A DNA stretch of 64,000 nucleotides from Cordylochernes scorpioides (taxonomy: Eukaryota; Arthropoda; Arachnida; Pseudoscorpiones; Chernetidae): positions 139,709,505 to 139,773,504 of the forward strand of contig CP092865.1 of NCBI GenBank assembly GCA_030710605.1, given 5' to 3'. Positions 1 to 64,000 of the stretch are shown here, one piece after another (within the stretch, counting starts at the first letter, position 1; each line of letters starts with the position of its first letter). Under the pieces are notes generated by a model that was not told the DNA's origin, made no database searches, and saw only the letters and a program-made list of their open reading frames with translations. A program made the translations under genes and the position numbers.

Positions 1-736
1 ATTAACATAATACTGCAAGATGGAACAAGCATCATAATCAAAGAAGGAGCAGGACAGATTTCGTCAAACTTCACTTGTGAACTGACAGCTATCTGGAAAG
101 CTCTTGATTTATGCCTTAACCAACCATCCCTGCATCAAGCAGAAGGAATTTTAATATACAGCGACTCCATATCCGCTCTAGAAGCAATTCAGAAGGGCAA
201 TACTAGAATCACACAGAAAATACACTCGTTACTTACCCAACTGGAATCATTGGAGAATAACTGCATTCTACAATGGATTCCTGCCCGTGTTGAGATCGGG
301 GTAATGAAATGGCAGTTGAATTGGCAAAGGAAGCCAGAAAGCTGAGCCAAAATAAAGAACAAATGTCAGTATTTGACGCTGATGCTTTGGCAAAATACAA
401 GATAATTAAACAAAAGATAAGAAAAGATCAAATATGTGAAATAAACTCTGAGAGAAAACTGACAAAAACTATAACAAGACTTAGAACAAAACATTATAAA
501 GGAATGAAAATACATCAAGATGGCACAAGAACCTATAGAACATGCAACAACTGTCCTGGTGTGAAACTAACACCTACCCACATATTCTCATTCCCGCAGC
601 CTTGCAGAAAATTGACATAGACCCAGAGCAGCAGCTTTATACATCCAAGATAGTGGACATTGCTGCTGCTGCTGTGATAGAAATGCATGGAGACATCTGA
701 GGCTATTTATTGGACACGACAAAAACAACAACGGCA
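1..736 (+). pseudogene. LINE 3' end: RNase H domain plus zinc-knuckle tail, broken
   Basis: Non-LTR retrotransposon remnant cut by the window start. Frame 1 from base 1 reads as RNase H: CELTAIWKALD holds the family glutamate, IYSDSISALEAI the aspartate, and QWIPARV is the block before the last catalytic residue. A frameshift near 295-305 moves the reading to 309-620, which starts MAVELAKEARKLS; the usual final aspartate of this block is V here. The C-terminal knuckle CNNCPG...HIFSF has lost its last cysteine, and a short deletion follows at about 594 relative to the sister copy at 27775-28160. The DNA beyond the stop ends in a CAA-rich tail (715-736), as LINE 3' ends do. RNase H would remove the RNA strand of the cDNA hybrid. 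This copy is dead. Clade (I/Jockey-like) is inferred. Confidence 0.8.
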
Positions 737-1414
737 TTCCAGAGTAAAATAAATTATCAGAGATAGATACATATTTTTCAAATGAATTAAAATAAACATA
801 ATCGATACTGAGTGAGAGTTGAATTGATAATATCAGAAATTTATTATCTTCGGAAACAAACCGTATCTAAAATATCAATTTTCTTTTTGCTACATGTTTT
901 AATTTGCATTTACCTATTTTACATATCTCTGATTGTATTTGAAAATCGTTAACCAATTCTTCATACTTTTGGCGAAGTGGTGTTTTATTAATTTGTTATT
1001 TGATATTATTAGGGTTCTTTCCTGGTATTCAAAAAGGAAAAATACGTGTCGGTCAGTTATATTTTTCAATTTATCAAATAATTTGGCCGCTGAATCTCTG
1101 ATTCTGGTAGAGCGCCATCTGGCGAATAAAATTGTAACTAAAATCAATTTCGAATTTTTCATTATTTGCCATAAAAAATCCCATTGCATCCTGAACACAA
1201 TGGTGTTTACCGCATTGCTCTAGCGCAAATATTCGGGGAGTTATTAATTTTTAAAGTTGTGCGGGACTTTTGGATCACCCTGTATATATATATATATTAT
1301 ATAAACATCATATACAAGGCTAGATTTTGCATAATGTACAAATATATTTTATACAGTTAGTTTGTATTTATATATTGAATATATATAAAAATCTTATGCC
1401 CATAGTTTGCTTAA
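737..1414. other. AT-rich spacer with one possible terminal inverted repeat
   Basis: No gene seen. Two overlapping 94-96 aa open frames on opposite strands (914-1223) have no recognisable motif and look like chance. At 1258-1290 the text GGGACTTTTGGATCACCCTG followed by TATATA resembles the end of a mariner-type element, but no partner end was found nearby. 1290-1414 is TA-rich. Confidence 0.5.
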
Positions 1415-1580
1415 TATACAATTTCTAAGGTTACACCCTTCAGTGTGGCATATGAAAGCAGAATGATCCAATACGTCTGGTAGATTAAATTGACGAAACC
1501 GCTGGGAGGGTTCACCACTGATGAACCAAGCCCTCTCACTACTTTTTTCATCGCAGTAAGGACAGTAGAAGTTTGATTTA
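1415..1580 (+). repeat. Module repeat, copy 1
   Basis: First copy of a dispersed module found more than ten times in this window. Ordered blocks: a GGTAGATTAAA-type block (1479-1489), CGAAACCGCTGGGAGGG (from 1494), TTCACCACTGATGA (1510-1523), a CCTCTC block, then GCAGTAAGGACAGTAGAAG (1553-1571). The closing block is the inverted form of the CTTCTACTGTCC block that opens minus-strand copies, so the module behaves as a short inverted-repeat element. No coding potential. Confidence 0.75.
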
Positions 1581-2003
1581 TTTGTGAAAAGAAACATTCC
1601 TGCTTAAATGCTTTCATTTGTTATAAACATATTGAATATTGTGTTTGTTTTATTTTAGGAATTATATTGACTGATATTTGTTTACAAAAATTAAAAGCTA
1701 CGTAAAAAACGTTGCTATATTTAAAACACATTTTCAATAATTCTAAAGGCCCTCTCTTCTTTCAATACGTTACATTTTAGCTTTTTCGAGAAATAAGATA
1801 CAACTTCTTCAATTTCTGTATACTTCTTTAGGTAATAAAAAACCTTTCATATCACTTTTATATCAAAACCTAACTCGTAATGTATTCAGCCTTTATAAAC
1901 ATTCAATGTTTATATATATATAGAAGAGAGATCGAATACTAAATAAATGTGGAAAAATATCTCTGCTTACTTGTGTTTATCTTTTTTATATTACATAAAT
2001 ACA
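1581..2003. other. AT-rich spacer, nothing recognised
   Basis: No open frame, repeat or RNA signature was recognised here apart from short TA runs near 1912-1922. Confidence 0.5.
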
Positions 2004-2047
2004 CTCATAGATAAAACTTAAGGAAGTTGTACCTTTTAGCATGTATA
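2004..2047 (+). mobile_element. Mariner-like MITE, left part (split by LTR element)
   Basis: Starts with the terminal inverted repeat ACACTCATAGATAAAACTTA and runs through AAGGAAGTTGTACC to TTTTAGCATGTATA. The rest of the MITE (TGTATATTGGGATTCAGACA onward) resumes at 7187, so the LTR retrotransposon between them inserted into an existing MITE. Confidence 0.75.
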
Positions 2048-2921
2048 TGTAATAAGTTGAGGTCTGGTAGCCTCTTGTAGAATCCTGTCGACTCTCTGTA
2101 ATAAGTTGAGGTCTGGTAGCCTCTTGTAGAATCCTGTCGACTCTCGCTATATGCTGTGGTAACCGGTGGTCAAACCTGTAGTAGCCGAGAGGGACAGTCA
2201 GGGCGTGGAGAGTTTTCCAGTACCTCTCTGCACTTTGGAAGACCTTTAACAGTTTTCACAGAGTACAGGCAGTCGTGGTCGAGGCAGAGTGGAAAGCTTG
2301 GGAACCACACACACAAAACGAAGAGACACAGCTGAAGTAGGAAAGTTCCATGAACAGATAGGAGTTGAGCTAAGCAAGATGGAGATATAGAGTTCTTACT
2401 GTTTTACATGGCGATGATGTGGACCTGGCTACAAGCGACAAGGGCTTGCGCCGACGGTGAAGAGACTAACTGCGGACTAACTCTTGTCGGCTAAAACCGA
2501 GGTGTTTATATACCATTCTCGAGGAGGGGGGGGGAGACATCTGCGAATTTGAACTTTGAACGTCTGGGGCATTCTGCACCCTTTGGACCAGATGGCAACG
2601 GGCTGCCGAATTCCTTTTCAGGGTTGTTGGATTGTCTGAGAATGTGAACTTTGAACGTCTGCACCCTTTGGCCTTGATGGCAACGACTCGCTAAATTCCT
2701 CTTCAGGATTGTTGGGTTTCTCTCTCGATCTTAGACGTTTTTGAATTTCTCAATCTTGCTTTAACTTAGCTCTTAATCTATTACATAGTTTTATTTATTT
2801 GTCTTTAATTTGTACAAAGTACATTACATATGGCGATGCAATATAGTTGTGTTTCTATATACAACACGACAATCTTGTTATAAGTAGTTATACAATATAG
2901 GGTTGTTGGTTTAAATTACCA
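2048..2921 (-). repeat. 3' LTR (element sense is minus)
   Basis: 874 bp. Plus-strand ends are TGTAATAAGTTGAGG and TTTAAATTACCA. It is nearly identical to the LTR at 6309-7180, differing by a few substitutions and a one-base change in a G run near 2525. The first 98 bases are two tandem 49-bp units, each with AGAATCCTGTCGACTCTC. High LTR identity suggests a fairly recent insertion. Confidence 0.85.
2505..2512 (-). promoter_or_regulatory. TATA box of the 3' LTR
   Basis: TATATAAA on the minus strand, followed 25-30 bases downstream by AGTTAGTCC, an initiator-like sequence. The same arrangement occurs in the other LTR. Confidence 0.6.
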
Positions 2922-5905
2922 TAGATGAGCCCCGGGAGTGAAAGGGTTTATCCGGGTTTAAACGGGTAAAGCCTCTCTAACACAGGTAAGTAATTAAAAA
3001 ATCTTTTAATTAATTTAAACTGTGAGGGTTAAAAAGGGCTATAACAAGATGTTCGTTTGTTATATCTGAAAATTGTAAAAAATACAACTTATGTTTAATT
3101 TAAAAGTTATGATATTCATAGAAAAGAGAAATTAAGATAAAACCTTTGTTTGATAAAAAATAATGATGATGTTTTAAGAGATTGTTGGCGGGCGTTGGAA
3201 AGGGTTAGTGGTTAAAGAATATGCAATTGTAAGTATTACACAGGTAATCAAATACTTAGGTCCAGGTGCAAAGCGAGGATATAGACTTGTGTGTCTTCCG
3301 AGGCAATGTTTCACCTGTGATCCTGTATAAGGGTTACAGTGCTTTGTCACAATTGTAGGGTTATTGCGTTGAAAAGCTGTTGAAGAACAAGTTGTTCATT
3401 AATATGATTGAAAGGGGTGAAATGGAGTCATGCGTTAAGTAGAATTGTTGTAGCGACAGTAGGTGATCTGACTTGACTTAAAAGGTTGATTGTGGTCCGC
3501 TAGAGCTAAAAAATTTGAGTTGTGAGAGTTGTGGACGCTTTGTGTTTGCGTGGGTGATTATGCTCTAGGGATGATTGTAGTAAACTTTTGAAACGTGTTC
3601 AAGGCCAGAAGTTGGGATTTTTAATTCTGGGGAACTTTGATCAAATAGTTTGTTGAAATTATGAAATCAAAAAATTGTCAAGCAGTACTATCGTTTTTCT
3701 ACGTTGATGTGAAGCAATGACTAAGAAGATAGTAGTGTAAAGTACACTGAAGTGGTTAGAGAAATAGATTGTTGTATGCCCGAAAGTTAATGATAACATA
3801 GTCATTTTATAAAAAGGCATAAAACAAATATAAAATGAATAAAATATAGAAATATCATTGTGGTTGAATAAAGTTTAAGTGGATAAAATCAAACAATCAA
3901 TATATAAAAGTGATAATAATGAAGAATTAAAGTGATTTTTGACAACAAATATATCTTTTGTAATACTAAAATAATATTATGAAAAAATAAAATTGATTTT
4001 TTTTATATATAATGTAGGATTAAAAACTAGTGATTATATAATTGAAAGGCAAAAAATAAAAAATAAAAAATAAAATATTTTATACAAAAAAAACAGAATA
4101 TAAGTAAAGATTGTGATCTCAATTTAACATGTAAAATGTTTGATATGTAGAAAAAAAATAGAGATTTACACAGGATTAAAATATCAAAATGTTCAATTTA
4201 AGGTAGGTCTTGTTCAAATTCAAATATCTAAATGTTTAAAAGTTGGGTTAAGATATCGACTGTAGAAAAATGTGTGGAATTAAAAGGAATGCGGGACATG
4301 GGGATGGAAGGACTGGGGGCCTCTGGGGGGAAGAGTGGCGATAGATTTAGGTGACGCGGCATGGTGTCTCGAGAGTATGTTAACTAGTGTCCATTTTTAT
4401 GCTTATTTTGGGTAAGAGAGCGTGCTATCTCTCTAGTTCTAGTTATTTCGGGGTATGGATTAAGATGAATTATTAGATCTGTGTGGATAACATTGAACAT
4501 TAAATAGGTGGGTGGAAAATTTGTGACAGAATGGGGTGTGTTATTAGAAATTTGCGGATTTTTTCTGAGGTAAAAGCGGGCGCTCTGTCAGATAACAGAC
4601 ATTTTGGAAATCCTTGTTGTAGTACAGTTTTGAGAGTTTGAATGTACGTTAGGGTACTGGTTTACTGGTTAAACTCCCTTTGAGAGTGGTGAAAGCTTGT
4701 TGGTAGTTTTATGGTGTATTTGAAAGAGGTAGTTTTCTCGGTTTTCGTAAGTGCTGTGTATCGACATTGTTGCGGAAAAAAAAAATGTTATTCAATGATG
4801 TCAGGTTTAGATGTGGGTAAAAGTGCGACTTTCGACGTAGCCACGCTTTGGGATGAAATGTGTCACAGGCATGAAGGCGTCTTTGGCCTGTTAAGTGAGA
4901 AAAATTGTTGTGTTTCGCTTTGTGACACTAGTGAAGTGAATTGAATGGAAAGGTGTCACGTGAAGTCGTTGTTGGTACAAAATCTAACCTGTTTCACCAT
5001 GAATAACAAATTTACTAGTCCTGAGTGGTGGTTGTACAAAACACATCGAGATATCTTGGTTGTTAGTGATTGTGGCACGTTTAGTGGCGACGGAGCTTGT
5101 GTTGCTCGAATTCGATTTGTTGCTAAGTCGCGCGCTAATAGATGGTGGCCAATTGTAGAAAGTGATGGGAAGTGTGTTGTAGTTTGTTGAGAGAGATGTG
5201 TGGATAATTAATAATTATGCATGTAAAAGGAAAGGACGAGGGAGTGAAACTATGTTGGGATTTAATGATTGTAATAGTTTTGGAAGACTGTGACTTAATT
5301 TAGCTACTGACGTGGTAGTTGATGGGATTTTTATTTTTAACTTTTTGGGGAAAGATAGTTACTTTTTTAGTTGTGATTTTGAAGATATTGTATCTTTCGA
5401 TTTTTTGCAATTTAAAAAAAAAAATGCGTTTCACCTATGTTTATTAAAATTTGAATATATTTTTTTAAATCGTTGATTATGGTAGTGCAAATATTATCCT
5501 TGTAAAAGGGGTAATGGCGTTATAGTGACTTATAAATTGAATGGGGCGTTTATATAAAATATTGAACATAAAAATGATTTTTGCAAAGTTTTGAGCATTT
5601 GATTAAAAAATTGGTGTTTTGGTATAAAAATAAGATATTAAGAAAAACACACAAATAAGTTTAGAATTATGATTCGAGTAATTAAAAAAAAATAATGATT
5701 TTTTAAAAATGTAAAATTTGAAGTAATGAATTAAAATTTATAGGTTGCTTAAAATAAAGTAAAAATTGATAAATGGGGTTGTAAAAGGTTTAAAATTTGA
5801 ATTGAAATGATATAAAAATGGTAAAAATTGATTTTAAAATGATTACAGTGAAAATAAACATTAAATTTATGGAGAATCAAGTTGTGAGCATGAGGAGAAA
5901 GTTTT
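2922..5905 (-). other. Interior of the LTR element, no recognisable protein
   Basis: About 3 kb with marked strand asymmetry (plus strand G- and T-rich, C-poor). A sense-strand stretch around 4985-5160 is open for about 59 codons and rich in Ser, Asn and Thr, without any known retroelement motif. Antisense frames 4711-4944 and 4945-5190 are in the same frame and separated by one TGA; I do not recognise them and regard them as chance products of the low-C composition. Poly-A/T runs are frequent from 3950 to 4200 and 5400 to 5850. Confidence 0.5.
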
Positions 5906-6091
5906 TTAAAAACTCACAGTTTTGAGGATTGTTCCGTCAGGATACTTGGTCTTTGGTTGTCGTCCTACTGATGACGTGGAAGACGCTCCAAGTAGAGCTT
6001 GTAGAAGCTTGTAACTTCTGTTTGGTGACGGCGGCATGTTTTCAATCCTGGAAGATGGTTGCGTTGTAAGGCCGAAGGGGGAAAGTCTCAC
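5906..6091 (-). CDS. Short exon-like ORF near the 5' side of the LTR element
   Basis: A 61-codon frame on the sense strand of the LTR element, beginning MRLSPFGLTTQPSSRIENMP and rich in Ser, Pro and Thr. Base use is more balanced than in the rest of the interior. The coding stretch meets ACTGTGAGT, a good splice-donor match, 15 bases before the stop codon, so it may be a leader exon or the start of a gag-like frame rather than a complete protein. A second donor-like AAGGTAAGA lies upstream on the sense strand, near 6252-6262. No known domain. It could also be a chance frame in a G+C-richer patch. Confidence 0.3.
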   Translation of the reverse strand: MRLSPFGLTTQPSSRIENMPPSPNRSYKLLQALLGASSTSSVGRQPKTKYPDGTILKTVSF

Positions 6092-6283
6092 CGGCTTATT
6101 TTGCGGGATTTTCGGCTGTGTCGTTGGAGGGGGAGATTGCTTGCTCCTGATATATAGTCTCTTGTTGGGGAAGAGATTGATAGGTCGTTTAGTTGGAATG
6201 GCGGCGGGCTTGTTCCTCCATCTTTGCTCTTCTCTCTTTTCTATCTGTACAGTCTTCTTACCTTCTTCACTGTGGTGTCCTTC

Positions 6284-6308
6284 GTTTGGGTTATCCTGTC
6301 GACTCTCT
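6284..6308 (-). other. Probable primer-binding site, tRNA 3'-end complement
   Basis: Directly inside the 5' LTR the sense strand reads GAGAGTCGACAGGAT. Its complement, ATCCTGTCGACTCTC, looks like the T-arm and acceptor 3' strand of a Leu- or Ser-type tRNA without the terminal CCA. The same word recurs within the LTR end as 49-bp duplicated units. The tRNA identity is inferred; the TGG expected from CCA is absent. Confidence 0.45.
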
Positions 6309-7180
6309 GAAATAAGTTGAGGTCTGGTAGCCTCTTGTAGAATCCTGTCGACTCTCTGTAATAAGTTGAGGTCTGGTAGCCTCTTGTAGAATCCTGTCGA
6401 CTCTCGCTATATGCTGTGGTAACCGGTGGTCAAACCTGTAGTAGCCGAGAGGGACAGTCAGGGCGTGGAGAGTTTTCCAGTACCTCTCTGCACTTTGGAA
6501 GACCTTTAACAGTTTTCACAGAGTACAGGCAGTCGTGGTCGAGGCAGAGTGGAAAGCTTGGGAACCACACACACAAAACGAAGAGACACAGCTGAAGTAG
6601 GAAAGTTCCATGAACAGATAGGAGTTGAGCTAAGCAAGATGGAGATATAGAGTTCTTACTGTTTTACATGGCGATGATGTGGACCTGGCTACAAGCGACA
6701 AGGGCTTGCGCCGACGGTGAAGAGACTAACTGCGGACTAACTCTTGTCGGCTAAAACCGAGGTGTTTATATACCATTCTCGAGGAGGGGGGGGAGACATC
6801 TGCGAATTTGAACTTTGAACGTCTGGGGCATTCTGCACCCTATAGACCAGATGGCAACGGACTGCCGAATTCCTTTTCAGGGTTGTTGGATTGTCTGAGA
6901 ATGTGAACTTTGAACGTCTGCACCCTTTGGCCTTGATGGCAACGACTCGCTAAATTCCTCTTCAGGATTGTTGGGTTTCTCTCTCGATCTTAGACGTTTT
7001 TAAATTTCTCAATCTTGCTTTAACTTAGCTCTTAATCTATTACATAGTTTTATTTATTTGTCTTTAATTTGTACAAAGTACATTACATATGGCGATGCAA
7101 TATAGTTGTGTTTCTATATACAACACGACAATCTTGTTATAAGTAGTTATACAATATAGGGTTGTTGGTTTAAATTACCA
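6309..7180 (-). repeat. 5' LTR (element sense is minus)
   Basis: 872 bp, partner of 2048-2921. On plus it runs from TGAAATAAGTTGAGG to TTTAAATTACCA. It carries the 49-bp terminal duplication and extends at its left side into AGTCGACAGG-type primer-site sequence. Promoter elements are at 6765-6772. Confidence 0.85.
6765..6772 (-). promoter_or_regulatory. TATA box of the 5' LTR
   Basis: Minus-strand TATATAAA with AGAGTTAGTCC about 25-30 bp downstream (6734-6744). It would drive transcription leftward through the element interior. Confidence 0.6.
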
Positions 7181-7330
7181 TATATATGTATATTGGGATT
7201 CAGACAATAACTCTGAAAGATATTACAGTGACCTTTATTGAAGACACACGAGATAACCAAGTGTGAACAAAAAAATAGACGACCAGCACGATATATCAAT
7301 GTTTTCCACTTCCTTAAGTTATTTTCATTA
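7181..7330 (+). mobile_element. Mariner-like MITE, right part
   Basis: Continuation of the MITE begun at 2004. Contains GGGATTCAGACAATAACTC, the ATATTACAGTGACC block and CACTTCCTTAAGTT near the right terminus, which has lost its final bases. Confidence 0.7.
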
Positions 7331-7344
7331 GTGTAAACTAGTTA

Positions 7345-8055
7345 AATATGTGAATAGAGCTATTCATGAGTTTTTCTTCATGGCATGTACGACTGTGTGA
7401 GATAATATTCTCTTGTTATTCTTATCTTGAGAAAGATACACAGTACGAAAGTCGGTAATGAGTATTTACAAAGTTTAAATTACAGATATGAACAAGTATT
7501 TCAATTGAGCTGTTTATGAGTTTCTCCGTGGCATTTAGGACTGTGGGATAACATTCTCTAGTTATTCCCATATTTAGAAAGATTCAGTATCAGTACAAGA
7601 TCCAGTAAGAAAGTCTAGGATGAGTATATTTAGAAAGTGTTTATATCATAAATATGAATAGAGCTGTTTATGTGTTTCTCCGTGGCATGTGCGACTGTGG
7701 GATAATACCCTCTAGTTTTATATTCCCATCTTGAGAAAGATATACAGTACGAAAGTCTGTGATGAGTATTTACAGTTTTTATATTCCAGTCATGAACAAG
7801 TGTTTGAATTAAGTTATTTATGTGTTTCTCCATGGAATATAGGATTGCTCTATCTAGTTATTCCTACTTGAAAAAGAGACACAGTACGAAATTTTAGGAT
7901 AAGTCATTAAAAATGTTTATCTTTCTAATGCAGACATGAACAAGTATTTCAATTAAGTTATTTATGTGTTTCTCTATGGAATGTAGGATTGTTCTCTAGT
8001 TATTCCCATCTTGAGAAAGAGACACAGTACGAAAGTCTGTGACGGGTACATGGCG
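7345..8055 (+). repeat. Tandem repeat, unit about 147 bp, almost five copies
   Basis: The anchor GAGCTGTTTATGAG, or AAGTTATTTATGTG, starts at about 7362, 7507, 7663, 7810 and 7956, giving steps of 145-156 bases. Units share a TTTCTCCGTGGCATGTAGGA-type block and CACAGTACGAAAGTC. Copies are diverged and partly deleted. The 67-aa minus frame at 7630-7833 is a by-product. Confidence 0.8.
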
Positions 8056-8370
8056 TGGGACAGGGATAATGAGAAAGAGCCGTGATGAAGATTGATCACG
8101 TATTTATTCCACGTCTTTTGTTTCTATAGCAACGGCGTTTTTTTAATCTCCTAGCTTGTTTTTTAAGGAAAAGACAAGAACACCGCTTCTTAGAGGATCG
8201 ATTACAGGTACTGATCTTTGTCGAGATAAAAGTTCCAATCACTCTTGTTTTCTTTCTTCATTTATTCTGAATAGAATAGCACCAAGAAAGTAAAATTGTA
8301 TTGGGATCAGGTGAATAAATTAAGAAAAATACATCTCCTTATCATCAATAAATAGGTTAATCCCTTAATA
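8056..8370. other. Spacer with a partial H1 repeat
   Basis: No gene. At 8298-8330 the words GGGATCAGGTGAATAAATTA and AGAAAAATACATCTCC are an edge of the dispersed H1 repeat described at 12890-13065. Confidence 0.5.
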
Positions 8371-8562
8371 GAATGTTCAATTCAATAAGCTTGAGGGATG
8401 AGTATCTTCTTGCAAACAAATTTATTACTAAACTTTCGGGCTCAACGGCCCTTCGACAGCGTAGCGTAGTTTTACCTGTCGAAGAGCCGTCGAGCCCGAA
8501 AGCTTGTAATAAATTTGTTTGCAACAAGATACTCATCCCTCAAGCTTATTGATTTGAACATA
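8371..8562. mobile_element. Hairpin element A with variant hammerhead-like cores
   Basis: Near-perfect inverted repeat, with arms of about 85 bp around a short spacer near 8460-8478. Each arm, read outward from the centre, holds CTGTCGA, a paired stem (GGGCC...AGCCC type) and GAAAG, which is the order of a hammerhead core except that the invariant CUGANGA reads CUGUCGA. No coding. Probably a non-autonomous foldback element. Confidence 0.75.
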
Positions 8563-8707
8563 TCTCCTTATCTTTCAACTAAAATTCCTAATGGGACATG
8601 CGTCATCAATAAAAAGATAAATATAAGAAATTTTAAATATATTTTAATTATTTCATAATATTGGCTAAATACCTTTTACAAGAGAAGGAATCGCCTGATA
8701 TTATCTT
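8563..8707. other. Short AT-rich spacer
   Basis: Nothing recognised between two hairpins. Confidence 0.5.
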
Positions 8708-8880
8708 GAAGAAGGAACAAAAGTTAACGGAGTTTCTTTTATTAAAGCTGTAAATTCGGCAAGATTTTGGACTGACGTCCTTCGACAGGAAAGTTGTCTG
8801 TTGAAGGACGTCAAAGTCCGAAAACTTGCCGAATTTATAGCTTTAATAAAAGAAACTCCGTTAACTTTTGTTCCTTCTTC
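8708..8880. mobile_element. Hairpin element B with variant hammerhead-like cores
   Basis: Inverted repeat with arms of about 80 bp and a spacer of about 8 bp. Read outward, the right arm holds CTGTTGA, AGGAC...GTCC and GAAAAC; the left arm holds CTGTCGA and a decayed AAAA in place of GAAA. Same architecture as element A with a different arm sequence. Confidence 0.75.
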
Positions 8881-8916
8881 TAAATACCCTTTCTTGAGAA
8901 TACCAAGAATTTTTTA

Positions 8917-9142
8917 AGAAAAAGGAATCTCCTTATCGTGCAACTGAAAGTTGCTGATGGCTTGCGCCATCTATTGGAATAAATATCAACTATTCTCGTT
9001 GATTTTTAATTATTCCAAAATTGGCCAAATACCCATTCTTGATTAAACGATAAAAAACAACGAGAATAGTTGATATTTATTCCAATAGATGGCGCAAGCC
9101 ATCATCAACTTTCAGTTGCACGATAAGGAGATGTCTTTTTTC
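8917..9142. mobile_element. Hairpin element C (inverted pair of H1 repeats)
   Basis: Arms CTCCTTATCGTGCAACTGAA... and its complement, spacer about 55 bp. Each arm contains GATGGCTTGCGCCATC, itself a 6-bp stem with a TTGC loop, next to CAACTGAAAGTTG. These are two H1 repeats placed head to head. Confidence 0.75.
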
Positions 9143-9330
9143 ATAATTTATGCACCTTATCCCAGTACAATATTACATTTGTACTATTTTTTCACCAAGA
9201 ATTTATTATGGAATAATTCAAACGATTAGTATATATTTATTCCGATAGATGGTGCAAGCCATTAGCAACTTTCATTCACCTGATCAGTAAATGCCTTTTT
9301 CTTAATTAAATAACTGGATCCCATTACAAT
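9143..9330 (-). repeat. H1 repeat, diverged half copy
   Basis: Contains the CAGTACAATATTACATTTGT block, then GATAGATGGTGCAAGCCATT and a GCAACTTTC block. It is a single-arm copy of the family in hairpin C. Confidence 0.6.
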
Positions 9331-9818
9331 TAAGCTATTATATCAGACAGTGTGTAGAAGAATTTTTTTATATATTTAAGAGAAAATATATATACATGAA
9401 AAAATAATAGAAAAAAAATAGGGTTTTGCCATCTGAAAAAGCACATGTGCTTTTGGTGGTGTGCTGTGTGCTGGTCAGGATATGCCTTTTTTATTTTTAA
9501 TATATATATATATATATATATATGACATAATAAAAATCATATTTTTATTATTCATTAATATAATTATAATTTAAATAATCATAGAATTAACACAGAGTTA
9601 ATTTTTTTAAATCCTTAACAAAAGGAGTACAACGCAATATTGTTTTTTGTTTATACTTAGAATATCATATAGAATTGTATGTATGCAAACTGTTTTGTTC
9701 TTAAAATATAATCATTAAAATAAATTCAATTTTGGATATAAAGTTATCATTTTCAATTCAATCCACGACTGCATGAATGAATTGGTAACGTACCTAAAAT
9801 ACATCTTTTTTTTACGAC

Positions 9819-9844
<26 letters not shown>
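9331..9844. other. AT-rich DNA with two TA microsatellites
   Basis: TA runs at about 9499-9523 and 9820-9844. No gene or other repeat recognised. Confidence 0.6.
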
Positions 9845-9850
<6 letters not shown>

Positions 9851-10000
9851 ATACTTAAAGTTTCACCGCATAAGTTTATTTTATTTGTGAAAAATCAATA
9901 TTTATTTCAAAGAGAAATATCTAATATTTCTCTTTGAAATAAATATTGATCTTTCACAAATAAAAGAAACTTATGCGGTGAAACTTTAAGTATTGCTTTA
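9845..10000. mobile_element. Hairpin element D
   Basis: Inverted repeat with arms of about 75 bp and a 4-base turn at 9920-9923. Arm motifs CACCGCATAAGTTTATTTTA and TCAATATTTATTTCAAAGAG are shared in diverged form with hairpin I at 30568-30865. No hammerhead core seen. Confidence 0.75.
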
Positions 10001-10052
10001 TAATCATATACGCCGCAGTCCTTTATAATATATATATATATAAAGAGACAAG

Positions 10053-10117
10053 TGTCGCCTCTCCCGTCAAAATAGACGTCAAAACTTGACGTCATCTATT
10101 TTGACAGGAGAGGCGAC
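10053..10117. repeat. Hairpin element E
   Basis: Perfect-looking 65-bp palindrome whose arms begin GTCGCCTCTCC and contain AATAGACGTC. The same arm text appears in single orientation at 61327-61350 and 61650-61680 and as a hairpin at 38561-38662. Confidence 0.7.
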
Positions 10118-10124
10118 CTTTGTT

Positions 10125-10270
10125 GGATCAGGTGAATAAATTAAGAAAAAAGACATCACAAGAAACGGTATTTGGCCAAACCTGGAATAATTAAAAATCA
10201 ACAATAGTTGATATTTGTACCGATAGATGCAACTTTTAGCCGCATGACCAGGAGATTCCCTTTTTGTTAA
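10125..10270 (+). repeat. H1 repeat copy
   Basis: Begins GGATCAGGTGAATAAATTAA, then GGCCAAACCTGGAATAATTA and AACAATAGTTGATATTTG, and ends with a diverged GATAGATGC block. Confidence 0.6.
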
Positions 10271-10310
10271 TTAATAAAAGGCCAATTATACGTAATTTAT
10301 ACTTAAGACA

Positions 10311-10459
10311 TTAATTAAAAAGGCATATATTGGATCAAAATATCATTTATTTTACCAATATTTCAGTTGGCCGAACGCCAACCTTTATCAAGGTGTTATA
10401 ACATATTTAATGTTATAACACCTTGATAAAGGTAGGCCTTTTTGCCTTTTTAATTAAAG
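10311..10459. mobile_element. Hairpin element F, same family as K
   Basis: Inverted repeat with a left arm AAGGCATATATTGGATC... and a truncated right arm. The left arm, read on minus, holds TTGATAAAGG, a long stem II-like hairpin (GGTTGGC/GGCCAAC) and TGAAATATTGG, a degenerate hammerhead order. Full-length sister at 40870-41153. Confidence 0.7.
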
Positions 10460-11204
10460 ATTTATTTATGGATTGCTCTATTTTCAAAATACTTAAGACT
10501 GTATCTTCCATCTCTATATATGAAATACAGATAGAAGTTGGTTTTATATATTTGAAAATGAAAAATTCGTGTTAAAATAGTTTCAATTTTTATATATAGA
10601 TGGCGTCCCCTTATGTCTGAAGTATTTACTCTGGAGAGATGGATGGGGGGGGATGATGAAGAGGTCTGGCTACACAATCTAGATAAAAGCCAGAGAGCGA
10701 CCGCCATTTCCTGAACCCTAAACTTCTTTTTTCACCAATTGATTTCTTTAACTTCGTCTGTCGTGTAATTCCCTGATTGACCATTCTACATGTTTCTCTT
10801 TTTCTTCTTCTTTCTTATCTCCACTCAATCATATCAGGGTATCAAGCTTTGACAACCATCATGACTGGGCGAAGTAAAATGCGTCTGCCTTTGTCATTAA
10901 GACTAGGAGCACTACTCAGTGGCAGGCCAACTTAGCTCCGAAAGAAATGGCCACCTCTGACATGAGGAACAGATGCCATGTACAGCCGCTCCTAACATGG
11001 AGTACAAATGCTGCTCATCCTGTATCCCTGGAGCCCTTACAGGGTACTATCAGCCGGGCCAGCTGAGCCCAGGTTTTTTAGTGAGCTTGTTACTGCTCCC
11101 CTTCCTCCTTTTTCATCCGGGCTTGTGACCGGCAAAGGCGGAGTTACATGTTTCTTATTGTCAGGTTCTGGACTCCAAGTATATTTAAACTAGAGTCTAT
11201 ACAT
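10460..11204. other. Unique-looking DNA, no gene recognised
   Basis: The part from 10850 to 11160 is richer in G+C than its surroundings. The 81-aa minus frame (10462-10707) and 61-aa plus frame (11008-11193) show no motif. Confidence 0.4.
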
Positions 11205-11500
11205 GGGGGTCGGTGGAAGGAGGATCTAAACCGTTGGTTTTCGAACGCTACGACCCGGGATCGAATCCCGCATTGGACACTTTTTTCTAATTAAAAAATG
11301 CTCCAATGGCCCCAGATTCTTTCAAAAGTCTAACCTCATCAGCAAGTACAAGTAACCAAACGGGGTTCTGGAACATTCGTAAGTGCAAAAGTCGAACTGC
11401 TTTTCACATGTGTAAATATGTGGTTCACTTACAGTAAAAGCAGTCGCCTACTTCTACCCGCCATGATTATCATGGTCTGTACCACATGTACTAGAGATAA
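11205..11500 (+). mobile_element. tRNA-derived SINE, full length
   Basis: The 5' head has a pol III B box (CCGGGATCGAATCCCGC, from about 11258) and a weaker A-box region after GGTCGGTGG (11208). Body: ACACTTTTTTCTAATTAAA, AATGGCCCC, AACGGGGTTCTGG, AAGTGCAAAAGTCGAA, ACAGTAAAAGCAGTCGC, ATGATTATCATGG and GTACTAGAGATAA. The same ordered body occurs at 62257-62553 (minus), 19955-20295 (minus) and 5'-truncated at 19086-19235, which defines the family. SINEs move using LINE machinery. Confidence 0.85.
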
Positions 11501-11690
11501 TAAGAGAAACTAGAATATTTAAAATCAAATATATTTAAACTAGAACATTGTCACGTTTTACATGTTCCATATACAGATTGTCAGGTACCACTCATGTGAA
11601 CGGTTAGGATGTCTTTTTTATTTTAAATATCAACAACTGAACTTTTTTATTCTTTAAATTAACTCTTTTTCACATATATAAAGGGTGAAA
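11501..11690. other. AT-rich spacer
   Basis: Nothing firm. It includes a repeat-like CATGTGAACGGTTAGGATG also seen near 11886 in similar form. Confidence 0.4.
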
Positions 11691-11725
11691 AAAAAAAGAA
11701 AAATTTGGTCGTAGAGATACAGCTT

Positions 11726-11774
11726 GCACCACGCTGGCCGAGAACCAACCGCCCGAAACGCGTACATCGTTGGC
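11726..11774 (+). ncRNA. Hammerhead ribozyme relic, HH-a family
   Basis: Reads CACCACG, then CTGGCCGA in place of CTGATGA, a stem II region, CGAAACGCG, and TTGGCTTTTCTTG downstream. Flanks match the intact copy at 12757-12798 (reverse strand). The core is mutated, so cleavage is not expected. Confidence 0.5.
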
Positions 11775-12600
11775 TTTTCTTGATTAATCAAGAAAATGAG
11801 TTGGACAAATATCATAAAACGAGTTAAATCAACGTTTAGTTAATTTTTGTTCCACTAGATGACGCTCTGCTATCTAAAAATATTCATGTGAGCAGTCAGG
11901 ATATGCCTTTTATGTTTTCAACATCAACACTTAACCTTTTTTTTAATCTTTTTTCTTCTTTTTTTTTCATATACATTAATAACAATATATAGTTTAATCT
12001 GTAAATTAAAACACACGCGATCTTTATTCAAATATAAAAAATAATAAATGTGATTTGTATTATCAATCAAATATAAACTGTATATACAGAGGTATAGCTA
12101 TCTGTTAGATATATATATGTGGTACATAATCAGCTAAAGGTAACTCTAGAAAAAAAAGTGAATAATCGACAATTTAGTTTCAAACTTCCATAATATACTC
12201 CAATTTTAACATAAGGTAAAAAGCAATCATTGCGGAAGAATTTTTACAAAATAAATCTTAGATAAAGAGGAATGTGCAGAGTCTATTAATCAGTTCACGC
12301 AAACTTTGGAAAAACTTCTAAATGAGAAAAGTAATTGGTTTGGCTCTTAGATGGCTGGAATTATTATGGATGTGTGGGAGGTTTCTTTCCTTCTAGCTTG
12401 TGTTGGATGTTATTGATAGTGGGATTGATTTCTATGGAACATGATCCATGGGCAGCTATGGCCTTGTTGATTCCACTTCTATGGCTGCTTCGTATTTCTA
12501 CATAGCTTCCTCATTGTACCTACTTTTTACATCACTCATTCTCTCTCTCCCATCTACATTTGATGTTTGCGGAAGAGCGATTGCTCGAAGCATATTATAT
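11775..12600. other. AT-rich DNA, no gene recognised
   Basis: Contains repeat scraps (GACGCTCTGC, GGATATGCCTTT) near 11860-11910. A 68-aa plus frame at 12448-12654 has no motif. At about 12563-12600 the block TTTGCGGAAGAGCGATTGCT begins, which also opens the composite repeat at 38770. Confidence 0.45.
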
Positions 12601-12735
12601 ATTTATAAATGTAAGAAAAAGCCATCTCCTTATCGTGCAACTGAAAGTTGCTGATGGCTTGCGCCATCTATCGGAATAAATATCAACTATTCTCTTTGAT
12701 TTCTAATTATTCCAGAATTAGCCAAATACCTATTA
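12601..12735 (+). repeat. H1 repeat copy
   Basis: CTCCTTATCGTGCAACTGAA, GATGGCTTGCGCCATCTATC, then a CAACTATTCTC block and a TTAGCCAAATACC end. Close to the arms of hairpin C. Confidence 0.7.
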
Positions 12736-12756
12736 TTGATTAATCAAGAAAAGCTA

Positions 12757-12798
12757 ACCACGGACGCGTTTCAGGCTGTTGGCCCTCATCAGCGTGGT
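12757..12798 (-). ncRNA. Hammerhead ribozyme, type I with minimal stem III
   Basis: Minus strand: stem I 5' strand ACCACG (12798-12793), CTGATGA (12792-12786), stem II GGGC with loop CAACA or similar and GCCT (first pair G-U), GAAA (12772-12769), then CGCG, TC and CGTGGT. Stem III is only A-U and C-G around a GC loop. The cleavage triplet is GTC, with the cut expected 3' of C at 12763. CGTGGT pairs fully with ACCACG to rebuild stem I, and an outer AGCT/AGCT pairing can extend it. All invariant core bases are present. Such minimal stem III hammerheads are known from Penelope-like elements and tend to act as dimers. Activity is inferred. Confidence 0.75.
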
Positions 12799-12889
12799 GC
12801 AAGCTGTACCTCAACGACCAAAAAAAAAAAAAAGGTCATTAAGGCATCCTGAAAAATCATGAAACGGGTAGTTAAGGCCAGAATTGCGT

Positions 12890-13065
12890 GAGACCGCGAC
12901 ACAATGTGAAAAAATAGTACAAATGTGATATTGTACTGGGATAAGGTGCATAAATTAAGAAAAAGGCATCTGCTTATCGTGCAACTGAAAGTTGCTGATG
13001 GCTTGCGCCATCTATCGGAATAAATATAAACTATTCTCGTTGATTTATAATTATTCCAGAATATA
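12890..13065 (+). repeat. H1 repeat, best full copy
   Basis: Ordered blocks: GTGAAAAAATAGTACAAATG, ATTGTACTGGGATAAGGTGC, AAGAAAAAGGCATCTGC, TTATCGTGCAACTGAAAG, GATGGCTTGCGCCATCTATC, then ACTATTCTCGTTGATTTATA. Partial copies lie at 8298, 9143, 10125, 12601, 36585, 37467, 40445 and 56820. Confidence 0.75.
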
Positions 13066-13145
13066 TAAATGTATGCAATTCTACTGTTCTCAAAGCCTAT
13101 GTCCATAGTTCATCTAAAATACCCATTTCAAGAGTCGGTTAAACT

Positions 13146-13310
13146 GAACAAACTGCTCTTCGCCTTATCTATGACTGTCCGAACTTTACAGAAGTGAGAC
13201 ATCGATTGTTCCCTGATCTAAATCATTTAACTCTCTTACATCAACAACCTTGTTTGTATAAATTTTATCAACCCTGTCGCTTGATATATGTAAATATTTA
13301 AACCTGTTTC
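13146..13310 (+). pseudogene. LINE C-terminal fragment
   Basis: The frame starting near 13147 reads TEQTALRLIYDCPNFTEVRH, then RLFPDLNHLTLLHQQPC, and stops after VNI. The pattern with Y-D-C-P-x-F is the last part of the zinc-knuckle tail of many non-LTR reverse transcriptases; the upstream cysteines are missing. The following DNA carries AATAAATGAATAAAA near 13388, suitable as a 3' end. Strongly 5'-truncated, as usual for LINE insertions. Confidence 0.65.
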
Positions 13311-13471
13311 AGTTTATTTATTTATCTGCCTTCTTTGTTTCCTCTGTAATAGGCGCAAATACTCCAATATCGCGCTCCTTGTTGGTTAATAAATGAATAA
13401 AATATCACTCATAACTGATATATGTAATGTTCGAAAGTTATTACACTGTAATATTTGATGTATTACACTGT

Positions 13472-13492
13472 TGTAGAATCCTAACGACTCAC
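13472..13492 (-). other. Probable primer-binding site next to a solo LTR
   Basis: Minus strand: GTGAGTCGTTAGGATTCTAC. It shares GAGTCG and AGGATTCTAC with the primer site of the 2048-7180 element, so both probably use the same tRNA class. Confidence 0.45.
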
Positions 13493-14147
13493 TGTAACGT
13501 TGGGACAATACCTTTTTGGATTGATGGATTGAGTTGATTGGTGATTGGTTGAATTGTGGTGGGCGCAGTCGTTGTTGCTGAGTGGTAAGGTATTCAAACA
13601 GGGGAAAATAACGAAACACAGAGTTTGGGTTGGAAAAGGCTAGCAATCTAGGGAGAAAAGGAGTTGAAGCTATTGGTTTGAGTTGGCTATTGACTATAAC
13701 TGTTCACATGATTGAGGATTGACCTATCTGAGGGGTTGAGGAGATGGGATTGGCTCCAAGCTGGTCTCAACGGCGGTCCAGGTGCTAACTCGATCCTGTC
13801 CAGTTCCCAACTGACTATACCTCGTTCCCGATTTAAGACGAAAGTTATTCCGGGCTCTCATTGGATGAATTTCCAGGGGTGCTCGATTCCCATTGGTTCC
13901 TAACTAATTCCCTACTCTCTGATTGGGTCTTTGCTATCCTTTTGTTTCTGGACTTGTTCTAACCTTATCCAGGAAATGCTAGGTTCTTGAACCCAGTTTT
14001 ATGAGTTCCGGGGTAATAAAACCTGCTAATGATTGCTTCCTCTTTGGTGGCCTTTCTCTCCCAGTTTCTTAAGCCTTGTCTTTATTAAAATCTTTTAAAA
14101 CATACATTGCATACATATTGGGGCGGGTTTGCATCCAGTTATGTACA
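13493..14147 (-). repeat. Candidate LTR, about 655 bp, minus sense
   Basis: On minus it starts TGTACATAACTGG and ends CAACGTTACA, so the ends are TG and CA, directly followed by the primer-site sequence at 13472-13492. An initiator-like TCAGTTGGG occurs on the sense strand near 13810. No interior coding region follows, so only the LTR and the first bases of an element remain. Frames at 13386-13646 and 13712-13903 are incidental. Confidence 0.55.
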
Positions 14148-14215
14148 CATTATGACATATATCAATATAATTTATAAGCAATAAGAACATTTAGCACGGT
14201 TTTTTCATATAGAAA

Positions 14216-14312
14216 AACTTCTACTGTCCTTACTGTGATGACAAAATATTTGGAGGACCTGGCTCATCAGAGGTGAACCCTCCCTGTGGTTTCGCCAGTT
14301 TAATCTACCACA
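14216..14312 (-). repeat. Module repeat, minus copy
   Basis: Reads CTTCTACTGTCCTTACTG, GGACCTGGCTCATCAG, GGTGAACCCTCCCTG, GTTTCGCCAGTTTAATCTAC. It is the reverse of the copy at 1415-1580, with no spacer array. Confidence 0.7.
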
Positions 14313-14497
14313 CTTCTCTAATACTGTATTGGACTATTCTGCTTATATATATCCAGCTCTGTAAAGAAGAATTATTGGTTTAGCTATTTAATCCCGCAAA
14401 TTAATGTTATATATACGTGTGTGTGTGTCAAATATTCCTTTTTGTTCGTTTTGGTCAATATTTACAACTTTGGAAAGTTTTTTTTTTTTTAATAAAA

Positions 14498-14716
14498 TAT
14501 ACGCTCATGGACAAAACTAAAAGGAGTGGAATGTCTTTTATATCGCCGGTCGTCTATTTTTTTAATTTGAAGGAGACAGAGGCAATTTTGTTTACATTTG
14601 TTTATCTCGTGTATCTTCAATAAAGGTCACTGTAATATATTTCAGAGTTATTGTCTGAATCCCGATATACATGCTAAAAGTACAAATTCCTTAAGTACTG
14701 TCTCCATGAGTGTAAA
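14498..14716 (+). mobile_element. Mariner-like MITE
   Basis: About 219 bp between CGCTCATGGACAAAACTAAA and its inverted form ending CCATGAGTG. Internal blocks ATATCGCCGGTCGTC, GAGACAGAGGCAATTTTG and TATTGTCTGAATCCCG match other copies (25792, 29503, 46851). No transposase. Confidence 0.75.
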
Positions 14717-15042
14717 CATGGTCTAATCTACGATTAAAGCTGATGATCCAAAGCTCGGAGATGGCTAACAGTTGTGAAATAGACTGGATTGCGAGAGACA
14801 TGGTATTACGTGATGGACTCCTGGTGACGCCATCTGTCCTGGCTCAGGGTAAACAATTAGTTTGAGTGCGCTCTGGGTGACAGCGTTGTTAGGACTTGGA
14901 TTGGACACCTCAGATAGAGTCTTTCGTATGCAAATACACATTACGTCCACGCATATAGCCCACAAGCATATAAAAACACACATAAGAACATACACCACAC
15001 ATAAGCCTTACTTATCACACACACACCAATGCAATAATACAA
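14717..15042. other. Unique-looking DNA
   Basis: CA-rich run near 14985-15032. Overlapping frames on both strands (14765-14998, 14862-15053) show no motif. Confidence 0.4.
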
Positions 15043-15150
15043 CAGTGTGGTAGATTAAACTCTCCAAACCGCTAGGAGGATTCACCAATGATGAGCCAGA
15101 CCCTCTCATTAATTTACCATTACATTAAGGGCAGTAGAAAATTGATTTAT
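15043..15150 (+). repeat. Module repeat copy
   Basis: GTGGTAGATTAAACTC, CGCTAGGAGGATTCACC, ATGATGAGCCAGACC, then AAGGGCAGTAGAAAATTG. A diverged copy. Confidence 0.65.
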
Positions 15151-15245
15151 TTTTAAAAGAAACATACGATTCAAAAATGGTTTACATTTCTTATAATGAA
15201 TTTCTTACAAAGTTTCTCCTTTAAATACCTTTTCAACATGAACCT

Positions 15246-15716
15246 TAAGGTATTAATAATACACACAGCTTTATTAAGACCGTCGTCTTATACAGATTCA
15301 CCACAGGATGAAATCATAGATAGAGCTCCTATACTCCAGTCAGCACAGAACCCAACAGCAGCCTCCAGGTCCGACACATGTCCAGTGTCACAGATTCTAC
15401 CGTGCATAGATTAGCGTATTTCCCCTTTTTTAATATTGGTAATCGACTATTGATTATTCCTTGTTTTAACATATTCTAAATTGTCTAAATCCTTGTTCGA
15501 TTTAGTATATGTTGCAAGAGTTAAGGTATTAATATCATTAAACAACCTCCAGGTCCGACACATGTCCAATGGCCACAGATTCTACCGTGCGTAGGTAAGC
15601 GTATTTTTCCCTTTTTTTAATATTGATAATCGACGTATATTTATTCCTTTTTTAACATATTCTAAACGGTCTAACTCGTTGTTCTATTTAGTATATGTTG
15701 CAAGAGTTAAGGTATT
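15246..15716 (+). repeat. Direct duplication, unit about 184 bp, interrupted by a LINE
   Basis: CCTCCAGGTCCGACACATGT occurs at 15362 and 15546, followed in both by GATTCTACCGTGC, ATATTCTAAA-type text and AGTATATGTTGCAAGAGTTA. TTAAGGTATT(A) marks unit edges at about 15246, 15522 and 15703. The second unit ends exactly where the LINE fragment at 15717 begins. Confidence 0.7.
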
Positions 15717-15990
15717 CGGGACAGGCCTGATAGAAGACGAGCTGGCCATCCTCGCATCGGCGAAATCAAGAATCAACCGATACTTCGTCCAGGTCGGGCT
15801 GGGCCAGGCCATCGAGGACATCGCCTGGAGGAGGACACTATCACGGTGGGGAAGAACACCTGGCTGATATTTTTCATGTAAATATTTTAAACTGTAACCT
15901 CTCTCCCTACTGTTGTTGACTAGATGTTAATATACTGTTTTTAATTGTCAATTGTCAATAGTTAAAGTTTTAATGACATTAGGGTATATA
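15717..15990 (+). pseudogene. LINE C-terminal fragment, 5'-truncated
   Basis: The frame reads FGTGLIEDELAILASAKSRI, then NRYFVQVGLG, and ends WRRTLSRWGRTPG before a TGA. It matches the end of the LINE at 55780-56510 (FGHGLDDDALAILASAK and WRRTLSRWGSPPC). This is the region after the zinc knuckle. The 3' UTR is G/C-poor. Only about 50 codons survive, inserted in the duplicated unit described just before. Confidence 0.75.
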
Positions 15991-15999
15991 GGTATATAA

Positions 16000-16385
16000 T
16001 AACATTAAAGAATTGAACTCCAGTAGAATTCTCAGACCTGTAGATATCCTCTACAAATTGCTGCTTCCAAACTTCTACTCATTAATGTTTTATCTTTCAT
16101 CGGGTTTCCAGGTCTATATATCGGAATTTTGTTGTTTTGTTCGCCTTAAAAAATAAATCCACATTGTTTTTTTCCTCTCTCTGAGTTTACTTCTAAACTT
16201 TCCAGAACACTTTGTAAAAAGGATTTCACCAGAAGCACTTTATTGATGAATCGGACAAACTTTCCGTTGACCTACAAGTTCTTCTCTTAATTGGTATTTT
16301 TCTTGAGGGAAACATTGTGTTATTAGTTTGAGTCAAAAGGTGATACAATAAATATTATGATGCATTAGCGCGCCATCTGTTATCA
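16000..16385. other. Spacer, no gene recognised
   Basis: Nothing firm. It ends in the GCGCGCCATCTGTTAT words that flank module hairpins. Confidence 0.4.
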
Positions 16386-16497
16386 AAATACGAAACTATT
16401 ATAGACGCGTATGATTCTTTTCAAAATAAAAAGTAAGGGCAGTAGAAATTGTTTTATTTTGAAAAGGATCATACGCGTTTATAATAGTTTCGTATTA
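16386..16497. mobile_element. Hairpin with module remnant in its loop
   Basis: Arms AATACGAAACTATTATAGAC plus GCGTATGATTCTTTTC and their complement. The short loop is AGTAAGGGCAGTAGAAATTG, the closing block of the module. It appears to be a module element reduced to its arms. Confidence 0.7.
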
Positions 16498-16789
16498 AGT
16501 TTTCTATTATTTTATTAGCAGAGTATTATTTTTTATGTTTATATTTTGTTATACTCTGTACACTTCTCTCTTTTACTTATCTTTTGTGCATCACTCATAA
16601 TTTGTTCTTGCCTGAAATAAATTGTTGTCTCATCCCGAAGTTGGTCTTCCCTAATTTTCCACGTGGCAATATCTTTCTAGAAAAGCATATGTCCAGATAT
16701 AAAATAGCGAAACCAATTTAAACACTCAAATGGATGAATAAGAAGATTCAACCACACAGGTATAAACTTGAACAAATCAATAAAAAACA
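16498..16789. other. Spacer sharing text with 38320-38420
   Basis: The words ATCCCGAAGTTGGTCTTCCC and TAATTTTCCAC are the reverse of text near 38320-38340, so both belong to another dispersed repeat. No gene. Confidence 0.45.
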
Positions 16790-17145
16790 TCGAATAAATG
16801 TTAGACTCAATTCACAATGTACGTCATGAAACTCTAACAACACTTAAATGTACCAACATTTCACCCTACGTATTGATTTCCAAAATATCAGCAAATAAAT
16901 CTAAGGCAATAGCTTACTATACATTTTTAGATCATCATTATGTAAGGACCAGTCAACAATTAAATGACTTTGAGACGAAGAGTAAAGCCAGTTCAAATTT
17001 CCATCTTACTACCTATGTAAATAACACAAGACGATTATTACCTTACCCAATTGGGAGAATCTGTATGGGGCATGTCCCTAATAAAGGCTTTGTGTGTGAC
17101 TCTAGCAACACTATACAAACTCTCTAACCATTATAATTAGTAGTG
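16790..17145 (+). repeat. LINE-like 3' end, copy 1
   Basis: A 109-codon frame (16798-17127) lies inside DNA that recurs at 18630-18850. The 3' end GTCCCTAATAAAGGCTTTG resembles the tails of the LINEs at 24640 and 63354 (GGCCCTAAATAAAGGCTTTG). No domain is recognisable in the frame, so I treat it as LINE 3' sequence rather than a gene. Confidence 0.5.
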
Positions 17146-17377
17146 ACGTTAGATGAATGACAAAGTGCTGTGGTGGGGGTTGAATGCCTACAGTAATTAA
17201 ATGTACATAACACGGTCCTCTTTGTTCCAATGTTCCATTCTTCAACATCCTACTCTACTCTATTCTGCTCTGTGTGTATGTTTACATAGCCACATTTAGA
17301 GATAGAAGAGTAATTACCAACGGTATAGCGGTTCTTTATTTTAAAAGCTAAATGCTTTAAATACAACTACTATATAG
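17146..17377. other. Spacer, nothing recognised
   Basis: No open frame or known motif. Confidence 0.4.
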
Positions 17378-17510
17378 AATTAAATATAACTCGGCCACTA
17401 AATATTTTTATTATCTCGACGTTTCGACAAAACTCTTTTGTCTTCGTATTTATTTTTCTCGAAACGTCGAGACAATAAGAAAGATTTACTGGCCGAAGTA
17501 TCTTTAATTT
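17378..17510. mobile_element. Hairpin with hammerhead relic (GAAACGTC)
   Basis: Arms of about 45 bp (ACTCGGCCACTAAATA... and complement). The left arm read on minus is CGAAGACAAAAGAG, TTTTGTC, GAAACGTCGAG: a stem II hairpin (GACAAAA/TTTTGTC) followed by GAAAC and GTC. The CTGACGA that should precede stem II is decayed to TACGA. Confidence 0.6.
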
Positions 17511-17550
17511 GAAGAACTATGAATGCCGGCCAGGCAGCCTCTATCTTTAC
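17511..17550 (+). repeat. 40-bp shared motif, copy 1
   Basis: GAACTATGAATGCCGGCCAG, then GCAGCCTCTAT. It recurs at 44665-44698 with one change. Confidence 0.6.
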
Positions 17551-17844
17551 CATATCATATAGAAGATAAAAATGTTAGGATGGTTTGACTCAATTGTTTA
17601 TAGTCATCTCAATATTTTAAATCTTTCTCTTATTGGTTGGCCTTCCAAAACATAACAAGAGAGGTATGTGGTGTTGCCTAGATCGGAATTTGCAGAGTCT
17701 GAAAGATAATTTATTGTCAATGGCATGACTTTTATTTACATATAAACTTCTTCAGACTTATTATTAATGTAGTATAGTTGTATATTTACATGTTAGTTGG
17801 GGCATGCTATTTTGCATATGTGCGAACGTGCAAATTTGGTGTAT

Positions 17845-18147
17845 ATACACTCATGAACAAAACTTGAGGAAGTTGTACCTTTTAGCATGTATATCGGGAT
17901 TCAGACAATAAATCTTGAAGATACACTCATACACAAAACTTAAGGAAGTTCTACCTTTTAGCATGTATATCGGGATTCAGACAATAACTCTGAAATATAC
18001 ACTCATAGACAAAACTTAAGTATGTTTTACCTTTTAGCATGTATATCGGGATTCAGACAATAACTCTGAAATATACACTCATGGACAAAACCTAAGTATG
18101 TTCTACCTTTTAGCATGTATATCGGGATTCAGACAATAACTCAATAG
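17845..18147 (+). repeat. Tandem array of mariner-MITE left ends, 76-bp unit
   Basis: TACACTCAT starts at 17846, 17922, 17998 and 18074, exactly 76 bases apart. Each unit holds the terminal repeat CAAAACTTAAGGAAGT and TTTTAGCATGTATATCGGG, then GACAATAACTCTGAA. Only the terminal third of the MITE is amplified. Confidence 0.85.
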
Positions 18148-18149
18148 TA

Positions 18150-18625
18150 ATTTTGTCAATGAAAACTGTCCTTTATAGAGATATATTCTCTAGCGTGAGT
18201 ATCTTATTCTCATGGAGTATGTTCTACTATAGTATGCTTTTTCTTTTGAAAGGAAAAATGCTTTATACAATGTCATACAATACGTTATTAAGACTAAAAA
18301 AAAAACGAATTTTTTTATTGGCAAGGAAAAAAGCAAAAGAAAGAACAAGTTTCTAAATTGAGGGTAAGTGGTGGGACACATTGTTTGAAGTGACCTTATG
18401 GCTGCGAAACCATGGCATCATTATCTAGGACCACCATTTTGGTTTTACGAGCCCTTGAGAATAAAAGAAAAAAAGGGAAATTTCCAGAATACTAGTCACC
18501 TATTACAAAACCTCGAGTCATAAAATATGACGTGAGCTGCTAAAATTGGTATTTCAGTTTTGAGAACTTTTATTTTTATTTGAAACTTTGAATATTTATT
18601 GTTTTATATAATTCTTCAATCCCTA
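18150..18625. other. Spacer, no gene recognised
   Basis: Two opposed frames of 63-67 aa (18153-18381) are Lys/Phe-rich and have no motif. Confidence 0.4.
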
Positions 18626-18629
18626 CGTA

Positions 18630-18850
18630 TTGCTTTCAAAAATACCAGCAAACAAATCTAAGGCAATAGCTTATTATAAATTTTTCAGATCATCATTATG
18701 TAAGGACCAGTCAACAATTGAATGACTTTGAGATGAAGAGTAAAGCCAATTCAATTCCTATGTAAATAACACAAGATGATTATTACCTTACCCAATTGGG
18801 AGAATCTGTATGGGGCAAGTCCCTAATAAAGGCTTTTGTGTGCGTGTGAT
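18630..18850 (+). repeat. LINE-like 3' end, copy 2
   Basis: Matches 16865-17095, including ATCATCATTATGTAAGGACC and TTACCCAATTGGGAGAATCT, ending GTCCCTAATAAAGGCTTTTG. The frame is lost by indels. Confidence 0.55.
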
Positions 18851-19085
18851 ATGATTCTACAATCAAAGAGCATTTATAAGAACATTAGAGAATGGAATTT
18901 GATAAACAAGGACATGTTTTTACGCTTAATAGGCTTCAGGATGTTTGCAGCGCTGATTTACATAATTACATAAAGCATATGTAAATAGGAAGTGAGCGGT
19001 AAAATTGACACATGGTTATCTGATGGACAAACTGTTGATATCCAGGTCTCAATTTCAAACACCATAATGAAGTAATTCGTTGTTC
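18851..19085. other. Spacer, nothing recognised
   Basis: No motif found. Confidence 0.4.
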
Positions 19086-19235
19086 ATGTAACCAAAAGGG
19101 GCTCTGGCACATTTGTAAGTGCAAAAGTCGAATTGCTTTTCACATGTGCAGATATGTGTTGAACTTACAGTAAAAGCAGTCGCTAACTACCCATTATGAT
19201 TATCATGACCTGTACTACGTCTACTAGGGATAAAT
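19086..19235 (+). mobile_element. SINE, 5'-truncated
   Basis: Starts in the middle of the family body (AACCAAAAGGGGCTCTGG) and continues AAGTGCAAAAGTCGAATTGC, ACAGTAAAAGCAGTCGC and ATGATTATCATGACC to CTACTAGGGATAAA. Confidence 0.75.
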
Positions 19236-19580
19236 TAAAAAAAGTAATTTGTTTAAAATAATAATCTAATTCAAAGTTCTGCCAATCTTACACAAAACTA
19301 AATCCACAAATATTACTATCATTCGAATGGATTTTTGAAACTCTTGTAAAACTTCAAATTTAAACTGTTTCTACATGTTTAGATTTACAGTGAAATTTTG
19401 AGATACATTTGAAGCGTCACACAAAACGCGCTAACGAAAACCTCAAATACATTTATTTCTTAAAGGCTGACTACCAAAATATTTAACTTTTTCCTTTATC
19501 CGGACAAAGGGCAACGCTTATGTTGAAACTTTGACAAAATAAAATATATTTGTGACCCAAAAGTATTATCATTTGTAAGA
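19236..19580. other. AT-rich spacer
   Basis: Nothing recognised. Confidence 0.4.
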
Positions 19581-19650
19581 AATACAGTAAAGGCAGTCGA
19601 TAACTACTAACCATGATTATCATGGCTTATACCACGTGTAATTTGGATTA
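19581..19650 (+). mobile_element. SINE 3' fragment
   Basis: Only the end of the family: ACAGTAAAGGCAGTCG, ACCATGATTATCATGGC, ACCACGTGTA. Confidence 0.6.
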
Positions 19651-19954
19651 GTAAAATAAACAACAGATAGTTCCAAACGTCAGAAACAATAAAAACTATG
19701 ACTGAGTCTCCAAGAAAGGGTCACTGTGGGCAAACCCCAACAGCCCTGGTCTGTCCAATGGAAAGAAAATTATCCCAAATTCCAGGTCATCCTATGTTTA
19801 AACTATGATAACCACCCAGGGATATTATGGCTAAACGCTCGGCATTACTTTAAGATAAAAGTATCGTTAAATATACAAATAACTTGTAACTCGTATACTT
19901 TCAAATAATTTTATAGAGAGACTTATAGTTTTTAAAAATATATTAATATACTTA
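19651..19954. other. Spacer, no gene recognised
   Basis: A 60-aa plus frame (19726-19908) shows no known motif. Confidence 0.4.
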
Positions 19955-20295
19955 ATACAAGTGGTACAGGCCATGGTAATTTTGGCGGTTAATAGTTAGC
20001 GACTGCTTTTCCTGTTTACATCACATCACATTACATCACATGTCGTCTCTACGTATAGAAATGTGCAAAACTTCTACACGCGTAGAAGGCAGTTCGAATT
20101 TTGTACTTACAAGTATGCCAGAGCTCCGTTTTGGTTACTCGCATTCACTGAGGATGTTGGACTTTTGAAAGAATCGTGGGCCATTATAGAGAAATTCATT
20201 TTTTTTTCTTCAGAAAAAAAAAGTGGCCAATGCGAGATTCGATCCCGGGTCGTTGCTGTGGGAATTCGACAGTGTATACCATGCGTCCACCAACA
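19955..20295 (-). mobile_element. SINE, near full length, minus
   Basis: The head lies at the right: on minus it reads through CGACCCGGGATCGAATC near 20232-20255. The body, in reverse, includes a CTTACAAGTATGCCAGAGC region and the CAGTCGCTAAC end. An internal CACAT expansion sits at 20026-20042. Confidence 0.7.
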
Positions 20296-20389
20296 TATAA
20301 CACTACAAATAACTTATAACTTATATATAAGTTAGATAGCTTGTCCAAATATATTGTGATGCATTAGCGAGCCATCTGTCATGAAAATT

Positions 20390-20600
20390 CCAAGAGTCTA
20401 GCATCAGTATCACTATAAAAGAAAGATCGAAAATACAATATAACAGCGGTATGGTAGATTAAACTGGCGAAACCGCTAGAAGGGTTTACCACTGATGAGC
20501 CAGGCCCTCCAATTAAATTTTCCATTACAGTAAGGGCAGTAGAAATTGTTTAATTTATTAAAGAATCATACACGTCTATAATAGTTTTGATTTTTCACAA
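20390..20600 (+). repeat. Composite module repeat copy
   Basis: AGAGTCTAGCATCAGTATCA, GCAATAT-like text, GGCGAAACCGCTAGAAGG, CACTGATGAGCCAGGCCC, AGTAAGGGCAGTAGAAATTG, then a CGTCTATAATAGTTTT arm. Confidence 0.75.
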
Positions 20601-20997
20601 ATATTTTGTATCAAAAGAAGAAAATCTCTATCCTAAAGTATAATAACGATCGTGGTCTATTGATCCCTAGTCAAGTTCTATGTTTATAAAGAGAACAAAT
20701 CAATGCTACTTCCCCGAGCTACGTAAACACACAAGAATACAAATTGTGATTTTAAAAGATTCCCCTCAGGGCTAACAATCTGTCTTACCATGGATTAGAA
20801 TAAAGGAGTTATGTCTTTTTCCAGATATGCAATCCACCCTTCATGCTTAGATTAATCAAATTTTTCAAGCTTGCCAAAACTCGCAATTATAAAAATATTT
20901 CTTATTCAGAATTATAAATATTTTATATTTAAAATTTATTTACATATTTAATTAAGAATCCCATCCTTGTTGTGATATGTTAAATAACATATAATAA
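20601..20997. other. AT-rich spacer
   Basis: Nothing recognised. Confidence 0.4.
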
Positions 20998-21176
20998 TGT
21001 TACGTATTATATTTATTATTGACTATGCAAAATGATGTCATTTGTCAATTGTTTTAACTTATGTAAACTATTTCCTTTTTATCTCTATCTTTCTATTTTG
21101 TATAAAAGGAGATTACTGGATTAAATAAACATTCAGTTCAACTTGTAAAGCTAGAACGAGTCTTATTCTGATAACA
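20998..21176 (+). repeat. Candidate short LTR, 179 bp
   Basis: Starts TGTTACGTATTATA and ends ATTCTGATAACA, so the ends are TG and CA. It contains TATAAAAGG near 21102, AATAAA near 21124 and an initiator-like CATTCAGTTC. Size and layout suit a small solo LTR or TRIM. No second LTR, coding region or clear target duplication seen. Confidence 0.4.
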
Positions 21177-21640
21177 CTTAGCCATTACAACAATCCTCTC
21201 GTCGCCCATTTGTCTTTATATTTAAATTAATGACATTTGTTTACACACAATAACAATTTATTCTCGAAACATCTTTTGATTAGAACATAGATGATGATGA
21301 TAAAAACAGAATATAGAAAATCAATGATAAATAATACACAACAGAAGTCCTCTTGTTTGTCTCCAAGGATGTTTGTGGAATTAGCCAGGTTAGATGGAAA
21401 CACGTCCTGGGAGATAATACACAGCGCGTATATATTTGCTGATTTATCTACTTTCTGTGAACCTAGCTACGTATAGATACGACCTGCTGTTGTTTATTGA
21501 TGTTTATCTCGATGCCTTTTTTCCAGGAGTAAAACGGTCCTGAAAAAGACACTTCCCTTATCAATATAGACGCACATACTATCTTCCATCTATTGATTGT
21601 TTCTCTACAAATTTAACTATTAAAGAAGCAATTTTTGGTT
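21177..21640. other. Spacer, no gene recognised
   Basis: A 61-aa frame at 21291-21476 shows no motif. Confidence 0.4.
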
Positions 21641-24232
21641 TAAAAACACAAATCCTACTGCTCTTATCTGCTATGGGAAAATATTGAGAGGGCCTGGCTC
21701 ATCAGGGGTGAACCAAGCTCTCAGCCAGGCTCATCAATGGTGAATAAACTTCTCAGCCTGGCTCATCAATGGTGAACCAACCTCCCAGCCTGGCTCATCA
21801 GTGGTGAACCAACCTCCCAGTCTGGCTCATCAGTGGTGAACCAACCTCCCAGTCTGGCTCATCAATGGTGAACCAACCTCCCAGTCTGGCTCATCAATGG
21901 TGAACCAACCTCCCAGTCTGGCTCATCAGTGGTGAACCAACCTCCCAGTCTGGCTCATCAGTGGTGAACCAACCTCCCAGTCTGGCTCATCAATGGTGAA
22001 CCAACCTCCCAGCCTGGCTCATCAGTGGTGAACCAACCTCATAGTCTGGCTCATCAGTGGTGAACCAACCTCCCAGCCTGGCTCATTCGTGGTGAACCAA
22101 CCTCTCAGCCTGGCTCATCCGTGGTGAACCAACCTCCCAGTCTGGCTCATCAGTGGTGAACCAACCTCCCAGTCTGGCTCATCAGTGGTGAACCAACCTC
22201 CCAGCCTGGCTCATCAGTGGTGAACCAACCTTCCAGCCTGGCTTATCAGTGGTGAACCAACCTCCCAGTCTGGCTCATCAACAGTGAATCAACCTCCCAG
22301 CCTGGCTCATCAGTGGTGAACCAACCTCCCAGCCTGGCTCATTCGTGGTGAACCAACCTCTCAGCCTGGCTCATCCGTGGTGAACCAACCTCCCAGTCTG
22401 GCTCATCAGTGGTGAACCAACCTCCCAGTCTGGCTCATCAACGGTGAACCAACCTCCCAGCCTGGCTCATCAGTGGTGAACCAACCTCCCAGTCTGGCTC
22501 ATCAGTGGTGAACCAACCTCCCAGTCTGGCTCATCAGTGGTGAACCAACCTCCCAGCTCCCAGTCTGGCTCATCAGTGGTGAACCAACCTCCCAGTCTGG
22601 CTCATCAGTGGTGAACCAACCTTCCAGTCTGGCTCATCAGTGGTGAACCAACCTCCCAGCTCCCAGTCTGGCTCATCAGTGGTGAACCAACCTCCCAGCC
22701 TGGCTCATCAGTGGTGAACCAACCTCCCAGCCTGGCTCATCAGTGGTGAACCAACCTCCCAGCCTGGCTCATCAGTGGTGAACCAACCTCCCAGCCTGGC
22801 TCATCCGTGGTGAACCAACCTCCCAGTCTGGCTCATCAGTGGTGAACCAACCTCCCAGTCTGGCTCATCAGTGGTGAACCAACCTCCCAGCCTGGCTCAT
22901 CAGTGGTGAACCAACCTTCCAGCCTGGCTCATCAGTGGTGAACCAACCTCCCAGTCTGGCTCATCAACGGTGAACCAACCTCCCAGCCTGGCTCATCAGT
23001 GGTGAACCAACCTCCCAGCCTGGCTCATTCGTGGTGAACCAACCTCTCAGCCTGGCTCATCCGTGGTGAACCAACCTCCCAGTCTGGCTCATCAGTGGTG
23101 AACCAACCTTCCAGCCTGGCTTATCAGTGGTGAACCAACCTCCCAGCCTGGCTCATCAGTGGTGAACCAACCTCCCAGCCTGGCTCATTCGTAGTGAACC
23201 AACCTCCCAGTCTGGCTCATCAGTGGTGAACCAACCTCCCAGTCTGGCTCATCAGTGGTGAACCAACCTCCCAGCCTGGCTTATCAGTGGTGAACCAACC
23301 TCCCAGTCTGGCTCATCAACGGTGAACCAACCTCCCAGCCTGGCTCATCAACGGTGAACCTACCTCCCAGCCTGGCTCATCAGTGGTGAACCAACCTTCC
23401 AGCCTGGCTCATCAGTGGTGAACCAACCTTCCAGCCTGGCTTATCAGTGGTGAACCAACCTCCCAGTCTGGCTCATCAACGGTGAACCAACCTCCCAGCC
23501 TGGCTCATCAGTGGTGAACCAACCTCCCAGTCTGGCTCATCAGTGGTGAACCAACCTCCCAGCCTGGCTCATCAGTGGTGAACCAACCTCCCAGTCTGGC
23601 TCATCAGTGGTGAACCAACCTTCCAGCCTGGCTCATCAGTGGTGAACCAACCTTCCAGCCTGGCTTATCAGTGGTGAACCAACCTCCCAGTCTGGCTCAT
23701 CAACGGTGAACCAACCTCCCAGCCTGGCTCATCAGTGGTGAACCAACCTCCCAGTCTGGCTCATCAACGGTGAACCAACCTCCCAGCCTGGCTCATCAGT
23801 GGTGAACCAACCTCCCAGCCTGGCTCATTCGTGGTGAACCAACCTCTCAGCCTGGCTCATCCGTGGTGAACCAACCTCCCAGTCTGGCTCATCAGTGGTG
23901 AACCAACCTTCCAGCCTGGCTTATCAGTGGTGAACCAACCTCCCAGCCTGGCTCATCAGTGGTGAACCAACCTCCCAGCCTGGCTCATTCGTAGTGAACC
24001 AACCTCTCAGCCTGGCTCATCCGTGGTGAACCAACCTCCCAGTCTGGCTCATCAGTGGTGAACCAACCTCCCAGTCTGGCTCATCAGTGGTGAACCAACC
24101 TCCCAGCCTGGCTTATCAGTGGTGAACCAACCTCCCAGTCTGGCTCATCAACGGTGAACCAACCTCCCAGCCTGGCTCATCAGTGGTGAACCTACCTCCC
24201 AGCCTGGCTCATCAGTGCTGAACCAACCTTCC
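21641..24232 (-). repeat. 32-bp minisatellite, about 79 units, grown from a module repeat
   Basis: 21641-21690 is the opening of a minus-strand module (CCTACTGCTCTTATCTGC, then AAAATATTGAGAGGGCC). From 21691 the sequence CCTGGCTCATCAGTGG plus TGAACCAACCTCCCAG repeats with a 32-base period to 24232. Variants (CATTCG, CATCCG, CTTATC, CATCAACGG) mark longer-range structure: blocks at 23019 and 23819 match over about 190 bp at an offset of exactly 800 bases (25 units), and 22077 and 22333 are 256 apart (8 units). A 7-base CTCCCAG insertion occurs twice near 22554 and 22655. No spacers, so it is not a CRISPR array. Confidence 0.95.
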
Positions 24233-24640
24233 TCCACCACCGCAACAACAGGTGAAAACATCTTGTAATGATGTTGGAACATTATCAATATAATTGACAG
24301 TTTATCAGTACGAAAGGATAGTCATAGCATCAACATTAACGAAAATTAATAGCACCAAGAGATCGCTGCAATAGCAATACATCTTGTAGTGATGTTAGAA
24401 CCTTAGATGATAGTGTAGTGCATACAAGTATCTTGGCATGAAGAGATGGCCTCACCAAGAGGATAAAAAGTAGGGCGAGAGGAACCATGTGTTTGATGGG
24501 AGAGATTAGAGTGAAGGAAGCGGGCACTCTAGAGAAATCTTTCATACTTCAAGTGACAACCTTCGTCATCACACTTTTATTTTACCAAAGATACGCTTCC
24601 ATCTTGGTGATTCTATTTCTTATATAGATTACAAGGATCG
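24233..24640. other. Spacer after the minisatellite
   Basis: A 69-aa minus frame (24336-24545) is unrecognised. No repeat signature. Confidence 0.4.
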
Positions 24641-25160
24641 CCTTATAATTGATTGTGTCTAACTGGCTTTGTACTCATTGTTTGAGGAAGAAAATTGCTC
24701 GATTCAAATATTTATATGTAATTCTACTAAGTTTTATTCCCACTATAGAGACATATAAACAACATTTACGTGAACTCCCTTTTCCTGTCATCAGATTAAT
24801 CGCGCAATTTAGGACCCTTTCAATTTTTTCAGAGAACACCATCTGATTTTAATGAGGGGTGAAGACCTGAAATGCACCTTCTGTGGATCAGGAATAACAA
24901 TGGAGATGTTGCACTACTTATTTGATTGTGCTGCTCTGTCTGAGGAAAGACGAAAACTAAATGATAAAACGGGGCAACTTTGTCCTTCATTTCCGGCACA
25001 AATTAATGAAATATCAAAGAATAGGTATATAGTGGTGGCGATATTTGGATTCCATAGGATTATATCCAGGGCCACACAGTGTTCTCCCTATCCCTTGTGA
25101 ACTGACGAATCCTGTATAGGGAGAGAGGCCCTAAATAAAGGCTTTGTTGTTGTTGTATAT
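24641..25160 (+). pseudogene. LINE C-terminus with zinc knuckle, frameshifted
   Basis: Two plus frames meet near 24846: the first (24649-24846) ends RLIAQFRTLSIFSENTI, the second (24852-25100) begins MRGEDLKCTFCGSGITMEML and carries C-x2-C-x9-H-x4-C, the C-terminal zinc knuckle of non-LTR reverse transcriptases. The order R-L-x3-F-R-T followed by the knuckle is usual for these proteins. After the stop come GGCCCTAAATAAAGGCTTTG and repeated TTG, a typical LINE 3' tail. Catalytic regions are absent (5' truncation). Confidence 0.8.
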
Positions 25161-25497
25161 GTAATTCTACTGTCCTAAAAGCTTATATCTATATGTTGTA
25201 TATATATTAATTAATTGTTGCCACAGAGTGTGTGTAAGCTCACAGGTAAATAAGTGCTAACCGAAAGAGAAAAAAGTTCCTTTGTTTAATATTAGTTTCC
25301 CTTTTATATTTTGTTCTCTCTCTTGTAAATCAATAAATATAATGTTTAATTAATAATTATTGGAATCAGTTTCATTAAAAAATTTAAGCAAAGTCAACAC
25401 CATAGTTGCGTGAATACCATTTCTAAGGTTCCACCCTTCAGTGTAGCATATATAAGTAGAATGATCCAATACAGTATTAGAGCTCTATAGAAGCGGT
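25161..25497. other. AT-rich spacer with module left flank
   Basis: 25155-25190 carries GTAATTCTACTGTCCTAAAA and GCTTATATC, the opening of the composite repeat. The rest is unrecognised. Confidence 0.45.
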
Positions 25498-25592
25498 CTG
25501 GTAGATTGAATTTGGCAAAACCGCTGGGAGATTCACCACTGAGTCAAGCCCTTCCAATAATTTTCAATCGCAGTAAGGACAGTAGAAGTTTT
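25498..25592 (+). repeat. Module repeat copy
   Basis: GTCTGGTAGATTGAATT, AAACCGCTGGGAG, ATTCACCACTGAGTCAAGCC and CGCAGTAAGGACAGTAGAAG. It has lost GATGA of the CTGATGA word. Confidence 0.65.
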
Positions 25593-25791
25593 TTTTTATG
25601 TGTAAAAGAAAGATTCTTGCTTTGAAGCTTCCATTTCTTCTACCAAAGATGTTGGCGGTGAGAGAATTTGACCAGGGAGTTCTACCCACATCCAGGGAAT
25701 ATAGCTGCAGGATTGTGGAGAGCTCAATATCCACAGCCTGTATATTAAAGATGAATGTATACAAACTGCGTGTTTTAAAGATATGGAAATC
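25593..25791. other. Short unique segment
   Basis: Frames on both strands (25564-25905) overlap MITE and module DNA and are incidental. Confidence 0.4.
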
Positions 25792-25997
25792 CACACTCAT
25801 GAAAAAACAAGGAAGAAAGTGGAAATTATTTGATTTTGCCTTTCGTCTATTTTGAAGAAGACAGAGGCAATTTTGTTTACACTTGGTTATATCGTATGTC
25901 TTCAATAAAGGTTACTGTAATATCTTTCAGAGTTATTGTCTGAATCCAGATATACATGCTAAAAGTAAAACTTCCTTAGGTTTTGTCCATGAGTGTC
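25792..25997 (+). mobile_element. Mariner-like MITE
   Basis: From CACTCATGAAAAAACAAGGA to GTTTTGTCCATGAGTG, with internal GACAGAGGCAATTTTG and TTATTGTCTGAATCC blocks. Confidence 0.75.
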
Positions 25998-26129
25998 TCT
26001 AACGAATATTTTCATTACAAGAAAGAGGCATATATTGGATTTTAGATGTAATACCTTATTTAGGATATTTGTTTATATTGCAGATATAGGTTTAGATTAA
26101 AGAATTTTATATATAAAAATGAAAGCATA

Positions 26130-26290
26130 AAAGAACGAATGTTTCTTGTGCACATAAAACAAACTTCTACTCTTGGCGAAACCGCTGGGAGCGTTCATCA
26201 CTTATAAGCCAAGCCGTCCCAATATTTTTTCATCGAAGTAAGGACAGTAGAAGTTTGTTTTTATGTATAAATGAAACCATCGTGCTTTAA
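26130..26290 (+). mobile_element. Module repeat inside a short hairpin
   Basis: Arms CACATAAAACAAACTTCTAC and GTAGAAGTTTGTTTTTATGT enclose GGCGAAACCGCTGGGAGCG and a diverged CACTTATAAGCC. Shows the module as a stem-loop element. Confidence 0.65.
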
Positions 26291-26608
26291 TGCGTCAAAT
26301 TCCTATAAATAGATGGCGCGTTATTGTAATATAATGTATATATAGAGATATTTCTGGTAAATCGTTATTTATACTATTAGTATTCTTGAGTTCCTATCTG
26401 CAGAACAAACATACCGTCACTGTATTCCAAGTTTACAAAGTAGGTGTCCCAGCTCTCACTTCTAGCCAAGGCCAACACTGACAGAACAATAGCTCGGCCC
26501 TGACCTGCCTGATGTCATGGTCAGACATGGGGTTCAATGCCCATAATGGAAATTGAGGTTTCTTTATACTTCTTCATTAGTAAATTAAATTTTATTGCCA
26601 TCTATCGT
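26291..26608. other. Spacer with a weak B-box-like word
   Basis: GGGGTTCAATGCCC at 26530-26543 resembles a pol III B box, but no A box or SINE body was found. Confidence 0.35.
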
Positions 26609-26811
26609 TAAAATTTTACACAAATAAATTTACTGGCAATGCGTTTCTTTTAAAATACAATATAACGCGGCTGATGATTGTAAAACGAAAATTGAAATTA
26701 TACCGCGAATGTTTCTTTATAAAAGAAACATTCGCGTTTCTTTTAAATATTTAATATTTGATGATATTTAAAAGAAACGCATTGCCAGTAAATTTATTTG
26801 TGTAAAATTTT
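26609..26811. mobile_element. Hairpin element G
   Basis: Outer arms ACACAAATAAATTTACTGGC... and complement. An inner palindrome TGTTTCTTTATAAAAGAAAC sits at about 26709. Related arms at 38200-38540 and 60833-61035 define a family. Confidence 0.75.
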
Positions 26812-26889
26812 ATACTTCTTCATTGCAATATCATTATTTTCAAAAGCCTTTTATTGAGACACAGACTCGTCCCGGAGTTCTAGAAAGAA

Positions 26890-27060
26890 CAAAAAATCCA
26901 ACAATTATAAATGGAAATTTTGCCGAGAGGATATTGATCTATAAAAATAAAAATCACCTCTCCCGTTAAAAAATGCTTTAAAGCTAGACGCCATCCATTG
27001 ACCGTCGTCGCAAATTAGCGGCCTCGGATCGTTGACAAAACCACAACACCAGCTTTGGAA
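26890..27060 (+). repeat. HH-f repeat, body
   Basis: TTTTGCCGAGAGGATATTGA, CACCTCTCCCGTTAAAAAAT, GACGCCATCCATTGACCGTC and CACAACACCAGCTTTGG. The same order occurs at 61280-61440 before the ribozyme copy there. Confidence 0.7.
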
Positions 27061-27075
27061 AACTGAAAAGCGTCC

Positions 27076-27118
27076 ACCTAGAGACCATGGTTTCTGGCTA
27101 ATGACACTCGTCAGTTTG
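27076..27118 (-). ncRNA. Hammerhead ribozyme, left arm, impaired
   Basis: On minus: CTGACGA (27113-27107), a stem II region GTGTC...GCCA that pairs poorly, GAAA (27093-27090), stem III ACC-AT-GGT, cleavage triplet GTC, then TCTAGG. Core bases and triplet are intact. Stem II is disrupted, and the 5' strand of stem I is ACAAA instead of CCTAGA, so activity is doubtful. Confidence 0.6.
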
Positions 27119-27165
27119 TGAATATTCCATTAGATCCCGTGTAGATCTCATGGAATAAAGTCCGC

Positions 27166-27209
27166 CCTAGACTGACGAGGGCCATTAGCCCGAAACCATG
27201 GTTTCTAGG
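27166..27209 (+). ncRNA. Hammerhead ribozyme, type I, intact core
   Basis: CCTAGA (27166-27171) pairs with TCTAGG (27204-27209) as stem I. CTGACGA occupies 27172-27178. Stem II is GGGC (27179-27182), loop CATTA, GCCC (27188-27191). GAAA is at 27192-27195. Stem III is ACC (27195-27197), loop AT, GGT (27200-27202). The cleavage triplet is GTT, with the cut expected after T at 27203. Every invariant hammerhead base is present; GUU is permitted though slower than GUC in known ribozymes. Stem III has three pairs, short as in Penelope-like and retrozyme hammerheads. Self-cleavage is inferred from structure. Confidence 0.85.
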
Positions 27210-27234
27210 TGAACGCTTCTTAGAACGCTTCTAT

Positions 27235-27588
27235 ATTTTTGAAGGAGACAGAAGCAATTTTGTCCACACTTGGTTATCCCGTTGTGTCTTCAATAAAGTG
27301 TTATATCTTTTATACTGTTTCTATTTTACCTTTAGCCATATTTATACATATATATTTAATACAGCCTCTGTATATATAGACATTCAATACAGCACCGCGC
27401 TAGATGGATTGCATATTTATTATGGCTCCATTGCTTATGCCAACCTTGTTACCGGATCTTTATATCTATACAGATTATACTATATACAACATAAAGGTCA
27501 CTATAATATCTTTCAGAGTTATTGTATACATCCCGATATACATTCTAAAAGGTAAAACCCTTTAAGTTTTGTCTATGGGTGTATTTAA
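27235..27588 (+). mobile_element. Mariner-like MITE right part with internal insertion
   Basis: GGAGACAGAAGCAATTTTGT to CTTCAATAAAGTG, then about 190 bp of foreign AT-rich DNA, then AAGGTCACTATAATATC and GAGTTATTGTATACATCCCG to TTTTGTCTATGGGTG. The terminus on the left is missing. Confidence 0.6.
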
Positions 27589-27774
27589 ATGTAATTCTAC
27601 TTCAGAAGATGAGAGATATATAAATGAACACTCAATAGTCAACCATATGTGATAAGATTTTACTGAACGTTGTTCGGCGACCTTTGGTCGCCAGTTTCAA
27701 AGTGACAGTGGAGCTGTCGCAATGTCAATCAGTACCAGAGAATATTGTCAAGTGTCACATATTCATCACGAGAC
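27589..27774. other. Short spacer
   Basis: Contains CGGCGACCTTTGGTCGCC, a 7-bp-stem palindrome (27675-27692). Otherwise unrecognised. Confidence 0.4.
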
Positions 27775-28160
27775 TAAGACAAAAAATGTCAGTGTTTGAC
27801 GCTGATGCTTTGGAAAAATACAAGATAATTGAACAAAAATAAGAAAAGATCAAATATGTGAAATAAACTCTGAGAGAAAACTGACAAAAACTATAACAAG
27901 ACACAGAACAAAACACTATAAAGGAATGACAATACATCCAGATGGCACAAGAACCTATAGGACATGCAACAATTGTCCTGGTGTGGAACTAACACCTACT
28001 CACATATTCTCATGTCCAGCAATGGCCGCAGCCTTGCAGAAAATTGACATAGATCCAGAGCAACAGCTTTACACACCCAAGATAGTGGACATTGCTGCTG
28101 CTGTGATAAAGATGTATGGAGACATCTGAGGCTGTTCATTGGCACGACAACAACAACTAA
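27775..28160 (+). pseudogene. LINE 3' end, sister of the 1-736 copy
   Basis: Matches 360-736 closely. The frame at 27926-28129 has an intact knuckle CNNCPGVELTPTHIFSC and continues through DIDPEQQLYTPKIVDIAAAV to a stop after YGDI. An in-frame TAA near 27840 breaks the protein upstream. The tail ACGACAACAACAAC marks the LINE 3' end. Comparison shows that the first copy lost a dozen bases and its final cysteine. Confidence 0.8.
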
Positions 28161-28374
28161 GACATCATGACTAAGGTATCATGTACAACTGTCTATATTA
28201 CAACGCACGGTGAAGTAACTTAATTGTAGAGTGTAGACATCTACACAATATTCACTTCGCTACAAAACAAAACTTAGCTTACATGGATCTAAAAAAAAAC
28301 TTCCAATTAAGAAAGACTAATTAGTATAGAAACCTCGCCCATTTAATTAATCTCCCTCAATTCTTTTTTCGGTT
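28161..28374. other. AT-rich spacer
   Basis: Nothing recognised. Confidence 0.4.
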
Positions 28375-28930
28375 TTTATTTACTTGCTGTTCACAACAAT
28401 TTTGTTCTCATGTTTAGACAGGATTTCAACAGACTTGCTACACTTTTAGATCTTTTTATTTACTTGCTGTTCAACAATTTTTTTCTCATGTTTAGAAAGG
28501 CTTTCAACAGCCTTTCTACACTTATAGACAATGTTTAGACAGTTTTTCAACAGACTTGCTACACTTATGGACCATGTTTAAACATATTTTCAACAGAGTC
28601 TTTCTATAATTATGGACTTTTTTATTTATTCCTTGTTCAACAATTTTGTTCTATTGTTGAGACAGGTTTTTAACAGACTTGCTACACTCATGGACCATGT
28701 TTAGACAGATTTTCAACAGTCTTTCTATACCTATGGGCTATTTTTTATTTACTTGCTGTTCAAAAATTATGTTCCCGTATTTAGATAAGATTTCAACAGA
28801 GACTTTCTACACTTATAGGCCAAGTTTTATTTACTCGATATTCAACAACTTTTGTTCTCATATTTAGAAAGGATTTCAACAGAGACTTGCTACAACTATG
28901 GACCGTGTTTTATTTCCTCTTTACATTCGA
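28375..28930 (+). repeat. Irregular tandem repeat with TTCAACAATTTTGTTCTC anchor
   Basis: The blocks ACTTGCTGTTCAACAATTTT, CATGTTTAGACAG, TTTCAACAGACTTGCTACAC and TTATGGACCATG recur in shuffled order at least five times, the anchors lying near 28383, 28462, 28630, 28750 and 28832. Period is about 80-170 because of internal gains and losses. Confidence 0.75.
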
Positions 28931-29500
28931 AATAGTTCAAGGTTAGAAATAATCGTTATTTATACTTAAAATAAATTTCGATTTTTCGTTTAAAAGAAAC
29001 ACATACGGGATAATTTTCAAATGTCGTTCAACAGTTATCTGGATTTATCGCCCAAATCTCACCATACAATATTGTCCTTTAGTTGTGAGATAGAATTTAG
29101 GATGTTTTATAGACCTGGTCTCTTATATTACCCCACAAACCAACCATCAATCTTTATGTGTTTTTCTCTTCTCGTAATGTTGGTAAATTTTCTTTGTGTC
29201 AGCATCCCTCGATGGAGAAATTAGTTTTAAAATGAAATTATATAATTTTTATATTCTTTTAGATTGATGGTCTTACTAACTTTATCTCTTATAATTTCTC
29301 TATTTGATTATAAAACAAATAATCTATATATAAACTTATTTATCAAAAGATAGATATATTGTGCGTTTTAAAATCTATTCTTCTTATCTATTCTCTTGCC
29401 CACCCAGTATGTACCTGTCCAAACTTTCTAGGATTAAAGCTCTTTATCCTGGCAATATTATTATTTACATAGTATTATTTACATATAATAATAACTATAT
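28931..29500. other. AT-rich DNA
   Basis: 28960-29030 has words of the hairpin D/I family (TTCGATTTTTCGTTTAAAAG). Frames at 29021-29224 and 29361-29681 are unrecognised. Confidence 0.4.
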
Positions 29501-29502
29501 AT

Positions 29503-29712
29503 ACACTCATGGACAAAATTTAAGGAAGTGGAAGTCTTTGATATCGCCGGTGGTCTGTCTTTTTAAAAGGGACAGAGGCAATTTTGTTCACAATTGGTCA
29601 CCTCGTGTGTCTTCATTAAAAGTCACTGTGTATCAAATATCTTTCATAGTTATTGTGTCTGAATTCAAATGTACATGCTGAAAGGTGCAACTTCCTTGAG
29701 TTTTGTCTAAGA
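29503..29712 (+). mobile_element. Mariner-like MITE
   Basis: CACTCATGGACAAAATTTAA to TTGAGTTTTGTCTAAGAGTG, flanked by TA. Internal blocks as in the other copies. Confidence 0.8.
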
Positions 29713-30098
29713 GTATATCTTTCAGAATTATTGTCTGAATCCCGATATACATGCTGAAAGGTATAACTTCCTTAAGTTTTGTCCATGAGTGTATATTTCA
29801 GAGTTATTGTCTGAATCCTGATATACATGCTAAAAGGTATAACTTCCTTAAGTTTTGTCCATGAGTGTATATTTCAGAGTTATTGTCTCAATCCCGATAT
29901 ACATGTTGAAAGGTACAACTTCCTTAAGTTTTGTCCATGAGTGTATCTTTCAGAGTTATTGTATGAATCCCAATATACTTGCTAAAAGATACAACTTCCT
30001 TAAGTTTTGTCCATGAGTGTGTCTTTCAGAGTTATTGTCTGAATCCCGATATACATGGTAAAAGGTAGAACTTCCTTAAGTTTTGTCCATGAATGTAT
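29713..30098 (+). repeat. Tandem array of mariner-MITE right ends, about 76 bp
   Basis: Five units, each with TTTCAGAGTTATTGTCTGAA, TCCCGATATACATGCT and CTTCCTTAAGTTTTGTCCAT, follow the MITE directly. This mirrors the left-end array at 17845-18147. Confidence 0.85.
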
Positions 30099-30367
30099 TA
30101 TTTACATATCCATAACTATATATACATAGTAACTACAGTTTTACATAAGGCAATAATATAGTTTTATGAAGTATTAGAGCGTTAAAAGAGTAGCTATTTA
30201 CACTGACATTTATTAAAAACAAAAGAGGAATATCCTGACCAGGCCTGCATGAGCATTTATAAATGGCAGAGCGCCATCAGGTGGAACAAAAATAAACTAA
30301 ACGTTTATTTAACTTGCTCCGTGATATTTGGCCAACCCAATTTCTTGTGTGTGATAAATCAAGAAAA
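30099..30367. other. Spacer with repeat scraps
   Basis: 30260-30340 shares GCGCCATCAGGTGGAACAAA-type text with 11850-11880. No gene. Confidence 0.4.
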
Positions 30368-30415
30368 GTCAACCACGAACGCGTTTTGGGCTGTTGACCA
30401 TTGTAATCGTGGTGC
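30368..30415 (-). ncRNA. Hammerhead relic, HH-a family
   Basis: On minus: CACCACG, then ATTACAA where CTGATGA is expected, TGGTCAACAGCCC as stem II, AAAACGCG, and TTCGTGGTTGACTTTTCTTG. Flanks and stem I agree with 12757-12798. The core has decayed by transitions. Confidence 0.55.
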
Positions 30416-30567
30416 AGACTGGGCCTCTACGGCCAATATTTGGTCCTAGAGACTTCCTGAGAAATAAAGAAATGAGTATTTAAGGCCAAGTTTGCGTAAA
30501 TACGCTTTTCAGGTGAAAAAACAATAAAAATAAAAAATAAAAAACTAACATTTATATATACCAGGCC

Positions 30568-30865
30568 TTGAAGTTACACCGCATGAGTTTCTTTTCAACG
30601 AAAAATCAAAACCTATTTCAAGGTGAAATATCGACTATTTCTAACCTTTTTGGATGAGATATGAAAGGGTGAATTATAAAGAGTAATGATGAACGGAACA
30701 TTGTGGGTTCGATTCCCATCCCTGGACACTTTTATTTTTCCGTTCATCATTACTCTTCATAATTCACCCTTTCATACCTCATCCAAAAATGTTAGAAATA
30801 GTCGATATTTCACCTTGAAATAGGTTTTGATTTTTCGTTGAAACTCATGCGGTGTAACTTCAAGT
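30568..30865. mobile_element. Long hairpin I with a SINE B-box segment in its loop
   Basis: Arms of about 125 bp from TTGAAGTTACACCGCATGAG. The loop (30697-30740) reads GTGGGTTCGATTCCC, then CTGGACACTTTTATTTT, equal in layout to the B box and following bases of the SINE head at 11258-11290. Confidence 0.8.
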
Positions 30866-31445
30866 GTCGTTTTACAATCACAGGCCGCAGTGCATTATAT
30901 AACATTTATATATACCAGGCCTTGATAGTACCGGGCATTGTTGAGTAGAGGGTTATGACACTTAGTACTGTAAGTATTATCATTTTATTCGTGATCGAAC
31001 ATTGTGGCCCACTGTATGTATTACATCCCAAACACTATGTGACACCAGCCATCTCTGTCTTGAGTTCGATGTACCATCAGGGCGACCGTTAAACCAGTGA
31101 GTTTCTTTAATTGATCCACGAAGCGTAGTACTGTAAGTATATCACATGTACGAGCTTTCCACGGCTTTAATAATCTCTCTAGACACCATGTGTTGGGAAA
31201 CATGCAGTGAGCGTTCTCCACGGCAGATAAGGGAGCGTTTTAATCAAAAGCCTGCGTAGTAGGTGTGTCTAATTAGTATGGATGCACGCACGCACGTGTT
31301 GGCTGTTAGAACGGCTAACTACTAGGCCTAGTATGGCAGTACTACACGGTCGTATAGTTCCCTAGGTGTATAACACATCGTGTGTTATCTTACAATACCA
31401 AATATGTCTTCTATATACACTATACCTCATATATATATATGAATA
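30866..31445. other. Unique-looking DNA
   Basis: A slightly G+C-richer part lies at 31030-31330. A 66-aa minus frame (31021-31221) shows no motif. TA-rich near 31425-31440. Confidence 0.4.
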
Positions 31446-33388
31446 CTAGCGAATGTGTACCCGGCTTCGCCCGGGTTTTATCCGAGTGAAAGTTTGCCTA
31501 ACGAATATTATTGATAATAATATTCCGGAACACACAGAATATTATGATAATAATGATAATAATATTCGTTACATTATATATTTATATGATATATAAAATA
31601 TATTTTTCGAGCAAACATATCCACTCTCTCTACTGAATAGAATTTTAATAAGATATATATAAATGAAAATATCTAAAGATATACTACATGATCTTAGCCA
31701 AAAGGCCGAGAAACGATATTTTATATGTAGAGATGACCTGGCTTCGTGTGCCTTCTGCTCGAGTGAATGTTTCGCGGTAGAATTTTGTTCCTGCCTACTA
31801 AAAATTATTATCTGGCTCCGCCCGTGGACTGCTTTAGTGAATATTCCCCTAAAGAATTTTGTTTATGTCAATCAAGCATGATACAGCAATATTGTCATTA
31901 TCATTTCTGACTAAAAAAATATTGTTGCTCAGTACTATAATTTTTCTTGGTTAAAGTGCGAGACAAAAAAACTTTTCCAGATTTAACTCTGTCCTTTTCA
32001 AATTTAAGCGAGATTAGTTACATATTGAGGGCGTGCATAGCCGACAAACATATATATATATATGTTCCCGGCTTCGCCTGATTTTTACCCGAGTAAAAGT
32101 TTGCCTAACAAACATTTGTTAAAACGATTCTAGCAAACATCCAATCCCTACTGAATCTATACTTGTCATACTCTCGATAATTTGAAAATTTTCCCAGTCC
32201 CTTGAAAAAATACTCGATAAGTTGAAAAAAATCAGTATTAATTGGTCCACTCGGTAATTTGAAGTTGAAGGAATAGTATCTTGCCACAAACGAAGATTTG
32301 TAAATAACTGTATTTAGCGAATGTACCCGGCTTCGCCCGGTTTTTATCCGAGTAAAAGTTTGCCTAACGAACATTTGTTAAAACGATTCTAGAAAACATC
32401 CAATCCACCTATATATTGATTTATAAACGTATATAAATATAATAATTGTTATACGCGTTTAAATATAATTTTGAAACACATAATATTTTGAAAACATTTA
32501 TTATATTTTAAATAAGATATTGTCACTTTTGTGAATTTGATAATTAATTATTTATTTTTTCTCAAAGAATTATATATATTAATTTAAAAATTCATTTTTG
32601 TTATCATCATCACATACAATGTAAGTTTTTCATATAAACAAACGATAATAAACAACAGCAACAATGTAATTTGCATCTTCACTATTATAAAACAACAACA
32701 AATTAAATTAACAATGTAAAAATATATTTTAACATTACATTTTAACATTTAACACAAAAACGTTACAATATTTTCTTTAAATATATATTAATATTGAAAT
32801 TCCAAGTTTTTTTTTACGTCATTGATATATTATATTACTAAATTCTCAAATTAAATTTATTATATTTGAAACACATTTTAAGCATTGTTACAATTTTTTT
32901 ATAAATATAATTTCACCAGATACCGCTAGAGGCGCTGCTTGCGAGTGAAAGTAGAAAATTTGCAAATAAAATTACAAAGAATATTTATTTCAAACCAAAT
33001 TCAAACCAGAAACCTTCCCAGTAGTATAGTAAATAACTTCCTAAAGTTTCACGGCGATTGGATAATCTTACCTTTTAAAAACATTCATCATGTGAACAAA
33101 CTAACATTCACCGTGTAAACAAACCACGTGTTAATTATTAACCAATCAAATTCATTTATCATCGCGACCAGTGCTGCGCCCAAGCGGTAAAAGGCTGGAA
33201 CTAACGCTTTTTTGTTTTATATTATTAAAAAAAAAACACATTAACCTTTTTAGGTTTTTGAATAGTCTATATGTTAAACGAAATCTTCAGCTACCTACAT
33301 GCGAAATTTCATAATGATTTTTTCTGTAGATTTTGCGCAACGCGATAACAAACATCGATTTTGGATTTCATTTTTATAGATATAAGGA
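31446..33388 (-). mobile_element. Non-autonomous Helitron cluster
   Basis: Minus strand: the 5' end is TCCTTATATCTATAAAAATG at 33388 after an A, a classic Helitron start. 3' ends carry the GC hairpin CCGGGCGAAGCCGGG about 10 bases before CTAG|T at 31446 and CTAA at 32314. A third, damaged hairpin (TTCCCGGCTTCGCC) lies near 32065. All three are followed inward by GGATAAAA and GGCAAACTTTTAC-type text, so at least two related elements or a repeated 3' end are present. No Rep/helicase coding is seen. Rolling-circle movement is inferred from the family. Confidence 0.8.
31677..31717 (-). ncRNA. U2 snRNA 5'-end fragment
   Basis: Minus strand starts ATCGTTTCTCGGCCTTTTGG and continues CTAAGATCATGTAGTATATC. 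This follows the highly conserved first ~40 nt of U2 snRNA with one substitution, then a 2-3-base loss before the branch-site recognition word GTAGTA, which is present. The stem IIa and Sm regions are absent. It is a truncated pseudogene lying inside the Helitron in the same orientation. Confidence 0.8.
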
Positions 33389-33394
33389 TATATA

Positions 33395-33660
33395 CACCAA
33401 TACCTCGCTTTGCGTCGTTTCGTTTTGCGTTTTTTTCGAAGTTGCGTCGCTGCTTAATTTTCACTGATTTTCACTGTGGGTCGTTAGATTTTCGAAGTTG
33501 CGTTGTTTTGGATTCGAGTCTTTAATTTAATTTTTTTTTTCTAAAATATGGCAACACCTTTGTTTTTGATTGCGCCTTCACATATTTTCACTTTGCGTCG
33601 TTTCAATTTGCGTCGTGTTTTTTTTGGAACGTAACCCCGACGCAAAGCGAGGTATGGGTG
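33395..33660. mobile_element. Pogo/Tigger-like MITE
   Basis: 266 bp with inverted ends CACCAATACCTCGCTTTGCG and CGCAAAGCGAGGTATGGGTG, flanked by TATA on both sides (TA target duplication). Inner TTGCGTCGTTTC words also repeat. No transposase. Confidence 0.8.
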
Positions 33661-33667
33661 TATATAA

Positions 33668-33793
33668 TTGAAATTACAACTCAGAAATATCTTCTTTTTT
33701 TTCTTTAAATAGGCATGGTATCGTTCTTTTTCCACTTGGCAAAAGAGATCCTAAAAGTGAACAGTTTAGTAAAATATATAACACTTTATATAT
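33668..33793 (+). other. Exon-like segment, copy 1
   Basis: A pyrimidine run ending CTTTAAATAG resembles a 3' splice site. The following frame (after GCATGGTATCG) encodes HGIVLFPLGKRDPKSEQF. It recurs at 35917-36042 with few differences. I do not recognise the protein. Confidence 0.45.
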
Positions 33794-34426
33794 ATATATG
33801 TTATAAAAAAAGATATTTCTGTTTGATTTCTGGTTACCTTGAGGATTATACTATGTTAATGCAGTCTTGTTTGAAAATCTTGAAATTATAATAAAAATAG
33901 TAAAAAATAGAAATAGCTTTAATTGAGCTAAGGAATATATAAAAACATAATTTGATAAAAGTAATGCCTGGCTTAAGGCGAGTAGAACAAGGAAAACAAA
34001 AGATTATTGACATAATGTACAAAGATTTGAGCCGGCCATCGGGAAACAACAACAATGAGTTTTTATAGGGGAAGCGTGAACTCTGGCGGTCGATTTCGCA
34101 GAGTATTTGAATCTATGAAATATAATTTTAAATAAAATATTTTAATACAATATATATATGTGGTAATTTAAGAATCATAAATACCCGTGTAAATACTCAC
34201 CACCTCTTCTTACACCCCCTATTCTAATATGGACTTTTAATCATTGTACCCAATCCTTTTTTAATAAATTAACTTTGTATGTATCGTTTTTGTGTGTTCA
34301 AATAAATACAGAGGTACATCTAGAGAGAACGTAGAAACCAAAACTAAACTACCAAAACCAAAACCTGAGATCAATCGCCCAGACACCGCGGCGCCGTACG
34401 TCCGATGACGTATCGCTTGAACATAT
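33794..34426. other. AT-rich DNA
   Basis: Nothing recognised up to about 34330. 34380-34410 is a short G+C-rich patch. Confidence 0.4.
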
Positions 34427-34678
34427 TGTCACAATCTGCATAGTTATTTTGTAAAAATATGTAAATTAGTATAAAATAATTGGTAATAGAAATTTATGTA
34501 AATAAGGCTTTTGATATAAGAGCGAGATACAATTAGTTGATAGAGCTTCTTTTGTTTTTGTTTTTTTTAGTTTAGTTCGTTGTTACTCTAAATCTCCTAG
34601 AGTCAGTTTAACTTCTTTCATTATTAATAAAATATAGTTGCTTGCTTTATGAGAACGCGGTCTGGTTTATTTTATGAG
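34427..34678 (+). repeat. Candidate LTR with following primer-site-like sequence
   Basis: Begins TGTCACAATCTGC. Layout resembles 20998-21176, with an AATAAAATATAG region near 34626. Immediately downstream is TGGCGAACGCTGATC (34680-34694), a possible primer-binding site starting with TGG. No partner LTR, so uncertain. Confidence 0.35.
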
Positions 34679-34733
34679 ATGGCGAACGCTGATCAGAAAC
34701 CTTTAGAAGCACCTACGGTCGAGGCAGGTGTAA

Positions 34734-34990
34734 CAATATAAAAAGGGCTTGCCCCGCAGCCAATAGGTGGTCAGTTCGGTAGTCAGTTCAGTGTTGCAAG
34801 ATAGCAGACAGATCGTTAGTAAGTGGCCCGCCGGCCGCAACGTGGTCGCTGCGTTCTCTCTCTCTGATGCCTCGGATTCCCCTTTGAGTCGTCTCTGTGT
34901 GCTTTACCACTCACCACCATCACGACTGCGCAATCATCATCTTTCCCCACGACTCGATACAACAAACCAGATCACCGAAATACCACATAT
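34734..34990 (+). promoter_or_regulatory. TATA/initiator promoter and leader, probably retroelement
   Basis: AATATAAAAAGGGC (34735) with TCAGTTCGG and TCAGTTCAGTG initiator-like words 35-50 bases downstream, followed by a G+C-richer leader. The 60-77 aa frames here are not recognised. Confidence 0.45.
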
Positions 34991-35044
34991 ATATATATAA
35001 TATTGCTGAGAGAGAAATTATTGGAATATTTTGGCATGGTGGTA

Positions 35045-35220
35045 CAGTTAAACCTGTCTATAGCGCCCCCTCTAAATAGCGCCTTCCTCTCTATAGCGCC
35101 CGATTTCAAACAATAAAATGTAAACCTTTTACATTAAAAGTGATCTGTCTATAGCATCCCCTCTCTATAACACCCTATTTTGGTGTGTCCCAAGAGGGGC
35201 GCTATAGACAGGTTTAACTG
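35045..35220. mobile_element. Pogo-like MITE, 176 bp, with TA duplication
   Basis: Inverted ends CAGTTAAACCTGTCTATAGC and GCTATAGACAGGTTTAACTG, flanked by TA. The GCGCCC words repeat inside. Confidence 0.9.
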
Positions 35221-35916
35221 TATAATACAATTTATATATTATATAATAGAAAGTTAAGGGAGAAATTATTGGCTTGTGTTTTGAATATTAAAGTATTTTG
35301 CCAATGATTGTAATACGTACAGTGTACCACAACATTCTATCGCAAATAAAATGATTGTACTATTATTGCCAATGGTATCCAGTCAGGATATACCTTGTGG
35401 AAAATATAATAAAACAACTTTAAATCACAATTTGATTGCTTTGATAAAATAGTTGAGGATGAAATACCTGACCTAAGGCGTAAAGAAGGAATATAATAAA
35501 AGACTTAATCTCGTATTTACATATTTACAAAGCGTTTTGTAGAACGACGTTTAACAAGTTTTACCTCAAATGTTTCTTTTTACAGAACGTAAATCGTAAT
35601 TATTTTAAGGAGAAATAACGTCTATTCCTATCCTTAGGGATGAAGTATGAAAGGATGAATTGTGAATTCATATTGCTCTCTCTCCATTCTAAGATCTAAA
35701 GACAAGGATAAGCAATGAATATGTGGGAATGTGAACAACCAATATAATTGACTTGGCAGAGAAATGACTCTCATGGCCTTGGTACTGGGCTCTGTTTATA
35801 AAAAAAAACAGCGAAATTTAGAACATTAATTACACCTCTATAGTTAATTAAACAGATGAAATTACATTCGTTGGTATTTAGTTCTTGTCCTTTAATTAAA
35901 AACCTCACATATGTTT
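35221..35916. other. AT-rich DNA
   Basis: 35545-35660 carries hairpin D/I family words (TTTTACCTCAAATGTTTCTT, GAACGTAAATCG). Otherwise unrecognised. Confidence 0.4.
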
Positions 35917-36042
35917 GAAATTACAACCCAGAAATATATTTTCTTTTCTTTAAATAGGCATGTTATCGTTCTTTTTCCACTTGGCAAAAGAGATCCTAAA
36001 AGGGAACAGTTTATTAAAACATATAACACTCTAGAGTTTTGT
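35917..36042 (+). other. Exon-like segment, copy 2
   Basis: A pyrimidine tract and CTTTAAATAG are followed by an open stretch HVIVLFPLGKRDPKREQFIK, then TYNTLEFCGSLHILD. Longer and better preserved than the copy at 33668, so it could derive from a real gene exon carried by a repeat. Not recognised. Confidence 0.45.
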
Positions 36043-36062
36043 GGAAGTTTGCACATTCTTGA

Positions 36063-36262
36063 TGTTTTTTACTCTCTTAAGGAAGTTGTACCTTTTAGCA
36101 TGTATATCGTAATTCAGACAATAACTCTGAAAGATATTACAGTAACCTTTATTGAAGACACAAGAGATAACCAAGTGTGAACAAAATTGCTTCTGTCTCC
36201 TTAAAAAAGATATACGACTAATAAAAGTCTTTCAACTTCCTTAAGTTTTGTCCATGAGTGTA
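36063..36262 (-). mobile_element. Mariner-like MITE, minus
   Basis: Reads TTAAGGAAGTTGTACC at the left and CTTCCTTAAGTTTTGTCCAT near the right, with GATATTACAGTAACC and AGTGTGAACAAAATTGC inside. Confidence 0.75.
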
Positions 36263-37466
36263 TATACGATATGGAATATGATATATCCTTTGAATATTTG
36301 TTCTGGAGGAATATAACAACCATGATTATCATGATTTTACTATAGATTTAAGTAAAAGTAAGAAAACATACAGGTGTTCTTACATAGAGACAGTAGATCT
36401 TTGTGAGAGGAAGAGAGTGTCTTTACTTGTGGAAATGATTAAAGTTTACAAGCATAGTGATCTTCTACTGGCTGTAGGGGTAAAACAGAAGAGTACTTGC
36501 AGGAAAACTAACGCCATTTACACTAATAAGAATTCACACTTCCCTCAACACCCTACTGTATTTATCTATGTATGCATCTTTTCTTAATTTACCCACCTGA
36601 TCCCAGTACAATTTCACTTTTGTACTTTTTCAATTATTTCAATTATTTTATTTCCGAAGCGCTATATCCCGCAAGGGATACTTGCGCCAAACAAGGAGAA
36701 AAGTTTATTTACATAATTTATTTACATTATTCAACGCATGAAAACACTTTTGTACTGTTTTTTTCACATAGATTGTCACTCCCGTCGAAAAGCTGATAAG
36801 CCAGAAAACTTGAATTCTTGCAATAATAAAACTGATAAAGAACCTTATTCACGGATTGAGCTTCGATTTATTTGTCTATATTTATTTAAGAATTACCGGG
36901 TGGTTATCTACAGTACAAAATGCCAATGTTTAACAACAACATTTTTGGGTGTTGTTTTGAAGTGTAATCAATAAAGGAGACAATTATAACCTAGGTTCTT
37001 AGCTAATTTCGACATTTTATGGCAACTTGTGTTGTTGTTTATGGTCCTCCCTAATTTTATTGATGAGGGGGATATGCCAAGATAATCTACTTCCTAAATA
37101 TAAGATAATTGAGATTTTCTGTTGTTATTACTTAGACCCTTGTATAAAGATTACACGAATTCCATGAGTTCATGCTCCTCGAGCTATTTTATGATAAGCA
37201 GCGGCCTCTCCCAATGCAAGCCAAAATGTGTTCTGGAGCTGCAGGAGCCAAGCTACATTTTGGGCAAGTGGGGTAGATTTTGTTATTATTTTCTATCTTC
37301 AATGGCTTGAGATGGCTTGTTCTTGAGTATTTTTGAGCTCTTGAATCTATGATTCTATGGGTACGATAGAATCACATAGAATCTAGACTTGATAGATTTT
37401 TTTCAAACTAAACTTTTTTGGTTTAGTTGTATTAAAATAAATAGTCATAAATATAAACCAATTTAT
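36263..37466. other. Spacer with a partial H1 edge
   Basis: 36580-36632 holds CACCTGATCCCAGTACAATT and TCACTTTTGTAC from the H1 repeat. Frames at 36572-36974 and 37122-37310 have no motif. Confidence 0.4.
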
Positions 37467-37575
37467 GAAAAATAGTACAAAAGTGAAATTATAATGGGAT
37501 CAGCTGGATAAATTTAAAGAAAAACATCTTGATCAGCAACCTTTAGTTAAACGATGAGGAGATGACTTTCTCTTT
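37467..37575 (+). repeat. H1 repeat copy, diverged
   Basis: AATAGTACAAAAGTGAAATT, GGGATCAGCTGGATAAATTT, GATCAGCAACCTTTAGTTAA. Confidence 0.6.
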
Positions 37576-37599
37576 ATAAACTACTTTGTTTGAAAACAT

Positions 37600-37785
37600 T
37601 TTTAGAACGTTTTTTCCTTTTATAAATAAAAACTTTATATTGACCTTTCTGTGTGGTGAGAAATATTAGGAGAGCCTGGCATATCATTGGGGAACCAACC
37701 TTCCAACCAATTTGCCAGTTTAATCTACTGGTGAAACTGCTGGGAGGGTTCGCCACTGATGATCCAGGTCCAAATGACAATTAAA
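37600..37785. repeat. Two module fragments head to head
   Basis: A minus-type half (GAGAGCCTGGCATATCATTG, AACCAACCTTCC) meets a plus-type half (GTGAAACTGCTGGGAGGG, TTCGCCACTGATGATCCAGG). Confidence 0.6.
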
Positions 37786-38199
37786 TTAATTTTATTGACA
37801 TCTTGTCAATACATGCAAAGTTGCACAGTCTGTACTATTTTAGAATGATAATTATATATATGCATCATACTATGTACAATGAATATGGCGCCTCTGCCAC
37901 CGCTGCAGAGTTTGGTGGAGAATCACTAGCGGGTCTCCAGGCCCTCTAGATATTTTGATAATTTGCAGTAATAACGCATAGCCACTAATTCAAAAGGTCT
38001 TAGAGGACACTTTTATTGGAAAACAAAATTTTCTTCAGTCCATACTCAAATCTTAATATTAGAGAGGCCTGTCCATTTGCGTTGATAACTCCTTCAGAGA
38101 TTTCCCCAATATACAAATATCCAGAAACACTATCTAAATGTTATTTAGTAATCATAAGAATACCAAATCTCTAAGTCATTCATGAAAAATAATTTATAA
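37786..38199. other. Spacer, no gene recognised
   Basis: Nothing firm. Confidence 0.4.
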
Positions 38200-38545
38200 A
38201 TTCAATTGCCATCTATCGATAAAATTTGTAACAACTCAATTTTACTGAAAATGTGCTTCTTTTTCAATGATATCATTAAATAATATTTGATGATATTGCC
38301 AAGTGGAAAATTAGGGAAGACCAACTTCGGGATGAGACAACAATTTATTTAAGGGCAAGTTCAAACTATGAATGGTAAACAAAAGATAAGCCACGAGGTA
38401 AATTTACAGAGTAGCAAAATATAAATATAAAAATGACCACTCTGTTAACAAAAATAATAAAAATTAATAAATACTTTCTTACAATATTATTGAAAATAAA
38501 CAGATTGCCAGTAAAATTAAGTTATTACAAATTTTATGAAAAATA
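38200..38545. mobile_element. Hairpin G-family copy with insertion
   Basis: Outer ends GCCATCTATCGATAAAATTT, AACTCAATTTTACTG and complement CAGTAAAATTAAGTTA. About 200 bp inside includes text shared with 16620-16680. Confidence 0.65.
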
Positions 38546-38560
38546 ATGTTAGCATATCAC

Positions 38561-38662
38561 TACAAAATAGACGTAAAAACTAAACGTTATCTATTGACTG
38601 TCACCTCAAACTAGCACGGTCAATAGTCAATAGATGGTGTCTAGTTTTGACGTCTATTTTGA
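38561..38662. repeat. Hairpin J, E family
   Basis: Arms CAAAATAGACGT...CTATTGAC and complement, spacer about 20 bp. Confidence 0.65.
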
Positions 38663-38769
38663 TAGGAGAGACGCGAACTTTATTTGTATGGATTATTATC
38701 CTATCGGTAAATGTTTTCCATATAAATGCTAATGCATCATAATATGATTGATATAATAAAAGACACAAT

Positions 38770-39090
38770 TTGATATTTGCGGAAGAGCGATTGCTCGAAG
38801 CATATTATAAATTTATAATTGTATGTAATTCTGCTGTCCTAAAAGCTTATGTCCATAGTTCATCTAAAATACCCATTCCAAGAGTCTAGCATCAGTATCA
38901 CTATAAAAGGAAGTTCCAAAAATGCAATATAACAGCGGTATGGTAGATTAAACTGGCGAAACCGCTGGGAGGGTTCACCGCTGATGAGCCAGGCTCTCCC
39001 ATTAATTTTTCCATTGCAGTAAGGACAGTAGAAATTGTTTATTTTTAAAAAGAATCATATGCGTCTATAATAGTTTCGAATTTTGATAAA
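38770..39090 (+). repeat. Composite module repeat, full copy
   Basis: Ordered blocks: TTTGCGGAAGAGCGATTGCT, GTAATTCTGCTGTCC, CTTATGTCCATAGTTCATCT, AAAATACCCATTCCAAGAG, ACTATAAAAGGAAG, AACAGCGGTATGG, GGCGAAACCGCTGGGAGGG, TTCACCGCTGATGAGCCAGG, AGTAAGGACAGTAGAAATTG, ATGCGTCTATAATAGTTTCG. The same order appears at 49045-49345 and 63010-63310. Confidence 0.8.
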
Positions 39091-40444
39091 TCTCTCTCAC
39101 TGAATGTTTTATTTCATTCAGTACTTTTATCTGAGATTGATAGATATTGAAACTATTTTTATTATATCGTTCATATAAGATTATATATGGTTAAATACAA
39201 TATTGAATAAATAAGGATACATAATGATGAATATTGTTTCACCAGGTTGCGGCTTGGCAGATTCTTCAACCTTGATTCTCTCCTGTGCTGGGTCTTGTAT
39301 CTTACCAGAGCGTGTTTCAACCATCCTACAAATTTATATAATTTATATAAATATATATATGAGATAACTCTACTTTAAGTAGCCTCCAGAATTATTTATT
39401 TATTTCTCACATCAAAGAGAGCAGTGAAGTCGCACCGTGTACCAAAATACAAATGGTTATTTTATAAATCTGTTTATAATACATATATTCTGTTTAATAA
39501 AATAAATAAATATGATATATAAATTTGGATTTAAAATATATGAAAAATAATTTTACAAATTAAAATAAAATAGGTACATTAGCCATGATGCAACAATATA
39601 TATATGGAATATAAAATAATTATATATAAAATAATTCATATATATATATAGTATTATAAAAAATAATATTTTCTGCTGTTCTTTGAATATCATTGAGACA
39701 GGCCCATATTTGCCCGTATAGGAATAGTTGAACCACGGAAGGTGAACAGAAAAATGCTTACAATGGATGTTATGTTTACGATATCAAGTTAAATAAAAAC
39801 AAAGATAAAATTTGCATATGTTGGTCACTATAAATTTGTATATTTGTTAGGCGAAATTAGAAACATGATAAAACAATTGGGTATTTAAAAACAAATGTAG
39901 AAATAAAAGTTGAAGTATAATAAACAATGTTAAAGATTAGTTTTAATTATTAATCAAGATTGTGTGTGAATATGTGAGAAAGATGTAATATCGTTGTTGT
40001 TTTCTTGGCCGACTGTTTTACATATGGTGTTATCTTAAAATTGCTTGTTTTGAATATTTTTTAGATTGAGATTATTAGCTAGTATGTAAAAATATTAACT
40101 CTGTTGAAATTTAATTTTGTATTTATATATAAATAAAATTAACTCTGTTGATTTTTTTTTTGTATTTAATCGATAACAGCGAAGTTACGCATGTTAATGT
40201 TAGGAAATATATTTTGATGTTAAGCAAAACCTGCTCCATCTCGTTTTACATAAATGTTGAAAATTTGGTTGAAATTGATGCATTTTAACGAAAGCTTTTA
40301 GTGATGTCCACTTATGAAATTTCCATTTTATTAATATAGATATATTGTTGCACCGTCCTAGGGTGTTGGCGTTATGACAGTATTCGATGGTTCCATTGTA
40401 GAATACCAGCATATTCAGAAATTATATAAAAGTAAAAAGTAGTC
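39091..40444. other. AT-rich DNA, no gene recognised
   Basis: TA-rich runs at 39340-39360 and 39595-39660. A 70-aa minus frame (40200-40412) shows no motif. Confidence 0.5.
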
Positions 40445-40600
40445 AAATAATGTGAAAAAATAGTACAAAAGTGAAATTGTACTTCTGTAATTCTGGAATA
40501 ATTAAAAATCAACAAATAGTTGAATATTTATTCCGACAGATGGCGCAAGCAATCGGCAACTTTTAGTTGCATGATTAGTAAATGCGTTTTTCTTAGTAAC
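40445..40600 (-). repeat. H1 repeat copies, diverged
   Basis: GTGAAAAAATAGTACAAAAG, then GGAATAATTAAAAATCAACA, CAGATGGCGCAAGCAATC, GCAACTTTTAGTTGC. Confidence 0.6.
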
Positions 40601-40869
40601 CCAATAATTCCTTGGAAAGGACAACAGAGGGTTGTCTAAAGGTTGGAAGTAAAGCAGTAAAAAAGACTGATGTAATTTACGACTCAATTAAAAAAGCAAT
40701 CTGCAAAATGGCGTTTTCCAAAATTACTATTGTTACTATTTAGATGCTCTTATTCTAAGAGGATACCGCTTTCTAAAGAATACTTTGTCTCAAAAGCTAA
40801 GTGTTTTCCTTTAGAAAAAGTTCTATATACTTAATTATTTTGAAAATAGAGTAATCCATATTTAATTAA
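40601..40869. other. Spacer with DNA-transposon scrap
   Basis: TTACTATTTAGATGCTC and AAGAGGATACCGC near 40735-40770, with AAAGAATACTTTG, match the interior of the element at 49671-49985. Confidence 0.5.
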
Positions 40870-41153
40870 TTAGATAATAAAAGGCATATATTGGATTTAA
40901 TAAAAGCTTTATTTTGCCAATATTTCGGCTGGCTGAACGCCAAACCTTTATCGAGGCATTACATTTTTGTATACACAAACTCAGCGCCGCATAGTGTTAT
41001 GTTTATGAATTTTATTTTTGAATAACATTATGCGGCGCTGAGTTTGTGTATACAAAAATGTAATGCCTCGATAAAGGTTTGGCGTTCAGCCAGCCGAAAT
41101 ATTGGCAAAATAAAGCTTTTATTAAATCCAATATATGCCTTTTTATTATCTAA
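40870..41153. mobile_element. Long hairpin K with hammerhead-like relics on both arms
   Basis: Arms of about 125 bp are almost perfect complements; the spacer is about 25 bp. Each arm read outward has CTCGATAAAGG, a GGTTTGGC-GTTC-AGCCAGCC stem and GAAATATTGG. That is the order core, stem II, GAAA of a hammerhead, with CUGANGA changed. Sister of F at 10311. Confidence 0.8.
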
Positions 41154-41179
41154 TACTTAATTATATAAATATTTCTATG

Positions 41180-41330
41180 ATGAATTAACGCGCCATCTGT
41201 TATGAAGAATTGAAACTAATATAGACGCGTAGGATTCGTTTTAAAAATAAAACAATTTCTACTGTTCTTTCTGTAATGGAAAAATTAATTCTCCCAGGGA
41301 GGTGAAAAAAAAAAAGGATGGCCAGTTTTC
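41180..41330 (-). repeat. Module repeat, decayed minus copy
   Basis: GCGCGCCATCTGTTATG-type flank, a TATAGACGCGTAGGATTCG arm, TTTCTACTGTTCTTTCTGTA and CTCCCAGGGAGG remain. The middle is lost. Confidence 0.55.
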
Positions 41331-41334
41331 AAAT

Positions 41335-41407
41335 ATATAATAAATAGAAATATTTATGAAAATTTGAAACTATTATAGAATTTTCATAAAAATATTTCTA
41401 TTTATTA
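41335..41407. repeat. Hairpin N
   Basis: ATAATAAATAGAAATATTTA and its complement around GAAACTATTATAG. Confidence 0.6.
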
Positions 41408-42060
41408 TTGTTGGAAACTGAATGCTACGACTACAGCTAGTGCCATCACTACAGTTTGTTTACTTCTTCTCACTTACCTATATACTGTTAATGTGCTCGC
41501 TACTATAACTTTCTTTTACTAAATAGATAATAAAGGTTATTATCATATAATCATCAACGCTCTCATGCCTTCATACAAGCTGTAAGTACCTAAATCTTAC
41601 AACAATTATATATTTGAAAACTAGCAAACCTGTTTTAAACATCATAAAATCTATTGTTACAATAAATATACATCGTATATATGGTAAGTATACAACTGAG
41701 GATTTTATATGTTCAACCAAATCGAATTTTAAAGAAGATAATGAAAAAATCAAATCAAAATGTAATAAACCTTAATCGATTTGTAAAACACGGAGTACAC
41801 ACACAAAAAAAAAAAACAATTTTATAAATTTGGCAACAATGGAGTTGGCTAAGTCCATGGCTAGCGGCCAGAAATGGCCTGTTGTGAACAGCACTTCTTC
41901 CTTTAATTTTTGTCTTTTTTCTTACCGAGAGAACTGCCTTCTCTTCTTTTGACTGAGAAAATTCTACAAGATCTTCCAAGCATATAAGTATTAATAGAAA
42001 TTATTACAAATATAAAATATTATATGATAAAAATAAAGAGAGAGCAATCTATAAATAGAT
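41408..42060. other. Spacer
   Basis: Frames at 41571-41753 and 41755-41979 (minus) are unrecognised. Confidence 0.4.
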
Positions 42061-42061
42061 C

Positions 42062-42122
42062 TTTAATTAAAAGGCATATATTTTGGTTCAAAAATAATCC
42101 AATATATGTCTTTTTAATTAAA
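42062..42122. repeat. Small hairpin, ends of K family
   Basis: TTAATTAAAAGGCATATATT and its complement with only about 20 bases between: an internally deleted K/F element. Confidence 0.6.
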
Positions 42123-44640
42123 ACAATAAAATAATATGATAAATACAGAAAATGTTCAATGTATGTTTTTAAATTTCATCGTCATTGATGGATGAGTATT
42201 TTTCCTATTGAACTCCTAAGAGTGTTGTATAGTTATCATTTAATTTATTAATTAAACATTACTCACCAGATGAAATTATTTTATTACAATTATATATATT
42301 TAAAAGGTTACATTTATTTTATTTTACAATTTTCTTTATATTCGAATCCAATGTTTTTCGCTTCACGCGCTCTATATGATGATATATTGTCTATATTTAA
42401 ACACAGAATACTACAAAGAGTATTAAATTGTTTTATTAAAAGCAGTTTCAATTCGTATTAGATTTTTTTATGATAGCATAAATATTAAAAGTCTTATAAG
42501 CGTCGACCACTACTTCTAAATTTAGAAAATATCTTGGGTACCAAAATTTTATACTTTTGCAGACGCATAATAAACACAAAGTTTATGATTTTAGAATCGT
42601 CAACGGAAAACCTTAAATACTTTCGTTATTAGAACCTAATTCTTAAAAAAAATCATTTACCATATATAAATAATAAACAGATTTTTCATTAATGCAAAGC
42701 TTTAGTCTATAAATGTTTTTTACAAAGCAGACGTAATCATAAAATATTCTATTATAATATAACGTTAGACGTTTACTATCGTGACAAAATAATTGTTTAA
42801 ACAATATTAGTGTTAGAATTTGTTGTTCTTTTTCTATAAAGAAGAGTTTGGTAAAACACTTCAAAAAAATAAAAAAAAAAAATGAATATCTATGAAAAAT
42901 ATGTATTAATAATATAATTTTGAAATAGAAAAAACATAAATATGTTCAGAAAGAGCAAAAGAAATATTTAAAAATTTCGTAATCTAAAAATAATAATGCA
43001 GAAATGGCAAATATTTTGTGTGTTTAAATATTGAATGATTTTTCGATGGCTTAACAAAATGAAATATGTGTACATATTCAAATTAGTGTTTGCTTAAAAG
43101 ATGATACGGTTAGATTTATTTTAAAATTCAAATTTTTTTTATTAAATACATTTGAAAAGGACATAAAATAATTTAAATATAAATTATTTTATTCTTTGTT
43201 TCAATAAATATATATACGTAGAAATATACAGAGTCTGCTGGAAAGATATAATTCCTATAATATGTGTTTTTTACATCCAATTTTATCTCAAAGGTATTTT
43301 AAATATTAGACTTTATATTAAAGATGTGGAGATAAAACAAAGATTTGTTAAACGAAAATAAAAGAATTTTAAAATAGGATTAGAGATTAGAATAAAAGGG
43401 GAAAAAGACAAAAGATTTCTAAAATTCGTTTGTGAAAAAAATAAAAAAATCGAAACATTCTTTTATTTTAAACAAATTCTATTTACATTTTAAAAGCAGT
43501 CAGGATATTTTAGCTAAGAATTGCCAGTGCTCTAATTTTCTTTCTTTTTTTTTTTCTTTTTGCGAGCTTTAAAAATTACTCTTAACGTCGAACCAAAAAT
43601 GAATTTTAAAAAAAGTCATTTTATATTTACAGAAATAAATATATTATTTAAAATATTATAGAATATTAATAAAATTATATTAATATATAATCAAAAATAT
43701 TATAGAGATACTAATAAAATTATATTAATATATAATCAAAAATATTATATTTTATTAATATATTCATTATTAAAATTTCATTTCTATTTTTTAATAAAGT
43801 CAGATAGTAGAAAATAGAAATTAAATTTAAATAATGAATATATTAATATAATATAATATTTTGATTCTCTCTGTATTACGTAAAACGTATAATGTAGAAG
43901 GGAAGAGTACATGACATGGTAAATTATAGAATTAATATGTATACACGCGCAGATATAATTATATATATAATTAATATGATTAGTTTTGAAAATAATTACT
44001 ATAATTTTAATGACATTATCATGTTATTCCAGATGTCTCACCCTAATACTAATCACGTTTTAATTTTATAATTCACACACGCGATTTTAACTAATTTTTA
44101 TTGATTAAATTAATTGTTTGATGTGTTTGGCGAGCTCTTTGTGGCATGATAAACATTTTATCATGCATTTTCTTATGAGTAATAAGCAATTTAAACAAAT
44201 ACAAGTAGGATTATCATAGATGACCGAAACCTAGCATGCTAAACTTTGACTCCCTAAGAATTTCAAATGACAATTTTCTACTTTTATTATTTTCAGAAAA
44301 TTCATAGAGTTATTCTATAAAATAGTAAAAAGGTTGAAGTACCCTGTTTTGTTTTTTCTAAAAATCAGGATGAGAAGATGAACAATTAATTATATTTATT
44401 TTAAGAGAGGGAACTTCAAAACTTATGGCTTATTTATCATTTATTTCTATCTACAGCCTAACTCGAGCTGTCTCTATCTCAAACATAAATAACCATGATG
44501 ATACCTTTTCTTTTCAAATTCTATGAATAATTACAGAGATTACATCACATACTCGACCTAATCAGCAATACACATTTCTAAAGGCATAACTGTTTATTCT
44601 ACCATATCTCTGCTACCAATTTCTGCAATTTTTATTCCGA
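42123..44640. other. Very AT-rich DNA, no gene recognised
   Basis: About 2.5 kb with long A/T runs. A low-complexity palindromic stretch lies at 43600-43870 (repeats of TATTAATATAATATAATATT-like text). Frames at 42270-42461 and 42643-42864 show no motif. Confidence 0.5.
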
Positions 44641-44664
44641 TCACTAGAGGAACTAAGAACTTAA

Positions 44665-44698
44665 GAACTATGAATGCCGGCCAGGCAACCTCTATATT
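44665..44698 (+). repeat. 40-bp shared motif, copy 2
   Basis: GAACTATGAATGCCGGCCAG, then GCAACCTCTAT; see 17511-17550. Confidence 0.6.
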
Positions 44699-45235
44699 TA
44701 TGATAGAAGAACATTTGTATATTTATTCTTTGTGAAAATATCTAGTGAATCAATGGAGATAAGAATGCCAAGAAAAATTAAGCACAATTTTATAAATTTG
44801 TGTATTTTGCTCTTGAGATTAGAAAGGCCATTAAAGAAATAACTCCTATTTTTTTTATTGAAAGCTATCATATAGCGGGATCTACAAGTGCAACCTATAA
44901 GCATTTAACGCTATTTTAATAGTGAAATGAATATCAAAGATAGTGCGAAGCCCACTGCAGTTCTTAATAACTACCAAGAAATGCAAATTCATCCAATCCC
45001 CCAATTCTATAATGTTAATAAACACTTTAATTATTTTATTTCGTCTCATTTTACAGGTTTTCCATTCGAGTAGAGCTCACCTTGTTCTGAATATTTACAT
45101 ATGTGTCAAGATGATGTTTAGAGGTGACCTTCACTATCCTTGTATGAAGGCAGCTGTTGAGTGACGAGCTTCTAAGCATCAGGGCCAAGGTCATAATAGT
45201 AAATCAATGTAGCCATGAATTTGTATAATTTCTTG
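44699..45235. other. Spacer
   Basis: Frames at 44698-44904 (minus) and 44943-45164 (plus) are unrecognised. Confidence 0.4.
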
Positions 45236-46190
45236 TATAGTTGATTTTTATGAACTTTGAAGTTGGAAGAATACATTTTTTCTAACTGGATTTTGATACA
45301 TCACTTACAAGTTGGGTTAGTTTAAGTCGTATATGAGCATCTTGTTATGTAAATTGAAAGGTGTTACAATACATGTTTATAGGCAGATTCTGATAAAAGA
45401 GTCAATCAGGTGGACGAGATAAAACTACTACTAACTAAAATTTGATACGTCTCTTTTACAAGTTGTGTCAGTTTAAGTCGTCTATGAGAATCTTGTTAGG
45501 TAAATTTAAAGGTGTTCTAATACATGTTTATAGGCAGATTCTGATAAAAAGCATCAATTCGATGTGAACAAGATAAAACTATTTCTATCTAAATTTTGAT
45601 ACATCTTTCCACAGATTGGGTTGCTTTAAGTCGTCTATAAGAATATTGTTAGATAAATTGAAAGGTGTTACAATACATGTTTATAGGCAGATTCTGATAA
45701 AAGCGTCAATTCTGTGTGGACAAGATAAAATTACTACTAACTAAAATTTGATACATCTCTTCCATGTTGGGTTGGTTTAAGTTGTCTCTGTGTTAGATAA
45801 ATTGAAAGGTGTTACAATACATGTTTATATGCAGATTCTGATAAAAGCGTCAATTCTGTGTGGACAAGATAAAACTACTACTAACTAAAATTTGATAAAT
45901 CTCCTCCCGGTTGGGTTGGTTTAAGTTGTCTCTGTGTTAGGTAAATTGAAAGGTGTTTCAATACATGTTTAGATATAGGAAAAATTGCGATTTATTATTA
46001 AAACCGTTCGCAATAAGTTTCTTTATATAGAGAATAGAATAAAGAAACATTTTGCGAAAGGTTTTTGATATTTTATAATAATACATGTTTATAGGCAGAT
46101 TCTGATAAAAGCGTCAATTCTATGTGGACGACATAAAACTACTACTAACTGAATTTTGGTACATCTCTTCCACAAGTTGAGTCATTAACA
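45236..46190 (+). repeat. Tandem repeat, unit about 150 bp, block 1
   Basis: TTTGAT anchors at 45292, 45441, 45595, 45747 and 45891 give steps of 144-154. Units contain TTTAAGTCGTCTATGAGAAT, AAATTGAAAGGTG, ATACATGTTTATAGGCAGAT and GATAAAACTACTACTAACT. The last unit is split by a hairpin insertion. Confidence 0.85.
45971..46080. mobile_element. Hairpin insertion with an 11-bp target duplication
   Basis: ATACATGTTTA lies on both sides (45960-45971 and 46081-46091). The insert has arms TTCGCAATAAGTTTCTTTAT and ATAAAGAAACATTTTGCGAA. Because the host is a repeat, the duplicated target can be read with confidence. Confidence 0.8.
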
Positions 46191-46850
46191 ATCTTCCTTC
46201 ACATTACCAAATTAAGGATTTAAGTTTCTATCAGAAGATACTCTATTGTTGAAATAAAGGAAGCAGCAACTCCATGACATGACGCAGAAGGACATAACGA
46301 AGGTCAAAACTATCTACAGCCAATCTGGCCTCAGCCTAACGACATCCATTTCCTCCCACAAATTGACTCTGAAAAACAATTTCAAATTTAAAATTGGGGA
46401 GAGTCTTTTTTTCCATTTTAAAATATCGATATTTCTAATCAATTTGTCATAAGTCAATAATTTCCATGTGTTTCTGTGGGTATAGAAATTTGACGTGGGT
46501 TATCTTTCTGCATATATTTCCCTAATATGACAAACACGTTGTTGAATCTCTTTAATGGAAATCCATATTTCCCTAAATGGCCAGTCGTTAATGCTCCAAG
46601 CTGCAGTGTACATTAAACTGCTCATTCTCGGTGGAAAATTTGACCATTTCTCGATGATATTTACATATCTGCGCTAAAATAATGTTCTTATTACGAACAT
46701 AATAATAGAATTTTATAAAAAATCATATGTTAATGTCTTAATTATTGTGTGCGTGGATTTAGAGATAATAAAAAATAATAATTAACTTATTAATTCTTTA
46801 ATATATTATAAAGTGTGTATGCTTAAACTTGAGATAGAATATAAGAGACA
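46191..46850. other. Spacer, no gene recognised
   Basis: Nothing firm. Confidence 0.4.
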
Positions 46851-47068
46851 CAATCATAGACAAAACTTAAGGAAGTGGAAAGTCTTATGTCGCCGGTCGT
46901 CTTTTTTTTTTTAATAATAAGAAGAAGACAGAGGCAATTTTGTTCACACTTGATTATCTCATGTGTATTCAATGAAAGTCACTGTAATATCTTTCAGAGT
47001 TATTGTCTGGATTCTGATATACATGCTAAAAGGTACAACTTCCTTTTAAGGTTTGTTCATGAGTGTAT
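46851..47068 (+). mobile_element. Mariner-like MITE
   Basis: CAATCATAGACAAAACTTAA to AAGGTTTGTTCATGAGTG with the usual internal blocks. Confidence 0.75.
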
Positions 47069-47134
47069 ATGACCTCCACATTCTTAAAAATATAAAATTC
47101 CCATATCGATATATGTGTCCAGAGACTGGACTTT

Positions 47135-47250
47135 AAAAGATTCTCTATCTACAGTTGCGACGAGAAAAAAAATAACTTAGGAAAACCTGATTCATCAGTA
47201 GTGAACCCATTTATAAGTTTTGCCAGTTCAATCTACCAGACTTTGGGCTC
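47135..47250 (-). repeat. Module repeat, decayed minus copy
   Basis: CTGATTCATCAGTAGTGAACC, TTTTGCCAGTTCAATCTACC. Confidence 0.55.
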
Positions 47251-47574
47251 ATCAGCTTGCGAGCAATTTAAGGAAAGACTCATGAGCTCATTAGGCAAAT
47301 ATATTACATATTAAACATTTTATTATATTATTATAATCATTTTAAATATAAAAATAATGAGAATTAGTTATTTTTTTAAGTCCCAAAGTTTTCATTTTAA
47401 TGCACATTAAAATTTCCGAGAAAGATGATCCACGTTATAATGAAAATCGAATCTCAATTGGCATTGTAATTCCCGAGTTTTGGGCGGAGACTAAATATCA
47501 AACTTCAGATAACAGACATATAACAAATATAATGTGTTGAATGAAGCATGTTTGTTGTAAAGCGAAAAGGTTTA
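47251..47574. other. Spacer
   Basis: Nothing recognised. Confidence 0.4.
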
Positions 47575-48060
47575 TAACGGAATTTTGATACATCTCTTAC
47601 AAATTGGGTTAGTTTAAGTCGTATCAGAAGATCTTGTTAGGTAAATTGAAAGGTGATTCAATGCATGTTTATAGTCAGATTCTTATAAAAGCGTCAATTC
47701 TGTATGGACAAGATAAAACTACAATAACTAAATTTTGATAGCTCTCTTCAAGGTTGGGTTAGTTTAAGTCGTCTATAAGAATCTTGTTAGATAAATTGAA
47801 AGGTGTTCTAATACATGTTTATAGACAGATTCTGATAAAATCGTTAATTCTGTGTTGACAAGATAAAAAGTACTACTAACTGAATTTTGGTACATCACTT
47901 CCAGGTTATGTTAGTTTAAGTCGTCTTTAAGAATCTTATTGCATAAATTGGAAGATGTTCTAATACATGTTTATATAGGCAGATTCTAATAAAAGCGTCA
48001 ATTCTGTGGACGACATAAAACTACTACTAACTGAATTTTGGTATATCTCTTCCACAAGTT
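47575..48060 (+). repeat. Tandem repeat, unit about 150 bp, block 2
   Basis: Same unit as 45236-46190, starting near 47580, 47736, 47890 and 48035. Both blocks end in the same ACAAGTTGAGTCATTAACAA text (46170, 48055), so the block was duplicated with its flank. Confidence 0.8.
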
Positions 48061-48569
48061 GAGTCATTAACAATCTTCCTTCATATTGTAAAAATAGGAA
48101 TTGGATCAAAGTTTCTATCGGAACATACACAGTAGAGAGGGTAGTTTGTCGATACTTGACCCTAATAGGTCCATCAATCCGACTACCGGGAGGGTAAAGA
48201 TAGCCCCCCGGGGATCCAGGAATAGAGGATGGCGGGGCATAGCCCACCCACTGAGGGGTCGCCGAGGCAACACTAATCAGGGTCCGCAGGTGTAAGGATG
48301 GAAGTCTTGAGGCCATTTTTTTTAACAATTTGAAATCTTTTTTGATTCAGGTTATTAAGGATAATTGCAAAATTATAGGCGCAATATCAACAAAAGGATT
48401 CACAGCAAGTTTCTTTATTAATCCAAAACGGCAATTTTTGGAGAATTAGCTCAGCAGAAGATCTGATGCTTCAAGCTAACGCTTGAAAGCTTGCCGTTGG
48501 CAATTAGTCAACGGTTAATGATTTAATGAATGGTAGAATATTTATGAAAAAGGGTGATGATGGATACAT
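48061..48569. other. G+C-richer patch and spacer
   Basis: 48150-48300 is G+C-rich and open on both strands (plus 64 aa, minus 122 aa), ending GGTCCGCAGGTGTAAG. It may be the 5' part of a transposon; not recognised. 48456-48500 has a hairpin CTTCAAGCTAACGCTTGAAAG after CTGATG. Confidence 0.35.
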
Positions 48570-48925
48570 ATTTACATCTTCTTCAGCCCCACTTTGAGAG
48601 ATTTCTCCTCCATGCAGGAAGAAGGTCATCTTGAAAATCTTCAGTTCTGCGCCCAAGAACTTGTAGATTCAGGCCTTGGTGAACGCCAGGATGGCCAGGG
48701 TTTCGTTATCCAGATCTCGCCCGAAGACCCAGCCCTGCAGGTCAGGGGGCCGCTGGATAATGGTGAAGGCCTTCCAGATGAGAGGCATGATGCAGCGGCA
48801 GGACTAGTATCGGTGGGCCAGCGACAGGTCATTGGTTCCACAGACGACGCAAGACTGTCGGGCTGAGGCCGTGTAGACTGGATGGGGTAAGGCATGTATC
48901 GCAAGCTTTACAGCAACGTCCGCAT
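48570..48925 (-). pseudogene. LINE C-terminus, minus, frameshifted
   Basis: On minus, the frame starting near 48885 can be read through the block matching S-C-x2-C-G, then L-x-H-R-Y-W-S-C-R and R-P-P-D-L-Q-G-W-V-F-G of the LINE at 55780-56510. The frame breaks several times. The 87-90 aa frames reported by simple translation here are in other frames. Confidence 0.7.
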
Positions 48926-49044
48926 TGTATCTGGAAAGATCTAGAGAGGGTCAAGAGCTCTCGGAATGGCGAATTACCATAATATACTCAGCCTTGATAG
49001 GAACCTATACTGTATACTTTAATAAAAATTCGAAACTATTTATA

Positions 49045-49345
49045 ATTATATGTAATTCTGCTGTCCTCAAAGCTTATGTCCATAGTTCTTCTAAAATACC
49101 CATTCCAAGAGTCTAGCTTCAGTATCACTATAAAAAGAAGATTGAAAAATGCAATATAACAGCGGTATGCTAGATTAAACTGGCGAAACCGCTGGGAGGG
49201 TTCACCACTGATGAGTCAGGTTCTTCCATTAATTTTTCCATCGCAGTAAGGGCAGTAGAAAATATTTATTTTTAAAAAGAATCATACGCGTCTATAATAG
49301 TTTCGAATTTTGATAACAGATGGCGAGCTAATGCATCATAATATA
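49045..49345 (+). repeat. Composite module repeat, full copy
   Basis: GTAATTCTGCTGTCCTCAAA, CTTATGTCCATAGTTCTTCT, GGCGAAACCGCTGGGAGGG, CACTGATGAGTCAGG, AGTAAGGGCAGTAGAAAAT, ATACGCGTCTATAATAGTTT, ending ACAGATGGCGAGCTAATGCA. Confidence 0.8.
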
Positions 49346-49670
49346 ACTGTTTACTTTGGAAGTGAATAGTTTCAAGTCTTAGAGACACAAATGATCTAGA
49401 TAATAAGCATTTGAATATTCGCTTCAAACACGACCGTTACCCTCTGGTCAACAGGAGCCATCCTAAGGATCGAAGCCGTCTGGGAGGAACGATAAATCAG
49501 GGCCAACCAATCGAATGGCGCCAGCTCCAAGTTTCAAGTTATGTGAGATACCGGCTGGCTATCTATGGATGATCTACGACCGGGCTGAGATATTGGGTGA
49601 GCTCTGTGGTGTTTGGATCTTTATAGAGAAATATCTATTATGCTCCACCACAGCGGAATAAGTTCTTATA
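49346..49670. other. Spacer, no gene recognised
   Basis: A moderately G+C-rich stretch at 49430-49610 without motif. Confidence 0.4.
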
Positions 49671-49985
49671 CAGTAGAACTTCCGTGAGAGGACACTCGCG
49701 CTAGACGACACCTCTCTACAAAAGACAGTTTTCATTTGTAAAATTATCATTTTTACTATTTAGTAACTCTCTGGTAAGAGGATGCCTCTCCCTAAAGAAC
49801 ACTTTGCACACATACACAGCTATATATATTCCCCTACATTTTATCTACCCTTCATTTACTATCTTATTATATATTTTCCACCTCTGTAAAAATTGATTAG
49901 AAGAATCAATGTGATGGTTTAAATTGTCCTAAAGAATACTTTGACTTTGCTATTAGGTGTTGTCCTTTACAGGGAGGTTCTACTG
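49671..49985. mobile_element. Pogo/Tigger-like element interrupted by a LINE 3' end
   Basis: Inverted ends CAGTAGAACTTCCGTGAGAG and CAGGGAGGTTCTACTG, flanked by TA. Inside is GGTAAGAGGATGCCTCTCCC. The middle is split at CCTAAAGAACACTTTGC (49790), which recurs as CCTAAAGAATACTTTG after the insert. Confidence 0.75.
49807..49925 (+). mobile_element. LINE 3' UTR insertion with target duplication
   Basis: TATATATTCCCCTACATTTT, then a CCACCTCTGTAAAAATTGAT region and AGAAGAATCAATGTGATGGT match the 3' UTR of the LINE at 55780-56620. About 16 bp of duplicated target flank it. Confidence 0.75.
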
Positions 49986-50064
49986 TATTACGAAGAAAAA
50001 TATAGGAAAGACAGACTTGAAGATGTCACAAATTTATTTATTTTTATCCAAACATTTAACCTTA

Positions 50065-50240
50065 TAAATAAAAGACATTTCGCTGAGGGAAGAGTTTTTT
50101 TTTTCTATCACAACAATACAAGATTTCTGGCATAACAGCTCTTCGTAATTATACCTGTCGAAAGGCTGTTACACCCGAAAGCTTGTATTATCATGATAGA
50201 AAAAAAGAAACTTCCCTCAGCGAATTGTATTTTATTTAAA
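50065..50240. mobile_element. Hairpin element L with variant hammerhead cores
   Basis: Arms from AAAGACATTTCGCTGAGGG. The right arm outward: CTGTCGA, AAGGCTGTTACACCC and GAAAGCTTGTA, as in A. Confidence 0.75.
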
Positions 50241-50426
50241 ATTTTACCGAAGGGATTATAATATTAACACATTCAACCATATTTACATAAAAAAGAGAGA
50301 AGAATGCGCAACGTAGAAATTTTCTGTTAGCAACAAAATATTAAAATTTGTCTATTGATAAAATAATTAATATTTTGTTACAATATATTTACCTTGAGTC
50401 AAAAGGAGATCCATTAATTAAAATTA

Positions 50427-50638
50427 TATAAAAGGGCGTACCTGGATCTGTAAAGGAAAAAAAAAACAATATTTTTCTTAAAATATTTCGAGAGATTGCT
50501 CCCTCTTTATCAATTTATTGCACAATGAATGTGCACTGAGCAATAAATTGATAAAGAGGGAGCAATCTCTCGAAATATTTTAAGAAAAATATTGTTTTTA
50601 TTCCCCTTCTTTACAGATCCAGGTACGCCCTTTTATAC
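50427..50638. mobile_element. Hairpin element M with hammerhead-like relics
   Basis: Arms of about 100 bp, spacer about 6-10 bp. Outward: TTGATAAA, stem GGGAG-CAAT-CTCTC, GAAATATTTT. Same degenerate pattern as K. Confidence 0.8.
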
Positions 50639-52595
50639 AATATAATCACCGTAGTGAACATTGATTGATTTCTAAATTCTTATAGCAGCTAGTTAGCAGA
50701 TTCTTTCTTTTACTTGTTTTAACTTATTTATTGTGCAAAATCAAGTATCTGGTGAGAAGTTTGTCATTTAGAAGTCATTAAAGATGTAAATTTTCCACAT
50801 GATTTGTTCGGATAAATTTTGAGAGGTTGTTCCAGCTTTGATAAATTCTTCAACAAGATAGCTTCATATTTGCCATATACAATTTCTGAAAAAATGTCGA
50901 TTTTAATATTGAGTATAATATCGAAAACGAATTCAATATGCTCTTAACAACACAAATATACGAGTATATTGCATAAGCACATGTCGTACTCCTCTATACT
51001 TAGTTAATACTCCATGTAATATATTGGTTTTACAATGTGTGAGACGTCGTTATAAGGATTTATTCTTCAATTTAAAAAATATAGCTTCAATTGTATGGAG
51101 TCCCTGTAAGCCTTAGTTTACAGTTGTAATAGTGAAAGCGAGCTATACAACGAAACAGCAGGCACCAAATAGTTCCAACCGTCATCACAAGGTGGAGCTC
51201 CGGTCTTCCTATAACGGCTTGTATCTGTGCTATTATACTTTAAAATCTCTATCTCATATATTTGCTCACCTATTTCGTATATAATCGTATATTAACGATG
51301 TAATGAAGTAGTTTCAATTTCAATCTCTCTCTTTATTTTATCTTTTAAACTTTAAAAAATATATATATCTTTATTTCGACTTAGAGCGCTATGTCCCCCT
51401 AGGGAGAATTGCACTTTAAAAATAAACACAATTTTTAAAGAAGAAAAAGAAAGTTATTTTAAATATGTACAGAATTATTATGCAAGTTAGTAAGAAGAAA
51501 AGATATATATATATATCAACACAATTGATATATGTACAAAGGGTTGGAAAGCAAATTTAGTTAAATGAAATCAAATTGTAAAGTATTGTGTTTATTCGAG
51601 AAAAGCAATTTACAGATTTAAAAAGAGTTTTAAGGAATATTTTATAATGAGAATATGCTAGATATTAGAGAATTATTCAGTTAAAACAATACTAAAAAGA
51701 GTTAATTACCAAATAAAAGCGTTCCAATGGAATTTAGTAGTTTATGTAAAACATATGGTTCTTGAATCAAAATAATTATATCTTATTCTTATATATATAT
51801 ATATATTAATCTATCTATGCCATTGACTCGTATGATGTCAATAAAATATTTTAAAATCTCAAATACCTCTCTCTCTCCTTTTTGTCTACTATTCCTCTTA
51901 CATGGGAGATTACCATGAGATACCATCTACATGGCTAAATCGTTCTCTCCTGGAGCTGGATTTTTAACAGAGATTCTGTTATGTCAGGCCAAAGTCTCAT
52001 GAGGAATCTTTCAACCTAAATAGAATCTCTGAGAATCTCAGCCATGTTTTTAGAATATGGTCTCTCATTGGAGAATCCTGTGTATCTCTCTTTTACAAAT
52101 TAAATGCGTGTAGTTAACATATCCAAAACTGGGTCTTGGAAGATCCTGGTATATCTGGCTAAGAGTTTGGGCAATAGGTAGGTTGTAATGTGTCTGTAAG
52201 ATGCCGACTATCACTGATGGCTGTAACAGATGGTATACATAGAGTCGAGATTAGCATGTCCTTGTAGTCAATTCTTATTTGACAAGGCCAAACTAATATG
52301 TACATAAGACTTTATGCAACGTCCTTGATGCAATCAACTTCTTAAGTGGACGACAGCTGACAACAATAAAATATTGACCGATTCCCCACTAACCAAGTTT
52401 CTTTGCTTCTCACACCGATGGCTGTTGTATGCCTCCATATCTTACTATCATCTATTCAAGATAGAGTTCCAAATGTATTCCAGACTTCAGATGTAAAGAC
52501 AAATATTGGAAGTCTCACCTACCCATCAGCGTAACAAGTCGAAGATTAACAAGATCTGATTCATTGGTCGAGAGATTAGATATCTAAAATCATGG
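50639..52595. other. Unique-looking AT-rich DNA
   Basis: About 2 kb in which I see no gene, RNA or element. A TA run lies at 51788-51806. Confidence 0.5.
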
Positions 52596-53045
52596 ACAAA
52601 ACTTAAGGAAGTTTCATATATTAAACATAAACCATTCCTTAGTTGCTTATATAACGGAAGATTTCCCATACATGTAAATTCGAACGTTTTCCCTTAAAAT
52701 AATATATTAATAAAAAATATAGATAATAAACCTGACAACCAAGCTGATCTGTTCATGTGTTAATTACAGCGGGACGCTGTTCATCTAGGAAGGGGGCAAT
52801 TTCACTGAATAATTATTTTAAATATTCTGTTGTATATCATCATAAATATTTGCATAGTCATCACCCCTTACCATGCTTATATATTATCACTTGTAAAATA
52901 TATTTTATAAATAGTTTGCATTCTAATCAATAAATTATTTTTACTTAAACTTTTGTAATACTTCACTACCGTGACAATATTATATAATAAAAATATATAT
53001 ACATGCTAAAGGGTACAACTTCATTAAGTTTTGTCCATGAGTGTA
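52596..53045 (+). mobile_element. Mariner-like MITE ends split by foreign DNA
   Basis: CATGGACAAAACTTAAGGAA at 52596 and ACATGCTAAAGGGTACAACT, then TTAAGTTTTGTCCATGAGTG ending 53045. About 370 bp between them is unrelated. Confidence 0.5.
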
Positions 53046-53561
53046 CTACAATTTCTACAGTTAAGAAAGAAAGTTTGGAATATCGTTAATAATGAAAAAG
53101 ATGACTAGAAGACACACAGTGGTTGTTATGTCTGTCCATCAAGACTAGGTATAGCTGATTTCCTATTTGCATATTGATCCTTTATACTATTTTTCCATCT
53201 TGGACTCCGGAACGAGTCTATGTAAGACAAGATGTCTTAATAAAACGTTATCATTGTTGTATGGCAATCATTTGATTCTCCATCACACAACCCGAAGGCT
53301 TAAAACTTCTCGACGACATAGATCTATTTCACTTCAGGTTCTTACACAAATTTTCAGTTATACTCTCAAACATATCTCCCTTTCTTCTCTCTCAAAGAAT
53401 ATTATCTTACTCCATTTAAAGAAAAGGACACTTTCTGATCGTGTAAATAAATGTTACTGAGGGTCCATTTGCCATCTCTCCGAAAGGATTACAAACTGTG
53501 CGCTGAATATTTTCTTCATTTTCAAAAATGCGTCCACTTCCCTTTCTTGAATTATTAGGAA
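53046..53561. other. Spacer
   Basis: A 97-aa frame (53167-53460) shows no motif. Confidence 0.4.
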
Positions 53562-53613
53562 ACGGCAAATCGGGTTCGCGTTACGGGATGTTGATCCACA
53601 TCAGCGTGTTGCA
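53562..53613 (-). ncRNA. Hammerhead relic, HH-a family
   Basis: On minus: CAACACG, CTGATGT, GGATCAACATCC as stem II, GTAAC in place of GAAAC, GCG, AACCCG. Two invariant bases are changed. Confidence 0.55.
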
Positions 53614-54193
53614 GATTGTACATTGAAAGCCCACCAATGGGATCTTCACCGTTTTTATTTTCAGAAAACAAAAATAAAATATTCTCTGGTATTTTTACCC
53701 GATAAATAGCAGTAGATAATCAGTCATTTTCAGTAGTACCATTAGGAGATCTATTTTCTGTCATTTAACAGGTTAATTGAATCTTTCTTTATTTTGTACT
53801 CTCTTTAAGAGAATCTATTTCAGTACTCGACCTGTAAAAAGGTTCTTGAAACTCCATCACAATCCTACTTTAAATACTTATTAATAGATGTCATGAGGAT
53901 GTCAACATTAGAAGGGAGATTGCTGTCGAGGAGCAATGACGTCGATTCCCATCTGAAGCAACAGCCTTCCACAACCAGTTGCGATGTCCCGTGTGAAAGA
54001 AACCTTACGCTATATAGAGTGGACACTGAGGCCTGTATAGAAAATCAACAGATCCATTGTGTTTAGGAATATCCCTAATAGCATAGATATCGATTTGACC
54101 CCGATATAACGATTTATCCGAGATGACTTCGTTGACTGCCAGTGACAGTGATGGATCACTAGGTGGCTAGGTGTTGAATTGAAGGATTATCTC
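53614..54193. other. Spacer, no gene recognised
   Basis: Nothing firm. Confidence 0.4.
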
Positions 54194-55201
54194 TGGGACT
54201 CAGGGATCGATGTGTTGTGTGGGCAGTCACAACTCCAGGACTCAGTCACAACTCCAGGACTCAGTCACAATTCCAGGACTCAGACAAAGATCGATGTGTT
54301 GTGTGGGTAGTCACAACTCCAGGACTCAGTCACAACTCCAGGACTCAGTCACAACTCCAGGACTCAGTCACAATTCCAGGACTCAGTCAAAGATCGATGT
54401 GTTGTGTGGGCAGTCACAACTTCAGGACTCAGTAAGAGATCGATGTGTTGTGTGGACAGTCACAATTCTAGGACTCAGTCAAAGATCGATGAGTTGTGTG
54501 GGCAGTCACAACTCCAGGACTCAGTCACAACTCCAGGACTCAGTCACAACTCCAGGACTCAGTCACAATTCCAGGACTCAGTCAAAGATCGATGTGTTGT
54601 GTGGGCAGTCACAACTCCAGGACTCAGTCAGAAATCGATGTGTTGTGTGGGCAGTCACAACTCCAGGACTCAGTCATAACTCCAGGACTCAGTCACAGTT
54701 CCAGGACTCAGTCAAAGATCGATGCGTTTTGTGGGCAGTCACAACTCCAGGACTCAGTCAGAGATCGATGTGTTGTGTGGGCAGTCATAACTACAGGACT
54801 CGGTCAGAGATCGATGTGTTGTGTGGGCAGTCACAACTCCAGGACTCAGTCAGAGATCGATGTGTTGTGTGGGCAGTCACAACTCCAGGACTCAGTCAAA
54901 GATCGATGTGTTGTGTGGGCAGTCACAACTCCAGGACTCTGTCAGAGATCGATGTGTTGTGTGGGCAGTCACAACTCCAGGACTCTGTCAGAGATCGATG
55001 TGTTGTGTGGGCAGTCACAACTCCAGGACTCAGTCAGAGATCGATGTGTTGTGTGGGCAGTCACAACTCCAGGACTCAGTCAGAGATCGATGTGTTGTGT
55101 GGGCAGTCACAACTCCAGGACTCAGTCACAACTACAGGACTCAGTCAGAAATCGATGTGTTGTGTGGGCAGTCACAACTCCAGGACTCAGTCACAAATCC
55201 A
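54194..55201 (+). repeat. Satellite of 46-bp units with 19-bp sub-units
   Basis: The 46-bp unit joins GATCGATGTGTTGTGTGGGC and AGTCACAACTCCAGGACTC. The part TCACAACTCCAGGACTCAG is also amplified alone at 19-bp spacing, mostly before 54720. Both lengths leave remainder 1 on division by 3 and the unit has no forward stop in any frame, so all three plus frames stay open: 344, 247 and 174 aa frames are artefacts of this. Variants include GACTCTGTCAG and a GATGAG that adds one stop. Confidence 0.95.
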
Positions 55202-55486
55202 GCTATTACAACGTTGGCATCCAGCCAGCCACCAAATAGATTAAAACGGTTAAACCTCTCATTAATATTTACTTCTAGCTGCAACCGAAAATTGATTTTT
55301 TTATTTACCTCACTTTGTGGTCGTAAAATAATTTACCACATATAAAGCTAGCAGTAATTATGTAGATAATAAATTGTGTTTCACTTTTTTCTCTACGACA
55401 TCTTGGCCAGTCGTCTATTTAAGAATCCAAGAAGCAAATGAGTAACGGCTACCATCATATTTTGGTAACGGCCAACTTTCCTTATG
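55202..55486. other. Spacer
   Basis: Nothing recognised. Confidence 0.4.
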
Positions 55487-55545
55487 TTAGAAGCCTATTC
55501 ATCAGAGAACAAACATCTTTTTAGAAACGCGTACGTGAATAGCCT
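55487..55545 (+). ncRNA. Hammerhead relic, HH-a family
   Basis: AGCCTATTCA and GTGAATAGCC can pair as stem I. Between them are TCAGAGA (decayed core) and GAAACGCGTAC. The 3' flank TTTTCTTTATTAATCA matches the other HH-a copies. Confidence 0.5.
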
Positions 55546-55560
55546 TTTCTTTATTAATCA

Positions 55561-55640
55561 CTAGCCGAATGACCCGGGCAACGCCCGTGTTTTACCCGAT
55601 TGAATGTTTTTATTCAAATACTATTTGTTACAATTATAAA
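55561..55640 (-). mobile_element. Helitron 3' end
   Basis: Minus strand: ACACGGGCGTTGCCCGGGTC hairpin, then ATTCGGCTAG and T. Hairpin plus CTAG|T is the Helitron 3' signature; the insertion sits directly after TTAATCA. No 5' end located. Confidence 0.75.
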
Positions 55641-55780
55641 TTAGCGCCTTAAATAAATGCATATATTAGTTAATAACTATAGCCTATGAGCTTTATCTGT
55701 CTATGTACTGTTGGCTTCCGTAGGCGTCTCATACTGGGAAAAAGAAAGAGAGGATTCCATTTAGTTATTAACTTATATAT
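55641..55780. repeat. Hairpin flanking the LINE
   Basis: AAATGCATATATTAGTTAAT (55656) is complementary to ATTAACTTATATATGCATTT (55767), and the motif recurs at 56619. Confidence 0.5.
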
Positions 55781-56620
55781 GCATTTACTCGCTCCTACCC
55801 GGTGGGTCAATGCCTGCATTAGGGACTTCGCTGGCCCTGCCCCTCCCCTCACTCGGCCTACGCGCTGCGCCCTGGCTGACGCCGCGTCGCTGACCAGCTT
55901 CTGCCGTCGTCTTATCGACGAAAATCTACGCGGGACCTACCGAGTAAACACCATCGGCCAGGCCGTAGTGCTGCGCGGGACGACTACGCCGTTCTTGCGA
56001 GTCATCACCCGAACTGCCCGTCGCATCTTAGAGCGTCCACGCCTGACTGCCCTGCCCATCATCCAGTTCGCTAGAAGGTGGGAGGAAAATATAAACCTAC
56101 CCATCAACATCGGCTGGTCGTCGCTCCGGCGCTGCGCCTTCTCCGGGCACAACGCGGACGTGGCAGTAAGGCTAGCTTTGCACGCCCTGCCCCATCCAGC
56201 CCATCCAGCATCGGCACATCAGTCTTGCATCGCCTGTGGGTCCGGCGACCTGTCGCTGGTTCACAGGTACTGGTCCTGCCGCTACATCAGGCCTCTCATC
56301 AGGGAGGCATTTACCATCATCGGGCGGCCCCCTGACTTGCAGGGCTGGGTCTTCGGGCATGGCCTAGACGATGACGCCCTGGCCATCCTGGCGTCTGCCA
56401 AGACGCGCATCTATAGGCACTTCCTCGGCGAGGAACTGAGGAGTGTACAAGAAGACCCCCTCCTTGTCTGGAGGAGGACCCTCTCAAGGTGGGGAAGCCC
56501 TCCTTGCTGAAGATATTTGTATATATATTCCCCTACACTTTATATGCCCATTTACTCTTTTATATTTTCTCCTTTGTAAAATTTGATTGAAAGAATCAAT
56601 AAAATTGTTTAATTTGTTGT
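55781..56620 (+). pseudogene. LINE C-terminus, longest intact stretch, with 3' UTR
   Basis: The 274-codon frame spans 55686-56510; its LINE-derived part starts near 55790. It ends the polyprotein of a non-LTR retrotransposon: a basic region, then C-x2-C-x8-H-x4-C (CIACGSGDLSLVHRYWSC, about residues 180-197), then RPPDLQGWVFGHGLDDDALA and a final WRRTLSRWGSPPC. Reverse transcriptase and endonuclease domains are absent, so it is 5'-truncated, but the remaining frame has no stop and is G+C-rich, unlike its surroundings, suggesting a young copy. The 3' UTR has CCCCTACACTTTATATGCC and AAAGAATCAATAAAATTG. Related fragments: 15717, 48570 and 49807. Confidence 0.8.
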
Positions 56621-56819
56621 ATATGCATTTATTTTGGGAGCGACCCGCTCCAACACAATAGTTACAAAAACGAAAAAGCGAGTGGGGGAGGCATGATGGG
56701 GGGCAAAGGTGGCGTGTTCGTAGCCAACCAATAGGAGGGCGCCATTCCAAAAAAAAAAAAAAGCAAACGGTGACAGAGTTGATTAGGAGATGAGGAATGA
56801 CGCTCGTAACTGTATATAG
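56621..56819. other. Spacer
   Basis: GGAGCGACCCGCTCC at 56638-56652 is a small palindrome. No gene. Confidence 0.4.
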
Positions 56820-56985
56820 AATGGTATTTGGCTAATTATGGCATAATTAAACATCTAACAAATTTTGACAGATGGCGCAAGCCATCAGCAAATCTCAGTT
56901 AAACGATCAGGATATACCTTTTTCATAATGTATCCACTTATTCTCAGTACAATTTCACTTAAATACTATTTCATCACCTTTCCCT
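56820..56985 (-). repeat. H1 repeat copy
   Basis: TGACAGATGGCGCAAGCCAT, CAGCAAATCTCAGTTAAACG, ATTCTCAGTACAATTTCACT. Confidence 0.65.
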
Positions 56986-57689
56986 TTTATAAAAATGCAT
57001 GCATGCCAATGTAACAGCAACAAAAGACTTTAATTATGTCATTTCTTCTTGCAGTGAATCGTCCCGAAGTCCAAGAAAGAAGACATGGCAATAAAGTATC
57101 AATATCTAAATAGGTAATCAGCCATATACAGTCCTGGTGGAGAGATATAACAAACATTGCAATGTCTTCTAGTTATCTTAATTTCCAATTTCATAAACGC
57201 TTTCTTCCGAATTTTGCCGACTGTGTACCCAAACAATGTATTTTGTTGATATCTTTGGCGCAGAACTTGCAAATTGATATCGAAGAGATTATGTCATGAA
57301 AAAGATGATTCACACAAAGAAGCCAAACTAGATAATGACTGAGTACGCCAAAGATGGAATTGTGGCATATTCTTTGATATGAATTCACGCGATCTTCTCA
57401 ATGGATATTAACAAAATGCAAAATTTTATGCATTCTAATAAAAATGAGGTGCTTTTACGCCAATGAATACTACTCTTCAAAAATTTTATAATGTTTTAGA
57501 AGCTTGTGGTTCCCTTAAAGAGATGGTCCTGCATTGTGACAACTCGACAGAAGCGGGGAAGGAAGGCTGGGTACTCTCAGAGAAAATCACGACATCGTTA
57601 ATTGGCGGCCACTTGTGGCGGTGGGGACACGTCATCGCCAGCTGCGCCAAGAATGTGTCGCGATGACGTAATGTTGTGCTGTTGTTGTC
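56986..57689. other. Spacer before the 83-bp satellite
   Basis: 57530-57690 is G+C-richer (GGCGGCCACTTGTGGCGGTG, TCGCGATGACG). Small frames on both strands (57463-57779) are unrecognised. Confidence 0.4.
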
Positions 57690-60600
57690 TCCGTAATCAA
57701 AACTGCCCGTGCCATCACATAGTTTGTCGTTGTACAACGGACACAAGGTGACACACAGCTTTATAATGTTGTACAACAATCAAAACTGCCCGTGCCATCA
57801 CATAGTTTGTCGTTGTACAACGGGCATAAGGTGACACACAGCTTTATAATGTTGTACAGCAATCAAAACTGCCCGTGCCATCACATAGTTTGTTGTTGTA
57901 CAACGGACACAAGGTGACACACAGCTTTATAATGTTGTACAACAATCAAAACTGCCCGTGCCATCACATAGTTTGTCGCTGTACAACGGACACAAGGTGA
58001 CACACAGCTATATAATGTTGTACAGCAATCAAAACTGCCCGTGCCATCACATAGTTTGTTGTTGTACAACGGACATAAGGTGACACACAGCTTTATAATG
58101 ATGTACAACAATCAAAACTGCCCGTGCCATCACATAGTTTGTCGCTGTACAACGGACACAAGGTGACACACAGCTATATAATGTTGTACAGCAATCAAAA
58201 CTGCCCGTGCCATCACATAGTTTGTTGTTGTACAACGGACACAAGGTGACACACAGCTTTATAATGATGTACAACAATCAAAACTGCCCGTGCCATCACA
58301 TAGTTTGTTGTTGTACAACGGACACAAGGTGACACACAGCTTTATAATGATGTACAACAATCAAAACTGCCCGTGCCATCACATAGTTTGTTGTTGTACA
58401 ACGGACACAAGGTGACACACAGCTATATAATGTTGTACAGCAATCAAAACTGCCCGTGCCATCACATAGTTTGTTGTTGTACAACGGACATAAGGTGACA
58501 CACAGCTTTATAATGATGTACAACAATCAAAACTGCCCGTGCCATCACATAGTTTGTCGTTATACAACGGACACAAGGTGACACACAGCTCTATAATGTT
58601 GTACAGCAATCAAAACTGCCCGTGCCATCACATAGTTTGTTGTTGTACAACGGACATAAGGTGACACACAGCTTTATAATGTTGTACAGCAATCAAAACT
58701 GCCCGTGCCATCACATAGTTTGTTGTTGTACAACGGACACAAGGTGACACACAGCTTTATAATGATGTACAGCAATCAAAACTGCCCGTGCCATCACATA
58801 GTTTGTCGTTGTACAACGGACACAAGGTGACACAAAGCTTTATAATGTTGTACTGCAATCAAAACTGCCCGTGCCATCACATAGTTTGTTGTTGTACAAC
58901 GGACACAAGGTGACACACAGCTTTATAATGTTGTACAGCAATCAAAACTGCCCGTGCCATCACATAGTTTGTTGTTGTACAACGGACACAAGGTGACACA
59001 CAGCTTTATAATGTTGTACAGCAATCAAAACTGCCCGTGCCATCACATAGTTTGTCGTTGTACAACGGACACAAGGTGACACACAGCTTTATAATGTTGT
59101 ACAGCAATCAAAACTGCCCGTGCCATCACATAGTTTGTTGTTGTACAACGGACACAAGGTGACACACAGCTTTATAATGTTGTACAGCAATCAAAACTGC
59201 CCGTGCCATCACATAGTTTGTCGCTGTACAACGGACACAAGGTGACACACAGCTTTATAATGATGTATAGCAATCAAAACTGCCCGTGCCATCACATTGT
59301 TTGTCGTTATACAACGGACATAAGGTGACAAACAGCTCTATAATGATGTACAGCAATCAAAACTGCCCGTGCCATCACATAGTTTGTCGTTGTACAACGG
59401 ACACAAGGTGACACACAGCTTTATAATGTTGTACAGCAATCAAAACTGCCCGTGCCATCACATAGTTTGTCGTTGTACAACGGACACAAGGTGACACACA
59501 GCTCTATAATGTTGTACAACAATCAAAACTGCCCGTGCCATCACATAGTTTGTCGTTGTACAACGGACACAAGGTGACACACAGCTCTATAATGTTGTAC
59601 AACAATCAAAACTGCCCGTGCCATCACATAGTTTGTCGTTGTACAACGGACACAAGGTGACACACAGCTTTATAATGATGTACAACAATCAAAACTGCCC
59701 GTGCCATCACATAGTTTGTCGTTGTACAACGGACACAAAGTGACACACAGCTTTATAATGATGTACAGCAATCAAAACTGCCCGTGCCATCACATAGTTT
59801 GTCGTTGTACAACGGACACAAGGTGACACACAGCTTTATAATGATGTACAAAAATCAAAACTGCCCGTGCCATCACATAGTTTGTCGTTGTACAACGGAC
59901 ACAAGGTGACACACAGCTCTATAATGTTGTACAACAATCAAAACTGCCCGTACCATCACATAGTTTGTCGTTGTACAACGGACACAAGGTGACACACAGC
60001 TCTATAATGTTGTACAACAATCAAAACTGCCCGTGCCATCACATAGTTTGTCGTTGTACAACGGACACAAGGTGACACACTGCTCTATAATGTTGTACAG
60101 CAATCAAAACTGCCCGTGCCATCACATAGTTTGTCGTTGTACAACGGACACAAGGTGACACACAGCTTTATAATGTTGTACAACAATCAAAACTGCCCGT
60201 GCCATCACATAGTTTGTCGTTGTACAACGGACACAAGGTGACACACAGCTCTATAATGTTGTACAACAATCAAAACTGCCCGTGCCATCACATAGTTTGT
60301 CGTTGTACAACGGACACAAGGTGACACACAGCTTTATAATGATGTACAACAATCAAAACTGCCCGTGCCATCACATAGTTTGTCGTTGTACAACGGACAC
60401 AAGGTGACACACAGCTTTATAATGATGTACAAAAATCAAAACTGCCCGTGCCATCACATAGTTTGTCGTTGTACAACGGACACAAGGTGACACCCAGCTT
60501 TATAATGTTGTACAGCAATCAAAACTGCCCGTGCCATCACATAGTTTGTCGTTGTACAACGGATACAAGGTGACACACAGCTATATAATGTTGTACAGCA

Positions 60601-60696
60601 ATCAAAACTGCCCGTGCCATCACATAGTTTGTCGTTGTACAATGGACACAAGGTGACACCCAGCTTTATAATGTTGTACAGCAATCAAAACTGCCT
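57690..60696. repeat. 83-bp satellite, about 36 units
   Basis: CAAAACTGCCCGTGCCATCA recurs every 83 bases from 57698 (next 57781, 57864) to 60695. Each unit has two palindromes, GTTGTACAAC and CGTTGTACAACG. Between 57880 and 58540 two variants alternate (ATGATGTACAACAATC with GCTGTACAACGG; ATGTTGTACAGCAATC with GTTGTACAACGG), making a 166-bp higher-order unit. The 76-aa minus frames at 57881, 58047, 58296 and 60454 are satellite frames. Confidence 0.95.
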
Positions 60697-60832
60697 TACT
60701 ATCCCCCTACCTGTGGTAAGGCTGACGGATACTTTCAGAAGAAGAGGGCATTCGGTGATCACTTTTTGTCGTCCGTGTAACAGCTAGTAGGGAATTGTTT
60801 CCTGGCGGGTGATCCTTCAAGAATTAGTGTTT

Positions 60833-61035
60833 TTTACAAACAAATTTACTGGAAATGTGTTTCCTTTCAATAATTTCATGAAATATTATCTCCACAGACC
60901 TTACTGCAATGATATAAGTCATTGAATGAGAGGGCTTGGCTCATCACAGTGGTGAACCTATATCATTGCAGTAAGGTCTGTAAAGATAATATAATTCAAA
61001 AGAAACAAATTTCCAGTACATTTATTTGTTACAAA
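60833..61035. mobile_element. Hairpin Q, G family, module fragment in the loop
   Basis: Arms ACAAACAAATTTACTGGAAA..., ACAGACCTTACTGCAATGAT and complements. The loop holds GAGGGCTTGGCTCATCACAG, the word amplified in the 32-bp minisatellite. Confidence 0.75.
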
Positions 61036-61260
61036 TTTTATTGATAGATGCCAAATAAATTTATAAATTTAAGAAGTAGTGTGTTAAAGGACCTATACAA
61101 GAGTAGGTTTATCAACACCATCGGATTCCACATGTCCGTGTATGAAGTTCTTGAAAGGATCTTTCAGACGATGCAGTGCTACTATAGTTGCTGCGCTATC
61201 ATTGTACGAGATGCTGAAGAAACCCTTTAAAGTCAATTTCTATCTATATCTTTAAAATAT
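61036..61260. other. Spacer
   Basis: A 60-aa frame (61048-61230) has no known motif. Confidence 0.4.
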
Positions 61261-61269
61261 ATATAAATA

Positions 61270-61530
61270 AAATATATAGATGGAAATTTTACCGGGAGGA
61301 AATTGATCTAAAGAGACAAGGGTCGCCTCTCCCGTCAAAATAGACGTCTAAAACCAGACGCCATCTATTGACCCTCGCCGCAATTAGCGGCCTTGGGTCG
61401 GTGACAAAGCCACAACACCAGCTTTGGCAAACTGAAAAGCATCCACCTAGAGACGATGGTTCCGGGCTAACGGCCCTCGTCAGCCTAAGGCGGACTTTAT
61501 TCCATGAGATCCACACGGGATCTAATGGAA
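61270..61530 (+). repeat. HH-f repeat, second copy
   Basis: TTTTACCGGGAGGAAATTGA, GGGTCGCCTCTCCCGTCAAA, a GACGCCATCTATTGACC block, CACAACACCAGCTTTGGC, then the ribozyme relic and TTCCATGAGATCCACACGGG. Confidence 0.75.
61446..61490 (-). ncRNA. Hammerhead relic, HH-f family
   Basis: On minus: CTGACGA, stem II GGGC-CGTTA-GCCC, GGAA where GAAA is required, CCATCGTC with a GTC triplet, TCTAGG. One invariant base is changed, stem III has a mismatch, and stem I pairs only partly. Confidence 0.6.
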
Positions 61531-61589
61531 TCTTGACAATCTGCCAAAGAGGTGTTTAGCTGGCAAAGTGGCTGAGCCAAATCTATGGC

Positions 61590-61690
61590 TAAAATATAGA
61601 TGGAAATTTTGCCGGGAGGAAATTGATCTAAAGAGACAAGGGTCACCTCTCCCGTCAAAATAGACGTCTAAACCAGACGCCATCTATATA
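61590..61690 (+). repeat. HH-f repeat, 5' fragment
   Basis: Repeats 61275-61370 (GATGGAAATTTTGCCGGGAG, GTCACCTCTCCCGTC) and stops at a TA run. Confidence 0.7.
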
Positions 61691-62256
61691 TATATATATA
61701 TTTTAGACGTATATTTTAAACTGTATAATAATAACACTTTCTATTTGCTACCAACCCCATATTTTGTATATTTGCTATATCTTTATTAATATAACCTGTA
61801 CACCCTTTTTGTATATAAACTAAAATTGGTGACGTCAAAATAAAGATCCAAAGAGAGAGCGGTCAGCTGGTGGCAGCAGGGACAGAGGGGTGGAAAAAGG
61901 CAACGCCCAGCCCATGTGAGGTCCCGAGGGACATTCTTATAGAGACCCCCCAAAACAGGACAAGTTTTGGCAGGGGGTCGGCAGATGTTCTAGGGGGTGT
62001 TTCTCAGGAGTTCGCTTCAGCCTGTCTGTCTCACACACTCTTCCTCCATGTCTCGGTGATAAACATCAAAGTTGGTGTCATGGCCTTTACCTCTGTCCCG
62101 TGGGCTGTCCCCGATCCCTCTTTGTGCTAACATCTAGCCCTGCCTCTGCTTCTTGTTGTCCGCGTGTGGGAAGATCATCAACACTCGGCTCACGTACACG
62201 ACTGCCAGTTCATCCATACGTAGGCACATTGCAACAATATTACATATATATATTGC
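61691..62256. other. Spacer with a G+C-rich part
   Basis: 61860-62180 is G+C-rich and open on plus for 86 codons without motif. TATATAAAC at 61814-61822 before it could be a promoter of a lost retroelement. Confidence 0.35.
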
Positions 62257-62553
62257 TTATCCCTAGTACACGTGGTACAAGTCATGATAATCATGGTGGG
62301 TAGAAGTTGGCGACTACTTTTACTGTAAGTACACCACATGTCTACACATGTGAAAAGCCGTTCGACTTTTGCACTTACCAATGTACCAGAGCCCCGTTTG
62401 GTCACTTGCACTCGCTGGTGGGCTTGGATTTTTGCAAGAACCGGGGGCCATTGGTGCATTTTTTATCAGAAAAAAAGTGCCCAATGCGGGAATAGAACCC
62501 GGGTTGTAGCGGTATAAAACCAACGGTTTAGACCATCCTTCCACCGACCTCCC
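62257..62553 (-). mobile_element. tRNA-derived SINE, full length, minus
   Basis: On minus: GGTCGGTGGAAGGATGGTCT head, B box CCGGGTTCTATTCCCGC, ACTTTTTTTCTGAT, AAACGGGGCTCTGG, AAGTGCAAAAGTCGAACGGC, ATGATTATCATGAC, ACTAGGGATAA. Best template for the family consensus. Confidence 0.85.
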
Positions 62554-62683
62554 AAAACAAATAAAACGATAAAAAAAATATTTGAATTTCTATATCAGTA
62601 GAGATACATTTATATTAATATATCAACTTCATCCTAGGACTATTTCACTTTTGTACCATTCTTTCATGAAGAATGTGACCAGA

Positions 62684-62755
62684 GGTCGGTGGACGAGTGG
62701 GTAACACCCTCGATTCCCGACAGTCATGAACCGGGATCGAATCCCGCGTTAAAAT
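62684..62755 (+). mobile_element. SINE head or tRNA pseudogene
   Basis: GGTCGGTGGACGAGTGGGTA resembles the A box of Ser/Leu tRNAs (TGGCCGAGTGG), and AACCGGGATCGAATCCCGCG carries a B box. The family body is missing. It suggests that the SINE head came from a Ser/Leu-type tRNA. Confidence 0.6.
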
Positions 62756-63009
62756 TTTATTTAATATGTGAATAACCTTCACATATTATATTCATTGTTG
62801 CAAATATCATAAACTAGGTTGGTCTTGTTGATCGGTACCTAATAAAGTGATTTTGGAACAAGAAACAACATATTCAAACAACCTAAACACAATTAAATGA
62901 TCAATAATGATATAAATAATATTTTTATCTCTAATTTTAATATTATTAACATTGTTATTAATATCTTAAATTGTAATAATTATCTTTTGACAAATGCCTG
63001 TTTTCACAC
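62756..63009. other. AT-rich spacer
   Basis: Nothing recognised. Confidence 0.4.
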
Positions 63010-63310
63010 ATTATTGTATGTAATTCTACTGTCCTCAAAGCTTATGTCCATAGTTCATCTAAAATACCCATTCCAAGTGTCTAGCAACAGTATCACTATA
63101 AAAAGGAAGATCGAAAAATGCAATATAACAGCGGTATGGTAGAAAAAATTGGCGAAACCGCTGGGAGTGTTCACCACTGATGAGCCAGGCCCTCCCATTA
63201 ATTTTTCCATTGCAGTAAGGACAGTAGAAATTGTTTATTTTTAAAAAGAATCATACGCGTCTAAAATAGTTTAGAATTTTCATAACAGATGGCGCGCTAG
63301 TGCATCATAA
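63010..63310 (+). repeat. Composite module repeat, full copy
   Basis: GTAATTCTACTGTCCTCAAA to ACAGATGGCGCGCTAGTGCA with all internal blocks, including CACTGATGAGCCAGGCCC. Confidence 0.8.
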
Positions 63311-63353
63311 TTATTATTTGTACAGACATTACTGAAATGATAAAAGTTATTGA

Positions 63354-63850
63354 ATGAGATATATGATTGAAGTAAGTTCTGTAAAGAAAATATTTGACGA
63401 TATATATGAAAAGAACCACATTGCCAAAAAAATAAATTACAAATATATTCTCATCATCAAAAAGGAAAACATTCACTGCAGGATTTGTGCAAATAGGATA
63501 TCTGATGAAATCTCCCACTATATCACAGAATGCAAATATTTAGGTGAAGAAAGAGAAAAACTCTTAAAAACACCTTCTGGAGATTTAGCAACCCACTAAA
63601 GACGCTGATAACTATTTCAGAAAATATAGCAATAGAACTCTATAATTTCTACAGATCAACTGTAAATAGATTCATACACAAAATAGGTAGTGAGGAAAGT
63701 TTTAGAACAGATGTGTAAATAAATACCATTTCAAACAAAGGCTCACGTACACATGGGGAAAGGGAGAAAAAATTGCTGTATTATTTTGTTGTTGTATGGC
63801 GAATTCATACAGGGCAATGGGCCCTAATAAAAGCCTTTTTGTTGTTGTTG
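63354..63850 (+). pseudogene. LINE C-terminus with zinc knuckle and TTG tail
   Basis: The 81-codon frame (63354-63599) includes CRICANRISDEISHYITEC, a C-x2-C-x9-H-x4-C knuckle followed by KYLGEEREKLL, as in non-LTR reverse transcriptases and close in plan to 24641-25160. A stop ends it at 63599, and similar coding appears to run on in another frame. The 3' end is GGGCCCTAATAAAAGCC with a TTG run at 63833-63850. Upstream domains are absent. Confidence 0.75.
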
Positions 63851-63934
63851 TTATATTACAAATATGATTGATAGATGGAAATTTAATTGAAGCATGAAAT
63901 ATCTTATTCATATTACCGTTTTTTTACTTACTCT

Positions 63935-64000
63935 ATATATAGAACGACTTTTAACAAATTTTACCTCAAATGTTTCTTTTGAACGAAAAATCGTAATTTC
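63935..64000 (+). repeat. Hairpin D/I family fragment, cut by window end
   Basis: AGAACGACTTTTAACAAATT, TTACCTCAAATGTTTCTTTT, GAACGAAAAATCG; compare 35545-35600. Confidence 0.55.

Follow-up and report, generated by a model that had tools for sequence, protein, structure and literature searches.

The hammerhead motif at 27 kb

A type I hammerhead motif of 44 nt, HHR A1, lies on the + strand at 27166-27209 of the window, the whole 64,000-nt stretch of Cordylochernes scorpioides DNA that was analysed, and was identified by a descriptor match and by cross-family models. Its letters read CCTAGA CTGACGA GGGC CATTA GCCC GAA ACCATGGT T TCTAGG, corresponding to a 6-bp stem I (27166-27171/27204-27209, CCTAGA/TCTAGG), the core CTGACGA (27172-27178), a 4-bp stem II (27179-27182/27188-27191, GGGC/GCCC), the GAA element (27192-27194), the stem III segment (27195-27202) and U17 at 27203 (H17 = U, a GUU triplet), with the predicted cut between 27203 and 27204. 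Comparison with the core consensus given in an excerpt of PMC3088659 (C3 U4 G5 A6 N7 G8 A9 / G12 A13 A14 A15.1 / U16.1 H17) revealed agreement at every position. Both the letters and the descriptor thus confirmed the original prediction of a full set of invariant core bases, a 4-bp stem II, a 6-bp stem I and a GUU triplet, and the proposed start of the cleavage product at 27204 agrees with the motif geometry.

All core-adjacent pairs of the three stems are matched and stem I is open-ended, while stem III has only 2 bp. The 3-bp stem III proposed originally had to be abandoned: it would leave a 2-nt AU loop, and a plausible HHR A1 monomer would therefore have a stem III of 2 bp (A-U, C-G) closed by a CAUG tetraloop, a form mentioned for invertebrate hammerheads in part of PMC7229834. 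Within the stem III segment, ACCAUGGU is an 8-nt palindrome. Judging from the letters, this palindrome and the segment ACGCGU of a second hammerhead (HHR B1, below) would permit dimers, and dimeric action has been reported for newt and viroid hammerhead motifs (excerpt of PMC6155905).

Seven hammerhead loci in two repeat families

The window contains seven hammerhead loci, three in a repeat family termed A and four in an unrelated family termed B, of which two are intact. The second intact copy, HHR B1, is a complete type I hammerhead found by the descriptor at 12757-12798 on the - strand. It carries a GUC triplet and a stem I of ACCACG/CGTGGT, so its letters differ from those of HHR A1 (CCTAGA/TCTAGG). 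The descriptor counts its stem III segment, ACGCGU, generously, a realistic form being 1 bp with a CGCG loop. With its GUC triplet and no masking by a palindrome, HHR B1 is arguably the better hammerhead.

The other five loci are damaged to different extents. In family A, HHR A2 (27077-27114, -) is broken, with a mismatched stem II and an unmatched 5' strand of stem I, and HHR A3 (61446-61489, -) retains GUC and paired stems, including two G-U wobbles in stem I, with a core broken by A13->G. In family B, HHR B2 (11728-11771, +) and HHR B4 (53569-53610, -) are decayed, and HHR B3 (30372-30413, -) has a decayed core and a stem I that still pairs. Alignment of A1, A2 and A3 over 44 nt showed one column that differs in all three; where two sisters agree, A1 deviates only at U17, A2 at five columns and A3 at four. 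It is plausible that the A1 core has survived by chance in a decaying copy, which does not require selection.

Chance expectation and covariance models

A strict descriptor (stem I of at least 6, stem II of at least 4 and stem III of at least 2), the limits of which were chosen after both matches had been seen, matched once across 400 windows shuffled by dinucleotide (0.0025 per window) and twice in the real window, in line with the original statement that random DNA seldom meets the full motif. The looser limits that had been scanned first (4, 2, 2) gave 25 matches in 400 shuffles (0.0625 per window) versus the same two real matches.

No match to HHR A1 was returned by Rfam at the gathering score over the whole window, nor was a hammerhead found in permissive searches (E ≤ 10) of 1001 nt and of 76 nt around it. 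The original prediction had named a covariance score below threshold as grounds for rejecting the motif, and this is formally the outcome obtained. HHR B1 was also below threshold, with 22.3 bits against a cut-off of 52. Models built from the families themselves recovered both motifs reciprocally: the model trained on four family B copies had its best non-training match at 27166-27209 (24.4 bits, E 6.4e-5), and the model trained on three family A copies at 12757-12798 (29.5 bits, E 5.6e-6), the E-values being rough owing to short calibrations. Among the decayed copies, the family B model scored A3 at E 0.3 and A2 was absent at E ≤ 10, while the family A model scored B3 at E 1.8, with B2 and B4 absent at E ≤ 10. 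Because HHR B1 also falls far below the cut-off and a cross-family model does find HHR A1, we infer that Rfam missed it because its models handle hammerheads with a very short stem III poorly. An exact-pattern search for both hammerheads in viral contigs gave 0 matches, as expected because they belong to an animal repeat.

An AT-rich repeat could happen to satisfy the hammerhead descriptor, and in addition to the silence of Rfam on HHR A1, two results point that way. Taken on its own, the core pattern CTGANGA...GAAA is not rare, with eight occurrences in the window versus a shuffle mean of 3.76 and at least eight in 5 of 100 shuffles, and the folding of 27160-27215 (56 nt) is unremarkable (z -1.35), 23 of 200 shuffles being equally good. 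Against coincidence stand the shuffle counts of the full descriptor, the reciprocal detection of A1 and B1 by the cross-family models and the homologous decayed hammerheads in the sister copies of both families, and we regard such an origin as extremely improbable. Sequence, modelled structure and descent together support HHR A1 as a true type I hammerhead.

Anatomy of families A and B

The best-preserved copies, at 61 kb and 12 kb, share one layout. The sister family A insertion (61270-61687, -) consists of R1 (61591-61687), a body with the hammerhead and R2 (61270-61368), with a unit of 319 nt and R repeats of 97-99 nt, 96% identical, one on each side of the body. The family B insertion (12605-13062, -) has the same R1-body-R2 arrangement, with R1 at 12950-13062, a body containing HHR B1, R2 at 12605-12718 (R repeats of about 114 nt, R2 being 94.7% identical to R1) and a unit of 344 nt. 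The unit GC is 0.489 in family A and 0.387 in family B. Each of the two copies thus holds about 1.3 units and one hammerhead, located between the direct repeats. The element regions at 12 kb and 61 kb did not match each other in BLAST at E ≤ 0.01. The R repeats of both elements (12500-13062; 61270-61687) contain ATAGATGGCG, as noticed by eye, possibly a shared short signal.

Besides the reference copy, family B alignments stop at query base 12612/12613, the element end, at four further places (8915, 37574, 40595 and 53419); alignments that stop there and run on as R1 into the body were left out as uninformative. Inspection of eight 3' ends revealed no long poly(A) tail, one of them having a run of six A. 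Tandem hammerhead pairs, dimers or longer arrays of either family were absent from the window; with no copy carrying two tandem hammerheads, none of those in the window would itself yield a unit-length circle.

Domain scans, a weak test, recognised no coding domain in families A and B. Over the ORFs of the window, a Pfam search of 57 members gave a single marginal match, to Cript (E 0.0096), and the other scan gave only matches below curated cut-offs. No reverse transcriptase (RT) or GIY-YIG domain was found in the scanned ORFs, which made up 60 of the 62 stop-to-stop frames with at least 80 aa. This again is a weak test, especially for decayed ORFs: two ORFs with some relatives annotated as reverse transcriptase or RNase H escaped the same scans. 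These are ORF 294-617, with nine protein matches (six from Cordylochernes scorpioides and one from Trichonephila), and ORF 55683-56507, with 34 protein matches, all named Cordylochernes, in pieces up to 98% identical; we take both to be LINE fragments. The ORF fragments 294-617 and 27833-28126 are 84% identical in alignment and were taken as LINE C-terminal pieces. A bacterial ORF listing and a tRNA search of the window gave nothing relevant. Elsewhere, tandem arrays occupy 21692-24229 (32-bp units, about 79 copies) and 57695-60695 (83-bp units, about 36 copies), and 22001-24000 is GC-rich (0.57) within an otherwise AT-rich window.

The original prediction had likened the motif to the short-stem-III hammerheads of Penelope-like elements (PLEs) and retrozymes. 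The retrozyme half of this comparison is supported; for the Penelope half, the weak test above found no domain. PLEs do carry hammerheads, mostly minimal and without helix III (excerpt of PMC6155905), and are arranged as tandem or partial-tandem repeats (excerpt of PMC11167929), so the repeats could be parts of such an element, with hammerheads of the pLTR kind, rather than stand-alone retrozymes. We consider this unlikely in view of the domain result and of the 12 kb insertion, which measures only about 450 nt and has its single hammerhead between, not in, the direct repeats. Families A and B look instead like animal non-LTR retrozymes that are unrelated to each other.

The 27 kb palindrome and its predicted folding

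HHR A1 lies in a sense piece of family A (27112-27218, +) that is 88.8% identical to 61437-61543(-) and has both ends inside the unit. To its left is an antisense family A piece (26894-27115, -) that extends between core base C3 of the hammerhead and the 3' end of the element. The two are joined head-to-head, the junction bases CAG (27112-27114) fitting the antisense and sense pieces alike, and form an inverted repeat of 53 nt (27063-27115/27171-27223) with 87% complementarity. A palindromic repeat, as described originally, is therefore present, although its arms are decayed family A pieces and not evidently a functional palindrome. Directly left of it, at 26609-26812, is a perfect 46-nt inverted repeat with arms 112 nt apart.

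The predicted fate of HHR A1 depends on the transcript. In + transcripts that include the left arm (26990-27240 and 26890-27300), the hammerhead pairs have a predicted probability of 0, whereas in the + transcript 27116-27240 the predicted values are 0.51-0.88 for stem I and 0.95-0.96 for stem II. For the isolated A1 motif, stems I and II are predicted to be likely and the stem III pairs reach 3-8%; the bare motif is predicted to adopt a different minimum-energy fold (-12.6 kcal/mol, versus -9.3 kcal/mol for the hammerhead). The motif itself is complete, so the term 'intact' used in the original prediction applies to its letters and not to its predicted pairing in left-arm transcripts. As these pairs have zero predicted probability in the spanning + transcript, the A1 copy is probably a fossil.

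Head-to-head pairs and possible target-site duplications

The 27 kb locus is one of seven pairs of same-family inverted neighbours in the window, all of which (7/7) are head-to-head with the minus piece on the left. The geometry was noticed post hoc and read by eye from a BLAST table (E ≤ 1e-4, with gaps of up to 17 nt between neighbours); a two-sided sign test gave 0.016, and five of the seven pairs depend on a piece shorter than 50 nt. One of the two long pairs is a family B insertion at 8902-9208 (antisense 8914-9055, sense 9051-9195). At 10038-10229 two pairs of short pieces abut, one of family A (10038-10100(-)/10095-10123(+)) and one of family B (10125-10150(-)/10159-10229(+)); the neighbours 10095-10123(+) and 10125-10150(-), on opposite strands and from different families, were left out of the seven. 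The remaining pairs are at 37468-37574 (family B, 37468-37529(-)/37532-37574(+)), 38563-38727 (family A, 38563-38609(-)/38626-38727(+)) and 40449-40595 (family B, 40449-40483(-)/40488-40595(+)). The pairs vary in the unit segments that they hold and in overlap.

The 8.9 kb pair is flanked by ACCAAGAATTTTTTA (8902-8916) and ACCAAGAATTTATTA (9194-9208), with 14 of 15 bases alike, a probable target-site duplication. A possible duplication also flanks the 12 kb family B insertion (12601-12613/13061-13073). Nine loci were scored against controls with the tandem arrays masked, and the fraction of controls scoring as high was 0.46% at 8.9 kb, 1.4% at 12 kb, 1.4% at 61 kb, where the flanking repeat is low-complexity and AT-rich and hence weak, and 3.5% at 37 kb. 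The other five loci exceeded 5%, with 11% for the 10 kb family B pair, 25% at 40 kb, 52% at 27 kb, 77% at 38 kb and 77% for the 10 kb family A pair. With the unmasked control, which is inflated by the tandem arrays, no locus fell under 5%, the best being 8.3%. The probable duplication encloses the whole 8.9 kb pair, which points to an inversion inside a single insertion, made while the element was inserted.

The uniform orientation of the seven pairs might also be expected if the palindrome itself were functional, as a fold-back element or one with terminal inverted repeats whose arms are under selection, for example as a hairpin RNA. Very stable hairpins are indeed predicted for 26990-27240 (-110.4 kcal/mol on the + strand and -115.9 kcal/mol on the minus strand), and the minus strand matched the MIR475 precursor model at 33.2 bits (E 0.0004), which is below the cut-off of 70; this candidate was rejected and the match read as that of a hairpin. 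On the other side, the unit segments and overlap differ among pairs, the insertions at 12 kb and 61 kb have a direct and not an inverted layout, and the 27 kb arms are only 87% complementary. A functional palindrome is, in our judgement, very unlikely.

Discussion

The motif, the two families with their unit structure and decay, the head-to-head geometry and the predicted folding were observed directly in the window. On this basis, HHR A1 is likely to be the ribozyme belonging to family A, a small non-coding element of retrozyme-like type that has spread together with family B in this arachnid genome. Cutting, circle formation, reverse transcription by a partner enzyme and inversion at insertion are inferred, the first three by analogy with published animal retrozymes. 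Tandem source copies would be transcribed and their hammerheads would cut the RNA into unit-length pieces, which a host ligase may circularise. The RT of another retroelement might then copy the circle slightly more than once round, which would result in insertions that span about 1.3 units and contain a single hammerhead plus the short direct repeats R1 and R2. The 27 kb locus may be one such insertion, or its remains, with the 5' part inserted inverted; this inversion would have produced the palindrome and two opposed hammerheads, the broken A2 and the intact A1. Read-through of both arms would give a long hairpin that masks A1, and only RNA starting between the arms could be expected to fold and cut. 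Animal retrozymes are thought to move via circular RNAs copied by the RT of another element, the enzyme and the manner being unsettled, and the published candidates for the return of small hammerhead RNAs to DNA include LINEs, PLEs and others (both in part of PMC7229834). A PLE protein is able to cleave and extend both strands in vitro (excerpt of PMC11167929).

More tentatively, animal retrozymes may use target-primed reverse transcription to insert, with the opposite strand often serving for a second priming event; the 3' end would then recur, target-site duplications would measure at least a dozen bases, and head-to-head inversions would leave opposed hammerheads that silence each other. 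We give this reading less weight because the pieces are short and the unmasked control passed no locus, and consider it possible, with the odds somewhat against it. If true, second-strand priming bears directly on how small hammerhead RNAs re-enter DNA. That one 64 kb window holds two unrelated families whose ends can be recognised, together with inversions and possible target-site duplications, suggests a genome where the anatomy of insertions could be read directly. Literature searches pairing hammerhead with pseudoscorpion or with chelicerate terms found nothing.

The head-to-head geometry is the outcome expected of twin priming, known from LINE-1 inversions in which the 5' part is inverted relative to the 3' part. 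Families A and B resemble these in their inverted 5' part, their recurrent 3' end and, at one locus, a duplication outside the pair; they differ in a retrozyme-like RNA template and in the lack of long poly(A) at the eight 3' ends. With PLEs they share a hammerhead with a very short or missing stem III, and differ in that no domain was found (a weak test) and in a hammerhead outside the direct repeats. Newt and salamander satellite hammerheads also have a palindromic stem III segment that could lengthen in a dimer, as ACCAUGGU and ACGCGU could here (excerpts of PMC6155905 and PMC7229834), although A and B do not lie in a satellite array in this window. The closest comparison is with the animal non-LTR retrozymes (Cervera and de la Pena 2020, PMC7229834), described there as repeats of 150-450 bp that carry type I hammerheads, have a GC below 50% and, where target-site duplications are present, show lengths above 4 bp for these. 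Families A and B share with them the type I hammerhead, the short stem III and a non-coding repeat; units of 319 and 344 nt and a GC below 50% fall within the published ranges, and some loci show signs of target-site duplications above 4 bp. Animal retrozymes occur as tandem copies with two or more hammerheads, and the best copies of A and B comprise roughly 1.3 units with a single hammerhead, with no dimers or arrays in the window; the families also show recurrent head-to-head inversions and a pseudoscorpion host, a group that the excerpts do not mention. A and B look like additions to an already known type of animal retrozyme, the known range of which this host may widen.
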